In this document: piece after piece, positions 1 to 64,000 of the stretch
Position numbering within the stretch: the first letter of the stretch is position 1
Layout of the letters: the number at the start of each line of letters is the position of its first letter
DNA from: Ignavibacteria bacterium
GTDB taxonomy: Bacteria > Bacteroidota > Ignavibacteria > Tepidaquicellales > Tepidaquicellaceae
Assembly: GCA_019187405.1 (NCBI GenBank)
Contig: JABAQZ010000008.1
Coordinates: forward strand, 62,001-126,000
Length of the DNA stretch: 64,000 bases
Reading direction: 5' to 3'
Position numbers and translations under genes: made by a program
The notes under the pieces: generated by a model
What the model was told of the DNA's origin: nothing
Database searches by the model: none
Seen by the model: only the letters and a program-made list of their open reading frames with translations

Positions 1-902
1 TTGTTAATTCCCAATGGCTTGGCTGCATCATTGGTAGAAAGATCAACTCTCATTAATGAAAACAAGCTGTCAGCAATGTAAATCGTACCATGAAGTAGCG
101 GACGGCTCTCCGTTTTATTTATTACTTTTATTTTGAATATTCTTGTGGAATCTATGGATGTAGTTCCTTCAAGTCTGTATTCATAATTGCCAAATGCATC
201 ATCAGCCAAAGGTGCCGGTATGGTGAATTCCTGTAAATCTATATCTTCATCATAAAAATTCAAGATTAATGGCAGGGCAAATCCTCTTGCAATGTTTGCC
301 GTTTCTTTTTTAGCAGTTACTATCTGCTTCTCGAGATTGGGTTTTTTGAAATAACCTTTTGTTTCGGATTCCAGAATTCCGAAAATCGGAATCTTTTTTT
401 TTCCTGATGTGTCTCTTGGAATTTCTTTTCCGGGAATTATGCTTCTATTTGATCGGATGATAAATTTCGAGTAAGCATCATATTCATATTCATTAAGAGT
501 GCTTTTAAATTTTTTTTTGTATCTAATTGCCTTGCGTATGATTTCGTAAGCCGGATCTTCGCCGAATACATCAATCTGCTCCGTCAGAATTTCGGATGGC
601 TTTAAGAAAATATCCCTGACAATGCTGCTGTCTTCGAGATAGAAGTAAGATGTATCCGTAAAATATCCAATGTAAGAAAATATCAGTTTGTAACTTCCCG
701 GCTTTAATCTCACGAAAAATTTTCCGTCTTTTCCTCCGGTCGTACCAAAAGAAGTATCGGCGACCTTTACGGTTACAAACTCAAGCGGCTTGTTTGTCTT
801 CGCATCTCTGATTGATCCGCTGATTTCAAAAGTTTGGCAAATACCGGCACATGCAAAAAATATCTGTAAGGTTAAAAAGCGAATGAAAAATTTTTTATTC
901 AT
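1..902 (-). CDS. Carboxypeptidase-regulatory-like / DUF5686 protein (partial, C-terminus missing)
   Basis: The minus-strand reading frame is open from an ATG at 902 to the left edge, so about 300 N-terminal residues are visible. It begins with a signal peptide (basic MNKKFF, then a hydrophobic stretch ending near CQT). Next comes a carboxypeptidase-regulatory-like beta-sandwich, with the typical GSIRDAKTNKPLEFVTVKV start and a GTTGGKDGKFF turn, at about residues 25-100. A region resembling the DUF5686 family follows (EIIRKAIRYKKKFKSTLNEY). Such proteins are common in Bacteroidota envelopes and resemble the N-terminal half of TonB-associated outer-membrane proteins; their biochemical role is not known. 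It lies 7 bases after rsmG on the same strand, so the two are probably co-transcribed. The family call is from visible motifs only. Confidence 0.75.
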   Translation of the reverse strand, partial: MNKKFFIRFLTLQIFFACAGICQTFEISGSIRDAKTNKPLEFVTVKVADTSFGTTGGKDGKFFVRLKPGSYKLIFSYIGYFTDTSYFYLEDSSIVRDIFLKPSEILTEQIDVFGEDPAYEIIRKAIRYKKKFKSTLNEYEYDAYSKFIIRSNRSIIPGKEIPRDTSGKKKIPIFGILESETKGYFKKPNLEKQIVTAKKETANIARGFALPLILNFYDEDIDLQEFTIPAPLADDAFGNYEYRLEGTTSIDSTRIFKIKVINKTESRPLLHGTIYIADSLFSLMRVDLSTNDAAKPLGIN

Positions 903-909
903 AATCAGT

Positions 910-1554
910 TTAAAAATTATTTCTGAGTACTGCTAATTTTTTATCTTCGATTTTATACATTGCATCGAAATCATAATTTATTATTTCAACTGATGGAGGT
1001 TTCCTTAATTTTTTTAATTCGGACAGCTCACTGCATAAGTCTCCGCCTTTTATACACAATATTTCACCTTCAGGATTCAGAAAATTCTTTCCCCATTCGA
1101 ATAAATTTTTTAAAGGAGCTACAGCTTTGGAAATTACATAGTCAAATTTATTTTTGTAAAAATCTGATTCAGACAGCTCTTCAGCTCTTCCGCATAAGAT
1201 TTCGGCATTATTAAGATTTAATCCGTTAACTATTTCATTTAATGCGTTTGTCTTTTTTTTAATTGAATCAATCATTGTAATATAACTTTCGGGAAACAAT
1301 ATTTTCAAAGGAATTCCCGGAAAACCTCCTCCTGTACCCAAATCCAAAATGAGACACCCTTTGCGAAGTTTAAAATTTTTTAAAAAGAAAACTGAGTTTA
1401 AAATGTGATCTTCAATTGTTTTACTTTTACGTGAAACCAGATTTACTGTTTTGTTTTTTTCCAGAAGCAATTTCTCATACTGAATAAACTTATTCATGTA
1501 TAAATCAGGATCAAGATTTAATTCGCTCTTTAAAAATAATTTCAGGAGTTTCAT
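910..1554 (-). CDS. rsmG: 16S rRNA (guanine-527-N7)-methyltransferase RsmG
   Basis: Cytoplasmic SAM-dependent methyltransferase that modifies G527 of 16S rRNA. The class I SAM-binding motif LDLGTGGGFPGIPLKILFP is clear, followed by the acidic end of strand 2 (MIDSIKKK), the GRAEEL segment and the ISKAVAPL motif typical of RsmG/GidB. At about 214 residues it has the usual family length. I chose the ATG at 1554 because MKLLKLFLKSELNLD matches the family N-terminus; a TTG three codons upstream (1563) is possible. It is the first gene of a short minus-strand unit leading into the DUF5686 gene and is divergent from the M16 peptidase gene. Confidence 0.95.
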   Translation of the reverse strand: MKLLKLFLKSELNLDPDLYMNKFIQYEKLLLEKNKTVNLVSRKSKTIEDHILNSVFFLKNFKLRKGCLILDLGTGGGFPGIPLKILFPESYITMIDSIKKKTNALNEIVNGLNLNNAEILCGRAEELSESDFYKNKFDYVISKAVAPLKNLFEWGKNFLNPEGEILCIKGGDLCSELSELKKLRKPPSVEIINYDFDAMYKIEDKKLAVLRNNF

Positions 1555-1685
1555 TGACTGCAAGATAACAAAGCTCGATATACTTTTAATGAGAAAAATT
1601 AATTCACGATATGCCGAAAGGTTTTTTTAATCCTGACATTTATTTCAGGAAAAAACTTGATATATGAATTTTAATATCTGAAACT

Positions 1686-1693
1686 TAAATTTG
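1686..1693 (+). promoter_or_regulatory. Putative -7 promoter element TAAATTTG
   Basis: The octamer TAAATTTG fits the Bacteroidota -7 consensus TAnnTTTG and lies 48 bases before the preferred ATG of the M16 peptidase. No TTG element is found at the ideal 19-21 base spacing (nearest TTG at 1657), so the call is moderate. It argues against the in-frame TTG at 1691 being the start codon, since that would lie inside the promoter. Confidence 0.45.
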
Positions 1694-1741
1694 TACACAA
1701 ACAGTTGCTTTTTCGTATTTAATAAAAAATCTAATTATCCG

Positions 1742-4696
1742 ATGAAAAATTTCAGAAATATCAAAAGAAATATATGTATCGCTCTGATTTTTGCATTATC
1801 TGTTTTGATAAACATATCATCAGCTTATGCTCAGCAGGTAAAGTTTATCAATGACGGCAGGTATCTTTATCAGACTGTTGAAAATGACCCGCTTAAAACC
1901 AGAATTTATACGCTTGAAAACGGATTGAAAGTATATTTGACGGTCAATAAATCCGAGCCAAGAATTCAAACTTACATTGCCGTTGCCACAGGCAGTAAAA
2001 ATGATCCTCATGATGCACAAGGTCTTTCGCATTATCTCGAGCACATGCTTTTTAAAGGGACGGATAAATTTGGAACAGTAAATTACGAAAAGGAAAAACC
2101 ATACATTGATTCCATCATCGCATTGTATGACATTAGAAAAAAATCCAAGAATGAAGAAGAGCGTAAAATGATTTACAAAGAAATCGACAGACTGTCCGGT
2201 ATTGCATCTGAATTTGCTATTGCAAATGAGTACGATCAAATGATGTCAGGAATCGGTGCTCAAGGAACAAATGCTTATACTTCACTCGAACAGACAGTAT
2301 ATATAGAAAACATTCCTTCAAACCAGTTGAAAAAATGGCTGGAGATTGAATCGGAAAGATTCAGAAATCCCGTCATGAGACTTTTTCATACCGAGCTTGA
2401 AGCAGTTTACGAGGAAAAAAATATGAGTCTTGACAACGATAATTCAAAAGTGTGGGAAGCATTTTATGCAGGACTTTTTCCTACGCATACTTACGGAACG
2501 CAGACAACCTTAGGCAGCATCGAACAGCTGAAGAATCCGTCAATTCAGACAATCATAGATTATTACTATGAAAATTACGTTCCCGGGAATATGGCGATCT
2601 GTCTGTCAGGCGATCTTGATCCGGATGCAGCCATTAAGCTTATTGACGAGTATTTCGGAAAATTCAGCGGTAAGAAAACCAAAGAATTTGTTCCACCCGT
2701 AGAAGCACCAATAACATCTCCCGTTGTGAAGAATGTTTACGGACCTTCACCTGAATTTGTAAGATTTGGGTACAGGGTAGGAGGAGCAAATACAGGTGAT
2801 GCAGATTTAATTGCAATACTGGAAAACATATTAAGCAACGGTACTGCAGGGCTGATTGATCTTAACATAAATCAGGAACAGAAAGTAATTGACGCATATG
2901 CGTCAACTGATGTCAACAAGGATTATTCCGTAATATTTTTCGGAGGGAAGCCAAAAGAAAATCAAACTCTGGAAGAAATCAGAGATCTGATCCTCGGACA
3001 GATTGAGCTCGTTAAAGAAGGAAAATTTCCCGACTGGCTTATTCCTGCGATTATCTCAAACTTTAAACTTAACCGGTTAAGAGCATACGAGCGAAATAAT
3101 GAGAGAGCTCACGAATTTGTAACTGCTTTTTCGTTGGGAATTCCTTGGGAAAATTACATCGGCAATATTGACAGAATGTCAAAAATTACAAAAGATGATA
3201 TTATTAGGTTCACTAAGGAAAATCTCAATGATAATTACGTTATTGTGTACAAGAGAACCGGCGAAGACACGACAATAAAAAAAATTGTCAAACCGGAAAT
3301 TACTCCAGTTAACATAAACAGAGTAGATAAATCTGAATTTCTAAAGCAGATTGAAAGTCAGACAGTAGAAGAAATTCAGCCGGAGTTTATAGATTTTAAA
3401 AAAGAAATCTCTTCCTTTAATATCAAGAACAACATTCCGGTAAATTATGTAAAAAATCTTGATAATGATTTGTACTCATTGAACTTTGTAATTTACTTCG
3501 GTACTAATAACAATAAAAAACTTAAACTTGCAATAGATTATTTAAAGTATCTTGGTACTGAAAAGATTTCGCCAGTCCGGCTGAAAGAAGAATTTTACAA
3601 ACTTGCCGGTTCATTTGATGTCAATGTCGATGAAGATGAAACTTACATTAGCCTTTCAGGTTTGAATGAAAATCTTGAAAAGTCGCTGCAGCTGCTTGAA
3701 GAATTAATTTCCAGTCCGGCAGCTGATGAAGAAGCTTTAAATAACTTGGTTGACGATATTATTAAGCAAAGACAAGATGCAAAACTTTCAAAGAATGTCA
3801 TTATGTGGAGTGCAATGGTAAATTATGCAAAATTCGGAAAGGAGAATCCTTTTACATACAGACTCTCGGAAAAAGAATTGAGAGAAATTAAAGCATCTGA
3901 ACTTATCGAGATCATCAGAAATATTTTTACTTATAAGCAAAAAGTTTTGTATTATGGTCCGTCAGGTACTGACGAATTGTCCGGTGTTCTTGACAGAGTT
4001 CATAACACTCCTGCAGATCTTAAATCCGCTGAAAGGGAAGTTTTGTTTAAAGAAAAGGATAATATCGAAAACGAAGTATATGTTGTAAATTATGATATGC
4101 AGCAGGCAGAGATACTCATGGTTTCAAAAAGTGATTATCCAGATAAGAAAAAATTTCCCGTAATATATCTTTTCAATGAATATTTTGGCGGTGGCATGCA
4201 GTCTATTGTATTTCAGGAAATGCGAGAATCAAAAGCTCTTGCTTACTCAGCATTTTCAAATTATCAGATAGCTTACAAAAAAGATAAACCCGATTACATT
4301 GTCGCATATATTGGTACACAGGCTGATAAGCTGTCTGAAGCCATGTCCGGAATGAAGTTGCTTCTGGATGATATGCCTGCAGCGGAAAAAACTTTTGAAA
4401 ATTCAAAAAATCTTTTGAAGCAGCAGTTTCAGACTGACAGAATATCAAGATCGGCAATTCTGAATCAGTTTGAATACAACAATAAACTCGGGATTGACTA
4501 TGATTTCAGAAAAGATATTTATGAACAAATCCCATCCATCAGCTTAAATGACATCAGCGATTTTCACAAGAAATATTTTAATAACAAGAAATATACGACG
4601 CTTGTGCTTGGTGATATCAAAAAGCTGGACATGAAATTACTTGAACAATACGGGAAAGTAAAAGTATTAACCTTAGAAGAAATTTTCGGATACTGA
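1742..4696 (+). CDS. M16 family zinc metallopeptidase (exported, two-domain)
   Basis: Exported pitrilysin-family peptidase of about 984 residues. From the ATG at 1742 it starts with a clear signal peptide (MKNFRNIKRN, a hydrophobic core, then SSAYAQQ). The inverted zinc motif HxxEH is present as HYLEH at about residues 97-101, with the downstream glutamate in ELEAVYEEKN. Two M16 modules follow, an active N-terminal half and an inactive C-terminal half. The C-terminal half has the substrate-binding region FGGGMQSIVFQEMRESKALAYSA. The reading frame extends back to a TTG at 1691, but that adds residues in front of the signal peptide and overlaps a promoter-like octamer, so I reject it. The substrate is unknown; family members degrade peptides in the periplasm. 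Confidence 0.93.
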   Translation: MKNFRNIKRNICIALIFALSVLINISSAYAQQVKFINDGRYLYQTVENDPLKTRIYTLENGLKVYLTVNKSEPRIQTYIAVATGSKNDPHDAQGLSHYLEHMLFKGTDKFGTVNYEKEKPYIDSIIALYDIRKKSKNEEERKMIYKEIDRLSGIASEFAIANEYDQMMSGIGAQGTNAYTSLEQTVYIENIPSNQLKKWLEIESERFRNPVMRLFHTELEAVYEEKNMSLDNDNSKVWEAFYAGLFPTHTYGTQTTLGSIEQLKNPSIQTIIDYYYENYVPGNMAICLSGDLDPDAAIKLIDEYFGKFSGKKTKEFVPPVEAPITSPVVKNVYGPSPEFVRFGYRVGGANTGDADLIAILENILSNGTAGLIDLNINQEQKVIDAYASTDVNKDYSVIFFGGKPKENQTLEEIRDLILGQIELVKEGKFPDWLIPAIISNFKLNRLRAYERNNERAHEFVTAFSLGIPWENYIGNIDRMSKITKDDIIRFTKENLNDNYVIVYKRTGEDTTIKKIVKPEITPVNINRVDKSEFLKQIESQTVEEIQPEFIDFKKEISSFNIKNNIPVNYVKNLDNDLYSLNFVIYFGTNNNKKLKLAIDYLKYLGTEKISPVRLKEEFYKLAGSFDVNVDEDETYISLSGLNENLEKSLQLLEELISSPAADEEALNNLVDDIIKQRQDAKLSKNVIMWSAMVNYAKFGKENPFTYRLSEKELREIKASELIEIIRNIFTYKQKVLYYGPSGTDELSGVLDRVHNTPADLKSAEREVLFKEKDNIENEVYVVNYDMQQAEILMVSKSDYPDKKKFPVIYLFNEYFGGGMQSIVFQEMRESKALAYSAFSNYQIAYKKDKPDYIVAYIGTQADKLSEAMSGMKLLLDDMPAAEKTFENSKNLLKQQFQTDRISRSAILNQFEYNNKLGIDYDFRKDIYEQIPSISLNDISDFHKKYFNNKKYTTLVLGDIKKLDMKLLEQYGKVKVLTLEEIFGY

Positions 4697-4707
4697 TTTA
4701 TTTAAAA

Positions 4708-5307
4708 TCAGAAATTCACATTAAAGCCCACTGACTGTTTTTTTCCGGACAGGCTGATTTTTAATTTATCGCTGACATCAAAGTCATACAGCTGTGCATC
4801 TACATAAGCATCAATCAGATTTACTACATATAAAATCACGGAATAAATTATAAAATCATCTCTCTGGTCTCTATAAAAATCCCTAAGACTTTTTGTGTAT
4901 AAATCACCTTCAGGATTTTCCGGGGTTTGTGAGTTTGAATACTGCTCTTTGTAATCGAGATATGAATTATTGTTTTTAACAAGCTCATATACAAAGTATC
5001 CGCCTAAGCCGAGTATAACGGGAATTTTCCAGTAGGATTCATTATAATATTGTCCGGCTCCGGGAAGTATTGCAGAAAATCCTACTGCTTTCCAAGGGTC
5101 CTTTTTCATGGTAAAGGATTTTTTTACGGACTGTTTGTTTTTTACAGAATCAGAAATCAAACTAAGATTGCTGAAGTTTTCAGGCAAAGCATTAAACGAC
5201 TGTGCAAAAGAATTTTGGTAAAGAATCAGGCATAAAAATAAAGAAGCACCGGGAAAATACTTCACGGTGCCTGAAAATTTATTTATTGCTTTATAAAAAA
5301 ATTTCAC
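4708..5307 (-). CDS. DUF5683 domain-containing exported protein
   Basis: About 199 residues with a hydrophobic export signal near the N-terminus. The core matches the DUF5683 pattern: AVGFSAILPGAGQYYNESYWKIPVILGLGGYFVYEL, a YRDQRDDFIIY segment, then a second hydrophobic segment with NLIDAYVDAQLYDFDVS. The function of the family is unknown; it is common in Bacteroidota and probably membrane-associated through two hydrophobic segments. The start is GTG at 5307, three bases after the secG stop, so it is co-transcribed with secG. An ATG two bases earlier is immediately followed by a stop in its own frame and cannot be used. It converges on the M16 gene with only 11 bases between their stops. Confidence 0.82.
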   Translation of the reverse strand: MKFFYKAINKFSGTVKYFPGASLFLCLILYQNSFAQSFNALPENFSNLSLISDSVKNKQSVKKSFTMKKDPWKAVGFSAILPGAGQYYNESYWKIPVILGLGGYFVYELVKNNNSYLDYKEQYSNSQTPENPEGDLYTKSLRDFYRDQRDDFIIYSVILYVVNLIDAYVDAQLYDFDVSDKLKISLSGKKQSVGFNVNF

Positions 5308-5310
5308 ATT

Positions 5311-5748
5311 TTATTTATCTAAAGGAGCTACTTCAGAAGGTTGTTTTTCGTTTTCTAATTCCTTCTTTTCCGAACCTTTATCGTTTTGCTGATTCTCAAC
5401 CGGTGGAGGAGTATTTTGCGGAGGAGTATTCTCAGTCGGCGGAATCGTATTCGGCGGAAGCGATTGTTGCTGCTGCTGTCCGGCATTTTTCTGAATTATT
5501 GATTCGTTAAGACTTTCGTCACTGCCGATAAGAAGATTAACCGCGATACAGCCGACTATCAAAACTGCTGCAAGCACTGTTGTTGATTTAGAAAGCAGAT
5601 CTGAAGTCCTTCTGACTCCAAATGCCATAGTAACGCTTGAGCCTCCGATTGTTCCTGCAAGACCGTTTCCTTTGGATGACTGCAGTAATACAACGCCCAT
5701 TAACACGATGGAAACTATTACAAGCAATATTATTAATAATGTAATCAT
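5311..5748 (-). CDS. secG: Preprotein translocase subunit SecG
   Basis: Small inner-membrane subunit of SecYEG. It has two transmembrane segments, an N-terminal helix starting MITLLIILLVIVSIVLMGVV and a second at about residues 58-74. They are linked by the conserved QSSKGNGLAG and AFGVRRTSDLLSKST segment. The roughly 70-residue C-terminal tail is rich in Q, P, N and E (GQQQQQSLPPN and later), as in many Bacteroidota SecG proteins, and makes it longer than the 70-110 residues of E. coli-like SecG. It leads the pair secG-DUF5683. Confidence 0.93.
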   Translation of the reverse strand: MITLLIILLVIVSIVLMGVVLLQSSKGNGLAGTIGGSSVTMAFGVRRTSDLLSKSTTVLAAVLIVGCIAVNLLIGSDESLNESIIQKNAGQQQQQSLPPNTIPPTENTPPQNTPPPVENQQNDKGSEKKELENEKQPSEVAPLDK

Positions 5749-5953
5749 AGTGGCACTAATTTAAATCAAGAGCTTTTTAATTACAAGTCACTTAAAACAT
5801 CAATTGTAAATCGAAAAATTAAATTTTGTAATAGAATTTCTTTTTTACAAAATCAAGAAAGTTTTTAATTCAATTGTAAAATTTTTGAGATTAATTTCAA
5901 AGAAAAAGTAAATATTTTCAGCATAATAAAAAATCAGATTTTAAATTTAAAAA

Positions 5954-6325
5954 ATGGATAAATCGATTTCGGCTAAAATGCTCGTTACAAGCGGTATTTC
6001 GGGATTAATAGGTGTTGCCGCAGGTGCATTCGGAAGTCATATTTTAAAAGGTCATCTGTCAGCTGAAATGCTGGAAATTTTTAAAACAGGAGTATTATAT
6101 CAGCTGATACATTCGGTTGTAATATTTGCAATTTCAGTCAGCGGAATTCAAAGATTGACTAAAGCATCCTTGTTTTTTGCCGCAGGAATAGTATTATTTT
6201 CATTTTCACTTTATGCTTATTCATTAACATCAATTAAATTTATAACCATGATAACACCTCTGGGAGGAATATCTTTTCTTGCAGGCTGGCTTATGTTAAT
6301 TATTAATGGGATTAAGTCGAATTAA
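5954..6325 (+). CDS. DUF423 family small membrane protein
   Basis: 123 residues with four predicted transmembrane helices. The signature GVAAGAFGSHILKGHL, followed by a YQLIHSVVIFAIS segment and the C-terminal TPLGGISFLAGWLML, is characteristic of DUF423 (YgdD-like) proteins. The function is unknown. The gene stands between the secG unit on the opposite strand and aldehyde dehydrogenase, 41 bases before the latter. No clear Shine-Dalgarno sequence is present. Confidence 0.9.
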   Translation: MDKSISAKMLVTSGISGLIGVAAGAFGSHILKGHLSAEMLEIFKTGVLYQLIHSVVIFAISVSGIQRLTKASLFFAAGIVLFSFSLYAYSLTSIKFITMITPLGGISFLAGWLMLIINGIKSN

Positions 6326-6366
6326 TAAATTTATTTCAATACTAATTATTCATAGGAATAATTATT

Positions 6367-7803
6367 TTGAATAAAATGCTTATAGAGAAGTTTATTATTG
6401 GAAATGACTTTGAATCTTCTGATGAAGTTGCAGAGATAAAAAATCCATTCACGGGGAAAATTGTAAAAAGAGTTTACAGATCGGATTCAAGCCATATTGA
6501 GCGTTCATTGAATTATCTATCAGAAGTTTTTGCCAAATACAAAAATACTCCGGTTTATCTGAAAGCTGCTTTGCTTGAACGGATTTCGGATAAAATAAAA
6601 GAAAGAAGGGAAGAAATTTCTTTTCTTATTTCTCTTGAAACGGGTAAGCCGATAAAATATTCAAGAATTGAAGCTGACAGAGCTGTATTAACATTTAAGA
6701 CCGGAAGCGAGGAAGCAAAAAGAATCGAAGGAGAAGTCCTTTCGTTAGATCTAATGAAAGGCTCTGAAAACGTTAACGGTATTGTAAAAAGATTTCCGAT
6801 TGGCATAATTCTGGCAATTACACCGTGGAATTTTCCCGTAAATCTCGTGGCTCATAAGTTGTCTCCGGCTTTGGCTTCCGGAAACACAGTATTGCTTAAG
6901 CCTGCATCGGCATCGCTGAGCTGCGGTATTGAAATTGTAAAGATTATAAAAGAAAGTTGTGAAGAATTAAAATTAGATTATTGCCCGGTTAATGTAATAA
7001 CGTCTTCAGGCAGTGAAATAGAAAAGTATGTAAGCGATGATAGAATAAAAATGGTTAGCTTTACAGGCAGTTCGGATGTTGGCTGGAATTTGAAAAAAAA
7101 ACTAAACAGACAGAAAATATCTCTCGAGCTTGGAGGCAATGCTGCCGTCATAGTTGATGAAACAGCCGATATATTAGCTGCGGTAAAAAAAATTACAACC
7201 GGCGGTTTTTCGCAGGCAGGTCAGAGTTGTATATCCGTTCAGAGAGTTTTTGTACATAAGAATATTAGTTTTAAGTTTAAAGAAATATTAAAGGAAGAAA
7301 CACTGAAAATGAAAACGGGGGATCCCTTTGAAGATGATACGGAAGTATCGGCAATGATTACCGAAGATGATGCTGTAAAAATTGAAAGCTGGATCAATGA
7401 AGCTGTTAAAGGCGGAGCGGAAATTTTTACGGGAGGAAAAAGAAAAGAAGCATTGCTTGCGCCGACTATACTTTTAAAAACGGATAAAATGATGAAGGTT
7501 AATAACGATGAAGTGTTTGCGCCGCTGATTACGGTAACAGAATTTGATGATTTTAAAAATGCCGTTGAGTCGGTAAATGATTCAAGATACGGCTTACAGG
7601 CAGGTGTATTTACAAAGAACATTGACAATGCATTTTATGCATTTAATAATATCGAAACCGGAGGAGTAATAATTAATAATGTATCCTCTTTTCGGATGGA
7701 TGTCATGCCTTATGGCGGCGTAAAGGATTCAGGTAATTCGAGAGAAGGAATAAAGTATGCAATTGAAGAGATGACAGAACGGAAAGTATTAGTATTATGC
7801 TGA
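6367..7803 (+). CDS. NAD(P)-dependent aldehyde dehydrogenase
   Basis: Cytoplasmic oxidoreductase of the ALDH superfamily, 478 residues. Hallmarks are ITPWNFP with the oxyanion-hole Asn near residue 155, the FTGSSDVG cofactor loop, the general base Glu near 254 in LELGGNAA, and the catalytic Cys near 288 in QAGQSCIS. The set resembles the broad-specificity lactaldehyde / non-phosphorylating glyceraldehyde-3-phosphate branch, but the substrate cannot be fixed by eye. An AGGA at about 6354-6358 sits at good distance from a TTG at 6367; the ATG at 6376 is the alternative and lies rather far from it. The neighbours give no pathway context. Confidence 0.92.
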   Translation: MNKMLIEKFIIGNDFESSDEVAEIKNPFTGKIVKRVYRSDSSHIERSLNYLSEVFAKYKNTPVYLKAALLERISDKIKERREEISFLISLETGKPIKYSRIEADRAVLTFKTGSEEAKRIEGEVLSLDLMKGSENVNGIVKRFPIGIILAITPWNFPVNLVAHKLSPALASGNTVLLKPASASLSCGIEIVKIIKESCEELKLDYCPVNVITSSGSEIEKYVSDDRIKMVSFTGSSDVGWNLKKKLNRQKISLELGGNAAVIVDETADILAAVKKITTGGFSQAGQSCISVQRVFVHKNISFKFKEILKEETLKMKTGDPFEDDTEVSAMITEDDAVKIESWINEAVKGGAEIFTGGKRKEALLAPTILLKTDKMMKVNNDEVFAPLITVTEFDDFKNAVESVNDSRYGLQAGVFTKNIDNAFYAFNNIETGGVIINNVSSFRMDVMPYGGVKDSGNSREGIKYAIEEMTERKVLVLC

Positions 7804-7872
7804 TAAAAAATAAAAGTTATTAGTATTATAAAAATAATTGAATTTAAAAAGATCATTAAAGAAAATAATTGA

Positions 7873-8808
7873 ATGAATAAAGACAACAAGACAGTAGTTT
7901 TTGGAGGAACAGGAATGCTGGGAAGTTCAATCATCAGACAGCTGAGAAAAAAAGGATATGACAATATTCTTTTTCCTTCACGTAAAGAGGGATTTGATCT
8001 TCTCGAGAGAGAGTCAGTTGAGGATTTTTTCAAAAAAGAAAAACCCGATAATGTTTTCATGGTTGCGGGACTTGTAGGAGGAATCCTCGCAAACAATTCC
8101 CGGCAGGCAGATTTTTTGTATCAGAATGCATTGATGATATTGAATGTAATTGAAGGACTTAAAAATTATTCTCCGAAAGCAAAGCTTTTATATACAGGCT
8201 CTACTTGTATATATCCAAAAGAAAACCCACAGCCAATAAATGAAAACAGATTTATGACCGGACCTCTTGAAGAAACAAACAAAGGATATGCGGTGGCAAA
8301 GGGAATGGGAATTATTGCCTGCCAGCTTTACAGACAACAATACGGAATAAATGCCGTTGCCGCAATGCCGACGAATCTTTACGGACCGAATGATAATTAT
8401 GATCTGAATAATAGTCATTTTATAGCAGCAATGATTCAGAAGTTTGTCAATGCGCAGAGAGACGGAACGGAACTTGTGTTTTGGGGAAGCGGAAAGCCAA
8501 GGCGCGAAGCTCTGTATGTTGACGACTGCGCCGATGCCTGCATTTATCTGATGGAAAATTATGACAAGCCGGAGATAGTAAACATTGGAACAGGTTTTGA
8601 TTATTCAATCAGGGAATATATTGAAATAGCGGAGAAAGTTTTTGAATTTGACGGAGAGATAAAGTGGGATAAATCCAAGCCTGATGGGATGTATGAAAAA
8701 AGGACAGACATTGCTTATTTGAAAAGCATAATGCCCGAATATAATCCGAGACCTTTTGAAGACGGACTCAGAGAAGTATTAAAGATTGATTTTGGAGTTG
8801 AAGTTTAA
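7873..8808 (+). CDS. fcl: GDP-L-fucose synthase (GDP-4-keto-6-deoxymannose epimerase/reductase)
   Basis: Extended short-chain dehydrogenase of 311 residues that makes GDP-L-fucose from GDP-4-keto-6-deoxy-D-mannose, for surface polysaccharide. The N-terminal Rossmann motif is GGTGMLGSS. The family-specific run GSTCIYPK carries the catalytic Ser and Cys, followed by YAVAKGMG (Tyr-x3-Lys) and MPTNLYGPNDNYDLNNSHF with the catalytic His. VFWGSGKPRREALYVDDCAD is also typical of this enzyme. The usual partner, GDP-mannose 4,6-dehydratase (gmd), is not in the window. It precedes the glycyl-tRNA synthetase by about 48 bases. Confidence 0.92.
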   Translation: MNKDNKTVVFGGTGMLGSSIIRQLRKKGYDNILFPSRKEGFDLLERESVEDFFKKEKPDNVFMVAGLVGGILANNSRQADFLYQNALMILNVIEGLKNYSPKAKLLYTGSTCIYPKENPQPINENRFMTGPLEETNKGYAVAKGMGIIACQLYRQQYGINAVAAMPTNLYGPNDNYDLNNSHFIAAMIQKFVNAQRDGTELVFWGSGKPRREALYVDDCADACIYLMENYDKPEIVNIGTGFDYSIREYIEIAEKVFEFDGEIKWDKSKPDGMYEKRTDIAYLKSIMPEYNPRPFEDGLREVLKIDFGVEV

Positions 8809-8856
8809 TTAAAAGGTAATGATTTATAAAATTAATTTAAAAAGAATAACATATTA

Positions 8857-10236
8857 ATGCCGGAAAATAATAAGATTAAAAAGAAAGACATTACTGATAA
8901 AATTGTTTCTTTATGCAAACGAAGGGGATTTATTTTTCAATCTTCTGAGATTTACGGAGGGTTAAACGGCTGTTATGATTACGGTCCGCTCGGTGTCGAA
9001 CTTCTCAGAAACGTCAAAGAAGTATGGTGGAAAGAAATGACTTTCAGGGAGAATGTCGAAGGAATTGACGCTTCAATTTTGATGCATCCGCGCGTATGGG
9101 AAGCATCTGGACATGTAGAGCATTTTTCTGATCCAATGGTTGACTGTAAAGAATGCAAAGCAAGGTTTAGAGCAGATCAGCTCGAAGAATCAGATTGCGG
9201 CAACAAGGGATACAAAGGAAGAAAAGCAGTTAAGTGTTTTGAAGAAGGAAAATTTACCGAGGCAAGAAATTTTAATCTCATGTTCAAGACTTTTATCGGT
9301 CCACTGGAAGAATCATCGAGCATAGTATATCTCAGACCGGAAACGGCGCAGGGGATTTATGTAAATTTCAACAATGTAAAAGAATCGTCAAGACAGAAAC
9401 TGCCTTTCGGCATTGCACAGCTCGGCAAAGCTTTCAGAAATGAAATTAACACAAAGAATTTCTTATACAGGACGAGAGAATTTGAACAGATGGAAATGCA
9501 GTTTTTCATAAATCCGGCGGAAGATTTGAAATGGTTTGAGTACTGGAAAGAAGAAAGAATGAAGTGGTTTATCCGAATGGGAATGAAAAAAGAAAAACTA
9601 AGATGGCATGTTCATGAAAAACTTGCTCATTATGCAAAAGCAGCCGTCGATATTGAATTCGAATTTCCATTTGGATGGGGAGAAATCGAAGGAATACATA
9701 ACAGAACCGATTATGATTTAATGAGACATACAGAATTTTCCGGAAAGAAGCTTGAATATTTTGACGATGTTACAAAGGACAGATACATACCTTATGTCAT
9801 AGAAACTTCTGCCGGCGCATCGAGAAGCTTTTATGCATTCCTCTGCAATGCTTATGACGAAGAGGAAGTAGAAAAGGAAAATTCGGATGGAACCAAATCC
9901 TCCGAGATAAGAACTGTACTGCGGTTACATCCTTTGCTTGCGCCTGTTAAAGCAGCAGTATTTCCGCTTGTCAACAGAGACGGTATGCAGGAAATTGCCG
10001 TTAAAATCACGGAAGATTTAAGAAAAAAGTTTAAAGTTTTTTATGATGATTCCGGCGCTGTAGGCAGAAGATACAGAAGACAAGACGAATGTGGAACACC
10101 ATTTTGCATTACCGTAGATTCAGAAACTCTTTATGACGATTCGGTTACTATAAGAGAAAGAGATTCGATGAAACAGGAAAGAATTCATAAAGACAGATTA
10201 AATGAATATCTGAATTCAAAACTAAACGATAATTGA
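8857..10236 (+). CDS. glyS: Glycine--tRNA ligase, dimeric (eukaryote/archaea-like) type
   Basis: Class II aminoacyl-tRNA synthetase of 459 residues charging tRNA-Gly. Visible marks are YGPLGVELLRNVKEVWW near the N-terminus, the RPETAQGIYVNF segment, the motif 2 region AFRNEI with REFEQMEMQFF, and motif 3 near TSAGASRSFYAF. A C-terminal anticodon-binding domain (LAPVKAAVFPLVNRDG) follows. This is the single-chain alpha2 enzyme, not the alpha2beta2 GlyQ/GlyS enzyme of proteobacteria. The stop codon TGA overlaps the TTG start of the following SemiSWEET gene in the sequence TTGA, suggesting translational coupling. Confidence 0.96.
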   Translation: MPENNKIKKKDITDKIVSLCKRRGFIFQSSEIYGGLNGCYDYGPLGVELLRNVKEVWWKEMTFRENVEGIDASILMHPRVWEASGHVEHFSDPMVDCKECKARFRADQLEESDCGNKGYKGRKAVKCFEEGKFTEARNFNLMFKTFIGPLEESSSIVYLRPETAQGIYVNFNNVKESSRQKLPFGIAQLGKAFRNEINTKNFLYRTREFEQMEMQFFINPAEDLKWFEYWKEERMKWFIRMGMKKEKLRWHVHEKLAHYAKAAVDIEFEFPFGWGEIEGIHNRTDYDLMRHTEFSGKKLEYFDDVTKDRYIPYVIETSAGASRSFYAFLCNAYDEEEVEKENSDGTKSSEIRTVLRLHPLLAPVKAAVFPLVNRDGMQEIAVKITEDLRKKFKVFYDDSGAVGRRYRRQDECGTPFCITVDSETLYDDSVTIRERDSMKQERIHKDRLNEYLNSKLNDN

Positions 10237-10487
10237 ATTTATCATTAGTCATCGGACTTGTTGCGGCTTCACTGACTACATTTGCATTTCTTCCGCAGTC
10301 TATAAGAGCAATTAAAACAAAGCATACAAAAGACTTATCGCTTCCGATGTTGATTATGCTGGAAGCGGGAATTATTATTTGGATAATTTACGGCTTAATA
10401 ATTTCCGACATACCTTTGCTTGCGGCAAATATTATATCGTTTTTTTTTATAACATCAATTTTGATTCTGAAGATAAAGCATGGATAG
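10233..10487 (+). CDS. SemiSWEET-type sugar transporter (PQ-loop)
   Basis: 84 residues with three transmembrane helices, the size and layout of bacterial SemiSWEETs, which dimerise to form a sugar uniporter. The PQ-loop FLPQSIRAIKTKHTKDLS lies between helices 1 and 2. The start is TTG, overlapping the glyS stop as TTGA; the end overlaps the start of the Crp/Fnr gene by 8 bases (ATGGATAG). It is thus locked in translation between a tRNA synthetase and a regulator with no obvious functional link. The substrate is unknown. Confidence 0.87.
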   Translation: MNLSLVIGLVAASLTTFAFLPQSIRAIKTKHTKDLSLPMLIMLEAGIIIWIIYGLIISDIPLLAANIISFFFITSILILKIKHG

Positions 10488-11181
10488 CGGTTTATTAAAA
10501 AATGTAAATATGTTTTCCGAACTTTCGGACGATGAGCTGAAGAAAATCTATTCCCTTTCAAGTTTAAAGACTTTCGGCAAAGGGGAGATGATATTTTTTG
10601 ATACCGAGCCTTATTCGGGATTTTATATTGTTCTCGAAGGCTGTGTAAAAATTTTTAAAATACTCAAAGACGGGAGGGAACACATTCTTCATTTCGTATA
10701 TCCTTTCAATACATTTGCCGAAGTTCCTCTGTTTGAACAATATGATAAGGTAATTAAAGATGAATTTACTTATCCCGCCAATTCAATGTCGATCGAGAGA
10801 AATACGCGCTTAATACTTATAAGACCTGCAGTTTTTTACAGTCTGCTCGATAAAAACAAAAGTATGAGTTTTAAAATAATATCCGGTCTGGCAAAAAAAC
10901 TGCGTCATCTGAACAAACATATCGAAAACCTTTCGGCAGATATACCAAAAAGATTAGCTTGTTATCTTCTTGAATTGAAAACTATGGAAAACGGAAAATT
11001 TAAGGACGGGACAGTAGAGCTGCCGATAAGCAAACATGATTTAGCTGCTTACCTCGGAACCATTGACGAAACGTTATCCCGGACATTAAAAAAATTACAA
11101 GACCGTGAAATAATAGAAGTTAAAGGTAAAATAATTTTTATTAAGAATCTGCCTGCGCTCAAAAAAATCAGCACTGAATAA
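10480..11181 (+). CDS. Crp/Fnr family transcriptional regulator without Fe-S cysteine cluster
   Basis: 233 residues. The N-terminal two thirds is a cyclic-nucleotide-binding-like beta-barrel (FYIVLEGCVKIFKILKDGREHIL), followed by the long dimerisation helix. A C-terminal winged helix (about 185-222) has the recognition-helix region SKHDLAAYLGTIDETLSRTLKKL. Only two cysteines are seen (in EGCVK and ACYLLE), so it cannot hold an FNR-type [4Fe-4S] cluster. It looks more like a DNR/NnrR-type sensor, which bind haem or NO, though that ligand is inferred. It lies directly before ric, whose promoter carries a perfect FNR/DNR-type palindrome at 11338-11351, the obvious candidate target. The ATG overlaps the SemiSWEET stop by 8 bases. 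Confidence 0.88.
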   Translation: MDSGLLKNVNMFSELSDDELKKIYSLSSLKTFGKGEMIFFDTEPYSGFYIVLEGCVKIFKILKDGREHILHFVYPFNTFAEVPLFEQYDKVIKDEFTYPANSMSIERNTRLILIRPAVFYSLLDKNKSMSFKIISGLAKKLRHLNKHIENLSADIPKRLACYLLELKTMENGKFKDGTVELPISKHDLAAYLGTIDETLSRTLKKLQDREIIEVKGKIIFIKNLPALKKISTE

Positions 11182-11337
11182 GCCTCAATAAAAATTCAAT
11201 CAAAAATTCCGGAACTATCTATAAGTGAATTATTAGTTTAAGTCGAATTGAACTGATAAATTTTTTATTTCCTAAAATCTATATTAAATAAGATTTAGCG
11301 CTTTAAATCGCGGTTTTGATAAAAATTCAGATAAAAA

Positions 11338-11351
11338 TTGACTTAAGTCAA
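11338..11351. promoter_or_regulatory. FNR/DNR-type operator (perfect 14-base palindrome)
   Basis: TTGACTTAAGTCAA is a perfect inverted repeat of the TTGAy-N4-rTCAA class bound by Crp/Fnr proteins. Its centre (11344.5) is about 41-43 bases before the start site expected from the -7 element TATTTTTG at 11374-11381, which is class II activator spacing. No -33 TTG lies at the proper distance from that -7 element, consistent with an activator-dependent promoter. The Crp/Fnr gene is immediately upstream. Confidence 0.82.
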
Positions 11352-11373
11352 AGCATTGGGAAGCTATTAACGT

Positions 11374-11381
11374 TATTTTTG
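11374..11381 (+). promoter_or_regulatory. -7 promoter element of the ric-nos operon
   Basis: TATTTTTG fits the TAnnTTTG consensus exactly and lies 17 bases before the ric ATG, directly downstream of the FNR-type operator. It probably directs the transcript that covers ric, the cytochrome c gene and nosZ, which follow with gaps of only 2 and 39 bases. Confidence 0.6.
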
Positions 11382-11398
11382 TATAGAGAAATAATTTA

Positions 11399-12121
11399 AT
11401 GAATCATACAAAAGACGACCGCATAAACGAAATCATTTCTAAGGACTATTTATCCTCGCTTGTATTAGAGAAGTATGATATTGATTACGTTAAGCATAAA
11501 AACAAGAAACTTTCTGAAGTGTGCAATACCGGATTAAATGAGATACTAATGGAAATAAACAATCTGAAGAATCATGATTTTTACAGATTAAAAGAATGGG
11601 AACCCGGCTTGTTGTGTGATTACATAGTAAATGTTCATCACGGATATCTGAAAAAAAGTTTTCTAAAATGCATTTCAAAAATGAAAGCATTATTCTCCGA
11701 AGGCAAGAAAAATTCAGATATTCTCAAGGAGATAAAGCAAATTTATTCTGAGCTTGAAATACACTTCAAGAAAGAAGAAAAAATGCTTTTCCCATACATA
11801 AAAGAACTTTCCGAAATAAACAAAAAAATGGAAAAATATGAAGTGCCGCCGTTTGGTTCGATTTCAGATTTAATTAAAGTAATTAAAAAAGAGCATTCCG
11901 AAATGGGAGTTCGGTTTAAAAAGAACATTGATGCTTTTAAGAATGAACCGGCAAAGAGCAATCAATCGATTAAAAAGGAAGAACTATACGGAGAATTAAA
12001 AGTGTTGCTGTTGGATTTTCTTTATCATATTCATCTTGAAAACAATATGCTCTTTCCAAAAGCAATAGTACAAGAAAAGAAACTTAAAAGACATTTTAAA
12101 ATAAATAATAAAAAAAAATAG
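11399..12121 (+). CDS. ric: Ric/YtfE/ScdA-type di-iron protein (Fe-S cluster repair, NO stress)
   Basis: 240 residues with the architecture of Ric (YtfE, ScdA). A short N-terminal ScdA_N-like domain is followed by a hemerythrin-like four-helix bundle. Candidate iron ligands appear in the expected order: VHHGYL, HFKKEEKMLFPYI, EHSEMG and HIHLENNMLFPKA. Characterised members restore iron-sulfur clusters damaged by NO or peroxide and react with NO. The N-terminal domain contains a single cysteine (SEVCNTG). It is first in the operon behind an FNR/DNR-type operator and is followed after two bases by the cytochrome c gene, placing nitrosative repair and N2O reduction under one control. The C-terminus is strongly basic and lysine-rich. 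Confidence 0.88.
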   Translation: MNHTKDDRINEIISKDYLSSLVLEKYDIDYVKHKNKKLSEVCNTGLNEILMEINNLKNHDFYRLKEWEPGLLCDYIVNVHHGYLKKSFLKCISKMKALFSEGKKNSDILKEIKQIYSELEIHFKKEEKMLFPYIKELSEINKKMEKYEVPPFGSISDLIKVIKKEHSEMGVRFKKNIDAFKNEPAKSNQSIKKEELYGELKVLLLDFLYHIHLENNMLFPKAIVQEKKLKRHFKINNKKK

Positions 12122-12123
12122 TA

Positions 12124-12549
12124 ATGAAAAACAACTTATCTAAAATTGCTTTATTGATGTTTGCTTTAATTTTAACAGGATTCATATTCATTATAGGATG
12201 CGGCGGCGGAGACGATCCGGAGAAAGGAATCGGTCCTATTAAAGAAATAAAACTCGAAGCTGCAATAGACAACAATCTTGTTGCTAAAGGGAAACAGATT
12301 TTTGATTTAAAATGTGTAGCTTGTCATAAGTTTGATGAAAAGCTGGTTGGACCTCCGCTTAAGGATGTAACTAAAAGGAGAAAGCCGGAATGGATTATGA
12401 ACATGATTCTCAATCCCGATCAAATGTTAAAGGAAAACATGATAGCAAAAAATCTTCTTGCACAATATTTAACACCGATGACATTCCAAAATGTTACTCA
12501 AGATGATGCAAGAGCATTACTTGAATATTTCAGATCAATGGACAAATGA
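12124..12549 (+). CDS. Lipoprotein monohaem cytochrome c of the nos cluster
   Basis: 141 residues. The N-terminal hydrophobic signal ends in a lipobox-like IIGC (Cys near 26) followed by glycines and acidic residues. A single haem motif CVACH is at about 64-68, with a probable axial Met near 119 in LTPMTFQNVT. This is a class I cytochrome c fold. It sits between ric (2-base gap) and nosZ (39-base gap) in one operon. Clade II nos clusters often contain such small cytochromes, which are thought to pass electrons to NosZ; that role is inferred here from position. Confidence 0.9.
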   Translation: MKNNLSKIALLMFALILTGFIFIIGCGGGDDPEKGIGPIKEIKLEAAIDNNLVAKGKQIFDLKCVACHKFDEKLVGPPLKDVTKRRKPEWIMNMILNPDQMLKENMIAKNLLAQYLTPMTFQNVTQDDARALLEYFRSMDK

Positions 12550-12588
12550 TGTACAAAAAATATATTAAATCAATAGGAGAAAAATAAA

Positions 12589-14574
12589 ATGAGAAAGCAA
12601 TATAAGCTTACGGGAATGTTGATATTGATAGTATCAATTATGATATTGTCAGGTATCAGTTCCTGTTCAAAGAAAGACAGTCAAGGTCCAATGCTTAGCG
12701 GCGATGAAGCATCGAAGGTTTATATAGAGCCGGGAAAATGGGACGAGTTTTATTATTTTGTTTCCGGAGGTTTCAGCGGACAGATAGCTGCATACGGCAT
12801 TCCATCGGGAAGATTACTCAGAGTGATTCCTGTATATTCCGTAAATCCTGAAAACGGATGGGGTTATACCGAAGAGACAAAACCAATGCTTAATACTTCA
12901 TACGGATTCATACCATGGGATGACTCGCACCATTCAGAGTTATCGCAGACTGACGGAGTACCTGACGGCAGATGGGTATTTATTAACGGCAACAACACGC
13001 CGAGAGTAGCAAGAATTGATTTAAAGACTTTCAGAACAGTGGAAATAATCGAGATACCTAACAGTTCTGGTAATCACTCTTCACCGTTTATGACTCCTGG
13101 AACAGAATACGTTGTAGCAGGAACAAGATTCAGCGTTCCAATAGCAAACAAGGATGTTCCTATCTCTACATACAAAGAAAACTTCAAAGGTTCGATTTCC
13201 TTTATAAAAGTAAACAAGGAAAGCGGAGACATGAACATAGAATTTCAGCTTATTACTCCGCCTTATGATTATGATTTGAGCCATGCCGGTAAAGGACCAT
13301 CAATGGGTTGGTTTTTCTTTTCATGTTATAATTCCGAAGAAGCTCACACATTGTTGGAGGTTAACGCTTCACAGAAGGACAAGGATTACATAATGGCTGT
13401 TAACTGGAAAAAGATTGAGGAGTTTGTTGCACAAAACAAAGGCACGATGATGGATGTGAAATATGCTCATAACAAGTGGAATGAAGAAACACACATGGGA
13501 ACATCTGAAATTTTGACAAGCGTAAGAACATTGAAACCTGAGGACATCCCGGGATGTATTTATTACATGCCTTGTCCAAAGTCTCCGCATGGTGCGGATG
13601 TTGATCCGACAGGTAAATACATTGCAGCCGGAGGAAAGCTTGCAACAATTATTCCCGTTTATTCATTTGAAAAAATGATTTCGGCAATACAAAGCAATCA
13701 GATTGATGGAAATGTCGGAGGTATTCCGGTATTGAAATATGATGCATGTCTTGCAGGCGAAGTACAGAATCCGGGTCTCGGACCGCTTCATACTGAATTT
13801 GACGATAAAGGATTTGCTTATACTTCGGCATTTGTTTCATCGGAGATTGTAAAATGGAATGTTGAAACAAGAGAAGTTGTTGACAGAATGCCTGTTTACT
13901 ATTCTGTCGGGCATTTGTCTATTCCGGGCGGTGACAGTAAAAAACCATGGGGTAAGTATTTGTTGTCAATGAATAAAATGACAAAGGACAGATATCTTCC
14001 GACAGGACCTGAACTTACGCAGTCAGCACAGCTCATAGATATTTCCGGCGATAAGATGAAACTGCTTTTGGATTTCCCGACAGTCGGTGAGCCGCATTAT
14101 GCTCAGGCAATTCCGGCTGAACTTGTAACAAAGAATCAACTTAAGATTTTTAACATTGAACAGAATAAAAATCCCTATGCAATAAAATCAGTAAATGATG
14201 CCAGAGTAACAAGGGAAGGAAATGTTGTTCATGTATATCTTGCCGCAGTGAGATCTCACTTTACTCCGGACATGATAGAAGGAATAAAAGTCGGCGATGA
14301 AGTTTATTTTCACATGACAAATTTTGAGCAGGACTGGGATATACCACACGGTTTTGCCGTTATGGGAAATCAAAATTCTGAAATGCTTGTAATGCCCGGA
14401 GAAACATGCACATTAAAATGGCTTCCGGACAGAGAAGGAATTTTCCCGATGTACTGTACTGATTTTTGTTCAGCGCTTCATCAGGAGATGCAGGGATATG
14501 TAAGAGTTTCTCCTAAGAATTCAAATGTTGAGCTATCGTTTGGAACCGGTAACAAAGCTCCGGCAGGAAAATAA
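12589..14574 (+). CDS. nosZ: Nitrous-oxide reductase, Sec-dependent clade II type
   Basis: Terminal reductase of N2O to N2, 661 residues. The C-terminal cupredoxin domain carries the CuA signature C-x3-C-x3-H-x2-M at about 623-634 (CTDFCSALHQEM) plus the upstream ligand in IPHGFAVM. The beta-propeller holds the CuZ histidines in DDSHHSE, SPHGADVDPTG, GPLHTEF, GHLSIPG and EPHYAQ. The N-terminus has no twin-arginine motif; it is a Sec-type signal whose hydrophobic core ends in a lipobox-like ISSC (Cys near 26), so the enzyme may be a lipoprotein. A clear AGGAG ribosome site precedes the ATG, one of few in the window. It is followed by a GC-rich hairpin at 14583-14599. Confidence 0.97.
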   Translation: MRKQYKLTGMLILIVSIMILSGISSCSKKDSQGPMLSGDEASKVYIEPGKWDEFYYFVSGGFSGQIAAYGIPSGRLLRVIPVYSVNPENGWGYTEETKPMLNTSYGFIPWDDSHHSELSQTDGVPDGRWVFINGNNTPRVARIDLKTFRTVEIIEIPNSSGNHSSPFMTPGTEYVVAGTRFSVPIANKDVPISTYKENFKGSISFIKVNKESGDMNIEFQLITPPYDYDLSHAGKGPSMGWFFFSCYNSEEAHTLLEVNASQKDKDYIMAVNWKKIEEFVAQNKGTMMDVKYAHNKWNEETHMGTSEILTSVRTLKPEDIPGCIYYMPCPKSPHGADVDPTGKYIAAGGKLATIIPVYSFEKMISAIQSNQIDGNVGGIPVLKYDACLAGEVQNPGLGPLHTEFDDKGFAYTSAFVSSEIVKWNVETREVVDRMPVYYSVGHLSIPGGDSKKPWGKYLLSMNKMTKDRYLPTGPELTQSAQLIDISGDKMKLLLDFPTVGEPHYAQAIPAELVTKNQLKIFNIEQNKNPYAIKSVNDARVTREGNVVHVYLAAVRSHFTPDMIEGIKVGDEVYFHMTNFEQDWDIPHGFAVMGNQNSEMLVMPGETCTLKWLPDREGIFPMYCTDFCSALHQEMQGYVRVSPKNSNVELSFGTGNKAPAGK

Positions 14575-14582
14575 TTTCAAAT

Positions 14583-14611
14583 GGGGGCTTTTAGCCCCCT
14601 TATAATTTTTA
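14583..14611 (+). terminator. Hairpin after nosZ (attenuator / partial terminator)
   Basis: GGGGGCT and AGCCCCC (14583-14589 and 14593-14599) pair perfectly around a TTT loop and are followed by TTATAATTTTTA. The hairpin begins 8 bases after the nosZ stop, inside an otherwise continuous nos gene series. It probably ends or stabilises part of the nosZ transcript, giving more NosZ than assembly factors. Confidence 0.7.
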
Positions 14612-14616
14612 CTAAT

Positions 14617-15192
14617 ATGAAAAAATCGACACGTTCACTTTTACTAATAGCTACACTTGGTTTAATTGCCATTTATTTTTTTCCATTCTGGGAAATCGCT
14701 CTTGAAGCGCCTCAATACCCGGAAGGTCTTGGATTTAATATTTGGATTCATAAAATGACAGGAGACTTGAGGACCATAAACGGATTGAATCATTATATCG
14801 GGATGAAGACAATTGAGCCGGATTCCATTAGTGAATTGAGATATATGCCTTATATTCTCGGATTTCTGATTTTCTTTGGATTCATTGTATTTATATTTAA
14901 TAAAAAAATATTGCTTCTAATCTGGGTGATTTTGCTTTTAATTGCAGGGACAGCCGGAGCAGTGGACTTTTGGATGTGGGAATACGATTACGGACATGAT
15001 CTTGACCCGACAGCTGCTATCAAAGTGCCCGGAATGTCTTATCAGCCGCCGTTTATTGGTTCAAAGAAACTATTGAATTTCGTTGCACATTCTTATCCGG
15101 ATGTCGGAGGCATAATTGTGTTTGTTGTAGGTATTTTACTCATATCATTGTTAGTTTATGAATATAAATTTAATAAAGTTCAAAATGCTTAA
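14617..15192 (+). CDS. Nos-cluster membrane protein (NosB-like position)
   Basis: About 191 residues from the ATG at 14617. The reading frame opens earlier at 14581, but that ATG is part of the terminator-like hairpin and I reject it. Four predicted membrane segments: an N-terminal helix starting SLLLIATLGLIAIYFFPFWE, two in the middle (about 87-120) and one near the C-terminus. A large extracytoplasmic loop contains QYPEGLGFNIWIHKM and later YDYGHDLDPTAAIKVPGMSYQPP. Small multi-pass proteins occur next to nosZ in clade II clusters (one is called NosB), and a role in NosZ maturation or quinol oxidation has been proposed. I assign it only by position and topology. The end overlaps nosL by 8 bases. 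Confidence 0.75.
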   Translation: MKKSTRSLLLIATLGLIAIYFFPFWEIALEAPQYPEGLGFNIWIHKMTGDLRTINGLNHYIGMKTIEPDSISELRYMPYILGFLIFFGFIVFIFNKKILLLIWVILLLIAGTAGAVDFWMWEYDYGHDLDPTAAIKVPGMSYQPPFIGSKKLLNFVAHSYPDVGGIIVFVVGILLISLLVYEYKFNKVQNA

Positions 15193-15631
15193 GATTAATA
15201 TTGTAATTATCACGATATTATTTATTACTGCCACAGCATGCAGCAATGAACCCGAACCGATAAATTTCGGAACGGATCAGTGTGATCATTGCAGAATGAA
15301 AATCATGGACAAAAAATATGGAGCTGAGCTTTTAACCAAAAAAGGAAAAGCGATTAAGTTTGATGCTGCAGAATGCATGGTAAATTATCTTTCGGAGAAT
15401 AACGTTAATGAAAGTGATATTGATAAGTTACTGGTAATTGTCGTCAATGATCCGGGAAATTTTACAGACGCCAAGAAAGCAGTTTATCTTGTCAGTCCTA
15501 AACTAAAAAGTCCAATGGGAGAAAACATATCTTCGTTTTCAAATCAGAGCGATGCAGATAAATTTTTAAATGAATTCGGAGGAGAGTTGATGAACTGGGA
15601 TGGCATTAAAAGAAAAGTAACAGCCAAGTGA
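15185..15631 (+). CDS. nosL: NosL copper-delivery lipoprotein
   Basis: About 148 residues from the ATG at 15185, which overlaps the previous stop as ATGCTTAA; a start at 15158 would precede the signal peptide by nine residues. The short signal ends in a lipobox-like TAC (Cys near 19). The metal-binding core CDHCRMKIMDKKYGAEL corresponds to the NosL pattern CxxCGMxxxD, with Arg in place of the usual Gly. DAAECMVNYL and DAKKAVYLVSPKLKSPMG follow as in the family. NosL proteins bind Cu(I) in the periplasm and feed the NosZ CuZ site. It is followed after about 37 bases by nosD. Confidence 0.9.
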   Translation: MLKINIVIITILFITATACSNEPEPINFGTDQCDHCRMKIMDKKYGAELLTKKGKAIKFDAAECMVNYLSENNVNESDIDKLLVIVVNDPGNFTDAKKAVYLVSPKLKSPMGENISSFSNQSDADKFLNEFGGELMNWDGIKRKVTAK

Positions 15632-15668
15632 CAAAATTTATAGACTAAGCAGAATCATACTCCGCAAA

Positions 15669-16946
15669 ATGAAAAAAAATTCTTTAAAAATATTAAAGAA
15701 ATACTTTTGTTTTATTTGCTTACTGAGTGCTTTATGTATTCTTGGATTCAATTTTGCATCTGCTAAAATAATTACAGTCTGCTCTGATTGCGAAATTAAG
15801 ACAATTAAAGAAGCTCTTGCTTTAAGCCTTGACGGAGACGTAATAGTTATAAAGGAAGGTTATTACAAAGAAAATAATCTTCTTGTTGATAAATCAATTA
15901 AGATAACAGGGGAAAACAAAGTTGTTATAGATCTGGAATTCGTTAATCAAGGGTTTGTAATTAAAAAGGAAAATGTTACTGTTTCAAATCTTGAAATCCG
16001 CAATATTAATGTTAATTATATTCAGGATCTGTCTGCAATAAGAGTAGAATATACCAGAGGTTGCACAATTGAAAATAATAAAATATACAATTCATTTTTT
16101 GCTGTTTATCTTGCAGAATCCAAAGACTGCATTATCAGAAACAACATAATAAAGGGAGATGCAAAATCGGAATCTTCTTCGGGTAACGGGATTCATCTGT
16201 GGAACTGCAGTAATATTCTAATAGAAAAAAACGAAACCTCCGGTCATAGAGATGGTATTTACCTTGAGTTTTTAAAGAATTCAAAATTAAATGGCAATTA
16301 CAGCCACAATAATTTGCGTTACGGTATGCACTTCATGTTCTCAGATAGTAATGCATATACAAAAAATGTATTTCGTGAAAACGGAGCTGGCGTCGCAGTG
16401 ATGTACACAAAATATACCGAAATGAGAGAGAACAGATTTGAGGATAACTGGGGACCTGCATCTTACGGCATTCTGATGAAAGACATATCAAACAGCATTA
16501 TTATGAGAAATACTTTTTATAAAAATACGACAGCTGTTTACTTGGAAGGTTCAGATATGCTTCAGATAACAGCCAACAATTTTATTGAAAACGGCTGGGC
16601 AATGAAAATATTAGGCAACAGTCTTAATAATACTATCATCAGCAATAATTTTGAGGGAAACACATTCGATGTGTCATCAAACAGTACAAGAAACGAGAAC
16701 GTATATCAGTGGAATTACTGGGACAAGTATGAAGGATATGATATGAATAAAGATGACATTGGGGATGTTTCTTACCGGCCGGTAAGTTTATATTCAATGC
16801 TTATAGAAAAAATTCCGGAAAGCATAATACTTTTGAGAAGTTTGATTACCGATATTCTCGATGTAACCGAAAAAGTTTTACCTGTATTTATTCCAGAAAC
16901 TTTAGTTGACAATAGTCCGAGGATGATTAAATACAAATATGATTGA
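15669..16946 (+). CDS. nosD: NosD periplasmic copper-cluster assembly protein
   Basis: 425 residues. A signal peptide (basic MKKNSLKILKK start, hydrophobic core, cleavage near FASAKI) is followed by a right-handed parallel beta-helix with many PbH1-type repeats. Repeats such as IENNKIYNSFF, IRNNIIKGD, YGMHFMFSDSN and NTIISNNFEGN run through about residues 75-345. NosD cooperates with the NosFY ABC transporter in assembly of the NosZ CuZ centre. The C-terminal tail ends in a hydrophobic segment near IPESIILLRSLITDIL. The stop overlaps the nosF start by 8 bases (ATGATTGA), indicating coupled translation. Confidence 0.93.
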   Translation: MKKNSLKILKKYFCFICLLSALCILGFNFASAKIITVCSDCEIKTIKEALALSLDGDVIVIKEGYYKENNLLVDKSIKITGENKVVIDLEFVNQGFVIKKENVTVSNLEIRNINVNYIQDLSAIRVEYTRGCTIENNKIYNSFFAVYLAESKDCIIRNNIIKGDAKSESSSGNGIHLWNCSNILIEKNETSGHRDGIYLEFLKNSKLNGNYSHNNLRYGMHFMFSDSNAYTKNVFRENGAGVAVMYTKYTEMRENRFEDNWGPASYGILMKDISNSIIMRNTFYKNTTAVYLEGSDMLQITANNFIENGWAMKILGNSLNNTIISNNFEGNTFDVSSNSTRNENVYQWNYWDKYEGYDMNKDDIGDVSYRPVSLYSMLIEKIPESIILLRSLITDILDVTEKVLPVFIPETLVDNSPRMIKYKYD

Positions 16947-17661
16947 AATAAAAAACTTAAATAAGTACTACGGGAAGTTTCATGTGTTAAAAAATCTTGA
17001 CCTGAATTTAGAAAAAGGCGAGATAGTTGCATTGATGGGTCCCAACGGTTCGGGCAAGACTACTTTGATGAAATCAATACTTGGACTTGTCATTCCCGAT
17101 AAAGGAGAAATAAAAGTAAATCAAATCAGTGTAAAAAATAACAGCAGTTACAGGAAAATAATCGGATACATGCCGCAGATTGCAAACTATCCCGAGAATC
17201 TTAAAGTGAGCGAACTTTTCAAACTTATAAGAGATATAAGAGGCGGTGATGATTCTCCGGACAAAGAACTCATTGCTGACTTCAGGATTGAAGAAATTTA
17301 TAACAAAAATTTCGGGCAATTATCCGGAGGATATAAGCAAAGAGTTACTGCAGCAATTGCTTTCATGCATAAACCTTCGCTGCTGATACTCGATGAACCC
17401 ACTTCAAGTCTGGATCCTTTATCTTCTGAAATCATGAAGAGTAAAATTTTGAAAGAGAAAAAGGAAAGCAATCTTATTTTTGTATCTTCTCATATTGCTT
17501 CCGAAGTCGAACTAATTGCAGACAGAATAATTTATATGCTTGAGGGTAAGATTATTCTTAATACGTTGATCAAAAATATCAAAAACGGAGCAACGGAATT
17601 TAAACTGGGAAAAGCATTAAAAGATTTGATAGACATGAAAATCAAAGAAAAAAATGATTAA
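16939..17661 (+). CDS. nosF: NosF ABC transporter ATPase
   Basis: 240-residue ATP-binding subunit. Walker A is GPNGSGKTT, the signature motif is LSGGYKQR, Walker B is LLILDEPTSSLDP, and the switch His is in VSSHIASEVE. With NosY it forms the inner-membrane exporter thought to supply a sulfur species through NosD for the CuZ cluster. It overlaps both neighbours by 8 bases (nosD at its start, nosY at its end). Confidence 0.94.
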   Translation: MIEIKNLNKYYGKFHVLKNLDLNLEKGEIVALMGPNGSGKTTLMKSILGLVIPDKGEIKVNQISVKNNSSYRKIIGYMPQIANYPENLKVSELFKLIRDIRGGDDSPDKELIADFRIEEIYNKNFGQLSGGYKQRVTAAIAFMHKPSLLILDEPTSSLDPLSSEIMKSKILKEKKESNLIFVSSHIASEVELIADRIIYMLEGKIILNTLIKNIKNGATEFKLGKALKDLIDMKIKEKND

Positions 17662-18424
17662 AAAAATTTTTAAATATGTAGTATTTGAACTGATACGCAG
17701 CCGGATAGTCTGGGCTTATGCGGTTTTTCTTTTATTGTCAACATTGGGTCTTTTTTATCTGGGGCAAAATTCATCCAAGACTGTTATAAGTATTTTGAAT
17801 ATCATCTTATTTATAATTCCGCTTGTAAGCATAATTTTCGGTACTATTCATTTATACAATTCAAAAGAATTTATTGAATTTTTACTGACACAGCCTGTAG
17901 ACAGAAAGACAGTTTACTGGTCTGAATATTTTGGACTTGCCTGCGTGTTTTCATTTGTATTTACAATTTGTACAGGAATTCCCGTTCTGATTTTTAACTT
18001 TTCATTTACGTCGATATATCTAATAACATCGGGAATTATACTGACTTTTGTATTTATATCTCTTGCATTCCTGTCATCAGTAATAAACAACGATAAAGTT
18101 AAAGGTATTGGATTATCAATTATCTTATGGCTTTATTTTGCAATTATATTTGACGGGCTGATAATGTCAGTGTTTTATTTATTCAGAGATTATCCGCTTG
18201 AAAAAATCATAATTTTCTTAACCTCTCTGAATCCGGTGGATTTGTCCAGAGTGATGGTGATATTGCAGACGGATGTTTCTGCAATGATGGGATTTTCCGG
18301 AGCTACAATTCAAAACTATATGGGGAGTTTTACGGGAAAGGTTTATGCATTTGCCATTTTGATACTTTGGATATTGATACCTTCTTATATTTCTTACAAA
18401 ATATTCAGCAGAAAGAATTTCTGA
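17654..18424 (+). CDS. nosY: NosY ABC transporter permease
   Basis: 256 residues with about six transmembrane helices, from the N-terminal ELIRSRIVWAYAVFLLLSTLG through to a final helix near the C-terminus. The FIEFLLTQPVDRKTVYWSEYFGL segment is typical of ABC-2 type permeases such as NosY. It is the partner of NosF and the last gene of the nos operon. It starts inside nosF with an 8-base overlap (ATGATTAA) and is followed by a strong bidirectional terminator. Confidence 0.92.
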   Translation: MIKKIFKYVVFELIRSRIVWAYAVFLLLSTLGLFYLGQNSSKTVISILNIILFIIPLVSIIFGTIHLYNSKEFIEFLLTQPVDRKTVYWSEYFGLACVFSFVFTICTGIPVLIFNFSFTSIYLITSGIILTFVFISLAFLSSVINNDKVKGIGLSIILWLYFAIIFDGLIMSVFYLFRDYPLEKIIIFLTSLNPVDLSRVMVILQTDVSAMMGFSGATIQNYMGSFTGKVYAFAILILWILIPSYISYKIFSRKNF

Positions 18425-18453
18425 TATGTAAAAAACAGATTTAATTAGCAAAT

Positions 18454-18485
18454 AAAAAAAGGGATTCGCGATGAATCCCTTTTTC
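18454..18485. terminator. Bidirectional intrinsic terminator between nosY and hppA
   Basis: GGGATTC (18461-18467) and GAATCCC (18473-18479) pair around GCGAT, with seven A before and TTTTT after. On each strand the stem is followed by a T-run, so it can stop both the nos transcript and the converging pyrophosphatase transcript. Confidence 0.88.
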
Positions 18486-18505
18486 ATTAAAAAAATTAAT
18501 ACTGA

Positions 18506-20896
18506 TTATTTTACAATTCTCATTTTATAAAATGATCTCCAGATAAAGTAGAGCGAAATTGCAAAAAATATGATGCCTACAACCGGAGCAGATTCTCTGA
18601 ACTGTTCGGTGATTGCGATTTCCATAGCAAGCAGTCCGAAAAGAGTAGTGAATTTTATAATCGGATTAAGAGCAACCGAGGACGTATCTTTGAATGGATC
18701 TCCAACGGTGTCGCCGATAACAGTAGCATCATGAAGAGGCGTGCCTTTTTCTCTAAGATCAACCTCGACTACCTTTTTGGCATTATCCCATGCGCCACCT
18801 CCGTTTGCCATAAAAATAGCCTGGAACAATCCGAATACAGCAATTGAAATGAGATAACTGATAAAGAAAGCTGCAGGTGCATTGTTTTCCTGTGAGGGAG
18901 CAGAAATAAAAGAAAACGCTATTGCCAGAGAGAATACGGCAATAAAAATATTAAACATTCCTTTCTGAGCATACTTCGTGCATATCTCTACAACCTTTTT
19001 GGATTTTTCGGTAGATGCGCTCAAGGATGCGTTTTCATCAAGATTGATATTTTTCTTAATGTATTCTACTGCACTGTATGCGCCGGTAGTTACAGCTTGA
19101 GTCGATGCGCCTGTAAACCAGTATATCACAGCGCCTCCGCAAATGAATCCAAGTATGGAATATGGATTGAGAAGATTTAATATTGTTTCCGGTTCAACTC
19201 CAAGTACGTTTCTTAAAACAAGTATCAGAGAAAATATCATTGTTGTAGCGCCGACAACAGCCGTACCTATAAGCACGGGTTTAGCAGTTGCCTTAAAAGT
19301 ATTTCCCGCACCGTCATTTTCTTCAAGATAAAGCTTTGCTCTTTCCCAGTCCGGTTTGAAATTAAAATCTCTTTCTATCTCTTTTTCTTTTTCTTCTTTA
19401 TTTTCTTCGATAAGAGAAAGCTCATATACTGATTGTGCATTATCTGTTACAGGACCGTATGAATCAACGGCAATTGTAACGGGACCCATACCAAGCATTC
19501 CAAAAGCAACAAGTCCGAATGCAAAAATAGATTGGTACTCCATCATTCCTGCTGGAATGCTGTTAGATGTAAAATAAGCTCCTATCATAAGTCCGAAAAA
19601 GACAATACCCATCCAGAACGAACTGAAATTTCCTGCGACAAGTCCGGACAATATTGTAAGCGAAGCTCCTCCTTCTCTTGATGCCGTTACTACTTCTTCG
19701 ACATGCTTTGATTTTGGGGAAGTGAATATTTTTGTAAACTCCGGAATCAAAGCCGCGCCAAGCGTACCAAAACTGATAATGATGGATAATGTGATCCAGA
19801 GATTATCGGGCAGGTCGCCTATGATAGCTTTGCTGACAATAAATGTTACAATGATTGAAAGTATCGAAGTAATCCAAACTAATGAAGTCAAAGGAGCTTC
19901 GAAATCAAGATTATCCTTGTTTGAATATTTTAATTTCGAAAAAAAGCCGTTAAGATAGTAAGCGCCGATGGAAGTAATGATCATCAATATTCTCATCACA
20001 AAAATCCATACAAGAAGATTTGCCTGAAGATCTACACCTTTTACGGCAAGAACTATGAAACTTATAAGAGCAACACCAGTAACGCCGTAAGTCTCAAAGC
20101 CATCTGCGGTCGGTCCTACGCTGTCTCCCGCATTGTCACCCGTACAATCTGCTATAACGCCGGGATTTCTCGGATCATCTTCCTTGATTTTAAAAACAAC
20201 TTTCATAAGGTCTGAGCCGATATCGGCAATCTTTGTAAAAATCCCTCCTGCAATTCTAAGAGCGGATGCTCCGAGAGATTCACCAATGGCAAAACCGATG
20301 AAGCTCGCTCCGGCATATTCTCTTGGAACGTAAAGAAAAATAATAAGCATCATTATAAGTTCGACGCAGATAAGAAGAACTCCTATGCTCATTCCCGCTT
20401 TTAATGGAATTGTAAGCAGCTTAAGTGGTTTTCTTTCAAGTGATGCAAATGCCATACGGCTGTTTGCAAGAGTATTCATTCTGATGCCAAACCAAGCAAC
20501 GCTGTATGAACCAAGAATACCTACCACAGTCCACATCAGAATGAGAATAACGCCGCCTGCAGACTGATGCTGGAGAAAACCGAAATAAAAACTTATACAA
20601 ACAGCAATAAAAATGAACAGGATAAATAAAAATTTACCTTGCTGAAGCAGATAAGTTTTGCATGTTTCAAATATAATTGCTCCGACATCGAGCATTGATT
20701 TGTGAGATGGAAGTTTTTTTACGGATGTATATTGATACAATCCGAAGAGAACTCCGATTACACATACTGCTATTCCATAGAGAAGAAGCTGGTTCTGACT
20801 GTCATTTAATTCTGGAATTTTCAGATCCGCTTCGCTAGCAAAAGTCATCAGCGGTGTGATGATTACAAGAAGTAAGCTTAATAAATATTTCCGCAT
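18506..20896 (-). CDS. hppA: Membrane-bound proton-pumping pyrophosphatase (divergent, K+-independent type)
   Basis: 796-residue integral membrane enzyme with about 16 helices that couples PPi hydrolysis to ion export. The catalytic loop reads DPRNPGVIADCTGDNAGDSVGPTADGFETYG where canonical enzymes have DNVGDNVGDxAGMGADLFESY. GGAWDNAKK and GDTVGDPFKDTSSVALNP are conserved. At the potassium-determinant position the sequence is GNTFKAT, i.e. lysine, which marks K+-independent H+-pumping enzymes. The divergent loop recalls the Na+-inhibited H+-PPase group described for Chlorobium. The ion specificity is inferred. It lies 56 bases after pth and is probably in the rplY-pth-hppA transcript. Confidence 0.93.
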   Translation of the reverse strand: MRKYLLSLLLVIITPLMTFASEADLKIPELNDSQNQLLLYGIAVCVIGVLFGLYQYTSVKKLPSHKSMLDVGAIIFETCKTYLLQQGKFLFILFIFIAVCISFYFGFLQHQSAGGVILILMWTVVGILGSYSVAWFGIRMNTLANSRMAFASLERKPLKLLTIPLKAGMSIGVLLICVELIMMLIIFLYVPREYAGASFIGFAIGESLGASALRIAGGIFTKIADIGSDLMKVVFKIKEDDPRNPGVIADCTGDNAGDSVGPTADGFETYGVTGVALISFIVLAVKGVDLQANLLVWIFVMRILMIITSIGAYYLNGFFSKLKYSNKDNLDFEAPLTSLVWITSILSIIVTFIVSKAIIGDLPDNLWITLSIIISFGTLGAALIPEFTKIFTSPKSKHVEEVVTASREGGASLTILSGLVAGNFSSFWMGIVFFGLMIGAYFTSNSIPAGMMEYQSIFAFGLVAFGMLGMGPVTIAVDSYGPVTDNAQSVYELSLIEENKEEKEKEIERDFNFKPDWERAKLYLEENDGAGNTFKATAKPVLIGTAVVGATTMIFSLILVLRNVLGVEPETILNLLNPYSILGFICGGAVIYWFTGASTQAVTTGAYSAVEYIKKNINLDENASLSASTEKSKKVVEICTKYAQKGMFNIFIAVFSLAIAFSFISAPSQENNAPAAFFISYLISIAVFGLFQAIFMANGGGAWDNAKKVVEVDLREKGTPLHDATVIGDTVGDPFKDTSSVALNPIIKFTTLFGLLAMEIAITEQFRESAPVVGIIFFAISLYFIWRSFYKMRIVK

Positions 20897-20952
20897 TTTT
20901 TAGATTATTTTTTTTCGTAAATTAATTTGATAAATCCCTCCAATCGAGATAT

Positions 20953-21588
20953 TTATCGGGACAATTTATCGTTATTTATATTATTGGTTTTAATTTCTTT
21001 TTTGTCAGACAGATGGTATTTATTATATTTGTTCATCGTATCTGTTATTCCGTTATTTATGAAGTTGTTAATGCTTTCGGTCAATACAGGTTTCAATGTT
21101 TGTATAACTTCAGTTTCTTTGGCGGTAAAGTCACTCAAAACGTATTCAACAAAATTTTCTGACCTTACTGGAGCTTCACTGCCGATTCCTATTCTCATTC
21201 TTGGAATGTCATCGGTATTAAGATGATAAATGATGTTTGCCAATCCGTTGTGACCTCCATCGCTCCCATTTTTTCTGAATCTTAAAGTTCCCAAAGGAAG
21301 CTGAAAATCATCTATAATAACAAGCAAATCCTGAGTATTTAAAGATATATTTTTTCGTTCGAGATAATCTCCGATGACAAATCCACTGTTATTCATATAA
21401 TCCAAGGGTTTGACTAAGTACACATTCTCGCCGTTGACGTTAATTTCAGCTTCATGCCACCGGCCTTTGCCCGGGATCATCCGGATTTTGAAATGTCCGG
21501 TTAAAAAATCTATTGTTTGAAATCCGATGTTATGCCGCGTGTTTTCGTATTTGGAACCCGGATTTCCCAATCCCGCTATTATTTTCAA
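20953..21588 (-). CDS. pth: Peptidyl-tRNA hydrolase
   Basis: 211-residue cytoplasmic enzyme that frees tRNA from dropped-off peptidyl-tRNA. The N-terminus KIIAGLGNPGSKYENTRHNIGF is classic, with catalytic His near 19; the YMNNSG and DDFQLPLGTLRFRKNGSDGGHNG motifs follow. The start is TTG at 21588 (the conserved N-terminus leaves no other choice), 23 bases after the rplY stop. The C-terminal tail after about residue 190 is lysine/asparagine-rich and longer than in E. coli. The rplY-pth pairing is common in bacteria. Confidence 0.95.
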   Translation of the reverse strand: MKIIAGLGNPGSKYENTRHNIGFQTIDFLTGHFKIRMIPGKGRWHEAEINVNGENVYLVKPLDYMNNSGFVIGDYLERKNISLNTQDLLVIIDDFQLPLGTLRFRKNGSDGGHNGLANIIYHLNTDDIPRMRIGIGSEAPVRSENFVEYVLSDFTAKETEVIQTLKPVLTESINNFINNGITDTMNKYNKYHLSDKKEIKTNNINNDKLSR

Positions 21589-21611
21589 ATCAGTTTAAAA
21601 AAAGAAAAAAA

Positions 21612-22250
21612 TTATTTTTCTTCTTCGTCTTCTTTCTTGGATTTTGAAATAACTTCAGGTTCAGCCGGAGTTTCGGTTTCTTCTGCTGGTTTTTCTTTCT
21701 CAACTGTCGGAGGAACAACTGCTGCTATCGAAGAATTTTCATCATTGAGAATTTTTATATTATCTAATTTCAAATCTCCGACCTTTATTGAATCTCCTAT
21801 ATTTAAAGCAGATATATCAACATCTATGTGAGAAGGAATATTTTTTGGAAGGCATTCAATCTCCAGTCTATGGATATTATGCTGCAGTACTCCTCCTTCC
21901 TTGACTCCCGGGGCATTTCCTTTCAGGTGTACCGATACTTCTATATGAATCGCTTCGCCTTCTATTAATGCAATAAGATCAAAATGAATTGGTTTATCGG
22001 TAACCGGATGAAATTGAACATCTTTTAATATACAGCTAAGCGCTTTTTCTTCGTTGATTGTAAGATTAATAATGTGTGATTCGGTAGTATAGATTATTGG
22101 TCTCAAATCCAGTTCTTTGGCGGAAATTTCAATGTTGTCTGTTCCTTTTCCGTAGTAAATTCCGGGAACTACTCCCATTTTTCTCATTTGATTAAGAGTG
22201 GAATCTTTATACTCCTCTCTTTTACTGGCTTTTAATGTAACTTCTGACAT
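21612..22250 (-). CDS. rplY: 50S ribosomal protein L25/general stress protein Ctc
   Basis: 212 residues. The N-terminal L25 domain (about 1-95) binds 5S rRNA and contains VTLKASKREEYKDSTLNQMRK, VPGIYYGKG and DVQFHPVTDKPIHFDLI. The C-terminal Ctc/TL5 beta domain (about 96-180) contains GNAPGVKEGGVLQHNIHRLEIECLP. The tail is rich in Glu, Pro and Lys. It is the first gene of the rplY-pth transcript and has a good promoter at 22276-22306. Confidence 0.95.
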   Translation of the reverse strand: MSEVTLKASKREEYKDSTLNQMRKMGVVPGIYYGKGTDNIEISAKELDLRPIIYTTESHIINLTINEEKALSCILKDVQFHPVTDKPIHFDLIALIEGEAIHIEVSVHLKGNAPGVKEGGVLQHNIHRLEIECLPKNIPSHIDVDISALNIGDSIKVGDLKLDNIKILNDENSSIAAVVPPTVEKEKPAEETETPAEPEVISKSKKEDEEEK

Positions 22251-22275
22251 AATAAAAATATTTAATGGTAAACTA

Positions 22276-22306
22276 CAAAAATAGCTTTTATTGAAAAATT
22301 AATCAA
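22276..22306 (-). promoter_or_regulatory. Promoter of rplY-pth (TTG-N20-TATTTTTG)
   Basis: On the minus strand, TTG (22306-22304) is followed after exactly 20 bases by TATTTTTG (22283-22276), the Bacteroidota -33/-7 arrangement. The expected start site is about 20 bases before the rplY ATG. Confidence 0.7.
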
Positions 22307-22408
22307 TCAATTTATTTTTCAATGCAGACAGTTTTCGAACAGATCTATATTATTGAAAATACCGCAATTTTATTAAAAATACCGATATTTGATTGTTGGA
22401 AGTGAAAG

Positions 22409-22482
22409 TACCGGGAGAGGGACTTGAACCCCCGACCTACGGATTATGATTCCGACGCTCTAACCAGCTGAGCTATCCCGGC
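22409..22482 (-). tRNA. tRNA with CAU anticodon (elongator Met, or Ile2 if lysidine-modified)
   Basis: A 74-base cloverleaf on the minus strand. The acceptor GCCGGGA pairs with TCCCGGT (one G-T at the first pair). The D-stem GCTC/GAGC, anticodon loop ATCATAA with CAT, T-arm GGGGG-TTCAAGT-CCCTC and discriminator A are all present. CCA is not encoded. The anticodon stem lacks the three G-C pairs of initiator tRNA, so it is not fMet. Position 27-43 is T-T. Elongator Met versus Ile2 (CAU read as lysidine-AU) cannot be settled by eye. Confidence 0.92.
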
Positions 22483-22637
22483 TTTTTATGCTGGACAAAT
22501 TAAATCCATTAATTTTTTTATTCAATACAAATTGCCGTCAAAAAAGTAAAATAATTTTTATTTAAAGTAATATTGAAATTACTTGTAAATTGAAATAAGA
22601 ATCAAATTTCTTTAATTTAAAATCAATAAATGCTTTG

Positions 22638-23111
22638 ATGAAATATAAGACAACCCTTATTTATTTATTTACAGTTATTGTTTTTTTTCTCATACAGGGA
22701 AATTTGTTTTCACAAGATAAATGGTGGAAAGAAAAAAAATATAAAAATGAATCCACAAGGATGAAATATGATTTATGCAAAAAGACATTTAAGGAAATAG
22801 CAAATGGTTTTTTATACAATAACATTAATTATTTAAATCCATATTTTGACAATCAGGTATATCTTAATGTCTTAAGCAACGAAAAAGGATATTACAGTTC
22901 AAGTCAAGCCGAGCTAATACTAATTGATTTTATGGATTATTTTACTGTGGAAAATTTTAAGTATCTGCGCTCCAGCAGATTCAACACCTATGCATTTGTT
23001 AACGGTGTTTATTCTTATAGAGTCGGAACTGACAGGAATAATCTCAATGCAACTATTTCTTTGAAATATTATAACAATAAGTGGTATATTGACCAAATTA
23101 CTTTGAACTGA
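22638..23111 (+). CDS. Exported DUF4783-like protein
   Basis: 157 residues from the ATG at 22638. A signal peptide (MKYKTTLIYLFTVIVFFLIQ, cleavage near LFSQ) precedes a small alpha/beta domain with an NTF2-like pattern. Its features are KEIANGFLYNNINYLNPYF, YYSSSQAELILIDFMDYF and a final strand in NKWYIDQITLN. This matches what I recall of DUF4783, a Bacteroidota family of unknown function. It precedes the large histidine kinase by about 50 bases and might be co-transcribed. Confidence 0.68.
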   Translation: MKYKTTLIYLFTVIVFFLIQGNLFSQDKWWKEKKYKNESTRMKYDLCKKTFKEIANGFLYNNINYLNPYFDNQVYLNVLSNEKGYYSSSQAELILIDFMDYFTVENFKYLRSSRFNTYAFVNGVYSYRVGTDRNNLNATISLKYYNNKWYIDQITLN

Positions 23112-23163
23112 TGCATGATTGTATTAATTAAGATGTTTTGCTTAACAGCATTCGTAAACAGTT

Positions 23164-26100
23164 TTGGATAAATCATTTACAGAAAAAAACAGAAGCAGAT
23201 TTTTCGACAGGCGATTAATTATGTTAAGTTTAATCGCTTTTTTAATTTTTGCATGGATTATTGCTGTTAAGTATGTTTCGTCATTCATAAAATCTGACTC
23301 CGAAAAAAACTGGACAGTAATTTCGGCAGAAAATACAGAAGAACAGAAAAAATTGGTATTGAAATTATTTAACGGGTATCAAAACGATCTGTTGCTGCTT
23401 TCCGATAAAATTGCCGAATCACAGGATTTCCGAAAATACATACAGCGAAGCGATTCGAAAAAATTGTTTGAAGAAGTATTAAATCTTTATTCGGGAAATG
23501 AATATCAAATTGAAATTTACAATTCCAGGCTCGAAATGCTTGCCTTCAAGGGAAGAAGACTCGATTCAGACATATTCACAATGCAAAGATGCCTTAATAA
23601 AAACAGATTTTCGGTGATTAAGGAAATCGGGTTTTATACTTTTCTCATAATTTATACTCCAATATTTGATGTTAAGGATAACTCTTCGGTAACCGGTATT
23701 GTACTTACTTCACGCCTGATAGATATTAATTATCACATCAATAATAAATTTTTCAGAAATATCGGTCTGCTGAATGACATAAAAAAAGCCTCTGATATTA
23801 ATCCTGTAATTGTTCCGGCAAATATTATATCGGGCAAAATTGATGCAGATTCGGCAATGCTTATGGATAAAGTTGTTGTTGATTTAACAGGAATAGACGG
23901 AAATACAATCGGTTTACTTTATTTCCAAAAATATAACCTCTTTTCTCATAACAAAAACATTGATGCAGTTAAAAATAAAATAATATCGCTGCTTGTGTTC
24001 GGACTAACGGTAATTATGTTTTTAATTTTCCTGAAATTCATGATGAGAGTTAATAGCGGATTTTTAAGATTTGTTTTTCTTGTAATTGCTTTAGCGGCAA
24101 TTAGATATGTTTGGTTGGAATTTCATTTTCCTTCAAGAATAATTGACATCGATATATTTACTCCCGGATATTATGCAAACATCTTCGGAATGGGAATAGC
24201 AAAATCTCTCGGAGAATTATTAATTACTTCATTGTTCATACTATCTGTTTCAATTTACGGATTTAAATTAGCTTTAAACAAAAAGAAAGCAGTATTTTTT
24301 GAAACAGGAAACATGGCCGGGATTTTCAGATTTATTTTTACGGTAGTACTTGTTGGCTTTACATTTATTTTTATTTATGCATACGGTGCTGCCGTTCAGA
24401 GCATTATATTCGATTCAAACATAAAATTGTTCGATAAAACTGCAATTGTCCCCGGTATCGAGCAGATTATTATGAATTTAATAATAATAACTCTAAGCTT
24501 TTCGCTTTTCCTGATATTATCCGGTTTGTATTCAATGGCTGTGAAAGAATTTTTTCCGGTGAGTTTTTTAGGAAGACGCATTAAGAAATACAAATTTGTT
24601 TTGATTTTGATTTTACCATTTCTGATCATTTTTTTTCTGAAGGATGGATTTTCTGATTTTAATCTGGATATGACGAGTCTTTGTTTAATTACAATATTGA
24701 GTTTTGGATTTGGTTCATATTTGAGTTACAGAAAAACTCTTGACAATGGATATAAAATATTTTCGCTTCGAAACTTCTCCGTTCTAATGCTTTTCTGCAT
24801 AATTTCCGTACCGGGTTTACTGCTGGATAAAATCATAAATCAGGAAACACGCTTTGTAGAAATCATCGGTAAAAAAATTTCAGAAAAGGAATATGACAAA
24901 TTGAAGTTTCTTCTATTAACAGAACTTTCACAGCAGTCTGAAAGTAAAAGACTAGAAACTGATTTTAAAAATAAAAACAAACTCAACGAACTTGCTTTTT
25001 CGGTATGGGCAGAAAGTAAATTAAGCGAAGAGAATATCAACTCCGCAATTCTCATTTTAGACACAAACAAAAAACAGTTAAGCGATTTTGTTTTTAATTC
25101 TTATACTCTGAATCCCGATTCAATCATGAAATTTGCGGATAAAAATTATTTCAGCAGGAAAAAGAAAAATATTATTACGAGCGATACTTTATATGTCGAA
25201 GATACTTTGACGACTGGCGAGAGTTTTGAATCAGAAGAGGAATTAACGGAAGATGAATCAGCTGATGAATCTAACATTATCATTCAGACAGAGGATATCT
25301 TTATTCTTGACAACACCGAAGAAGAATATTATCTGGGAATAATCCCCATACAGATTGTAGATTTAAAGAATACTCAGTATGCAAGAATATTAGGCTATTT
25401 GATGACAGCCGTGGAATACGAATCAAACACATTCATAGTTAATTCTTCAATGCAGCTGTTTAAAAATTACTCTAAAGATAATCTCTTTGACAAACTAATT
25501 TCCGATCCGGTTATTACGGAATATGTAAATAATGAAATTGTAACTTCGACTAATCCTGACATATCAAAAACAGGCACGCAGTCTCTCGATGCATTCAGAG
25601 AATCTGTGAAAAACAAGAGTCAAAAATCAAACTGGCGCTATGAGAATATCAATAACGAAAAATTCCGGACATTTTACATTATGTCATCAGAATTATTTAC
25701 AGGCAACCAAAAGATTATCTCCATTAGTCTGAAAAGAAATGATTTTAAACTGATAACATTTTTTTACCTGAAGTTTATACTTTTTGCCGTGGTTGTTTAT
25801 ATGGCGGTATTTATAACAATATCACTTGTGCTTCTAATTAAGATCAGACAAATAAAATTTAACTTCAGAGAAAAACTGTTTGTTTCTTTTTTCATTGTTT
25901 CGGTAATACCTATAATTCTACTTGCTGTTTATACGAGAAGTTTTATAAAAAACAAATATGACAGCAACTTTCAAAATCAGATTATCTCCGATATTAATCT
26001 GGTTTCCCAAGCGCTCAAAAGCAGTAAATTTGATTTCAGCAGACTGGATACAAACAGTCAAAATAGAAAAATCATACTGGGAAAATCTCAATCGGTAACG

Positions 26101-27312
26101 GATAAGAATTTTAATTTATACTTTAAAACAAAATTATACTCCACTACAAACGAAGAATTGTATAAGTCTGATTTGCTCGATACAAGAGTAGATGCAGAGG
26201 CTTATTACAATATAGTTTTTTTAAAGAAAGATTTTTTTTCAAAGACGGAAGAAATAGGAATATTTTCATTCATTACAGGATTCAAGCCATTTTATGACAA
26301 CAGCAATAATCTGACGGGATTAATGTCATCTCAGACTTTATACAAACAAAATGAAGTTAATGAAGAACTTACCGAAATACTTACGTTCATTTTCGGAACT
26401 TACATTATCGTCATAATTTTACTGCTTGTCTTTGTAACTTTTCTTACGCATAGAATTTCCAAACCCATACTTCAGCTGCAAAACGCAACCGAAAAAATCA
26501 GACTTGGTGAAAATATACTTGAGCTCGATAATAAAAGAGAAGATGAAATCGGCGATCTCATTAACTCTTTTAATAAAATGACGAAGGAGCTCGAGAGTTC
26601 GAAAATCAAACTCATGCGCGCTGAAAGAGAAGCTGCGTGGAGAGACATTGCCAGGAGAGTGGCGCACGAAATAAAAAATCCTCTTACACCTATGAAATTA
26701 TCCATTCAGCATCTTTATGACGTTTATTTCAGCGGAAAAAATAATTTCCCTGATACTCTCAAAAAAACAAGGAACATAATAATTAACGAAATTGACAAAC
26801 TGAATAACATCGCAACAGAGTTTTCCGATTTTGCGAAATTGACCGGAAGAAACTACGAGAAAACAATATTAAATGAAATCATCGGCGAAGTTATATCTCT
26901 TTATAAACAGGTTCCTGAAATTGAATTCATTACAAATCTTGACGATAGTATCAGTCCAATCTGGGCTGATAAACAGGAGTTGAACAGAGTATTTCAGAAT
27001 CTGATAAAAAATTCCATTCAGGCAATCGAAGACAAAGGAATAATTGAAGTGAAGTCTTATCAGAAAAACGGTTTTGTGATTGCAGAAATTACCGACAATG
27101 GCTCGGGCATTGAAGCTAAAACATTATTGAATATATTTGATCCAAATTTCTCGACTAAATCGACCGGAATGGGATTGGGTCTATCCATTACAAAAAAATC
27201 TCTCGATGATATGAACGCACAAATTAATTTTGAAAGTCAGATATCCAAAGGTACTAAAGTAACACTGAGATTCATTCCTTATAATCCGGATAAAGATAAT
27301 GGGAAGGCTTGA
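23164..27312 (+). CDS. Large multi-pass sensor histidine kinase (NtrY-like C-terminus)
   Basis: 1382 residues. The first ~1060 contain about twelve predicted membrane helices, one near 20-40, a cluster from about 275 to 560 and three near 865-1100. They are interrupted by two extracytoplasmic regions (about 45-270 and 560-860), the second with an acidic run ESEEELTEDESADES. A HAMP-like linker (RISKPILQLQNATEKIRLGE) precedes the HisKA domain with phospho-acceptor His near 1168 in RRVAHEIKNPLTPMKLS. The HATPase domain follows (NLIKNSIQAIE, ITDNGSGIEA, MGLGLSITKK). No response regulator is adjacent. The start is TTG at 23164; an ATG at 23221 would begin at the first helix. The end overlaps the next gene as TTGA. 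Confidence 0.9.
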   Translation: MDKSFTEKNRSRFFDRRLIMLSLIAFLIFAWIIAVKYVSSFIKSDSEKNWTVISAENTEEQKKLVLKLFNGYQNDLLLLSDKIAESQDFRKYIQRSDSKKLFEEVLNLYSGNEYQIEIYNSRLEMLAFKGRRLDSDIFTMQRCLNKNRFSVIKEIGFYTFLIIYTPIFDVKDNSSVTGIVLTSRLIDINYHINNKFFRNIGLLNDIKKASDINPVIVPANIISGKIDADSAMLMDKVVVDLTGIDGNTIGLLYFQKYNLFSHNKNIDAVKNKIISLLVFGLTVIMFLIFLKFMMRVNSGFLRFVFLVIALAAIRYVWLEFHFPSRIIDIDIFTPGYYANIFGMGIAKSLGELLITSLFILSVSIYGFKLALNKKKAVFFETGNMAGIFRFIFTVVLVGFTFIFIYAYGAAVQSIIFDSNIKLFDKTAIVPGIEQIIMNLIIITLSFSLFLILSGLYSMAVKEFFPVSFLGRRIKKYKFVLILILPFLIIFFLKDGFSDFNLDMTSLCLITILSFGFGSYLSYRKTLDNGYKIFSLRNFSVLMLFCIISVPGLLLDKIINQETRFVEIIGKKISEKEYDKLKFLLLTELSQQSESKRLETDFKNKNKLNELAFSVWAESKLSEENINSAILILDTNKKQLSDFVFNSYTLNPDSIMKFADKNYFSRKKKNIITSDTLYVEDTLTTGESFESEEELTEDESADESNIIIQTEDIFILDNTEEEYYLGIIPIQIVDLKNTQYARILGYLMTAVEYESNTFIVNSSMQLFKNYSKDNLFDKLISDPVITEYVNNEIVTSTNPDISKTGTQSLDAFRESVKNKSQKSNWRYENINNEKFRTFYIMSSELFTGNQKIISISLKRNDFKLITFFYLKFILFAVVVYMAVFITISLVLLIKIRQIKFNFREKLFVSFFIVSVIPIILLAVYTRSFIKNKYDSNFQNQIISDINLVSQALKSSKFDFSRLDTNSQNRKIILGKSQSVTDKNFNLYFKTKLYSTTNEELYKSDLLDTRVDAEAYYNIVFLKKDFFSKTEEIGIFSFITGFKPFYDNSNNLTGLMSSQTLYKQNEVNEELTEILTFIFGTYIIVIILLLVFVTFLTHRISKPILQLQNATEKIRLGENILELDNKREDEIGDLINSFNKMTKELESSKIKLMRAEREAAWRDIARRVAHEIKNPLTPMKLSIQHLYDVYFSGKNNFPDTLKKTRNIIINEIDKLNNIATEFSDFAKLTGRNYEKTILNEIIGEVISLYKQVPEIEFITNLDDSISPIWADKQELNRVFQNLIKNSIQAIEDKGIIEVKSYQKNGFVIAEITDNGSGIEAKTLLNIFDPNFSTKSTGMGLGLSITKKSLDDMNAQINFESQISKGTKVTLRFIPYNPDKDNGKA

Positions 27313-28694
27313 AAAGATTATTTAATTATTATCTCATATTGATAAGCTCTTGCATGATTGTATCATGCGCAAACCAGCTGCCTCCTTCCGGTGGCGATCC
27401 TGATACTTTACCGCCGAAGATAATTTCCGTTTATCCCAAACCAAACACAGTGTTGTTTAAAGGAAACAAGCTGATATTTAAGTTTAACGAATACGTTGAC
27501 CGAAGGAGTATGCAGGAATCATTTTTAATTTATCCGGATCCGGGCGGCAGTTTTGAATTCAGCTGGAGCGGAAAAGAAACAGAGATAACTTTTGAGAAGG
27601 GATTCAAAAAAAACGTAACCTATTTGGTTACTTTAGGGAAAGACTTAAAAGATGTCAGAGAAGGTAATATGCTCGGAACACCTTACCGTTTTGCTTTTTC
27701 GACAGGACCTAAAATAGACAAAGGAATCATTGAAGGAAGAGTCGTTTCGGATAATTTTGACAGGGTAAAAATATTCGGTTACAAAGTTAACGGCAGAGAT
27801 TTAAATCCCGAAAAAGATATTCCCGAGTACATTACCGGAACCAATGATTCCGGTTTTTATTCATTAGTAAATCTTTCAGAAGGGAAGTACAGGCTGTTTG
27901 CCGTTTTAGATGATGACAGAAACAATTTGTATGGGAAAGACTTTGAATCAATATCAATGCTTTCTGAGGAGGCGTTAATCAGTGACAGCTCTGAAACTTT
28001 TGCCGGCGCAGATTTTCTGCTTATAAATCCGGAATTGAAAAAATCTGATAAGAAATTTTTAAATTCTCTGTTTGCCGATCCGTCGGGAAATTTAAGCAGC
28101 AACATTGAAAATAACGGCAAGTACATCTTGCCTGATCAGAGATTTTATTTTCAATTTAAGACATTTATAAAAGATAAATCCGACATTGTAAATAATTTTT
28201 CAGTTTATGATTCAGCTGCATCAAAGAAGTTTAATCTTGTATTCAACTGGATAAACGACTCTTTGCTTGAAGTATTTTCTACAGAAAAATTTTCTTTTTC
28301 ATCAAAGCTTAAGTTAATTATAGATCCGGAACAGCAGAAAGAATTTTCATTCTCCGGAAGTCTTAATGTTATTGACAAAAATAATACGGGAACTATCGAA
28401 GGCAAAATTATTATGAAAGATAAATCTGACGCTGAACTAATAGTAAAGCTCATGGAAAAAGACAATTACCGGAACATTTATTCGAAAAAACTTCGAGGCG
28501 AAGAAATGTTTGAATTTTCCGGAATACCCGAAGGAAAGTACATTATCTTTGCTTACATTGACGCAAATGGAAACGGCGAATATGACAGCGGCAATTATTT
28601 TCCATACAAGCCGTCCGAAAGAATATCTGTTTATGAAAAGGAGCTTGATTTAAAGGGAGGCTGGAAGATTAACAATGTATTTATAAGGTTTTAA
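27309..28694 (+). CDS. Lipoprotein with Ig-like (Big_5) domain
   Basis: 461 residues. A lipoprotein signal (hydrophobic run ending VSC, Cys near 20, then ANQLPPSGGDPDTLPPKI) precedes a Big_5/SbsA-type Ig domain at about 35-130 (FKGNKLIFKFNEYVDRRSMQESFLIYP, VTYLVTLGKDLKDVREGN). Carboxypeptidase-regulatory-like segments follow (DSGFYSLVNLSEGKYRLFAVLDDDRNN and, near the end, FAYIDANGNGEYDSGNY). Proteins of this build are common Bacteroidota surface lipoproteins of unknown role. The start TTG overlaps the kinase stop as TTGA, so its synthesis is tied to the kinase. The 3' end overlaps the convergent holB stop by 4 bases. Confidence 0.83.
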   Translation: MKRLFNYYLILISSCMIVSCANQLPPSGGDPDTLPPKIISVYPKPNTVLFKGNKLIFKFNEYVDRRSMQESFLIYPDPGGSFEFSWSGKETEITFEKGFKKNVTYLVTLGKDLKDVREGNMLGTPYRFAFSTGPKIDKGIIEGRVVSDNFDRVKIFGYKVNGRDLNPEKDIPEYITGTNDSGFYSLVNLSEGKYRLFAVLDDDRNNLYGKDFESISMLSEEALISDSSETFAGADFLLINPELKKSDKKFLNSLFADPSGNLSSNIENNGKYILPDQRFYFQFKTFIKDKSDIVNNFSVYDSAASKKFNLVFNWINDSLLEVFSTEKFSFSSKLKLIIDPEQQKEFSFSGSLNVIDKNNTGTIEGKIIMKDKSDAELIVKLMEKDNYRNIYSKKLRGEEMFEFSGIPEGKYIIFAYIDANGNGEYDSGNYFPYKPSERISVYEKELDLKGGWKINNVFIRF

Positions 28695-29821
28695 TTTTTT
28701 CTTCTGATGTTTTTTAGTATGTTGATTGAGAGGTTAAACAACAGCAATTCAGGAAACACATTGCTTTCCACATCTTTGACAGCTTCTTCTATCAGCTTTA
28801 TAATTTTATAATTATCGCTGATAAAATTCTGATCAAATTTTATAAGACGGTCAATTTTATCTTTATTAATGATGAGATTCCGAACGTCATTTGAAACGTA
28901 AATAAGATCCCTGAACCATAAAATCAAAAGCATAAGAAACTGTTTGACAATATCTTTATCTTTTTTTGACACCACCGAATCAATTTCAGCTCCGAGGTTC
29001 ACATACTTTCCTGAAAGCAAAGCGGACAACAAGTTAACGACTGTTTCCCTGAGTTCGAGAAAATTGTTGTTAAGAATGTCATCACATTTTGAAATACTAC
29101 CGTCGGATAATTCACTGTAAAATTCTGCTTCATCATTACTTAAAGAGTTTTCAGATTCTTTGAGATACCCGAGAATAACACTCTTCTTCAGATTGTCAAA
29201 TTTGAGTTTCTGACATCTGCCAATAATTGTTGGGAGATGAGAAGTGATTTTTGAAGTTGTAAGTATTAATACTGAATCTCGCGGAGGTTCTTCGAGAATT
29301 TTAAGCAATGAGTTTGCGCTGTTAATATTCATCTTATCCGATTTTGAAATAATGAATATCTTTTTCTTTCCGGATTTGCCTGTGAGATAAATATCTTTTA
29401 TCATTTGTCTGATGCTCGAAATTCTGATAGTGTTTGCCCGGGGCAGTGAAATGGAATAATATTTATTAATTCTTTTGCAGTCAATTTCATTGAGATAATT
29501 TGAATAATCTTCTTTGTCAAGTTTTTCCAGTGGATTGGAATCTTCATCAGAATCATTTTTTCCCGAAGGCAGGGCAATTATATATTTTAATAGTGAAGAT
29601 TTTAATTCACCAATTTCTATACAGCTTTGACATGCATCGCAGGCTTCGTTTCCGTTAATCGGATTATCGCAGTTCAGCAGTTTAGCAAATTCAATTGCAG
29701 CTGCATCTTTGCCTACACCTTCGCTTCCGTAAAAAATAAATGAATGAGGAATTTTCCCGCTTTGAAATATCCTTTTGAGATTTTCTTTTGCGCGTTCCTG
29801 ACCTAAGACATTTTTCCACAT
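28691..29821 (-). CDS. holB: DNA polymerase III delta' subunit (clamp loader)
   Basis: 376-residue AAA+ protein. N-terminal VLGQERAKENLKRIFQSGKIPHSFIFYGSEGVGKDAAA contains Walker A (GSEGVGKD). A zinc-ribbon Cys set lies in CDNP-ACDACQSCIEIG. Sensor/arginine regions include NSANSLLKILEEPPRDSVLILTTSK and LPTIIGRCQKLKF. This LLKILEEPP pattern is shared by delta' and DnaX; the short length and the Asp after the Walker lysine favour delta'. It is followed after two bases by the Omp85 gene start region on the same strand read in the opposite order (Omp85 is upstream). Confidence 0.87.
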   Translation of the reverse strand: MWKNVLGQERAKENLKRIFQSGKIPHSFIFYGSEGVGKDAAAIEFAKLLNCDNPINGNEACDACQSCIEIGELKSSLLKYIIALPSGKNDSDEDSNPLEKLDKEDYSNYLNEIDCKRINKYYSISLPRANTIRISSIRQMIKDIYLTGKSGKKKIFIISKSDKMNINSANSLLKILEEPPRDSVLILTTSKITSHLPTIIGRCQKLKFDNLKKSVILGYLKESENSLSNDEAEFYSELSDGSISKCDDILNNNFLELRETVVNLLSALLSGKYVNLGAEIDSVVSKKDKDIVKQFLMLLILWFRDLIYVSNDVRNLIINKDKIDRLIKFDQNFISDNYKIIKLIEEAVKDVESNVFPELLLFNLSINILKNIRRKN

Positions 29822-29823
29822 AA

Positions 29824-31806
29824 TTAAAATGTATTTCCTATTCCAAACTGTAAATTATATTTATCGCTGAAGTTTGCACCTGCACCGAATATCCAGTTTG
29901 ACCCTCCCACCGGTCCCGGTTGAGGATCATAAAGTTTAAAACCGACATCAAATCTAATCGCTCCAATAATCGTGTAATATCTAATTCCTGCACCTGCAGC
30001 CCATGCAATCTCGTTTAATTTAAATTTTCCTATTTCTGACCAGACGTTGCCTGCATCCATGAATGAAGCAAATCCGAGATCTCTGAGGTAAATGTTGCTT
30101 GAATTTAAAAATGGTCTCATGCGATGCTCTATCGAACTTTCCATTATGAAATTTCCTCCTATGCTTTTATTATCAACGATGCCAAGTTGTTTTGCTCCCC
30201 ATCCTCTTATACTTGCGCTGCCGCCGCAGACAAATTTTTTGTCCGTAGGAATTCTGCTTGATTGAATCGTGATTCCGTCAAATTCAAACGAATTATCGCC
30301 ATACTCAAAGATAATTCCGTTGGAAAATTTCAGAGCTAAAGCGGAAGATACTTTTGCATCCTGCTTTGAAAGATTGAAATAAGTAGAATTAAAATTTGAA
30401 AATTTAATATAGCTCAAAGATGCGGTGTTAAACCATTTTCTGATGAGACCGCTGAGGAGTCCGCTTTCTTCAAACTCAAAAGTCTGCAGACTTCCTTTAA
30501 ATGGAAACTGTATATTGTTAGTCGAATTATGAACGGCTGTCAGAGTAATTGTTGAAATAAAATAATTTATGGTTGCATCATCGAGCGTTTTTAAAATAAG
30601 TCTTTGATTGCTGATTTCCCATATTGAGTTAAAGTTGTTTATATAAGTATAAGTGGGAAGATTTATTATTACTCCAAAAGAATTTTTTATCTCGGTTAGA
30701 TTATATTCTTTATTAAGTCTGTATTCAGCGCCAATATTCCAGTTACCCGTAATGTTTCTGTTATTAAATAAAAAAGGCTGATAAAGAGAGTTAATGAATT
30801 CAAGTCTGTTATCGCTTAGCGAGTGGAAATAAAATCTCAGGCTTGATTTCAGCACTCTGCCTCCGCCCAGGAAATTTTTATCGGAAAAAGTAAGTCCTGA
30901 TCCGATATAAAAAACCTGCTGGAAATAATACCCAAAAATCTCCGGCGTAAGGTCATATTTATTTCTGATAATTGCATTAATGGAAAGATTAATTTTTTTA
31001 TTGATGCTGTCAATGTCTGCGATGGAAATTCTCGGATTTTCCATTAAAGAAATCTTTGTCAGATTTAGTTCGCTTTTGATAACTTCCTGCTTGTCATAAA
31101 TCTGATTTTCATTGTAAGTAAGTTCTCTTAAAATATCATTTTTAGAAATATTGTACTGGTCGCCTGTAAATTTAACGCTTGTTGTACCGAAAACATATTT
31201 CAGTTTTGGATGGAATTTCAGGATTATCCGGACTTTATCGATCAGAGCTGTATTATTGGTTTCATATTTCAAAACGACTGGATTATCTGCGGTTGCCGTA
31301 GCATAGCCGTTATTGAATAATATATTTAAAATTCTGGATGCTTCGAGTTTAATCGTATCCTTTGAATAAAATTTACCTGGAAATATTAATTTATCGGATT
31401 GGTTTTGGATAAGGCTTTTGACTTTTTCTTCGAGGCTGTCAATTCCCTGATAAGAAATTTCCTGATAACTGTATCTTTTGTTTTCTGTAATAAAAAATTT
31501 TTCGATGACTTCTTCGTCTTCCTTATTAAAAATCAGAGCTGTATCTACTTTTGCATCGAAAAATCCTGCATCAAAATAAAACTTCCGGATTCTCTCGACA
31601 TCCTGCATATAAACCGGATAATCAAATTCATCTCCTTCTTTTAAAGCCAGTATTTTTATAATGCTTTCAGATTCAAACGACTGAGAACTTTTGAAAATTA
31701 TTTTTATTTCATCAATTTCAAAAGAGCTGATGTTAACTTTTGTCTGTGAAAAAAGACAGTCAGCAAAATTTAATATGAAAAAAAGTATTAGATAAAATTT
31801 GAGCAA
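29824..31806 (-). CDS. Omp85-family outer-membrane protein (BamA/TamA-like)
   Basis: 660 residues: a signal peptide, then about three POTRA-like repeats (for example EGDEFDYPVYMQDVERIRKFYFDAGFFDAKVD). The C-terminal half is a beta-barrel with GGSASIRGWGAKQLG (corresponding to the conserved RGF/RGW loop of Omp85), GAGIRYYTIIGAIRFDVGFKL and a terminal aromatic LQFGIGNTF. It probably inserts or secretes outer-membrane proteins. It is shorter than typical BamA, so TamA-like or an accessory Omp85 is as likely. The start is TTG at 31806, chosen because the signal peptide begins there. It lies two bases before holB and is probably co-transcribed. Confidence 0.88.
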   Translation of the reverse strand: MLKFYLILFFILNFADCLFSQTKVNISSFEIDEIKIIFKSSQSFESESIIKILALKEGDEFDYPVYMQDVERIRKFYFDAGFFDAKVDTALIFNKEDEEVIEKFFITENKRYSYQEISYQGIDSLEEKVKSLIQNQSDKLIFPGKFYSKDTIKLEASRILNILFNNGYATATADNPVVLKYETNNTALIDKVRIILKFHPKLKYVFGTTSVKFTGDQYNISKNDILRELTYNENQIYDKQEVIKSELNLTKISLMENPRISIADIDSINKKINLSINAIIRNKYDLTPEIFGYYFQQVFYIGSGLTFSDKNFLGGGRVLKSSLRFYFHSLSDNRLEFINSLYQPFLFNNRNITGNWNIGAEYRLNKEYNLTEIKNSFGVIINLPTYTYINNFNSIWEISNQRLILKTLDDATINYFISTITLTAVHNSTNNIQFPFKGSLQTFEFEESGLLSGLIRKWFNTASLSYIKFSNFNSTYFNLSKQDAKVSSALALKFSNGIIFEYGDNSFEFDGITIQSSRIPTDKKFVCGGSASIRGWGAKQLGIVDNKSIGGNFIMESSIEHRMRPFLNSSNIYLRDLGFASFMDAGNVWSEIGKFKLNEIAWAAGAGIRYYTIIGAIRFDVGFKLYDPQPGPVGGSNWIFGAGANFSDKYNLQFGIGNTF

Positions 31807-31827
31807 ATTCTCTTTCGGATTATATAA

Positions 31828-31865
31828 TAAAAAAAACCCAATAATTAATAATTACCGGGTTTTTG
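31828..31865 (-). terminator. Intrinsic terminator after the DUF2795 gene
   Basis: Read on the minus strand, AAAAACCC and GGGTTTTTTTT flank an AT-rich, partly self-complementary loop. The hairpin lies 18 bases after the DUF2795 stop and just upstream of the Omp85 gene, separating the two units. Confidence 0.65.
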
Positions 31866-31882
31866 AAATGCGAATATGAGAC

Positions 31883-32110
31883 TTAAAAATCTTTACTTTC
31901 TTCGTCATAGAAAAAATCTTCGTCGGTTGGATAATCCAGCCAGATTTCTTCTATACTTTCGTAAGGTTCGTCTGTATCTTCCAGTTCCTCAAGATTGTGA
32001 ATCACTTCTGCCGGAGCTCCGGTTCTGTTAGCATAATCGATTAATTCGAGTTTATTTGCCGGCCATGGAGCATCATCGAGATAAGATGCTAATTCTAACG
32101 TCCAGACCAT
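31883..32110 (-). CDS. DUF2795 domain-containing small acidic protein
   Basis: 75 residues, strongly acidic at the C-terminus (DEDFFYDEESKDF). The core SYLDDAPWPANKLELIDYANRTGAPAEVIHNLEELEDT matches the DUF2795 pattern (a short helical domain of unknown function). Its ATG is preceded by GGAGGT at six bases' distance, one of the strongest ribosome sites in the window, suggesting high expression. It is separated from the upstream permease gene by about 65 bases. Confidence 0.82.
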   Translation of the reverse strand: MVWTLELASYLDDAPWPANKLELIDYANRTGAPAEVIHNLEELEDTDEPYESIEEIWLDYPTDEDFFYDEESKDF

Positions 32111-32116
32111 AAGTTT

Positions 32117-32122
32117 ACCTCC
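32117..32122 (-). promoter_or_regulatory. Strong Shine-Dalgarno site (GGAGGT) of the DUF2795 gene
   Basis: On the minus strand GGAGGT stands six bases before the ATG. Most genes in this window lack such a site; this one and nosZ are exceptions. Confidence 0.75.
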
Positions 32123-32175
32123 AGAAAATTTTCATTAATAAATTTTTGCAATATTAAAAATCACTATTAATAAAA

Positions 32176-33273
32176 TCAATCTCTTAATCTGGGGTCTAAT
32201 GCATCCCGTAATCCTTCCCCGATCAGATTATAAGTGACAACGGCTATAAAAATCATAAATCCAGGGAAGATAGCCAGCCACCACGCACTCGAAGCTCCTC
32301 TGGCTTCATTCAGCAAAGAGCCCCAGGTTACCGTAGTTGCGCTGACACCAAACCCAAGAAAACTCAGAGATGCTTCCACAAGAATTGCGCTCGCAATTGC
32401 AAATGCGCCAGAAACAAGTACAGGAGCAATTGCATTTGGAATAACGTGTCTGAAAATAATTTGTCTGTGTGGAAGACCGATGGAATTGGCAGCCGTGATG
32501 TATTCCATATTCCTGACTTTGAGAACTTCGCCGCGTATTAGTTTTGCATCACTTGTCCATGAAGTAAATCCAATTGCAGCCATAATGTATAAAATACTCG
32601 AGCCATAAATTGCCACAATGGTAATAATTAGAAAGAAGGTAGGAAACGTAACCATAATTTCGACGAATCTCATTATTACTATGTCCACTTTGCCTCCGAA
32701 ATAACCCGCCATTGATCCGAGTAAAATTCCTATAACCAATGCTATGCCTGCGGCAATAAAACCAACTGACAAAGAAACTCTCGAGCCGTGTATCAATCCT
32801 GCAAGAAGGTCTCTTCCGATACCGTCAGTGCCGAGATAGTGATCACCCTGAGGAGGACTGAGACTGTTTGCAAGGTCAACTTCAGTTGAGCCATAAGGTA
32901 CAGGAGTCCAAAGTACGCTTTCAAGTTTATTTTCATTGTCAAGAGACTTCCAGTTTATATTTATTAATTCCGGATCCCATTTACTTATACCTAAATTATT
33001 AAGATAGTCCTTAATGACAGGAAAATAAGTTTCTCCCTTATATACAGCGTAAAGCGGTTTACTGCTTGCAAGGAAATCAGCAGACAATGCCATCAAAACC
33101 AAAATAGCAACTATGTACAATGAAATTATTGCAAGCTTGTTTTTTTTGAATTGATGCTTGACAAGAGACCAATAAGAAGCGCCAACTTGTTTCTGTGATT
33201 CAAGCTGAGCTTTTGTCAAGCCATTTGATTCCGGAGCAAGTGATTCTTTTTCTATAGTATCTTTTTCAGTCAT
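32176..33273 (-). CDS. ABC transporter permease, OppC/DppC-like
   Basis: About 365 residues from the ATG at 33273 (MTEKDTIE), which follows the OppB-like stop by 4 bases; an upstream in-frame start at 33303 would overlap it. An N-terminal OppC_N helix (KKNKLAIISLYIVAILVLMA) is followed by a large extracytoplasmic loop. Next come DHYLGTDGIGRDLLAGLIHGSRVSLSVGF and a permease core of about five helices with the EAA-like loop EYITAANSIGLPHRQIIFRHVIPNAIAPVLV. The C-terminus GLRDALDPRLRD is typical of peptide/nickel transporters. It pairs with the upstream OppB-like gene; no ATPase gene is in the window. Confidence 0.92.
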   Translation of the reverse strand: MTEKDTIEKESLAPESNGLTKAQLESQKQVGASYWSLVKHQFKKNKLAIISLYIVAILVLMALSADFLASSKPLYAVYKGETYFPVIKDYLNNLGISKWDPELININWKSLDNENKLESVLWTPVPYGSTEVDLANSLSPPQGDHYLGTDGIGRDLLAGLIHGSRVSLSVGFIAAGIALVIGILLGSMAGYFGGKVDIVIMRFVEIMVTFPTFFLIITIVAIYGSSILYIMAAIGFTSWTSDAKLIRGEVLKVRNMEYITAANSIGLPHRQIIFRHVIPNAIAPVLVSGAFAIASAILVEASLSFLGFGVSATTVTWGSLLNEARGASSAWWLAIFPGFMIFIAVVTYNLIGEGLRDALDPRLRD

Positions 33274-33277
33274 TTTT

Positions 33278-34294
33278 TTATGAAGATTTTTTTGTAAATG
33301 CAATTCTTGGATCTACAAACGAGTATAATATATCAACTAGAAGAATACCTATGACAGTAAGCAGCGATGCAAGTACAAGTTCAGCCATTATCAGCGGATA
33401 ATCCCGGTCAAGAATTGCCTGAAAGGCAAGCTGTCCTATTCCCGGAATTGAAAATATCGTTTCCATAATGACACTGCCGCTAATCATTGCAGGAAGCAGT
33501 CCGCCCACAAGCGTAATTATTGGAATAAGAGAATTTCTTAATGCATGCTTTAATATGACTTTTCTTTCTGATAATCCCTTTGCTCTTGCAGTTCTAATAT
33601 AATCCTGCCTGATGACCTCGAGCATCGAGCTTCTCATTTGTCTGGACAAAAAGGCAAAGCTTGTAAGACTCGATATTACAACAGGCAGAAAGAAGTGCGA
33701 TGCAAGATCTTTAATCTTTCCGAAGGTAGTTAAAGCTTCAAAATCTTCCGATTTAATTCCGGCAGTGGGGAATATTTTCAGATATTCTATATTACATAAA
33801 AAAACTATGGCAAGAGTTCCCATCCAGAAGTTTGGAAGCGAATAAAGTACAAACAATATCACGGTAGTTGTCCTGTCAAGGAAAGAGTATTGTCTTGCAG
33901 CGCTGTAAATTCCGATTGGAATTGCAATTACATAAATAAGCATAAATGAAAGAATACTTATTGACATTGTAATTGGAAGCCTTTCGAATATTTTGTCAAT
34001 GACAGGGCGGTTATCTTTAAATGAGTTTCCAAAATCGCCCTGAAGCATGTTGCCCATCCATATTAAATATTGAGTAGGGAGAGGTTTATCAAGTCCGAAT
34101 TTTTTTTTATAAAATTCTTTTGCCTGCTCAGTCATCAGATTTTTTGCATCGGTCTTCTGAGCTTCTGCAGTCTGTCCTATTTTCATTTCCGTAGGATCAC
34201 CAGGAGCAAGTCTGCATATAAGAAAAGTTATCATCGTAATAATGATAAGTGTCGGAATGAACAGAAGAATTCTTTTAATTACATAATCTGTCAT
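33278..34294 (-). CDS. ABC transporter permease, OppB/DppB-like
   Basis: 338 residues. The N-terminus YVIKRILLFIPTLIIITMITFLICRLAPGDP is the classic DppB start. The EAA-like loop is DYIRTARAKGLSERKVILKHALRNSLIPIITL, and VDILYSFVDPRI ends the protein. Six helices are expected. Compared with short DppB proteins there is an extra periplasmic segment around QTAEAQKTDAKNLMTEQAKEFYKK. It lies 39 bases after the binding-protein gene and 4 bases before the OppC-like gene, so the three form one operon. Confidence 0.93.
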   Translation of the reverse strand: MTDYVIKRILLFIPTLIIITMITFLICRLAPGDPTEMKIGQTAEAQKTDAKNLMTEQAKEFYKKKFGLDKPLPTQYLIWMGNMLQGDFGNSFKDNRPVIDKIFERLPITMSISILSFMLIYVIAIPIGIYSAARQYSFLDRTTTVILFVLYSLPNFWMGTLAIVFLCNIEYLKIFPTAGIKSEDFEALTTFGKIKDLASHFFLPVVISSLTSFAFLSRQMRSSMLEVIRQDYIRTARAKGLSERKVILKHALRNSLIPIITLVGGLLPAMISGSVIMETIFSIPGIGQLAFQAILDRDYPLIMAELVLASLLTVIGILLVDILYSFVDPRIAFTKKSS

Positions 34295-34333
34295 ATATGA
34301 AAAATTTTGTTAAATACATTTAATGTAATTAGA

Positions 34334-36157
34334 TCAGTTTTTATATCTTTGATTTGCGAGCGGAGTCCACCATTCGTTTAACATTGGAGAATCAGGATAC
34401 GCATACCATCGGGTATTTCTGAATCTGTCGCTGTATAAATATCTTGAAGGTTCGGACCAAAGAAAAGTAGTAGGCTGATCTTCGGCTATAATCTCCTGCC
34501 ACTTTCTTAGAATTTCTATTCTTTTGTTTTCATCAAACTCAACCCTGTTCTGTTCAAGCAGTTTATCGCTTTCGGGATTATTGTAACTTATATAATTGCT
34601 TCCCTCGCCTTCGGATTGTGATGAGTGCCAAATCTGATATGGATCTTCAGGAGTAACTGAAAGCTGCCAAGCGCCGTAACAAGCATCAAACTGATGTTTC
34701 TTTGTTTTGTCAAGAAATACTGACCATTCATATTCCTGCAGATCAGCCGAGATGCCTATTCTTTTGAGCTGGTCAATTACGATAAGCATTACTTTTTTTC
34801 TTTTCGGATTATTATTGTTAATAAAAGTAAACTTGAAATCAGTTTTTTTTCCGTTGATCATTTTGTCCAAAATACCGTCGCCGTCGGTGTCTTTCCAGCC
34901 TGCTTCTTCAAGCAGAGTTTTAGCTTTTTCCGGGTTGTATGGAATTCCTTTGATGTCGTTATTGTAATATTTGCTTTTAATAAAGACAGGAGTATTTACA
35001 AGCGTACCCATTCCGTAAACAACACTGTTAAGTATAGATTGCCTATCGATTGAATAACTCAGAGCAGTTCTGACTTTTTTATCGGAGAACAGAGGATTCT
35101 TGCTGTTCCATGCGATGTAAACATAAGTGGGCTCTGTAACCAGAGCTTTCTTCAAATTAAACTGAGCGGGGTCTTTTACATTTTCAACATAGTCAACAGG
35201 TTGAATTACAAACATATAATCAACTTCTTTGTTTTTTGCGGATACTATGGCTGCGTTCTGATCCTGAATGGTTTTGAAAACAAGTTTGTTTGGGAAATTC
35301 GGAATTTCTTTTTTATCCCAATAATTATCATTTCTTAACAAAGTAATTGATTGTCCCGTGATCCAGTTTTCAAGTTTATAAGGACCGCTTCCTACGACAT
35401 ATTTAGGGTCTCTTGATACTTCCTGTGAATTCATAAATTCCGCATACTTACTCATCTCAGGATATTTTGTCGGATCAAGGTCTTTCATTGCATTCCGAAA
35501 ATCTTCCCAGGAAAATTTGTCATTGACATTATCAGGATCGAGAATATGTTTTGGAATAATTGCAATGTTTCCAATTGTATATACTGTTTTAAAATACGGT
35601 TTGGACATGGTAACTTTTATCTTGTTTTTATTGCCATCGACAAGCTCAGCGCTTTTGAAATCGAGAAAATAATTTCTCAATGCCTGAGCATCGGTAAACG
35701 GATTTACGATTGTTTTAATCGTAAAAATCACGTCTTCGCCCGTCAAAGGTTTTCCGTCAGAAAACTTGACATCATCTTTCAATTCAAATGTATAGCTCAG
35801 ATGATCATCGCTTATTTGCGGGACAGATTTGGCGATGATAGGTTTTATTTCATAAGTTTCCCTGTCAACGTCAATCAAAGGTTCAAAAATATATATGTAA
35901 ATCCCCTGAGCCGATGCATCATTAGTTACTACAGGATTCAGCTTTTCGGCATCAGCCATTTCCTGCTTTATAATCCAATCGCCTATTACCGCATCAGAAA
36001 CATCCGGAGGAGCAAGAGGAGTAAGCGAAAACTCGGATTCAGTCTCAGCTGAATTTTTTGAAGAAGCATTCGGCTCAACTTTTTTTCTGCCACAGGAATA
36101 TATTATTAGCACGGATGATATTAAAATTAGGATTATGAGAAAATTAATTCTTTTCAT
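34334..36157 (-). CDS. Peptide-type ABC transporter substrate-binding lipoprotein (paralogue 1)
   Basis: 607 residues. The lipoprotein signal ends near IYSC (Cys about 22) before GRKKVEPNASS. The SBP_bac_5 fold is evident: YTFELKDDVKFSDGKPLTGEDVIFTIKTI, YVVGSGPYKLENWITGQSITLLRNDNYW, VRTALSYSIDRQSIL and AKTLLEEAGWKDTDGDGILDK. It probably delivers oligopeptides (or another oligomer) to the two downstream permeases. A second, closely similar gene lies at 37760-39562 with raiA and hprK in between. Confidence 0.92.
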   Translation of the reverse strand: MKRINFLIILILISSVLIIYSCGRKKVEPNASSKNSAETESEFSLTPLAPPDVSDAVIGDWIIKQEMADAEKLNPVVTNDASAQGIYIYIFEPLIDVDRETYEIKPIIAKSVPQISDDHLSYTFELKDDVKFSDGKPLTGEDVIFTIKTIVNPFTDAQALRNYFLDFKSAELVDGNKNKIKVTMSKPYFKTVYTIGNIAIIPKHILDPDNVNDKFSWEDFRNAMKDLDPTKYPEMSKYAEFMNSQEVSRDPKYVVGSGPYKLENWITGQSITLLRNDNYWDKKEIPNFPNKLVFKTIQDQNAAIVSAKNKEVDYMFVIQPVDYVENVKDPAQFNLKKALVTEPTYVYIAWNSKNPLFSDKKVRTALSYSIDRQSILNSVVYGMGTLVNTPVFIKSKYYNNDIKGIPYNPEKAKTLLEEAGWKDTDGDGILDKMINGKKTDFKFTFINNNNPKRKKVMLIVIDQLKRIGISADLQEYEWSVFLDKTKKHQFDACYGAWQLSVTPEDPYQIWHSSQSEGEGSNYISYNNPESDKLLEQNRVEFDENKRIEILRKWQEIIAEDQPTTFLWSEPSRYLYSDRFRNTRWYAYPDSPMLNEWWTPLANQRYKN

Positions 36158-36212
36158 AATTAAGATAAATTTTATTTAATTCAAAAAAATGAATTGTAAA
36201 AAAGTTGGAAAA

Positions 36213-37262
36213 TTATTCAAAGTCGTGTTCAAAATAATTTGTGATTCTTTCAATTCTTTGAAACTCCAAATTATTAATATTATTTATTTCTGAGTTTGAT
36301 TTAATTTTATCATTTAATCTTTTCTTAAACACTTCGGCAGCATTATAACCGTAGTGTTTGCATAAATAGTTCAGCGCAATAACTTCGGCAATTACAGTAA
36401 TATTTTTACCGGGAAAAATCGGCAGTTTGATAAAATCTACATCGACATTTAAGATGCTTATTGTAGAGCTTTCAAGTCCGGTTCTGTCATAAGCTTTATC
36501 CCTGTCCCAGTCTTCCAGCTCCACAACCACCTCTACTCTCTTCTGATACCGGATGGACCGGATTCCGAAGATCCTGTTGACATCAATGATGCCGAGACCG
36601 CGGATCTCCATTATATGCTTTGCAAGAGACGTAGTCGAAGCCATAAGTACTCCCTCGCCTTTCTTTGCAATGATAACTACATCGTCAGCTACGAGTCTGT
36701 GTCCTCTTTCTATCAGATCAAGAGCAATCTCGCTTTTCCCGATGCCGGATTTTCCTGTAAACAACAAACCGGTTCCATACACATCGACACATGAAGCATG
36801 AACTGAAATCTGAGACGTAAACTGATCATCGAGGAAATCACTAATGAAATATGCAAACTTAGTTGTGGGATAAGGTGTCCTGAATACAGAGATGCCGTAT
36901 TTTTCTGACAAAAAAATTAATTCAGCGGGTATTTCATTGCCGTTGGTAACGATGATACAAGGAACGTTAAATGAAAAAAACTTTTCGAGAGTTTTAGTCC
37001 TTTCGTTCTGACTGAGCTGCTTAAGATACAGTATTTCAGTATTACCAAAAACCTGAACCCGGTTGAATGTAAATAACTCGACATATCCGGCCAAAGCAAG
37101 TCCGGGACGATGTATATCCTTTTCGGAAATTATTTTTTCCGGATTAATATCCGGCTGAGTAATTTTCTCTAATTTAAATCTTTCCCGGCACTCATTAAAA
37201 AAAAACTCGACCTTAATAGAATCTTTTTTAATTTCGTTTATATTTTCGAATCGATGGGGCAA
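36213..37262 (-). CDS. hprK: HPr kinase/phosphorylase
   Basis: 349 residues, somewhat longer than the usual ~310. The N-terminal domain (about 10-140) is followed by the catalytic domain with P-loop GKSGIGKS at about 170-177 preceded by HASCVDVYGTGLLFT. The family signature MEIRGLGIIDVNRIFG follows. In Firmicutes it phosphorylates HPr on Ser46; in Gram-negatives without a sugar PTS its target is less clear. No HPr, EI or PTS genes are seen in this window. The start is TTG at 37262, two bases after the raiA stop, so they are co-translated. Confidence 0.93.
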   Translation of the reverse strand: MPHRFENINEIKKDSIKVEFFFNECRERFKLEKITQPDINPEKIISEKDIHRPGLALAGYVELFTFNRVQVFGNTEILYLKQLSQNERTKTLEKFFSFNVPCIIVTNGNEIPAELIFLSEKYGISVFRTPYPTTKFAYFISDFLDDQFTSQISVHASCVDVYGTGLLFTGKSGIGKSEIALDLIERGHRLVADDVVIIAKKGEGVLMASTTSLAKHIMEIRGLGIIDVNRIFGIRSIRYQKRVEVVVELEDWDRDKAYDRTGLESSTISILNVDVDFIKLPIFPGKNITVIAEVIALNYLCKHYGYNAAEVFKKRLNDKIKSNSEINNINNLEFQRIERITNYFEHDFE

Positions 37263-37264
37263 GG

Positions 37265-37600
37265 TTAAATCGTCTTTTCTATTTGTTTTTGCGACGAATG
37301 TTTGTCTCTTTTATGTTTGTCAATATATTTTTTCAGCTGAACTTCGATTTTATCAATGGCTTTATCTACAGATTTTGTGAATTCTTCCGAACTTTCCTTT
37401 GAAGTCAATATCTTATCTCTAAGTTTTACTATTAACTCACAAATCTTTATACTGTTTACGGCTTTTTCGTAAGATAAAATTACATCAGCATGAAGAATTT
37501 CTTCGTTGTATTTGCTGAGATTTTCTATGCTCTTTTCTATGTATTCCTGAAGAGTATCATGAGCTTTAAAATGCCTTGATGTAATGTTTATTTTAATCAT
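37265..37600 (-). CDS. raiA: Ribosome hibernation factor, short HPF/RaiA type
   Basis: 111 residues of the sigma-54 modulation/RaiA family: MIKINITSRHFKAHDTLQEYIEKSIENLSKYNEEILHADVILSYEK followed by a basic Lys/His-rich tail. It binds the 30S decoding centre in stationary phase. The length fits the short form that lacks the long HPF dimerisation domain. It precedes hprK, an arrangement (hpf near hprK) seen in several Gram-negative groups. Confidence 0.9.
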   Translation of the reverse strand: MIKINITSRHFKAHDTLQEYIEKSIENLSKYNEEILHADVILSYEKAVNSIKICELIVKLRDKILTSKESSEEFTKSVDKAIDKIEVQLKKYIDKHKRDKHSSQKQIEKTI

Positions 37601-37759
37601 GGTATTAGATATGAATTAAATTTTATAAAATATATTGTTTTTAAGAATATGCTAAACTCTCATTTCAATTTCAACATTAATTTATGAATACTAACAATTA
37701 TCATAAATTATTTACAAATGTTCATTTTAAAAACTTATGCGAAGATTATATAAACCGGT

Positions 37760-39562
37760 TTAATTTTTATAAAGCTGCCTCGACGAAGGTACCCACCATT
37801 CATTAAGCAACGGTGAATTCGGATACGGATACCATCTTGCATTTCTGTATCTCTGATTATAAAGATTTCTTGAAGGTTCACTCCATAAAAACGTAACCGG
37901 CTGATCGTCGTAGATAATCTTCTGCCATCTTTTTAATAAATCCAATCTTTTTTCTTCGTCAAACTCAAGTCTGTTTGCCTCAAGCAGTTTATCGCTCTCG
38001 GGATTGATGTAACTCCAGTAATTACCGCCTTCGCCAACTGATTGGGAAGAATGCCAAATCTGAAAAGGATCATCCGGAGTTACGCCTAACAACCATCCGG
38101 CAAAGCATGCATCAAAATTATGTTTCTTAATTTTATCAAGAAATACAGACCATTCATATTCCTGAATGTCGGCCTGAATTCCGAATTGCTTAAGCTGCTC
38201 TATTAAAACAAGAATTATCTTTTTCCTTTTGGGATTTGTATTGTTTGTAAAGGTGAATTTAAAATCTGTTTTTTTCCCGTTTATCATTTTATCAAGAATT
38301 CCATCGCCGTCAGTGTCTTTCCAGCCTGCATCTGCCAGCATTTGTTTTGTTTTTACCGGGTCATATTGTATTATCGGCAAATCGGTATTATTATATTTGC
38401 TCTTCAAAAATATATGAGATTGAATGAGCGTACCCATGCCGAAGACAATTCTTTCAATAATTGATTTTCGGTCAATGGCATGAGCCAGAGCCCATCTGAC
38501 TTTTTTATCGGAGAAAATAGGATGGTTGTTGTTCCATGCAATGTAATTATAAGATGGCTCGATCACCAAAGATTTTTTGAGATCGTATTGTCCGGGGTCT
38601 TTTACATTTTCGACGAAATCAATGGGCTGAACGACTTCCATGTAATCGGTTTCTTTATTTTTAGCGGCTACTATTGCAGCGCTTTGATCTTTGATGGTTT
38701 TAAATATGAGTTTATTCGGATAATTGGAAATTTGCTGTAAGTTCCAGTAATTTTTATTTCTGTTTAATGTTATTGACTGTCCGGTTATCCATTTTTCAAG
38801 AACATAAGGACCGCTTCCGATTACAAAAGCTGAATCTCTCGATGTTTGTTCCGAATTCAGAAAATCCGCATACTTCTGCATATCCTGAAATTTTTTTGCA
38901 TCAAAAGATTTTTGAGCTGCTTCTATTTCTTCCCATGTAAACTTATCATTCATTCCATCTTTATCAAGAATATGTTTTGGTGTTATGCTCATTTCACCGA
39001 GAGCATATATAATTTTGAAATAAGGCTTTGCCATAATGAATTTAACTTTAAACTTGTTTCCGTCAACAAGTTCTGCGCTTTTGACGTCAACAAAATAATT
39101 TCTCAGTGCTTGAGCATCGGTAAAGGGATTTTTTATTGTTTTCAAAGTAAAAATTACATCTTCTCCGGTCAGAGGAGTACCATCGGAAAATTTAATATTA
39201 TCTTTTAATTCAAATGTATAAGTAAGATGGTCTTCGCTGATCTCGGGTAAAGATTTGGCAATTCGCGGTTTGAGCTCATAAGTAATTCGGTCAATATCAA
39301 GCAATGATTCAAATATATAGACATAAATTCCATGTGCAGTTGCATCGTTTGTTACGGTAGGGTTCAGTTTTTCGGCATCTGACATTTCCTGTTTGATTAT
39401 CCAGTCACCAATCTGCGCATTAACGGTATCAACCGGAATTAGTTCCGTAAACTGAAATTCTGAACTGCTGTTTCCTGAATTGACTTCATTTTTTTTTCTG
39501 CCGCAGGAAAACAAAACAAAAGACAATATTGATAAAATCAATAGTTTATTAATAACATTCAT
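37760..39562 (-). CDS. Peptide-type ABC transporter substrate-binding lipoprotein (paralogue 2)
   Basis: 600 residues, with a lipoprotein signal (Cys near 20 in LFSCGRKK). It is collinear with paralogue 1 over its whole length: YTFELKDNIKFSDGTPLTGEDVIFTLKTIKNPFTDAQALRNYF, GSGPYVLEKWITGQSITLNRNKNYW, VRWALAHAIDRKSII, GWKDTDGDGILDKMINGKK and the ending NEWWVPSSRQLYKN. It has no permease of its own and may share the OppBC pair at 32-34 kb. About 160 bases of AT-rich spacer separate it from raiA, and the gene starts an upstream unit on the minus strand. Confidence 0.92.
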   Translation of the reverse strand: MNVINKLLILSILSFVLFSCGRKKNEVNSGNSSSEFQFTELIPVDTVNAQIGDWIIKQEMSDAEKLNPTVTNDATAHGIYVYIFESLLDIDRITYELKPRIAKSLPEISEDHLTYTFELKDNIKFSDGTPLTGEDVIFTLKTIKNPFTDAQALRNYFVDVKSAELVDGNKFKVKFIMAKPYFKIIYALGEMSITPKHILDKDGMNDKFTWEEIEAAQKSFDAKKFQDMQKYADFLNSEQTSRDSAFVIGSGPYVLEKWITGQSITLNRNKNYWNLQQISNYPNKLIFKTIKDQSAAIVAAKNKETDYMEVVQPIDFVENVKDPGQYDLKKSLVIEPSYNYIAWNNNHPIFSDKKVRWALAHAIDRKSIIERIVFGMGTLIQSHIFLKSKYNNTDLPIIQYDPVKTKQMLADAGWKDTDGDGILDKMINGKKTDFKFTFTNNTNPKRKKIILVLIEQLKQFGIQADIQEYEWSVFLDKIKKHNFDACFAGWLLGVTPDDPFQIWHSSQSVGEGGNYWSYINPESDKLLEANRLEFDEEKRLDLLKRWQKIIYDDQPVTFLWSEPSRNLYNQRYRNARWYPYPNSPLLNEWWVPSSRQLYKN

Positions 39563-39657
39563 GCCTGAATTTTAAAATTTAAGAAATCGAAATTTAAACT
39601 GCATAAAATAGTAAAAATTCTAATTGATTTATTCAAGTTATTGTAATATTTTGGATC

Positions 39658-40191
39658 ATGTTAAATTTCGGAAACACTTCAGAAGCAGACATATCCATCT
39701 CAAAGAAAGTTTATTTTGCAATTTTAATTTTAAGTTTTTTCTGGATTTTATTCATAATAGCGGCTCCGATATTTATGAATATTGGAGGTATTTTAAAAAT
39801 TCCCGCTGAAATATTATATTTGTTTTTTTCAAAAACCTGTCATCAATTTGAGTCAAGAAGTTTCTTTTTGTTTGATAATCCAGCTGCCGTATGTTCTCGC
39901 TGCCTCACTATCTATATTGGATTTTTCTTTGGAATTGTATTATATCCTCTGAAAAATAAATTGAACAACACTTCAGTACCTCCATTGTATATTTTGTTTA
40001 TTTTTATAATTCCGCTTGCAGCTGATGTTTTTTTAGATTGGGCAGGGATTATGTCAAATACTTTTTTTACAAGGTCGCTATCCGGATTTGTGACGGGAGT
40101 TATATTGCCGTTTTATTTGATACCCGGTTTTGTAAAATTTTTTAATGAAGTAATTTTGTATTTGAAAAACAGAAGCATGAATTTGAATTGA
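39658..40191 (+). CDS. DUF2085 membrane protein
   Basis: 177 residues with four predicted helices. The DUF2085 signature is CHQFESRSFFLFDNPAAVCSRCLTIYIGFFFG, with three conserved cysteines (C, then CxxC) and a His. The conserved cysteines suggest a metal- or redox-related site, but no function is established. Its stop overlaps the next gene's TTG start as TTGA. It is first of a chain of three small membrane-protein genes. Confidence 0.86.
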   Translation: MLNFGNTSEADISISKKVYFAILILSFFWILFIIAAPIFMNIGGILKIPAEILYLFFSKTCHQFESRSFFLFDNPAAVCSRCLTIYIGFFFGIVLYPLKNKLNNTSVPPLYILFIFIIPLAADVFLDWAGIMSNTFFTRSLSGFVTGVILPFYLIPGFVKFFNEVILYLKNRSMNLN

Positions 40192-40694
40192 ATACGACCA
40201 ACAAATTAATACCTGTAGTTTACGGAGCATTTACAATGACTGCCATATACATAATGCCCGTATTGAATTTAATAAATGTCTTCTGCTGTGCGGGAATTCT
40301 TTTAGGAGGATTTACAGGAGTATATATTTATAAAAAGCAATTAATCAAATCGGGAAGTACTTTAAATGCAAAAGACGGGGGAATGATAGGATTGCTTAGC
40401 GGATTTTTATCTGCAATAATTGTATCTGTTTTCGGAGTAATGATAAGTCTTTTTTCCCAATCAAATCCGGTACTTGAATTTCTTAATACATTGCAGGATG
40501 CCGGAATTACAATACCTGATGAAATGAATGTTCACCTTGAATCAATAAGCAATGATTTTAATCAGAAGGGATATTCGTTAACATTTATACTTATTTCTTT
40601 CATCAGCAATATAATCATATTTCCATTATTTGGATTCATCGGCGCATTAATCGGCGTATCAGTATTAAATAAAAACACTTCACGGCAAAATTGA
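40188..40694 (+). CDS. Hypothetical four-helix membrane protein (DUF4199-like topology)
   Basis: 168 residues, not recognised with certainty. Predicted helices lie at about 8-25, 28-47, 65-90 and 130-160, with a short periplasmic or cytoplasmic loop FLNTLQDAGITIPDEMNVHLESISNDF between the last two. The glycine-rich GGMIGLLSGFLSAIIVSVFGVM resembles the core of several small Bacteroidota membrane proteins (DUF4199 and similar). The start TTG and the stop TGA each form a TTGA overlap with its neighbours, so expression is tightly tied to the DUF2085 and DUF2752 genes. Confidence 0.7.
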   Translation: MNTTNKLIPVVYGAFTMTAIYIMPVLNLINVFCCAGILLGGFTGVYIYKKQLIKSGSTLNAKDGGMIGLLSGFLSAIIVSVFGVMISLFSQSNPVLEFLNTLQDAGITIPDEMNVHLESISNDFNQKGYSLTFILISFISNIIIFPLFGFIGALIGVSVLNKNTSRQN

Positions 40695-41122
40695 ATCTGA
40701 TCAGTTACGAAAAAATTTCCAAAATCGAATCCCGCCGGATCAGGTATTTGTTAATTTCAATTGCTGCAGTATCGCTGATATTTGTATTTTATCATCCTCT
40801 GAACCTGATTAATCATTTTTTTCCGGGGCTTATGAGAAGCGAAAGTTCTTGCATAATGTTAAACTTAACCGGACTGCGTTGTCCGTTTTGCGGAATGTCG
40901 AGATCATTTAAAGAATTGCTCAAATTAAATTTTGCTGGAAGTTTTTATTACAATCCGGTCTCGATATTTGTAATAGCTTTCATTGGTTCGTTGTTTTTTG
41001 TATTATTTGTATTAAGTTTTTATGATATAAAAATTAAATTTAATTTTGATAAGAAAACTTTAATTATTTTTTCTGTGGTTATGGTAATTGTGTGGATTTT
41101 AAATTTAATGTTCGGTCATTAA
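40691..41122 (+). CDS. DUF2752 membrane protein
   Basis: 143 residues with three predicted helices. The DUF2752 signature MLNLTGLRCPFCGMSRSFKELLKLNFAGSFYYNPVS is intact, with a CPFCGM CxxC-G motif. The function is unknown. The start TTG overlaps the previous stop as TTGA. It is the last of the three-gene membrane cassette and is followed after about 20 bases by the PHP phosphoesterase gene. Confidence 0.87.
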   Translation: MNLISYEKISKIESRRIRYLLISIAAVSLIFVFYHPLNLINHFFPGLMRSESSCIMLNLTGLRCPFCGMSRSFKELLKLNFAGSFYYNPVSIFVIAFIGSLFFVLFVLSFYDIKIKFNFDKKTLIIFSVVMVIVWILNLMFGH

Positions 41123-41142
41123 AAAAATGAAATTTAAAAATT

Positions 41143-42225
41143 ATGTTTGAATATTCCGGATCACTACATATTCATTCAAGATATTCCGACGGTTCAGGGA
41201 CAGTTGAAGAAATAATAAAAGCCGCTCAGGAATCAGATTTGGATTTTATTATACTCACAGATCACAATACATTAAAAGCATTAAAGAAAGGTTATGAAAA
41301 GCGGCATGATAAGTTAATGCTGATTGTAGGTTATGAGCTGAATGACAGGAAAAATCGTAATCATTATTTGGTTCTCGGCATGGATGAACTTGTAGGGCAA
41401 TTTGAAAAACTTAAAGACGGAGATACCGGATGCAGACTTGATGCAAAAGAGTATGTTAAAAAAATAAAGGACAAAGGAGGATTCGGATTTCTTGCGCATC
41501 CGCATGAAAAGAGACAACAACTGAAAGATCATCCTGCATATCCATGGACGGAATGGGAAAGTGAAGATTTCACTGGTATTGAAATCTGGAATCACATGAG
41601 CGAATGGGCGGAAGGTTTAAATGAATCAAACAAACTGCAGCGGCTGATACACCCTCTGAAGTCAATTATAGCACCTCCGGAAGTAACATTGCAAAAATGG
41701 GATGAACTAAATCAGAAAAGAAAGGTAACCGCCATCGGCGGAATAGATGCTCATGCACATAAACATAACATTATGGGTTTTGAATTTGAGATTTTTTCTT
41801 ATAAGGTATTATTTAAATCCATTAGAACTCATGTTTTTACGGAGAAAGAGATTTCTAAATCGGATGGAAATAATTTTGAGTATGACAAAAAGCAAATTAT
41901 TGAATCACTTGCTGCGGGAAGGAGTTTTATAGTAAATAATTATTACGGCAGCGGAAGGGGATTCAGGTTTTCAGCCGAGTATGACGGACATAGTTATTCA
42001 ATGGGAGATGAGATTAAGTTTGACAAGACTAAAGGGAAAAAAATAATATTCAGAACATTGCTGCCATCGGAAGCAAAAATCAGACTGATACAAAACGGGA
42101 AATGTATTGATGAATTAAAGGGACTTGATTGTATTTGGGATAAAGATGAAACAGGAACATTCAGGATAGAGGCATGGAAAAACGACAGGGGATGGATATT
42201 TTCAAATCAGATAAGAGTAATTTAG
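41143..42225 (+). CDS. PHP-domain metal-dependent phosphoesterase
   Basis: 360 residues. The N-terminal PHP domain shows the metal-binding motifs HIHSRYSDGSGT (HxH near residue 8), LTDHNT, then AHPHEKR and GGIDAHAH. These bind two or three divalent metals and hydrolyse phosphoesters (histidinol-phosphatase or PolX-like families share them). The C-terminal ~110 residues look like a beta-rich extension (FRTLLPSEAKIRLIQNGKCIDELKG). The substrate is unknown. It follows the DUF2752 gene by 20 bases. Confidence 0.88.
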   Translation: MFEYSGSLHIHSRYSDGSGTVEEIIKAAQESDLDFIILTDHNTLKALKKGYEKRHDKLMLIVGYELNDRKNRNHYLVLGMDELVGQFEKLKDGDTGCRLDAKEYVKKIKDKGGFGFLAHPHEKRQQLKDHPAYPWTEWESEDFTGIEIWNHMSEWAEGLNESNKLQRLIHPLKSIIAPPEVTLQKWDELNQKRKVTAIGGIDAHAHKHNIMGFEFEIFSYKVLFKSIRTHVFTEKEISKSDGNNFEYDKKQIIESLAAGRSFIVNNYYGSGRGFRFSAEYDGHSYSMGDEIKFDKTKGKKIIFRTLLPSEAKIRLIQNGKCIDELKGLDCIWDKDETGTFRIEAWKNDRGWIFSNQIRVI

Positions 42226-42549
42226 AGAAATCAAAGTTATTCAGCTTACTAAATTTCAAACAACAAATCATAACAGGTTAATCATCTGAATTCAAAATGA
42301 GTTCAAATGAAAATGCTGGATATTAACGCTGCTCTGCCAAAAATTTTCTTAAACTAACATACATTTTAAAAACTGAATTCTGTTTTAAAACTCCTTAATG
42401 AATTTTATACGCCAAATGTATTTCAATAAAACCTCCCGATTAAATATTAATTTTTGAAAGTAAACTTGATTTGAATTAAGTTTTCATTCAAAAAAGATTT
42501 CATCTTTACCTTTATTGTTTTTCGACAATGACTTAATTTGAAGCAGGTT
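42226..42549. other. Non-coding stretch before purF
   Basis: About 320 bases without a recognised gene. An imperfect inverted repeat (AAAACTGAATTCTGTTTT, near 42369-42386) and a near-consensus -7 element TACCTTTA (42507-42514) about 40 bases before the purF ATG are the only structures I see. No riboswitch-like conserved core was recognised. Confidence 0.5.
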
Positions 42550-44079
42550 ATGCATAAAAGAAAAATTAAACCCTCCGATTACAAATTAATAAAATCAATA
42601 CACTCAAATTGCGGAGTGTTTGGAATTTTCAATCATCCAGATGCATCAGTCATGACTTACTACGGGCTGCATGCTCTTCAGCACCGGGGGCAGGAAGCGG
42701 CAGGAATTGTATCGTGTCAAAAATCCGAGAAAGACGGCAAAAGCAGATTCAACATTTACAAAGATTTAGGACTTGTATTAAATGTCTTTTCTGATGAAAA
42801 AGTATTTACGGATATTCTAAAAGGTAATTCTGCAATCGGACATACTCGATATTCAACTACAGGCGCGCATGATAACAGAAATAACATACAACCATTCAAA
42901 GTAAACTTCAAAGACGGTAATCTTGCTTTATCGCATAACGGAAATCTGACCAATACTCAGTATTTAAGGGATAAACTTCAGGATGAAGGTACAATTTTTC
43001 AAACTACAACGGACAGTGAAATAATTCTTCATCTTATTGCAAAAAGCAGAGGAAAAAGGATTGAGGATAAACTCATTGATGTCTTTTCACAAGTAAAAGG
43101 AGCATATTCAATATGCATACTTACCGATGACAAGCTGTTTGCTCTAAGAGATCCGCACGGTGTAAGACCTCTTTGTTTTGGCCGGCTGAATGGAAGTTTT
43201 GTCTTTGCATCTGAGTCATGTGCCTTTGACATTATTAACGCAGAATACATAAGAGACGTAAATCCGGGAGAATTAATTTGCATCGATAACGAGGCAATAG
43301 AAAAAAATAAAGAAAAAAGTTACATCATCGGATCAGCCGATAAGTACAGTCATTGTATATTTGAGTACGTATATTTTTCCAGACCTGACAGCACAGTGTT
43401 TGGTGAAAAAGTCGATAAAGTCAGAAGAAATATAGGTAAGAATTTAGCCAGAGAAAGTCCCGCTCCGTTTAAAGATAAGCCTGAGGATAAGAAAGTTGTA
43501 ATAATAAATGTCCCTGACTCATCAAACACCGCAACGCTTGGTTATTTTAACGAAGAGATAAAAAAAAATAATGACGTGAAGCATGAAATCGGGCTGATAA
43601 GAAGTCATTATGTTGGCAGAACGTTCATTCAACCCGGACAGGATAAGAGGAAAATGAAAGTGAAGACAAAATTTAATACCGTAAAGGGAGTTATAAACAA
43701 CAGAAAAATTGTCATAATAGATGATTCAATAGTAAGAGGCAATACAAGTAAACTGCTTGTAGATTTAATAAAGAGAGCAGAGCCAAAAGAGATACATTTA
43801 AAAATCACTTCTCCGCCTATTATATCTCCGTGTTTCTACGGGATGGATTTTCCTTCGGCTGAAGAGCTGATTGCTAATCAGCACAATCAGGATGTTGAAG
43901 GTATAAGAAAAGAGCTTGGGGTTGACAGTTTATCTTATTTAAGCAATGAAAATCTGCTTAACTCGGTTCCTTACATGTCGGACAAATCGGGATATTGCAC
44001 GGCTTGTTTTACAAAGAATTATCCCATACCAGTTAACGGATATACTGAGATTAGAAAAAATCAGTTTGATGATAAATAA
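42550..44079 (+). CDS. purF: Amidophosphoribosyltransferase (first step of purine synthesis)
   Basis: About 509 residues. The class II glutaminase nucleophile Cys is in SNCGVFGIF, exposed after removal of a ~20-residue propeptide; TYYGLHALQHRGQEAAGIV follows. The PRPP site is VVIIDDSIVRGNTS. Cysteines in SHCIFEYVYFSRP, SPCFYGMDF and YCTACFTKNYP match the four ligands of the B. subtilis-type [4Fe-4S] cluster, so the enzyme is probably oxygen-sensitive. I prefer the ATG at 42550, which has AGG just before it; a TTG at 42538 would only lengthen the propeptide. pepP follows after about 17 bases. Confidence 0.96.
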   Translation: MHKRKIKPSDYKLIKSIHSNCGVFGIFNHPDASVMTYYGLHALQHRGQEAAGIVSCQKSEKDGKSRFNIYKDLGLVLNVFSDEKVFTDILKGNSAIGHTRYSTTGAHDNRNNIQPFKVNFKDGNLALSHNGNLTNTQYLRDKLQDEGTIFQTTTDSEIILHLIAKSRGKRIEDKLIDVFSQVKGAYSICILTDDKLFALRDPHGVRPLCFGRLNGSFVFASESCAFDIINAEYIRDVNPGELICIDNEAIEKNKEKSYIIGSADKYSHCIFEYVYFSRPDSTVFGEKVDKVRRNIGKNLARESPAPFKDKPEDKKVVIINVPDSSNTATLGYFNEEIKKNNDVKHEIGLIRSHYVGRTFIQPGQDKRKMKVKTKFNTVKGVINNRKIVIIDDSIVRGNTSKLLVDLIKRAEPKEIHLKITSPPIISPCFYGMDFPSAEELIANQHNQDVEGIRKELGVDSLSYLSNENLLNSVPYMSDKSGYCTACFTKNYPIPVNGYTEIRKNQFDDK

Positions 44080-44096
44080 ATAAAATCGACTATAAA

Positions 44097-45422
44097 ATGA
44101 AAAATAATCAGAAAAAATTTCATGCTTCGAGAAGAAAGGAACTAGCAAAATTAATTGGCAAAGATTCAATAGCATTTATTTTTGGGAATACGGTAATAAA
44201 TAAATCTTTTGACGGAAATTATCAGTTTAAGCAGTTTAAGAATTTTTATTACCTAACCGGATTTAAAGAACCAGAAGCAGCTTTGGTAATTGCTCCGAAC
44301 GGAATTAAATTTGGCAAGCAAGAGAAAAAATATAATGAAATACTTTATGTCCGGCCCAAGGATAAGCAAAGGGAAATTTGGGATGGAGCCAGAGTGGGAT
44401 TTGAAAATGTGAATAAGGAACTCGGAATAAATAAGGCGCTTGAGAATACAAGAATAAATAATCTGATGAATATTGCTTGGCTGAGAAATTTCACAAAAGT
44501 ATATATTAATTTCGGCGAAATGCTGAAACTTACACAAAAATCAGCTCAATGGGTAAGAGCATTGATTGATTCGCTGAACATAATTGCCGCTCATGCAGAA
44601 GTGATAGATATCTCTTATATAATGGCAAAACTCCGCAGAGAAAAGACAAAAGAAGAAATTGAGAAAATGAAAAAAGCTGCGGAGATAACAATCAACTCTT
44701 ACAATAAAACCATGAAAGAGATTAAACCCGGAGTGCCGGAATTAAAAATTCAGGCATTGCTCGAGTACAATTATAAATCAGAAGGAAGCGAAGATATTGC
44801 TTACCACCCGATAGTAGCTTCCGGCGAAAATGCATGTACGCTGCATTATGAATTAAATAACGGGATAATGAAAGACGGGGAAATCCTGACCATAGACTCC
44901 GGTGCAGAATTTGAATATTACTGCTGTGATATAACCAGAAGTTTTCCGATTAACGGAAAATTTACAAAAGAGCAAAAGGAAATTTATGAAATCGTTCTCA
45001 GAGCGAATAAAGAATGCATTAAAAGAATTAAACCGGGAGTTAGTTTTAATAAGCTCAGCAAATTCAGCTGGGAAATTCTTTCGGAAGGGTTGTTTAAACT
45101 TGGAATATTAAAAGACAAAAAGAAAATAGGAAACTATGCGGTACACGGACTTGGACATCACATCGGGCTTGATACTCATGATGCAGTGCAAGCAGAAAAG
45201 AAACTAGGGAATAATTATGAAATATTAAGACCTGGAAATATAATTACAGTCGAACCCGGTTTATATTTCAGAAATGATATGAAAGAGATACCAAAGAAAT
45301 ACAGAGGTATAGGTATCAGAATAGAAGATGTCGTCCTTGTAACAAAGAGCGGAAATATTAATCTTACCGAAAAAATGGTAAAAGAAGTACGGGATGTTGA
45401 ACACATGATGAAAAAAGATTAA
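44097..45422 (+). CDS. pepP: Xaa-Pro aminopeptidase (M24B)
   Basis: 441 residues. An N-terminal aminopeptidase-P domain is followed by the pita-bread catalytic domain. Metal ligands are visible in LTIDSGAEFEYYCCDITRSFPI (two Asp), HGLGHHIGLDTHD (His), TVEPGLYF (Glu) and GIRIEDVVLV (Glu). It removes N-terminal residues next to proline, usually with two Mn ions. It has no signal peptide, so it is cytoplasmic, and is probably co-transcribed with purF. Confidence 0.94.
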   Translation: MKNNQKKFHASRRKELAKLIGKDSIAFIFGNTVINKSFDGNYQFKQFKNFYYLTGFKEPEAALVIAPNGIKFGKQEKKYNEILYVRPKDKQREIWDGARVGFENVNKELGINKALENTRINNLMNIAWLRNFTKVYINFGEMLKLTQKSAQWVRALIDSLNIIAAHAEVIDISYIMAKLRREKTKEEIEKMKKAAEITINSYNKTMKEIKPGVPELKIQALLEYNYKSEGSEDIAYHPIVASGENACTLHYELNNGIMKDGEILTIDSGAEFEYYCCDITRSFPINGKFTKEQKEIYEIVLRANKECIKRIKPGVSFNKLSKFSWEILSEGLFKLGILKDKKKIGNYAVHGLGHHIGLDTHDAVQAEKKLGNNYEILRPGNIITVEPGLYFRNDMKEIPKKYRGIGIRIEDVVLVTKSGNINLTEKMVKEVRDVEHMMKKD

Positions 45423-45500
45423 ATAAAAAATTTTTAGCAGCCGTGAATAAAAAATAGCAGCTTTTAAGGCATACAAAAAACATCGAAGAAATTTACTGAA

Positions 45501-45508
45501 TAAATTTG
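45501..45508 (+). promoter_or_regulatory. Putative -7 element before the uvrD helicase gene
   Basis: TAAATTTG fits TAnnTTTG and lies about 70 bases before the TTG start. There is no TTG at 20-base spacing, so this is a weak call. Confidence 0.35.
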
Positions 45509-45578
45509 TCTTAAACGTTTTAGTAAATTTACTCTGATACATAAATTCCTTATCTTTTCACCCGAAAAATTTTATAAA

Positions 45579-47807
45579 TTGGATTTAAGCAAACTCAATC
45601 CGTCCCAGAAGCAAGCAGTTATAGAAACAGAAGGACCGTGCATGATCATTGCAGGCGCCGGCAGCGGCAAAACGAGGGTTCTCACTTACAAAATTGCTTA
45701 TCTCATTCATTCCGGAGTTAGTCCGTTTGACATACTTGCTTTAACATTTACAAATAAAGCTGCAAAAGAAATGAAGGAGAGAATAGCAGGTCTGATCAGT
45801 GAAGATTTTGAGAGAATATGGATGGGAACTTTTCATTCTGTTTTTGCGAGGATACTAAGATTAGAATCTGAATACATCGGATTTACAAGAAACTACTCTA
45901 TTTATGACAATGAGGAATCCGTAAGTTTGATAAAAATGCTAATGAGCAATATGAAAATTCCTTTGGAGCAACATCCTCCAAAAGCCATCTTCAATGCCAT
46001 AAGCAGTCTGAAGAATAAGCTTATACTTCCGCAGGAGTTTAAGGCAAATTTTAAATCACCTTTTGAAAAGAAAGTCGAACAAATTTACGATGAATATCAA
46101 AAAGCTCTTTTCAGAAACAATGCAATGGACTTTGATGATCTGCTTGTAAAACCGATTGAGCTGTTTAATAAAAATCAGCATATACTTCACAAGTATCAGG
46201 AGAAATTTAAATTCATACTTGTGGATGAATATCAGGATACAAATGCGGCACAATATAAAATCGTTAGGATGCTTTCGGAAAAATACAACAATGTTTCCGT
46301 AGTCGGTGATGATGCGCAGTCAATTTACAAATGGCGCGGCGCTGAAATTGAAAACATATTCGGATTTCAGAATGACTTTAAGGAGCATAAGATTTACAAG
46401 CTTGAGCAGAATTACCGCTCAACAAAAAACATACTGAAGTTTGCCGATTATGTAATTAAGCAAAACAAAAAGCAGCTTGAAAAAAATTTATGGACGGAAA
46501 ATGCTCAGGGAGAAAAAATACATCTGACGGAATCATTAACCGATAAGGATGAAGCAGGGAAAATATGCAGAAACATATATGATGAGATGCAAAAGAAGAA
46601 GCTTAACTTTAAGGATTTTGTGATTCTATACAGAACAAACGCTCAATCGAGAGTTTTGGAAGATTCTTTAAGACAAAATAACATGCCTTATATTATTGTT
46701 GGAGGCATCAGGTTTTATCAGAGGAAGGAAATCAAGGACATACTTGCTCATCTGAAAGTTATAGTAAATCCGCTGGACAATGAATCGCTGATGAGAGTAA
46801 TGAATTTAAAAGCAGGGATAGGGAAGACAACTTTAGACAAAATAACAGCGATAGCGGAGAGAAAGAAAATTCAGGCATTTGATTTGCTGAAAGCTACAGG
46901 TGAATTAAAAGAATTCAGCTCAAAAACAAAAACCAAGCTTTTGGAAGTTTTGAATTATATATATAAATATCAGTATTTGAAGGAAGAGATGTCTGTTTCG
47001 GAGCTTGTATGTGCTGTGATAGATGAAACAGGGATACTGCGCGAGCTTAGACTCGAGAACACCGTTGAAGCCGATGAGAGAAGCGGTAATATTCAGGAGC
47101 TCATTTCGGCAGTTGCTGAGTACTCAAATGATAGTGACGATGCTTCGCTGGAAAATTTTTTGCAAAAAGTTTCGCTTGTTGCCGATATTGACGAAATGGA
47201 CAACCGGAAAAATGCAGTAACGCTTATGACGATACATTCTTCTAAAGGACTGGAATTTCCTGTTGTGTTTATTACCGGACTTGAAGAAGGTCTCTTTCCG
47301 ATAAGCAATGCATTTTTGTATCAGGAAGAGATGGAAGAAGAGAGAAGACTTTTTTACGTTGCTATCACGCGAGCGATGCAAAAGCTGTATCTTTCTTATG
47401 CAAATCAGAGATATAGATTTGGAATTCAGACTTATCAGATGAAATCAAGATTCATAAGAGACATTCCGGATAATTTGCTAAAAGAACATTTCATTTATGA
47501 AAGCTTTAAAAAGTTGTATGACAAAAAAATCAAGACGGAGAAAACTTCTTCTTCCGGATATTCGATCAAATATGAATATTATCCCGAAGAAAAAGTAAAA
47601 CACAAATCACAGGAGAACCGTTATGATACGGATAAATTTCCGGACATCCAAAAGGGAGTAACAGTAATTCATGACAGTTTCGGTAAAGGAACAGTATTGT
47701 CAATTTCTGGAAAAGGACTGGAAAAAAAGGCCGAAATATATTTTGATGATATTGGATTAAAAAAAATTCATCTCAGGTATGCTAAAATGACTGTAGAAAA
47801 CATTTAA
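45579..47807 (+). CDS. pcrA: UvrD/PcrA-type ATP-dependent DNA helicase
   Basis: 742-residue superfamily 1A 3'-5' helicase. The Q-motif and motif I (LNPSQKQAV and AGAGSGKTRVLTYKIA) are followed by LTFTNKAAKEMKERI, FKFILVDEYQDTN (motif II), VVGDDAQSIYKWRGA (III), LEQNYRST (IV), VTLMTIHSSKGLEFPVVFITGLEEGLFP (V) and EEERRLFYVAITRA (VI). The C-terminal GVTVIHDSFGKGTVLSISG is the RNA-polymerase-binding Tudor-like tail of PcrA. The start is TTG at 45579, fixed by the conserved LNPSQKQAV start. An EVE-domain gene follows after 18 bases. Confidence 0.95.
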   Translation: MDLSKLNPSQKQAVIETEGPCMIIAGAGSGKTRVLTYKIAYLIHSGVSPFDILALTFTNKAAKEMKERIAGLISEDFERIWMGTFHSVFARILRLESEYIGFTRNYSIYDNEESVSLIKMLMSNMKIPLEQHPPKAIFNAISSLKNKLILPQEFKANFKSPFEKKVEQIYDEYQKALFRNNAMDFDDLLVKPIELFNKNQHILHKYQEKFKFILVDEYQDTNAAQYKIVRMLSEKYNNVSVVGDDAQSIYKWRGAEIENIFGFQNDFKEHKIYKLEQNYRSTKNILKFADYVIKQNKKQLEKNLWTENAQGEKIHLTESLTDKDEAGKICRNIYDEMQKKKLNFKDFVILYRTNAQSRVLEDSLRQNNMPYIIVGGIRFYQRKEIKDILAHLKVIVNPLDNESLMRVMNLKAGIGKTTLDKITAIAERKKIQAFDLLKATGELKEFSSKTKTKLLEVLNYIYKYQYLKEEMSVSELVCAVIDETGILRELRLENTVEADERSGNIQELISAVAEYSNDSDDASLENFLQKVSLVADIDEMDNRKNAVTLMTIHSSKGLEFPVVFITGLEEGLFPISNAFLYQEEMEEERRLFYVAITRAMQKLYLSYANQRYRFGIQTYQMKSRFIRDIPDNLLKEHFIYESFKKLYDKKIKTEKTSSSGYSIKYEYYPEEKVKHKSQENRYDTDKFPDIQKGVTVIHDSFGKGTVLSISGKGLEKKAEIYFDDIGLKKIHLRYAKMTVENI

Positions 47808-47825
47808 CAATTTTAAAAATCAACA

Positions 47826-48236
47826 ATGAATTACTGGCTGTTAAAAACCGAACCATCCGATTATAGCTTTGATGATCTGGTAAGAGATAAAAAAACAGTT
47901 TGGGACGGAGTGGCTAATAATGCTGCACTGATATGCATAAGAAATGCAAGGAAAGGTGATAAGGCGATAATTTATCACACAGGTGAAGAAAGACAGATGG
48001 TTGGAATTGCGGAAATAATTTCCGATCCTTATCCGGATCCGAAAGAAAGCAATCCGAAGCTTGCAGTATTTGATGTCAAGCCATTGAAAAAACTGAATAA
48101 GCCTGTAACACTTACACAAGTTAAAGCGTTAAAAAAATACTCAAATTTTCCGTTAGTCAAAGAAGGGAGAAAATCAGTTGTTGAAGTTCCGGAAGAATAT
48201 TGGAATGAATTTCTTGAAATGAGCGGAACAAAATGA
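47826..48236 (+). CDS. EVE domain-containing protein (PUA-like nucleic-acid base reader)
   Basis: 136 residues: WLLKTEPSDYSFDDLVRDKKTVWDGVANNAAL, KGDKAIIYHTGEERQMVGIAEI and the LVKEGRKSVVEVP segment are typical of the EVE fold. Relatives read modified bases in DNA or RNA and appear with restriction systems, but stand-alone forms such as this are widespread. The segment GVANNAA replaces the usual GVRNYQAR. It lies 18 bases after the helicase gene and before tRNA-Ser. Confidence 0.9.
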   Translation: MNYWLLKTEPSDYSFDDLVRDKKTVWDGVANNAALICIRNARKGDKAIIYHTGEERQMVGIAEIISDPYPDPKESNPKLAVFDVKPLKKLNKPVTLTQVKALKKYSNFPLVKEGRKSVVEVPEEYWNEFLEMSGTK

Positions 48237-48281
48237 CAGATATGTACATATTTTTGTAAGGAATATCTGAAATCTTAAGAT

Positions 48282-48289
48282 TATATTTG
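48282..48289 (+). promoter_or_regulatory. -7 promoter element of tRNA-Ser
   Basis: TATATTTG fits TAnnTTTG and lies 14 bases before the 5' end of tRNA-Ser, a sensible start-site distance. A TTG at 48254-48256 is 25 bases upstream, longer than ideal. Confidence 0.5.
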
Positions 48290-48303
48290 CATAAAAAATT
48301 TTC

Positions 48304-48389
48304 AGAGAGTTGTCCGAGTGGTTGAAGGAGCACGCCTGGAAAGTGTGTAAGGTCAAAAGCCTTCGCGGGTTCGAATCCCGCACTCTCTG
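48304..48389 (+). tRNA. tRNA-Ser (anticodon GGA)
   Basis: An 86-base class II tRNA. Acceptor AGAGAGT pairs fully with ACTCTCT, the discriminator is G, and the anticodon stem CACGC/GTGTG carries loop CTGGAAA with GGA. A long variable arm (AAGGTCAAAAGCCTT) and T-arm GCGGG-TTCGAAT-CCCGC follow. CCA is not encoded. Confidence 0.96.
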
Positions 48390-48528
48390 CTGAATAGAGT
48401 TTTACTTTTCTAAAAAATCATTTCCATAAAAAAACTTAATTCACCCCAACCATTTGAATTACCGGAATTAGATATTGGCAAATGCTTGAAATCAAAAGCT
48501 TTGCAGACAGTGTATAGTTTATTTAAAA

Positions 48529-48559
48529 TTGATTATTTGTCATAACACAGTTATTTTTG
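48529..48559 (+). promoter_or_regulatory. Promoter of the HU gene (TTG-N20-TATTTTTG)
   Basis: TTG at 48529-48531 is followed after exactly 20 bases by TATTTTTG at 48552-48559. The expected start is about 30 bases before the HU ATG. Confidence 0.7.
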
Positions 48560-48597
48560 CTTGAACAAAAATTATTTATTAAATTAAAAAATAAATC

Positions 48598-48870
48598 ATG
48601 ACAAAAGAAGAACTAGTTGCCAAGATAGCAGCGGATGCTAAGATCTCCAAAGTTCAGGCAAGAGCAGCTTTACATTCACTTATGGATGGCGTAAAGAAGA
48701 CTTTGAAAAAAGGCGGAAAACTTTCATTAGTAGGATTTGGAACATTTTCGATTTCTAAAAGAAAAGCAAGGATCGGTAGAAATCCTCAGACAGGCGCTGA
48801 AATAAAGATTGCAGCAAGAAGAGTTGCAAGATTCAAAGCCGGAAAAGCTCTTGCTGATTTAGTGAAATAA
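48598..48870 (+). CDS. hup: HU-family nucleoid DNA-binding protein
   Basis: 90 residues. KVQARAALHSLMDGVKKTLKKGGKLSLVGFGTFSISKRKARIGRNPQTGAEIKIAARRVARFKAGKALADLV is canonical HU, including the GRNPxTG tip of the DNA-binding arm and the C-terminal FKAGKAL. It binds and bends DNA without strong sequence preference. It has its own promoter and a strong terminator. Confidence 0.96.
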   Translation: MTKEELVAKIAADAKISKVQARAALHSLMDGVKKTLKKGGKLSLVGFGTFSISKRKARIGRNPQTGAEIKIAARRVARFKAGKALADLVK

Positions 48871-48896
48871 TTAGTTTTATATTTACTGTATTAATG

Positions 48897-48930
48897 AGGC
48901 GTTAAGCATTAACGCCTTTTTTATTTTATC
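48897..48930. terminator. Intrinsic terminator after HU
   Basis: AGGCGTTAA (48897-48905) and TTAACGCCT (48909-48917) form a perfect 9-pair stem with a GCA loop, followed by a long T-rich run. It ends HU transcription; the converging S8 protease gene stops just inside its downstream flank. Confidence 0.9.
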
Positions 48931-51900
48931 ACGGCAAACTTTCCTGTTTTTTCGTCAACATTTGTACCTGATGAATTTTTTCCGTTTGCTTTGTAAATAT
49001 AAATACCCGTGTTGACTTTATTTCCGTTTTCATCTTTCAGGTCCCACTCGACTCCTCCGTTTCCGTTTGTCTCTTTTATGGTTACAAGATATTTCCCTGT
49101 CAAATCGAAAATATCTATCTCGGCATCTCTCGTAATGTTTGCAAAGGTTATGTAATCCTGATTGGAATTTATGCTGTATGGATTCGGATAAACATACATG
49201 TTGTCGAGATTTTCGCTGTTGAAAATAAGACCAAAACTGCTGCCGGCGCCGGTTACAATTTTTATACCATCCGATGAGTAAATGTTTTCAGCTTTTAATA
49301 AATAATTTTTTCCTGTAGCTCCGATAACAGATCTGTTTTCAAGATCCAGATAAATAATTTTGTGATCGGCATTATCCAAGCTGACCTTTGTAATACTTAA
49401 TCCAAAGGGTTCAAATTTGTAATTACCGGTATTCAAAACAGTTACTGAATCAGCCTCAAGATTGAATTCAACCTTTAACCTGAATTTATCCGAAAGAGAT
49501 AATCTGCTTATATAAAATTTACCCGAATCGGCTGCAGTTACTGTAAAGACTGCAGAATTTGTATCAACGGGTGAATTGTAATAATCGGTTAACCCGTTTG
49601 TCTTAACAGAGTAACTGCCGGATACAAATTTATTTTCAAAAGAAAGCAGGTATTCAAAATTATTTTTTATGGCAGCGTTTTTTAAACTTGCATCTTTATT
49701 GTTAACGGTGAATAAATTCAGATTTGGAATAGTCGATGGCAGTCTTTCTGAAAATCTGAGAGTAAGAAATCCGTCATTTTCAAAAACTGCCGAAATAAGT
49801 TTTGACTTGTTATGACAGTAAGCGCTTTGAATGTCCGACAATATACTTTCTCTGACGGGATTTTCATTGTCCACTGCAGAAATTTTGTAATAATAATTTT
49901 TTCTGTTTACCACATTCATGTCCGAAAATGTATTTCCATTAACTGAATCCGTTAAAGCGAAATTTATCGTGGTATCACTTTTGTAAATTCTGTAAATATC
50001 AGCGCCGGCTACAGGTTCAAAAGTAATTTTTATTTCATTAGAATCAGTACTGTAAGCTTTTATATTAAGCGGAGTAGATGGTCCGGTAAAAGCTGTATTC
50101 TTTTCGAAAAATAACAGCGTATCATCTACGGTATTAAGACCGATTTCTTTTGTACCGTTTCCGTCAAAATCAAATGCAAGCTGATTGAATGAATTTATAC
50201 CCTGCTTGAAATAATCGGGAATAAATCTCCGATCACTTGTGCTGTATTTCAACACGTAAAACAAAGTCCCAGTATTTACCAGCACTTCACTTTTGCCGTC
50301 ACTATCTATATCAGCAGATAATGTGGAGGTCTCTGTATAAGATTTATAATTGTAAATATCGGTAACGTCCAAAAGTTCAACCGTATTTCCTACTGTGAAT
50401 GTATAAGCATATAGACTGTAATATTGGATTAAATCGCCGTCTTTGCTTACAACACCGAGTGCAAAATCCTGTTTTCCGTCGCCGTTAAAATCGCCGGAAA
50501 CGATATTATCGCCTTTTATAAATCTGTCAATAGTATCAAGATAAATTCGCTGAAAATTATTGTCGGAAATATTTGTATAAACGCTGAGAGCAATTTTCGG
50601 AAGCGGAGAAGACGGGGTTTCATAATACAAATTGCTGAATACAATTTCTTTTTTTCCGTCGCTGTTGAAATCATCTACAAGTATGTTCTGCGAGTTTGCT
50701 GTCGAGTCATATCCGTAATAATGCAGCAATGAGATTTCATTAAAATTATTCCCGCCGCTATTCTCGAGAATTCTTAATCCTGATATGCCGAAGCCGAGAA
50801 TTTCCTTTTTCCCGTCGTTATCGGTATCAGCAATTCTTCCTGACCAGAAATTTCCCTCGGTTGAATCGCTCCAGATAAGCTGATCCGGCATTGAGTTAAC
50901 TGCAGAAGCTTCATAAAGAAATCCGTTTCTTTCTTTTGATAAAAGCATATCTGATTTACCGTTACCATTTACATCGCTTATATCACGGGCAATTTTAAAA
51001 TCACTCCAGTTGTCATTTGAGATTTTAATGAATTCACCGTTGGAAAATTCATAAATGTTAAGCTTGAGATTATTTTTAATATCGTTAATAAGCAAATCAT
51101 TCTTACCGTTTCCGTTCACATCAAAAACAGTTTTTGAAAACTGCGAATAGCTCAATGAATAATTCTTTGCGTTGTATCCGTATGTATTTATAGGATTTTG
51201 AATATAAAAATGAAATGCGGTATCATTCAATACAGCAGTCTTGCCGTTAAGCGAGACAGCTTCAATATAAAACTCATATTCCTGATTTGCAGTCAGCTCG
51301 TTTCCGCTTAACAGTCCGAAATGTGCATCTGCAACGAAACCAATATTTGGCGTTCCCAGATCTGCAAGAATGTATTGATAAGGTTCGCTTACACTTTTCC
51401 TTTTGTAATAAATTTTACCCAGAGTTCTTTTGTTTGTGGCAAATAAAATAAGCTGAGAGTAACTGTTTTTATCTATCAGATTTCCGAATGCTACGTCAGT
51501 AATCTCCGGAGGATTTTGATCTTTGAAAATAATCATTCTGTGCTCAATCGTTCTTCCAGAATTGCTGTTAATTGCAAGTCTAAGAGTTACAGAAGTATCT
51601 TCCAAACCGGACGCATTCCAGTTGTATGAAGAATCTTCAAGCGCCTGCGAGGTTCTGTTTTGAATTAGAGGAATCCATTCGGAAGGTTTTTCACCGATTC
51701 CGTAAAATAACGAATAAGACAAAAACAAAGGAGAAGCGGCTGAAATGACAAAGTTAATTATGTTTTTATCAAACGAATAATCCTGAAACGGGGAATGTAT
51801 CCTGACAATAGAAGGATTCTGAAAATTCTGCAAAGCATTTAATGCATTAATTCTTCCTGATGCATTGAGATGATTCCAGGAATTTTGATTTTGCATTAGT

Positions 51901-53240
51901 GTAGTGGAAGATACAAGTATCCCTCTGACTTCTTCATTTGTCAAAGCAGGATTTAGAGAAAGAAGCATTGCTGCAACTCCGCTGACAATAGGAGCAGCAA
52001 AAGAGGTTCCGTTAATTTTATCATAATCGTTGTTATATTGCGAACTGCCTTTGCCGACTCTCATGGTCGTAAGATTTTGAAGTCCGGGAGCAAATATGTC
52101 CACTGTTTCTCCATAAGAAGAGAAACTCGTTTTGGCATCATTTAGATCTGATGCGCCGACCGAAATAACTTCATCATAAGCAGATGGATAATGCAGCCTG
52201 TCTCTGCCGTCATTTCCGGCAGAACATATTATGGTTACATTCTGCGAATAAGCAAACTTAATTACATCTCTGAGCAGATTACTGAAAACATAATCACCGA
52301 AACTGCAATTTAAAACTCTCACGCCGTTTGAAATTCCATACAGTATAGCATTTGCAACGTCATCTTCTTCGCCGTATCCTTCAGCATCAAATGCTCTCAT
52401 AACTAATACCTTACAGCCCGGCGCAACTGATGCAATGCCGGCATTATTATTCATTGAAGCATTGATTATACCGGTTACTGCTGTGCCGTGTGAATTTTTA
52501 TTATCATCTGAAGGATCATTATCGGGTGTTAGATAATCTCCTCTTCGCGGATCTCCTGTCAATGGTTCATCGGTAAAATCCCAGCCGCGGTAATCATCTA
52601 TGAATCCGTTATTGTCATCATCTATGCCGTTGCTTTCTTTACCGTTACCATATTCTCCGTAATTTATTTTGAAGCTTGTTTGAAGGTCAGGGTGAAGAAA
52701 GTCAAGTCCGGTGTCAATGACTCCAATAATCACTGAAGAATCTCCAGTTGTAATATCCCAAGCGTTGTTAATTCCAATATGAGATAGATAAGATTGGGAA
52801 GCGTAAAGCGGATCGTTTGGATTAAATGCTGCGTCTTCAGTGTTTTCCAGTTTTAGAGAATTATTAGGCTGGATATATTCAATGTATTCGTTTTTGCCGG
52901 CAAGAGATATTAACCGGCTGAGTTTGGACTCTTCTATGCTGATGATAAAAATTCTGTCAAGACCCGAAGATTTAAACTCCGAATTTCCCGTAAAATGTTT
53001 ACTGGATTTCTCAAAAATGCCAGAAGAATTTTTAATGTTCATCGATCGGCAGAGAGTCGAAATGCTGCTATTTCCTGCATCCGGTGAAGATCGTTTAAAA
53101 TTTTCTAATACTGATCCGGGAGTATTTTTTTTAAATTTAACGATGACATGCTTTGATTGAGTAAATGCGTCTGCTCCCGTCAATAAAAAAAATGTAATTA
53201 TTACTGATTTAAAAATAATTGATGCTGAATTGGGATTCAT
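48921..53240 (-). CDS. Secreted S8 subtilisin-like protease with FG-GAP repeats and T9SS C-terminal domain
   Basis: 1439 residues. A signal peptide is followed by an inhibitor-I9-like propeptide region and the S8 domain with triad Asp ~176 (VIDTGLDF), His ~251 (NSHGTAVTG) and Ser ~413 (GTSFAAPIVSG). After a beta-rich region come seven FG-GAP/VCBS-like calcium repeats (DVNGNGKNDLL, DVNGNGKSDML, DTDNDGKKEIL, DFNSDGKKEIV, DFNGDGKQDFA, DIDSDGKSEVL, DFDGNGTKEIG), a fibronectin-III-like domain and a C-terminal Por-type sorting domain (YVYPNPYS to TGKFAVIK). It is probably exported by the type IX system to the surface. Its ATG is one base after the M1 peptidase stop. Confidence 0.92.
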   Translation of the reverse strand: MNPNSASIIFKSVIITFFLLTGADAFTQSKHVIVKFKKNTPGSVLENFKRSSPDAGNSSISTLCRSMNIKNSSGIFEKSSKHFTGNSEFKSSGLDRIFIISIEESKLSRLISLAGKNEYIEYIQPNNSLKLENTEDAAFNPNDPLYASQSYLSHIGINNAWDITTGDSSVIIGVIDTGLDFLHPDLQTSFKINYGEYGNGKESNGIDDDNNGFIDDYRGWDFTDEPLTGDPRRGDYLTPDNDPSDDNKNSHGTAVTGIINASMNNNAGIASVAPGCKVLVMRAFDAEGYGEEDDVANAILYGISNGVRVLNCSFGDYVFSNLLRDVIKFAYSQNVTIICSAGNDGRDRLHYPSAYDEVISVGASDLNDAKTSFSSYGETVDIFAPGLQNLTTMRVGKGSSQYNNDYDKINGTSFAAPIVSGVAAMLLSLNPALTNEEVRGILVSSTTLMQNQNSWNHLNASGRINALNALQNFQNPSIVRIHSPFQDYSFDKNIINFVISAASPLFLSYSLFYGIGEKPSEWIPLIQNRTSQALEDSSYNWNASGLEDTSVTLRLAINSNSGRTIEHRMIIFKDQNPPEITDVAFGNLIDKNSYSQLILFATNKRTLGKIYYKRKSVSEPYQYILADLGTPNIGFVADAHFGLLSGNELTANQEYEFYIEAVSLNGKTAVLNDTAFHFYIQNPINTYGYNAKNYSLSYSQFSKTVFDVNGNGKNDLLINDIKNNLKLNIYEFSNGEFIKISNDNWSDFKIARDISDVNGNGKSDMLLSKERNGFLYEASAVNSMPDQLIWSDSTEGNFWSGRIADTDNDGKKEILGFGISGLRILENSGGNNFNEISLLHYYGYDSTANSQNILVDDFNSDGKKEIVFSNLYYETPSSPLPKIALSVYTNISDNNFQRIYLDTIDRFIKGDNIVSGDFNGDGKQDFALGVVSKDGDLIQYYSLYAYTFTVGNTVELLDVTDIYNYKSYTETSTLSADIDSDGKSEVLVNTGTLFYVLKYSTSDRRFIPDYFKQGINSFNQLAFDFDGNGTKEIGLNTVDDTLLFFEKNTAFTGPSTPLNIKAYSTDSNEIKITFEPVAGADIYRIYKSDTTINFALTDSVNGNTFSDMNVVNRKNYYYKISAVDNENPVRESILSDIQSAYCHNKSKLISAVFENDGFLTLRFSERLPSTIPNLNLFTVNNKDASLKNAAIKNNFEYLLSFENKFVSGSYSVKTNGLTDYYNSPVDTNSAVFTVTAADSGKFYISRLSLSDKFRLKVEFNLEADSVTVLNTGNYKFEPFGLSITKVSLDNADHKIIYLDLENRSVIGATGKNYLLKAENIYSSDGIKIVTGAGSSFGLIFNSENLDNMYVYPNPYSINSNQDYITFANITRDAEIDIFDLTGKYLVTIKETNGNGGVEWDLKDENGNKVNTGIYIYKANGKNSSGTNVDEKTGKFAVIK

Positions 53241-53241
53241 C

Positions 53242-55011
53242 TTATTGTTTTTCGGAATTAATGTTTTCTGATTTAGTAATACTTTTTAAAATGAGGTAGT
53301 CAGGGTCAATAATAATATCGACAGGTTTGCTTTTAAAGTTTTGGATGAATTCTTGTTCTCTTTTATTGTTAATAAAGGTAGATTCTTCGTTCCCTGTTTC
53401 TGTAACAATTTTGATCTTCACAGGCATGACATAAACATCTATATCTCCTGATTGTATTTGCTTTAAATTCAATTTAAAGTTATAAAGTTCACCATCGGTA
53501 CTGTTTTTTATTTTATCGGCTGTCCAGGAATATACATATTCCGGTCTGTCTTTTCCTTTATAAATCCACTGATCAAAGAAATATCTAAGATCCTGTCCGG
53601 AGACTTCATTGCATATTTCCAAGAAATCACCAGTGCTTGCCGATTTATATTTATACTTTTCGAAATAATTCCGGAGTATTTGAAAGAAAGCGCTGTCACC
53701 TACTGTTCCGCGCAGCATGTGCAGACACCAGCATCCTTTTTTGTAAACAGTCGAACTAAATAGAAATCCTTCCGGGTCATATACAGTACCGTTAAAAAAA
53801 CCATAATCTTGTTTTTTCAAATACTGTGTATAAGCCTCCTTCCCGTTTATATTCTCTATCCACAACGCTTCGCCATAAGTTGCAAATCCTTCATTAAGCC
53901 ATATATCTTTCCATGATTGAGGAGAAACTGCATCTCCAAACCACTGGTGAACAAGCTCATGCACAACTATATCTTCGTATCTGCCATCGCCTTTAACAAG
54001 CGTATATCCCATGCTTGAAATTGTCTGATGCTCCATTGCGCCTCCCGTCCAGCCAAACATTGCCATTCCGTATTTCTCGTCGATAAAGGGATATTCGCCG
54101 AACTTTTCCGAAAAGTATTTTATCATTGCAACAGTATTTCCCCAATCGGTCTTTGATTTTTCCGTATAAGAAGGGTAAGTATAATAATCCACCGGCATGG
54201 TCTTGCTGCCGTCGAGTGAAGTGTAAGTTTCGGAACGGTAATCATATTTTGCAGCGCAAATGGAAACAAGATAAGTGGTTATCGGATAAGAAGATTTCCA
54301 GTGAAAAGTTTTTTGTTCGTCAGGTTCATCCGTAATTTCCTGCAGAAGACCGTTTGAAACTGCGGTTAATTTTGATGGAACGGTAATGAAGATTTCTGCC
54401 AGAGCTTTATCAGATGGAGTATCCTTGCATGGCCACCATGTGCTTGCATATTCCGGTTCGCTCAACGTATAAACCGCCGGTTCACCATCAAATGTCTTAA
54501 AACCGAATGAATCAAATCCTTTTTTAATTGGCTTGCCCTCGTATCCAATTTCAATTTCATAAGCATCGGCATCAGTCTGCATTTGCCCGGTGAAAATTAT
54601 CAGATAATTATTTTTCCTTTCATAATTTATATCCGAGTTTTTAAACTTTACGTAATTTACTTTCATATCCTCCGATAAATTAACATATACCTTGTTCAGT
54701 GTATCGGACAAATTAATAAAATTCATCTTTACAATTCCTGAAATGTATTTTTCAGTAAAGTCAATTTTGATTTTGATCGAATAACTTTGAACGTCATATA
54801 AATTCTGATACAATTTTTCTGGGGAGCTTTCCTCAATTACGTCATGTCTGTATCTTAATTCATAAAATTTATCGGAAAGTCTATTAATTATTTTATCCGG
54901 ATTTCCTTCTTTGAGTGTGTAGTTATAAATTTCATTTCCCAGTATGCCCCAGTAAACTGCTGCAGTAATGAGAACAGAGAAAATTAAAATCATAAGTTTG
55001 TATCTTTTCAT
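53242..55011 (-). CDS. M1 family zinc aminopeptidase, membrane-anchored
   Basis: About 589 residues from the ATG at 55011 (a TTG four codons earlier is possible). An N-terminal hydrophobic signal-anchor is followed by the M1 beta domain. The catalytic core has HELVHQWFGDAV (HExxH near 351-355 in this numbering) and NEGFATY with the third zinc ligand Glu about 19 residues later. The exopeptidase motif reads GGAMEHQT where classic enzymes have GAMEN. It cleaves N-terminal residues of peptides in the periplasm or at the surface, and probably works with the S8 protease whose gene starts one base later. Confidence 0.93.
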   Translation of the reverse strand: MKRYKLMILIFSVLITAAVYWGILGNEIYNYTLKEGNPDKIINRLSDKFYELRYRHDVIEESSPEKLYQNLYDVQSYSIKIKIDFTEKYISGIVKMNFINLSDTLNKVYVNLSEDMKVNYVKFKNSDINYERKNNYLIIFTGQMQTDADAYEIEIGYEGKPIKKGFDSFGFKTFDGEPAVYTLSEPEYASTWWPCKDTPSDKALAEIFITVPSKLTAVSNGLLQEITDEPDEQKTFHWKSSYPITTYLVSICAAKYDYRSETYTSLDGSKTMPVDYYTYPSYTEKSKTDWGNTVAMIKYFSEKFGEYPFIDEKYGMAMFGWTGGAMEHQTISSMGYTLVKGDGRYEDIVVHELVHQWFGDAVSPQSWKDIWLNEGFATYGEALWIENINGKEAYTQYLKKQDYGFFNGTVYDPEGFLFSSTVYKKGCWCLHMLRGTVGDSAFFQILRNYFEKYKYKSASTGDFLEICNEVSGQDLRYFFDQWIYKGKDRPEYVYSWTADKIKNSTDGELYNFKLNLKQIQSGDIDVYVMPVKIKIVTETGNEESTFINNKREQEFIQNFKSKPVDIIIDPDYLILKSITKSENINSEKQ

Positions 55012-55150
55012 TATAGGTTTCAAAAATCAGAAAAGCCAATGATTGATTTTAGTTTAGTGTAAAATGGAAAACTTATTCATAGGATTTTCTATCTCAATAT
55101 TTAAATTATTTTCATAAATTAATACATATTAAAAAATTCTCAGCAAGCAA

Positions 55151-55870
55151 ATGAAGAAAATTATAAAAGCAACTCTGCCCTTTTTGTTTATACTGATGCT
55201 GACATTCAGTTCATGCATATCTTTTAAAAGAGATATTGTATTAAACAAGGACGGCTCCGGAACGGAGCATCTTGTAATTACATTTGAAAAATTGTTTTAT
55301 GAAATGATATCTTCGATGACAGCATTCATGGATCCGTCGAGGAAAGAAGGTTTTCTTGATTCATTATATAATGATGAAATCTTCATGAAGGAAAATCTTG
55401 ATAAATATGATTCCATACCGGGATTTAAACTGCTTGAATTTTCTTCGGTAACAAATCAGGATTCTTCAAAGAGTTTTACTTTTAAATATGAATTTGACAG
55501 CGTTTACAAAATTGGTAAATCCATATCAGCCGTGAAAGCTCAGGACAACAAGCTGCCCGATGCCTCAATATCGTTTGATAAATCGGATTTGGGAAATATC
55601 AAATTCAGATTTGAATATATAAATAAATTGTATCAGGATACAAATGTAATGGATACCAATGAAACAACAGACTCGCTTACGGCTGAAATGATGAAAGGAA
55701 TGGCTGAGATGTTTGAAGGGGGCAAAATGGAAATTGCAATTGAATTTCCTTATGACATTGTCAGCTCAAATGCGGATTCTACTTCAGGGAGAAAACTATT
55801 CTGGAATTCATCGATGAAGAACCTGATAATGAATGAAGAGATTTTGCTCGAAGCAGTAATGAAAGAGTGA
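55151..55870 (+). CDS. Hypothetical lipoprotein
   Basis: 239 residues, not assigned to a family. The lipoprotein signal ends in FSSC (Cys near 22). The mature part begins ISFKRDIVLNKDGSGTEHLVITFEK, a pattern resembling LppM-type domains (a strand, then GSG, then a strand). A middle region contains many Asp/Ser/Thr and Met-rich helices (TAEMMKGMAEMFEGGKMEIAIEF). Divergent from the M1 peptidase gene and convergent with panB. No function can be given. Confidence 0.7.
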   Translation: MKKIIKATLPFLFILMLTFSSCISFKRDIVLNKDGSGTEHLVITFEKLFYEMISSMTAFMDPSRKEGFLDSLYNDEIFMKENLDKYDSIPGFKLLEFSSVTNQDSSKSFTFKYEFDSVYKIGKSISAVKAQDNKLPDASISFDKSDLGNIKFRFEYINKLYQDTNVMDTNETTDSLTAEMMKGMAEMFEGGKMEIAIEFPYDIVSSNADSTSGRKLFWNSSMKNLIMNEEILLEAVMKE

Positions 55871-55892
55871 AGCTGAGTTTTAAAAAAAATTT

Positions 55893-56711
55893 TTAATAAC
55901 TTTCGTCTTTTGTCGGGAATTTTTTTTCTTTAACATCCTTAATATATTTTTTGAAAGCTTCTTTGGTCTCAGCAGCGAGATTGGCATAATGCCGCACGAA
56001 TCTCGGTTTGAAATCTTCCACTAAACCCAGCATGTCATGTGTAACAAGCACCTGTCCGTCGCAGTCGGGTCCTGCGCCTATACCTATGGTCGGTATTTTC
56101 AGCGCTCTGGAAATTTTCGTACCGAGTTTTGCCGGAATTTTTTCAAGGACAATGGCAAAACATCCTGACTTTTCGAGAAGAAGCGAATCCTTGAAAATTT
56201 TTTCGGCTTCCTCTTTATCGGTACCTCTTGTCTTGTAACTTCCGAATTTGTTTATCGACTGAGGAGTAAGTCCGAGATGACCCATAACGGGAATCCCTAT
56301 TTCTACTACACGGCGGACAGTTTCGGCAATGTAATCGCCGCCTTCCATTTTCACAGCATCACATCCTGTTTCTTTCATCATTCTTCCGCAGTTTGTTATT
56401 GCTTCTTTCACTCCGACCTGATAACTCATGAAAGTCATGTCCGCAACAACTATTGCATTTTTCACAGCGCGCTTTACAATTTTGGTATGATATATCATCT
56501 CTTCAAGAGAAACGGGAAGAGTAGTTTCATTCCCCTGAATTACATTTCCCAATGAATCACCGACAAGAATCACCTCAATTCCTGATGCATCGAGAAATTT
56601 TGCTGTGAGAAAATCATACGCTGTAAGCATGGTGATCTTTTCGCCTTTCTGCTTCAAGGCATAAAGAACTTTTGTGGTTACATGCTTTAATGATTCTTTC
56701 TTTTCTGTCAT
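55893..56711 (-). CDS. panB: 3-methyl-2-oxobutanoate hydroxymethyltransferase
   Basis: 272-residue enzyme of pantothenate (coenzyme A) synthesis, making ketopantoate from ketoisovalerate and methylene-tetrahydrofolate. ITMLTAYDFLTAKFLDASGIEVILVGDSLGNV, MTFMSYQVGVKEAITNCGRMMKETGCDAVKMEGG, GHLGLTPQSINKFGSYKTRG and IGIGAGPDCDGQVLVTHDMLG are all diagnostic. It lies 9 bases after lpxA on the same strand. Confidence 0.96.
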   Translation of the reverse strand: MTEKKESLKHVTTKVLYALKQKGEKITMLTAYDFLTAKFLDASGIEVILVGDSLGNVIQGNETTLPVSLEEMIYHTKIVKRAVKNAIVVADMTFMSYQVGVKEAITNCGRMMKETGCDAVKMEGGDYIAETVRRVVEIGIPVMGHLGLTPQSINKFGSYKTRGTDKEEAEKIFKDSLLLEKSGCFAIVLEKIPAKLGTKISRALKIPTIGIGAGPDCDGQVLVTHDMLGLVEDFKPRFVRHYANLAAETKEAFKKYIKDVKEKKFPTKDESY

Positions 56712-56720
56712 AAATAAAAT

Positions 56721-57485
56721 TTAACCTTTAACCAATCCTCTTTTGCTTTCAGCAATGAATTTGAGAATAATTTTAACTTCATCGGAGATGCTGCCTGATT
56801 CGTTGATTTTTTTTACGGCGTCGCTTACATTGTAACCGGAATAGTAAATGATATCGTATGCAGTTTTTATATCAGATATCTGCTTGTTTGTAAAGCCTCT
56901 TCTTCTCAATCCTACAGTATTTATTCCTTCAAACTTCAGCGGTGAATTTCCGGCAAGAGCATAAGGCGGAACGTCTTTTACGGTTCGGAATCCTCCGCCA
57001 ATCATAACATGAATTCCGATTTTTGTAAACTGATGTATTGGGACTATGCCTCCGATGATCGCCCAGTCTCCTATTTCTACATGCCCTCCCATTTGAACTG
57101 AATTAGCAATAATTACATTATTGCCGATATGACAATCATGCGCAATATGTGTATAAGCCATGATGAAGCAATTTTTTCCCAGAGAAGATTTTCCGCTTTC
57201 TTTAGTCCCCCTGTTCAAAGTAGCGTACTCTCTTATTACCGTTCCCTCGCCGATTTCAAATACCGTATCTTCTCCGCTGAACTTGAGGTCCTGTGGAACG
57301 GTAGATACAACTGCTCCGTGATGTATCTTTACATTGTCGGCAATCCTCGCGCCGTTTGCAATGTAAACATTAGAGCCGATTTCAACATTATTGCCGATTA
57401 CAACATCATCTTCTATTATTGTGAAGTCCTTTACAGAAACATTATTTCCTATTTTTGCTTTTTTACTTATGGAATAATTTGGCAT
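56721..57485 (-). CDS. lpxA: Acyl-ACP--UDP-N-acetylglucosamine O-acyltransferase
   Basis: 254-residue cytoplasmic enzyme for the first step of lipid A synthesis. Left-handed beta-helix hexapeptide repeats run through about residues 10-185. VPQDLKF is diagnostic, and AYTHIAHDCHIGNN contains the catalytic His (about 116, equivalent to E. coli His125). The C-terminal helical domain follows (RRRGFTNKQISDIKTAYDIIYYSG). Its presence supports a lipid A-containing outer membrane. It shares a minus-strand unit with panB and the upstream glycosyltransferase. Confidence 0.96.
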   Translation of the reverse strand: MPNYSISKKAKIGNNVSVKDFTIIEDDVVIGNNVEIGSNVYIANGARIADNVKIHHGAVVSTVPQDLKFSGEDTVFEIGEGTVIREYATLNRGTKESGKSSLGKNCFIMAYTHIAHDCHIGNNVIIANSVQMGGHVEIGDWAIIGGIVPIHQFTKIGIHVMIGGGFRTVKDVPPYALAGNSPLKFEGINTVGLRRRGFTNKQISDIKTAYDIIYYSGYNVSDAVKKINESGSISDEVKIILKFIAESKRGLVKG

Positions 57486-57511
57486 TTGTAAAATAAATAT
57501 TTGTGATTCAT

Positions 57512-58603
57512 TCAGAAGGTTGATTCGACTAACACATCATCATCTTTGATGCTGGATTTTGTTATCATTTCGGCAATCAGCCCGAGTGAAATAAACTGAA
57601 CTCCGATTATAATGAAAAATATTCCTACCAGAAATAACGGCCTGTCACTTAATGGTTTACCCTCGGTAAATTTAAGAATAGTAAGGTAAATTGAAATTAA
57701 AAATCCGATGGCAGAAGATACAATGCCGATACTTCCAAAAAAATGCAATGGTCGTTTCATGTATTTATTTGTAAATACCACCGTGAGCAGATCGAGAAAT
57801 CCGTTTATGAATCTGCTTGATCCGAATTTTGTCTTTCCGTATTTCCTCGCATGGTGCTTGACGGGTTTTTCAGTAACTTTAAATCCAGATAGATATGCCA
57901 GCGCCGGAATGTATCTGTGCATTTCTCCGTAAATTTTTAAAGACTTAACTACATCTCTTTTGTATCCTTTTAAACCGCAGTTAAAATCATGGAGTTTTAT
58001 TCCCGAAAGCTTTGATGTTACAAAATTAAAAAGTTTTGAAGTATGCTTTTTGATAAAAGGGTCATATCTGATTTTCTTCCATCCGGATACAAGGTCATAT
58101 CCGGAATTTAAAACTTTGATCAACTCCGGTATTTCAACCGGATCATCCTGCAGATCAGCATCCATAGTTATGATGAAACTTCCACGCGCTGCTTTAAATC
58201 CTTTTGACAAAGCTGCCGATTTTCCGTAATTGCGTCTTAATCTTATGCAGTGAAATTTATTATTTCTTCTGTTGATTGATCTTAAAACCGAATATGAATT
58301 ATCAGTACTGCCGTCATCAATGAAAATCACTTCATAGTTGCAGTTTAGCGATTCAAGTACTTTTTCCAATGATAAACTTAGTTCATTCAGAGATTCGTCC
58401 TCATTTAAAAGAGGAATTACTACCGATACCGTCTGATTTGACTGAACAATTCTGTCTTTGACGGGAATTTCCCTTTGAGGCATCTTAACGGGAGGAACAT
58501 TTGGTTTTTGCTGAATTTGCCCGGTCTCGGCAACTTCAGTTCTTGCGGATTGATTTGTGTTTTTTCTCTTTCTATGATAATATTTTTTTCTAATGTGATG
58601 CAA
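57512..58603 (-). CDS. GT2 glycosyltransferase, polyprenyl-phosphate type, with basic N-terminal extension
   Basis: 363 residues. The GT-A domain has VSVVIPLLNEDESL, VIFIDDGSTDNSY, the metal-binding MDADLQDDPVEIPEL and NCGLKGYKRDVV. Two C-terminal helices (about 275-345) are typical of GtrB/ArnC/DPM1-like enzymes, which load a sugar onto a polyprenyl phosphate. The start used is TTG at 58603. About 57 residues precede the catalytic domain and are unusual: basic (HHIRKKYYHRKRKN) and rich in Q, P and T. An ATG at residue 41 would remove most of this. The donor sugar is unknown. Confidence 0.88.
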   Translation of the reverse strand: MHHIRKKYYHRKRKNTNQSARTEVAETGQIQQKPNVPPVKMPQREIPVKDRIVQSNQTVSVVIPLLNEDESLNELSLSLEKVLESLNCNYEVIFIDDGSTDNSYSVLRSINRRNNKFHCIRLRRNYGKSAALSKGFKAARGSFIITMDADLQDDPVEIPELIKVLNSGYDLVSGWKKIRYDPFIKKHTSKLFNFVTSKLSGIKLHDFNCGLKGYKRDVVKSLKIYGEMHRYIPALAYLSGFKVTEKPVKHHARKYGKTKFGSSRFINGFLDLLTVVFTNKYMKRPLHFFGSIGIVSSAIGFLISIYLTILKFTEGKPLSDRPLFLVGIFFIIIGVQFISLGLIAEMITKSSIKDDDVLVESTF

Positions 58604-58992
58604 ATTGCCCTAATAGTAAAAATTTTCAATCAAACTAACTTTTATGAGTTATAAAATCAATTTACAAAACATAATTCGGGATTGTCAAATATTAAAGTAA
58701 CCGTAAGATTTGTTAAAAACACATAATGCTAATGAATAAATCCAAAGCTGATTTCTAAATCTAAATTGTAATTTTGATAATTTAGATTTATTTTTGATTA
58801 AAACTAAAGAGTGTATTTTGAAATTAATTTTTAAAATTTTTGGATTTTATTCTGAAACTTACCTCGGCAGCTTAAATATATTTCTTTCATTAAAAAGGAT
58901 GTAATCTGAACATTAATACTCTTCAGGATTCAGCTTCACAAAATCATTCTGTAAAAAACAAGTCCGATAAGAAATATCTGGCGTTACTATGC
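58604..58992. other. AT-rich region between the glycosyltransferase and kup
   Basis: About 390 bases before the conventional kup ATG. It contains a good promoter (58766-58796) and an AAGGA with downstream CTG/ATT codons in frame with kup (58894-58914). Apart from those I see no gene, tRNA or repeat. Confidence 0.6.
58766..58796 (+). promoter_or_regulatory. Promoter of kup (TTG-N20-TATTTTTG)
   Basis: TTG at 58766-58768 is followed after exactly 20 bases by TATTTTTG at 58789-58796. The transcript would have a leader of about 100 bases before the AAGGA site. Confidence 0.65.
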
Positions 58993-60828
58993 ATGGGAGC
59001 TTTGGGTGTTGTATTCGGAGACATAGGTACGAGTCCTCTGTATTCTTTGCGGGAATGTTTTCAAGGTCATTATCAAATTCCTGCAGAGCATGATAACGTG
59101 CTCGGAATATTGTCGCTGATATTCTGGTCTTTAATTATTGTCATTTCCATTATGTATGTTCTCATTGTTCTAAAAGCCGATAATGAAGGAGAAGGCGGAA
59201 TCTTATCTCTGATGGCTTTAATAAAGAGAACCAAATTTAAAAATGCACGTCTTAACTACATTATACTTATTCTGGGATTAATCGGTGCATCTCTTTTTTA
59301 CGGAGACAGCATCATCACGCCGGCTATATCCGTATTGAGTGCCGTAGAAGGGTTAAATTTTGCTACGCCATTATTTGAACCTGTCATTATCCCATTAACT
59401 TTGATTGTATTAATACTTCTTTTTTCTCTTCAAAAAAAGGGTACATCAAAAGTAGGAAACATTTTCGGTCCGATTACATTTATTTGGTTTATTTCAATAG
59501 CATTGCTTGGATTAGTTTCCATATTTAAAAATCCTGAAGTGCTTACTGCAATCAATCCTTATTATGGATATAAGTTTTTTGCAAGTAACGGTTTCCTGGG
59601 CTTTTTAATACTTGGATCCGTATTTCTTGTTATCACGGGAGGAGAAGCTCTTTATGCAGATATGGGACACTTCGGTAAACTTCCAATAAAGATTTCTTGG
59701 TTTAGTTTGGTACTGCCTTGTCTGCTGCTGAATTACTTTGGACAAGGCGCGCTTATATTAAGAGACAACTCAGCAATACAAAATCCGTTTTATTTGCTTG
59801 CTCCGTCTTGGGCTTTGCTGCCGCTTGTAATTCTTGCGACACTGGCTACAGTAATTGCATCTCAGGCTGTAATTTCAGGAGCATATTCGCTGACTTTTCA
59901 GGCTCTTCAGCTTGGCTATCTGCCAAGAATGAGAATTTTACACACTTCAGAAGTTGAAAGAGGTCAAATTTACATTCCACAGCTCAACTGGATTCTGCTG
60001 ATTGTAATAATAGGATTGGTACTTGGATTTAAATCATCGAGTAATCTGGCATCAGCTTATGGAATTGCAGTAACCACTACAATGTTAATTACAACAATCC
60101 TTCTATTTTTTACAATGGTGAAAATATGGAAATGGAAAATTTTTACATCGGTATTAATAATATTGTTTTTTCTAATAATTATAGGTTCATTCTGGGGAGC
60201 AAACATGCTTAAAATATTTCAGGGAGGATGGGTGCCTCTGCTGATCGGGGCGTTCATATATCTATTGATGACAACCTGGAATAAAGGCAGAAAAAACCTA
60301 CTCGAAAAAATCAAGATTGAAACTACTTCTCTGGAAAATTTCGTTACTGAAATATTAAGCGTAAGGATGATAGCCATTCCCGGAACAGCAATTTATATGG
60401 CAAGCAATAAAAATGGAACGCCACCGCCTCTAATTTTAAATATTAAACATAACAGATTGCTTCATAAGCAGATTATTATTCTTACTATTATTATCCAAAA
60501 AGTTCCTCACATAAAAAATGAAGAAAGACTTCAGATCGAACAACCGACCGAAGGATTTTATAAAGTAATTGCAAATTTCGGTTTTATGGATGTGACTAAT
60601 ATTGATAATATAATTGAACTTTTAAATCAAAAGGGTATTAAAATAGACGTTAAGAAAACTACATTTTTCCTTGGTCGAGAAACTCTAATTTCAAAAAAGA
60701 AATTCGGCTTGGGCAGATTGAGAGATAAATTGTTTATTTTGATGTCAAATAATTCACAAAGAGCAACAGAATTTTTTAATATACCTCCGAATAGAGTATT
60801 TGAAGTTGGAACGCAGGTTGAAATTTAA
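58993..60828 (+). CDS. kup: KUP/HAK-type potassium uptake transporter
   Basis: 611 residues from the first ATG. Twelve helices are expected. Diagnostic runs are GVVFGDIGTSPLYSLRECF, GEGGILSLMALI, FYGDSIITPAISVLSAVEGL, GGEALYADMGHFG and NYFGQGALIL; a hydrophilic C-terminal domain follows (about 420-611). It imports K+ with H+. The conventional ATG cuts into the first membrane helix. The frame stays open for 29 more codons back to a CTG at 58906, with AAGGA six to seven bases before it, so the true start is probably a non-ATG codon upstream (see findings). Confidence 0.93.
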   Translation: MGALGVVFGDIGTSPLYSLRECFQGHYQIPAEHDNVLGILSLIFWSLIIVISIMYVLIVLKADNEGEGGILSLMALIKRTKFKNARLNYIILILGLIGASLFYGDSIITPAISVLSAVEGLNFATPLFEPVIIPLTLIVLILLFSLQKKGTSKVGNIFGPITFIWFISIALLGLVSIFKNPEVLTAINPYYGYKFFASNGFLGFLILGSVFLVITGGEALYADMGHFGKLPIKISWFSLVLPCLLLNYFGQGALILRDNSAIQNPFYLLAPSWALLPLVILATLATVIASQAVISGAYSLTFQALQLGYLPRMRILHTSEVERGQIYIPQLNWILLIVIIGLVLGFKSSSNLASAYGIAVTTTMLITTILLFFTMVKIWKWKIFTSVLIILFFLIIIGSFWGANMLKIFQGGWVPLLIGAFIYLLMTTWNKGRKNLLEKIKIETTSLENFVTEILSVRMIAIPGTAIYMASNKNGTPPPLILNIKHNRLLHKQIIILTIIIQKVPHIKNEERLQIEQPTEGFYKVIANFGFMDVTNIDNIIELLNQKGIKIDVKKTTFFLGRETLISKKKFGLGRLRDKLFILMSNNSQRATEFFNIPPNRVFEVGTQVEI

Positions 60829-60845
60829 CCATAAAAAGATAAAAT

Positions 60846-61709
60846 ATGTCATTAGCAACTGAATTTAAGCAATCATTAAAAACTGTTGATTCGGAAGAAA
60901 TTCTGGATCTCGTGATTTTCCGACCCATTTCATTTGTTCTCGTTAAACTGATTTACAATACTAACATTACTCCAAATCATATCTCGATAGTTGCTCTGTT
61001 CTTCGGAATACTTTCCGGTATCTTTTACGGCTTTGGAACATATTCTTTCTTTGTTCTGGCTTCGGCGAGTTTTGCTGTATGCAACACTCTTGACTGCATG
61101 GATGGTCAGCTTGCGCGCTTAAAGAAAAACGGCACAAGAATCGGTCGTGTGATTGACGGTTTCATAGATTATATAACATCCATAAGTATATTTCTCGGGC
61201 TGGGAATTGCAATGACCAATATCACCGGAGATGCAACGTACAGCTGGATTCTTACAGTCGCTGCCGGCATATCAAAAGCTCTGCAAAATATGTTCTTTGA
61301 TCATTACAGAAATATGTATCTTGAATATGTTTACAGCAAAGTTTCAAATCTCGATGATGAAATTGAAGAATATTCCGAGGAACAGGAAAAACTTCGCAGT
61401 CAGAAGGGAAAATATTTGGAAAAAATTCTTATCTCCGTTTATCTGTCGTATTCAAAGTTTCAGAAAAATTCTTCAAAATATGAAAGACTGAATGTAAGCA
61501 GCGAAGAGTATAAAAGAAAAAATAAATTCCTTTTAAGAGTTTGGAGCTGGATTGGATCCACCACACACATGGTAGCTCTGATAATTTTTTCTTTGATGAA
61601 CAGGGTTGATCTTTATCTGATAGTAACGGTAAGTTTAGGCAATATTATATTTGTCATACTATGGATCATTCAGCGAAAAGTAATTAAAAGCTTTAATACA
61701 AAAAAATAA
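60846..61709 (+). CDS. CDP-alcohol phosphatidyltransferase family membrane enzyme
   Basis: 287 residues. The full catalytic motif D-x2-D-G-x2-A-R-x8-G-x3-D-x3-D is present at about 83-108 (DCMDGQLAR...GRVIDGFID). Several helices surround it. A long hydrophilic insertion rich in E, K and S (about 165-225) sits between helices. The enzyme transfers a phospho-alcohol from a CDP-linked donor. It lies 17 bases after kup and is followed 3 bases later by a nucleotidyltransferase that may supply its CDP substrate. Confidence 0.88.
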   Translation: MSLATEFKQSLKTVDSEEILDLVIFRPISFVLVKLIYNTNITPNHISIVALFFGILSGIFYGFGTYSFFVLASASFAVCNTLDCMDGQLARLKKNGTRIGRVIDGFIDYITSISIFLGLGIAMTNITGDATYSWILTVAAGISKALQNMFFDHYRNMYLEYVYSKVSNLDDEIEEYSEEQEKLRSQKGKYLEKILISVYLSYSKFQKNSSKYERLNVSSEEYKRKNKFLLRVWSWIGSTTHMVALIIFSLMNRVDLYLIVTVSLGNIIFVILWIIQRKVIKSFNTKK

Positions 61710-61712
61710 TTT

Positions 61713-62453
61713 ATGCAGGCAATAATACTCGCGGCAGGCATTGCCAAGCGGCTGCGTCCGCTGACTGACGACACTCCTAAATGTCTTCTCAAACTCGGTA
61801 ATTCGAATTTGCTTCATAAGACTGTAGCAAATGTTGTTTCAAACGGAGTTCAAGATTTTATTATCGTAACTGGTTACCGGGAAAATATGATTAAAGATTA
61901 TCTTAAGACAAATTTCCCGGGATTAAATTTTACTTTTCTGACTAATCCCGATTATGAAAACAATAACAACTCATATTCGCTTTGGATGACAAAAGATTAT
62001 GTTAAAGGTGAAATACTTCTGCTTGACAGCGATATACTTTTTGACAAATATATAATCGATAAACTACTAAATGCCGGTCATGAAAATTGCCTTGCAGTAA
62101 ACTTTACACATGAGCTGGATGAAGAGCAGATAAAAGTGAAACTAAACGAAAACAATAAAATACTTGACATCGGAAAAGAAGTGCCTATTGCTGAATCTGC
62201 AGGCGAATCAATAGGCATCGAGCTGTTTTCTCCATATTTTATGAAAGGGCTGTTTGCTATATTGGACAGGAAAATATTAAAAGAAAATAATGTAAATGAG
62301 TTTTATGAAAAATCCTTTCAGGAACTCATTGAACAAAAAAATCAGGATAACAGGAACAGTATATTTGCAGTAAATGTTTCAGAGTTCGAATGCATGGAAA
62401 TTGACACAATTCAGGATTACAACAAAGCACAGAATTTCTCAATAAATGAATAA
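61713..62453 (+). CDS. Sugar-phosphate/alcohol-phosphate nucleotidyltransferase (COG1213-like)
   Basis: 246 residues. The N-terminal pyrophosphorylase motif is QAIILAAGIAKRLRPLTDDTPKCLLKLG; NPDYENNNNSYSLWMTKDYVKGEILLLDSDILFD follows, as in LicC and inositol-1-phosphate cytidylyltransferases. It probably makes a CDP-alcohol (choline, inositol, or similar) for the adjacent CDP-alcohol transferase. Its end overlaps the rhomboid start by 8 bases (ATGAATAA). Confidence 0.85.
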   Translation: MQAIILAAGIAKRLRPLTDDTPKCLLKLGNSNLLHKTVANVVSNGVQDFIIVTGYRENMIKDYLKTNFPGLNFTFLTNPDYENNNNSYSLWMTKDYVKGEILLLDSDILFDKYIIDKLLNAGHENCLAVNFTHELDEEQIKVKLNENNKILDIGKEVPIAESAGESIGIELFSPYFMKGLFAILDRKILKENNVNEFYEKSFQELIEQKNQDNRNSIFAVNVSEFECMEIDTIQDYNKAQNFSINE

Positions 62454-63441
62454 CTCATACAGAAGACCGGGATTTTTCGGGGGATTTTCCTTATTTCCAC
62501 CTGTAATAAAAATATTACTGGTAACTAACGTGACATTTTATGTCCTGTTTAATCTTCTGCTGTATTCTTTTCAGATCGGGACTACAAGCATCGAACTATT
62601 GGTGACAAAATATTTTGCGTTGAATCCGCTTGAGCCGATTATTTTCAGGGAAAGCAGCGGACAAATGATACAGCTTAGTTTTTATCCATGGCAGCTTTTT
62701 ACATATATGTTCCTGCATGGAGGATTCTTTCATTTACTGCTAAACATGTTTGCACTTTGGATGTTTGGAGTTGAACTTGAAAACATCTGGGGTCAGAAAA
62801 GATTTCTCACATATTATCTTATCTGCGGACTAGGCGCTGGGATTTCGAATTTATTAATTGCTCCTATTTTTAGTTCAGTAGGTCCGACAGTTGGAGCTTC
62901 AGGGGCAATTTACGGAATACTTGTTGCATTCGGTTATTTATTTCCCAACAGAAATATTTACATTTACGGATTGATTCCGGTTAAAGCAAAATATCTTGTG
63001 ATATTTTACATGGTGATAGAATTATTTTCAGTTGCCGGCAGCTCAGACTCCGGCATAGCTCACATGGCGCATCTCGGTGGCGGAGTTGTGGGATTCATTT
63101 ATCTTTTAATTTTTTATAAAGGAAGGGGAATGAATTTTTTCGATAATCCGGGATTTAAAAGCAGATTTTCATCTTATAATTCCTCATTTAACAAAAAGAA
63201 AACATCATCCATTTTTTCAAACGGATCAAAGAAACAGGAAAGCAGAAAGGAAAATATTACTGATGCGGATTTTCAGGAGATTGAAGTTACGGATTACAAA
63301 AAGCAAATGGAGCTTCAGGAAAAGCAGACTGAAGAAAGACTTAATACCTTGCTCGATAAAGTCAGCGCTTCTGGATACCAGAGTCTAACCGAAGATGAAA
63401 GAGCTGAATTATCACAGCTCAGCAGGAAAATCAGATACTGA
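62446..63441 (+). CDS. Rhomboid family intramembrane serine protease
   Basis: 331 residues. Six helices with the catalytic Ser near 152 in GASGAIYG and the His near 206 in AHMAHLGGG; the HGGFFHLLLNMFALWMFG segment is typical. A long soluble C-terminal tail (about 225-331) carries basic, Ser/Lys-rich sequence and ends with LDKVSASGYQSLTEDERAELSQLSRKIRY, which matches the small DUF6576-like tail found on rhomboids of this group. The start overlaps the previous gene by 8 bases. Four bases separate its stop from ispG. Confidence 0.93.
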   Translation: MNNSYRRPGFFGGFSLFPPVIKILLVTNVTFYVLFNLLLYSFQIGTTSIELLVTKYFALNPLEPIIFRESSGQMIQLSFYPWQLFTYMFLHGGFFHLLLNMFALWMFGVELENIWGQKRFLTYYLICGLGAGISNLLIAPIFSSVGPTVGASGAIYGILVAFGYLFPNRNIYIYGLIPVKAKYLVIFYMVIELFSVAGSSDSGIAHMAHLGGGVVGFIYLLIFYKGRGMNFFDNPGFKSRFSSYNSSFNKKKTSSIFSNGSKKQESRKENITDADFQEIEVTDYKKQMELQEKQTEERLNTLLDKVSASGYQSLTEDERAELSQLSRKIRY

Positions 63442-63445
63442 ATAA

Positions 63446-64000
63446 ATGGAAATTGTAACATCCGGCAATAAATACTGCACTGACTTAACTCGATATTCCA
63501 GATACTTAACAAGAGAAGTTAAAATCGGCAGCATACCTCTCGGTGGTAAAAATCCAATCCGCATTCAGTCAATGACTACATCCGATACTATGGATACATC
63601 TGCGACAGTTGAACAATCAATCAGAATAATTGAAGCCGGAGCTGATTATGTAAGAATCACGGCTCCGAGCATTAATGAAGCAAAAAATCTCGAAAACATA
63701 AAGAATGAATTAAGACGTCGAGGATATCAGACGCCTTTAATTGCAGACATACATTTCACACCAAATGCCGCCGAATTTGCCGCAAGAGTTGTTGAAAAAG
63801 TTAGAGTCAATCCGGGTAATTATGCAGATAAGAAAAAATTTTCGTTGATCGAATACACTGAAAGCGACTATGAAAATGAAATCGAAAGGATAAGAACAAA
63901 ATTTTCGCCACTGGTAAAAATTTGCAAAGAGTACGGAACTGCAATTAGGATAGGAACCAATCACGGCTCGCTCTCTGATAGAATCATGAGCAGATTTGGC
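63446..64000 (+). CDS. ispG: 4-hydroxy-3-methylbut-2-enyl diphosphate synthase, IspG/GcpE (partial, C-terminus missing)
   Basis: 185 codons visible to the right edge. The N-terminal TIM-barrel carries REVKIGSIPLGGKNPIRIQSMTTSDTMDT, EAGADYVRITAP, LIADIHFTPNAAEFAA, VRVNPGNYAD and IGTNHGSLSDRIMSR. It catalyses the penultimate step of the non-mevalonate isoprenoid pathway using a [4Fe-4S] cluster. The long-insert form found in Bacteroidota is suggested by the KKFSLIEYTESDYENEIERIR segment. The C-terminal cluster-binding domain lies outside the window. Confidence 0.95.
   Translation, partial: MEIVTSGNKYCTDLTRYSRYLTREVKIGSIPLGGKNPIRIQSMTTSDTMDTSATVEQSIRIIEAGADYVRITAPSINEAKNLENIKNELRRRGYQTPLIADIHFTPNAAEFAARVVEKVRVNPGNYADKKKFSLIEYTESDYENEIERIRTKFSPLVKICKEYGTAIRIGTNHGSLSDRIMSRFG

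Follow-up and report, generated by a model that had tools for sequence, protein, structure and literature searches.

The described systems closest to the locus reported here belong to the Crp/Fnr family of regulators. HcpR is encoded divergently from hcp and recognizes the motif wyTTGACnnnnGTCAArw, the core of which is TTGACnnnnGTCAA (Rodionov et al., 2005; PMC1274295). DNR, known from Pseudomonas and other denitrifiers, is described in the literature as the sister branch of HcpR1. For regulators of the CRP/FNR type in general, a site with a fixed centre at -41.5 in a promoter without a -33 element is the signature of class II activation.

We analyzed a 64,000-nt stretch of an Ignavibacteria genome (hereafter, the window), in which a Crp/Fnr-family gene is followed by a palindrome and an operon that runs from ric, encoding a RIC/YtfE-like protein, through the nos genes. 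The regulator shares with HcpR (HcpR1 branch) its sequence kinship, the lack of FNR cysteines, the motif TTGACnnnnGTCAA, the LGTIxETLSR recognition helix, and a nitrogen-oxide theme; it differs in that its order is without hcp, in its predicted targets (ric-nos, nrfHA, nirK-like and other genes), and in the strict class II placement of its sites 22 bp (N22) before TAnnTTTG promoters. DNR, which controls nos and other denitrification genes, resembles it in its FNR-like box and in fold and may resemble it in part of its targets, but is more distant in sequence and has its own motif (TTGATnnnnATCAA) and proteobacterial promoters. With E. coli FNR it has in common the E..SR contacts to a TTGA half-site and a class II site near -41.5, whereas the Fe-S cysteines of FNR are absent from the window regulator and identity is low (24%). 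The features of the locus, in window coordinates, are as follows.

10480–11181, plus strand: Crp/Fnr-family regulator, 233 aa, HcpR-like branch (Pfam HTH_Crp_2, cNMP_binding)
11338–11351, no strand assigned: predicted operator TTGACTTAAGTCAA, a perfect palindrome centred at -41.5
11352–11373, plus strand: spacer of 22 bp, without a TTG where a -33 element would usually lie
11374–11381, plus strand: Bacteroidota-type -7 box TATTTTTG (TAnnTTTG), implying +1 at 11386
11399–12121, plus strand: RIC/YtfE-like di-iron (hemerythrin) protein (89 bits, below the curated RIC cut-off of 204.7)
12124–12549, plus strand: lipoprotein-type cytochrome c
12589–14574, plus strand: NosZ, the Sec-dependent (clade II) nitrous oxide reductase (TIGR04246, 931 bits, cut-off 625)
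14581–15192, plus strand: nos-operon membrane protein between nosZ and nosL, 203 aa (no family match in Pfam or NCBIfam)
15158–15631, plus strand: NosL (PF05573)
15669–16946, plus strand: NosD (TIGR04247)
16939–17661, plus strand: NosF-like ABC ATPase (PF00005)
17654–18424, plus strand: NosY-like ABC permease (PF12679)

An earlier note on this DNA had described a full palindrome about 42 bases upstream of a start site predicted from an exact TAnnTTTG element, with no -33 TTG, and each of these details holds. TTGACTTAAGTCAA is identical to its own reverse complement, and TATTTTTG begins 22 bases past the end of the palindrome. A mapped transcriptome of a flavobacterium places the TAnnTTTG box at -12 to -5 (PMC9723704). 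With this convention, transcription is predicted to start at 11386, 13 bases upstream of the ric ATG, and the centre of the operator is at -41.5. The sole nearby TTG (11356–11358) is misplaced for a -33 element, at -30 to -28, and none of 24 orthologous ric promoters has a -33-like TTG 17–21 bp before the box; a TTG at -33-like spacing is present in 8 of 37 non-ric promoters with the operator. The spacer is poorly kept among relatives. By information content, only two blocks are conserved in the 24 ric promoters, from -48 to -35 and from -12 to -5, and both recur independently in the 37 non-ric promoters. A sigma-70 promoter scan gave background level only. With its -41.5 centre and dispensable -33/-35 element, the ric promoter is of the class II Crp/Fnr type, as judged from a start placed by the -7 box. 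Because no terminator was seen ahead of the ric-nos operon, transcripts of the regulator gene may also extend into it.

Within the window, the motif TTGAYN4RTCAA is compatible with chance and uninformative alone (one observed, 0.92 expected). The whole genome contains 35 occurrences, compared with 15 for a reversed control; the majority are intragenic and without a box, and only two, the TTGACTTAAGTCAA site and a TTGATTTAAGTCAA site, have TAnnTTTG at N22. When 25 spacings between TTGACN4GTCAA and TAnnTTTG were allowed across 44 genomes of the order, 39 of 43 matches fell at exactly N22 (P about 3e-50, a value that assumes equiprobable spacings and independent matches, although related genomes are not independent). 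The Y/R form of the pattern, at spacings of 20–24 in the same genomes, gave N22 in 61 of 65 matches, with few in the reversed control. A survey of 294 genomes from the class showed that the N22 form of the motif hardly occurs outside this order; it is almost absent from neighbouring Ignavibacteria families with related regulators (L196–L207), and the regulon therefore seems confined to the order. On this comparison of genomes, the site is a genuine and evolutionarily conserved putative operator, whose significance comes from its conservation and not from the window.

Of the 44 genomes, 33 encode an orthologue of the window regulator (E below 1e-40). The exact motif is present in 27 of these 33, vs one of the 11 regulator-negative genomes (P = 3e-5, with genomes treated as independent), and that one genome (G041) is 75% complete, with its site 206 bases from a contig end. 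All six regulator-positive genomes without the exact motif (G003, G004, G006, G013, G018, G020) have a palindrome before ric, with one mismatch in G013, and a near -7 box, most of the TAnnTTTA type. Three genomes with nosZ and no regulator (G010, G026, G027) have cytc-nosZ clusters that contain neither palindrome nor ric. Shared neighbourhood is not the cause of this link, because it holds where regulator and site are on different contigs (G001, G016, G034) or 29 kb apart (G035).

The recognition helix of the window regulator, ETLSR, includes E197, S200 and R201, which are invariant in the regulator family alignment and which we take, from FNR biochemistry, to be FNR-type contacts reading TTGA. 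As the first reading had it, the Crp/Fnr protein encoded directly upstream lacks the FNR cysteine cluster: the four-cysteine 4Fe-4S motif is absent from the alignment, and the two cysteines of the window protein, Cys54 and Cys161, are both variable in the family. The palindrome is very probably the operator of this HcpR-like protein, predicted from sequence to serve class II activation of ric-nos. The proposal of an activator-dependent switch is supported on comparative grounds, by the class II spacing, the tie between operator and neighbouring regulator, the -33-less promoter, and the nitrogen-oxide targets.

To which branch the regulator belongs is indicated by several comparisons. A profile scan of bacterial genomes with the regulator alignment (A1) recovered Ignavibacteria first; next came proteins of Desulfobacterota and of two cyanobacteria, in which the LGTIxETLSR helix is also present. 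These nearest kin beyond Ignavibacteria share 34–41% identity with the window regulator (138–156 bits), and the four DNR-type proteins tested by BLAST share about 26–30% (73–98 bits). Placed relative to the regulators by coordinates, an hcp gene is present in 19 of 46 regulator loci checked, in 18 of them divergent and within 0.5 kb, both cyanobacteria included. The operator matches the HcpR motif TTGACnnnnGTCAA across the order. In the tree, three DNRs split from the HcpR-like set with support of 94/96, just under the tool's mark, affiliation to the larger HcpR clade has weak support (82/52), and one Thermus DNR falls inside the HcpR-like set on a long branch. By BLAST and tree, the regulator thus groups with hcp-linked Crp/Fnr regulators, with moderate support, and does not cluster with proteobacterial DNR, for which few sequences were used. 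The earlier label of an FNR/DNR-type operator is replaced accordingly, since the nearest proteins are of the HcpR type, the published HcpR motif is the one found, and DNR is more distant.

An unlikely alternative is that the regulator is a true DNR like that of Pseudomonas and came with the denitrification genes. DNR is its best structure match, both by fold and by PDB sequence, which agrees with a sister relationship of HcpR1 and DNR; yet BLAST scores to the hcp-linked set are at least 40 bits above those to the four DNR-type proteins, the tree separates the DNRs, and the inner motif position is C/G, as in HcpR, vs T/A in DNR. Across the order, a convincing hcp is lacking: nothing in the 44 genomes scores above the cut-off. 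Because the control of hcp/frdX that marks HcpR is not found here, we name the regulator HcpR-like rather than HcpR, and for the same reason the HcpR-like branch seems to have been re-targeted in this order to respiratory nitrogen-oxide genes.

A more doubtful alternative assigns the palindrome to another Crp/Fnr protein of the same genome, encoded at contig C9 or C12. With their N-terminal cysteines, both paralogues might act as oxygen sensors, and the genome does contain further palindromes at the N22 distance, but these use different half-sites (GTGAT, ATGAY), one GTGAT site lying beside the C9 paralogue. The recognition helices of the paralogues (RETATR, ETTIR) also differ from that of the window regulator, and three genomes with a distant paralogue and no orthologue of the window regulator (G002, G010, G011) have no motif. 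That the bound dimer blocks the promoter is the least probable reading, for although HcpR2 of Desulfovibrio desulfuricans has been proposed as an hcp repressor (PMC5701242), the ric promoter has the fixed -41.5 centre and absent -33 of class II activation.

The other palindromes form sets of their own. Those of the form GTGATnnnnATCAC, including one half-site variant, stand 22 bp before a perfect TAnnTTTG at C9:10195-10238 (-), C9:33651 (-), C9:34153 (+) and C10:48948 (+) (loci L155–L157); one adjoins the second Crp/Fnr gene, and the sites, as sequences, suggest a further class II regulon that uses its own half-site. ATGAYnnnnRTCAT-like palindromes at N22 precede NuoE/F, heterodisulfide reductase and TonB receptor lookalikes, and TTGATTCACGTCAT precedes a CcoI-like copper ATPase (all names by eye); these sites, at C1:52348 (+), C1:93353 (-), C4:156783 (-) and C12:58843 (-) (loci L158–L160, L163), likely mark a third Crp/Fnr regulon.

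The predicted targets of the HcpR-like regulator, taken as the genes directly downstream of N22 sites in the 44 genomes, are listed below.

ric then cytochrome c: 24 genes, with 21 cytochrome c partners seen
nrfH or nrfHA: 11
353–371 aa multi-pass membrane protein: 10 genomes (L136, L138, L139, L141–L145, L147, L149)
small cupin: 6
fasciclin lipoprotein: 5
porin-like protein: 4, twice followed by nrfH
NirK-like copper oxidase: 2
4Fe-4S protein: 1

NrfH scores above its curated cut-off and NrfA above one; the NirK-like protein scores below its own (146 vs 296 bits), and its name is tentative. Denitrification-type targets include nos and nirK-like genes, and nor is not among them. A representative of the 353–371 aa membrane protein matched nothing in Pfam or NCBIfam, and a likeness to NnrS, seen by eye, was set aside. 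In the RIC-like protein of the window, as in its close relatives, the CC motif of ScdA_N is gone (DYVKHKNK-type here, DFCCGG in family f2), and the hemerythrin His/Glu residues are retained.

Genomes without nosZ keep the palindrome before ric, and the distribution of sites therefore indicates that ric, with its cytochrome c, is the core target and that nos rides in the ric operon. The idea of a switch for NO repair and N2O reduction fits the ric-nos operon, which carries the operator, and needs this shift of emphasis to ric; the predicted switch also reaches beyond this locus. The genome's other site, TTGATTTAAGTCAA, precedes a fasciclin-domain lipoprotein (L035 5134-5676, G000 contig C27), an exact target here and in four relatives, with the domain assigned from a relative's homologue. 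Relatives have sites before nrfHA, nirK-like and cupin genes, and in several genomes the regulator is not adjacent. The earlier note had recommended a scan for TTGAy-N4-rTCAA before other nitrogen-oxide genes; such genes carry the site in relatives (nrfHA, nirK-like). In the genome itself the fasciclin gene is the only further target with the N22 layout, and no operator precedes the genome's own nrfHA, so the regulon varies between genomes.

Given the operator, its spacing and conservation, the co-occurring regulator, and the targets, we infer the following course of events. A dimer of the regulator would bind TTGACTTAAGTCAA, with its centre at -41.5, directly next to RNA polymerase on the upstream side, and at a promoter with a -7 box and no -33 it would recruit the polymerase by class II contacts. 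Transcription would then start near 11386 and proceed through the ric-cytc-nosZ-...-nosLDFY operon, so that repair of NO damage and N2O respiration may be switched on together. Nitric oxide is the probable inducer, to judge from the relationship to HcpR and DNR and from the presence of ric, nrf and nos among the targets. Heme involvement is possible on the basis of the same relationship; alignments of the regulator family contain no invariant His, Cys or Met, assignment of a heme ligand by conservation failed, and we do not claim heme because no ligand residue is conserved.

In the open literature, with subscription papers outside the search, we found no report of nos regulation in Ignavibacteria or of HcpR control of nosZ, and little on the control of nosZ in clade II carriers outside Proteobacteria. 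The components described here are of known kinds; their combination, the shift of targets, and the strict geometry are new. We consider it an evenly balanced proposition that an HcpR-branch NO regulator lost hcp and was re-targeted order-wide to a regulon of NO repair, N2O respiration and nitrite ammonification, and that several Crp/Fnr paralogues share one rigid design (operator, 22 bp, TAnnTTTG, no -33), in which the half-site alone separates the regulons. With these predictions, an uncultured group of Ignavibacteria gains a named regulator, an operator, a promoter geometry and a target list, and its N2O reduction is tied to ammonification and to NO stress. Because the geometry is fixed, activator-dependent promoters of Bacteroidota would also become predictable from sequence.
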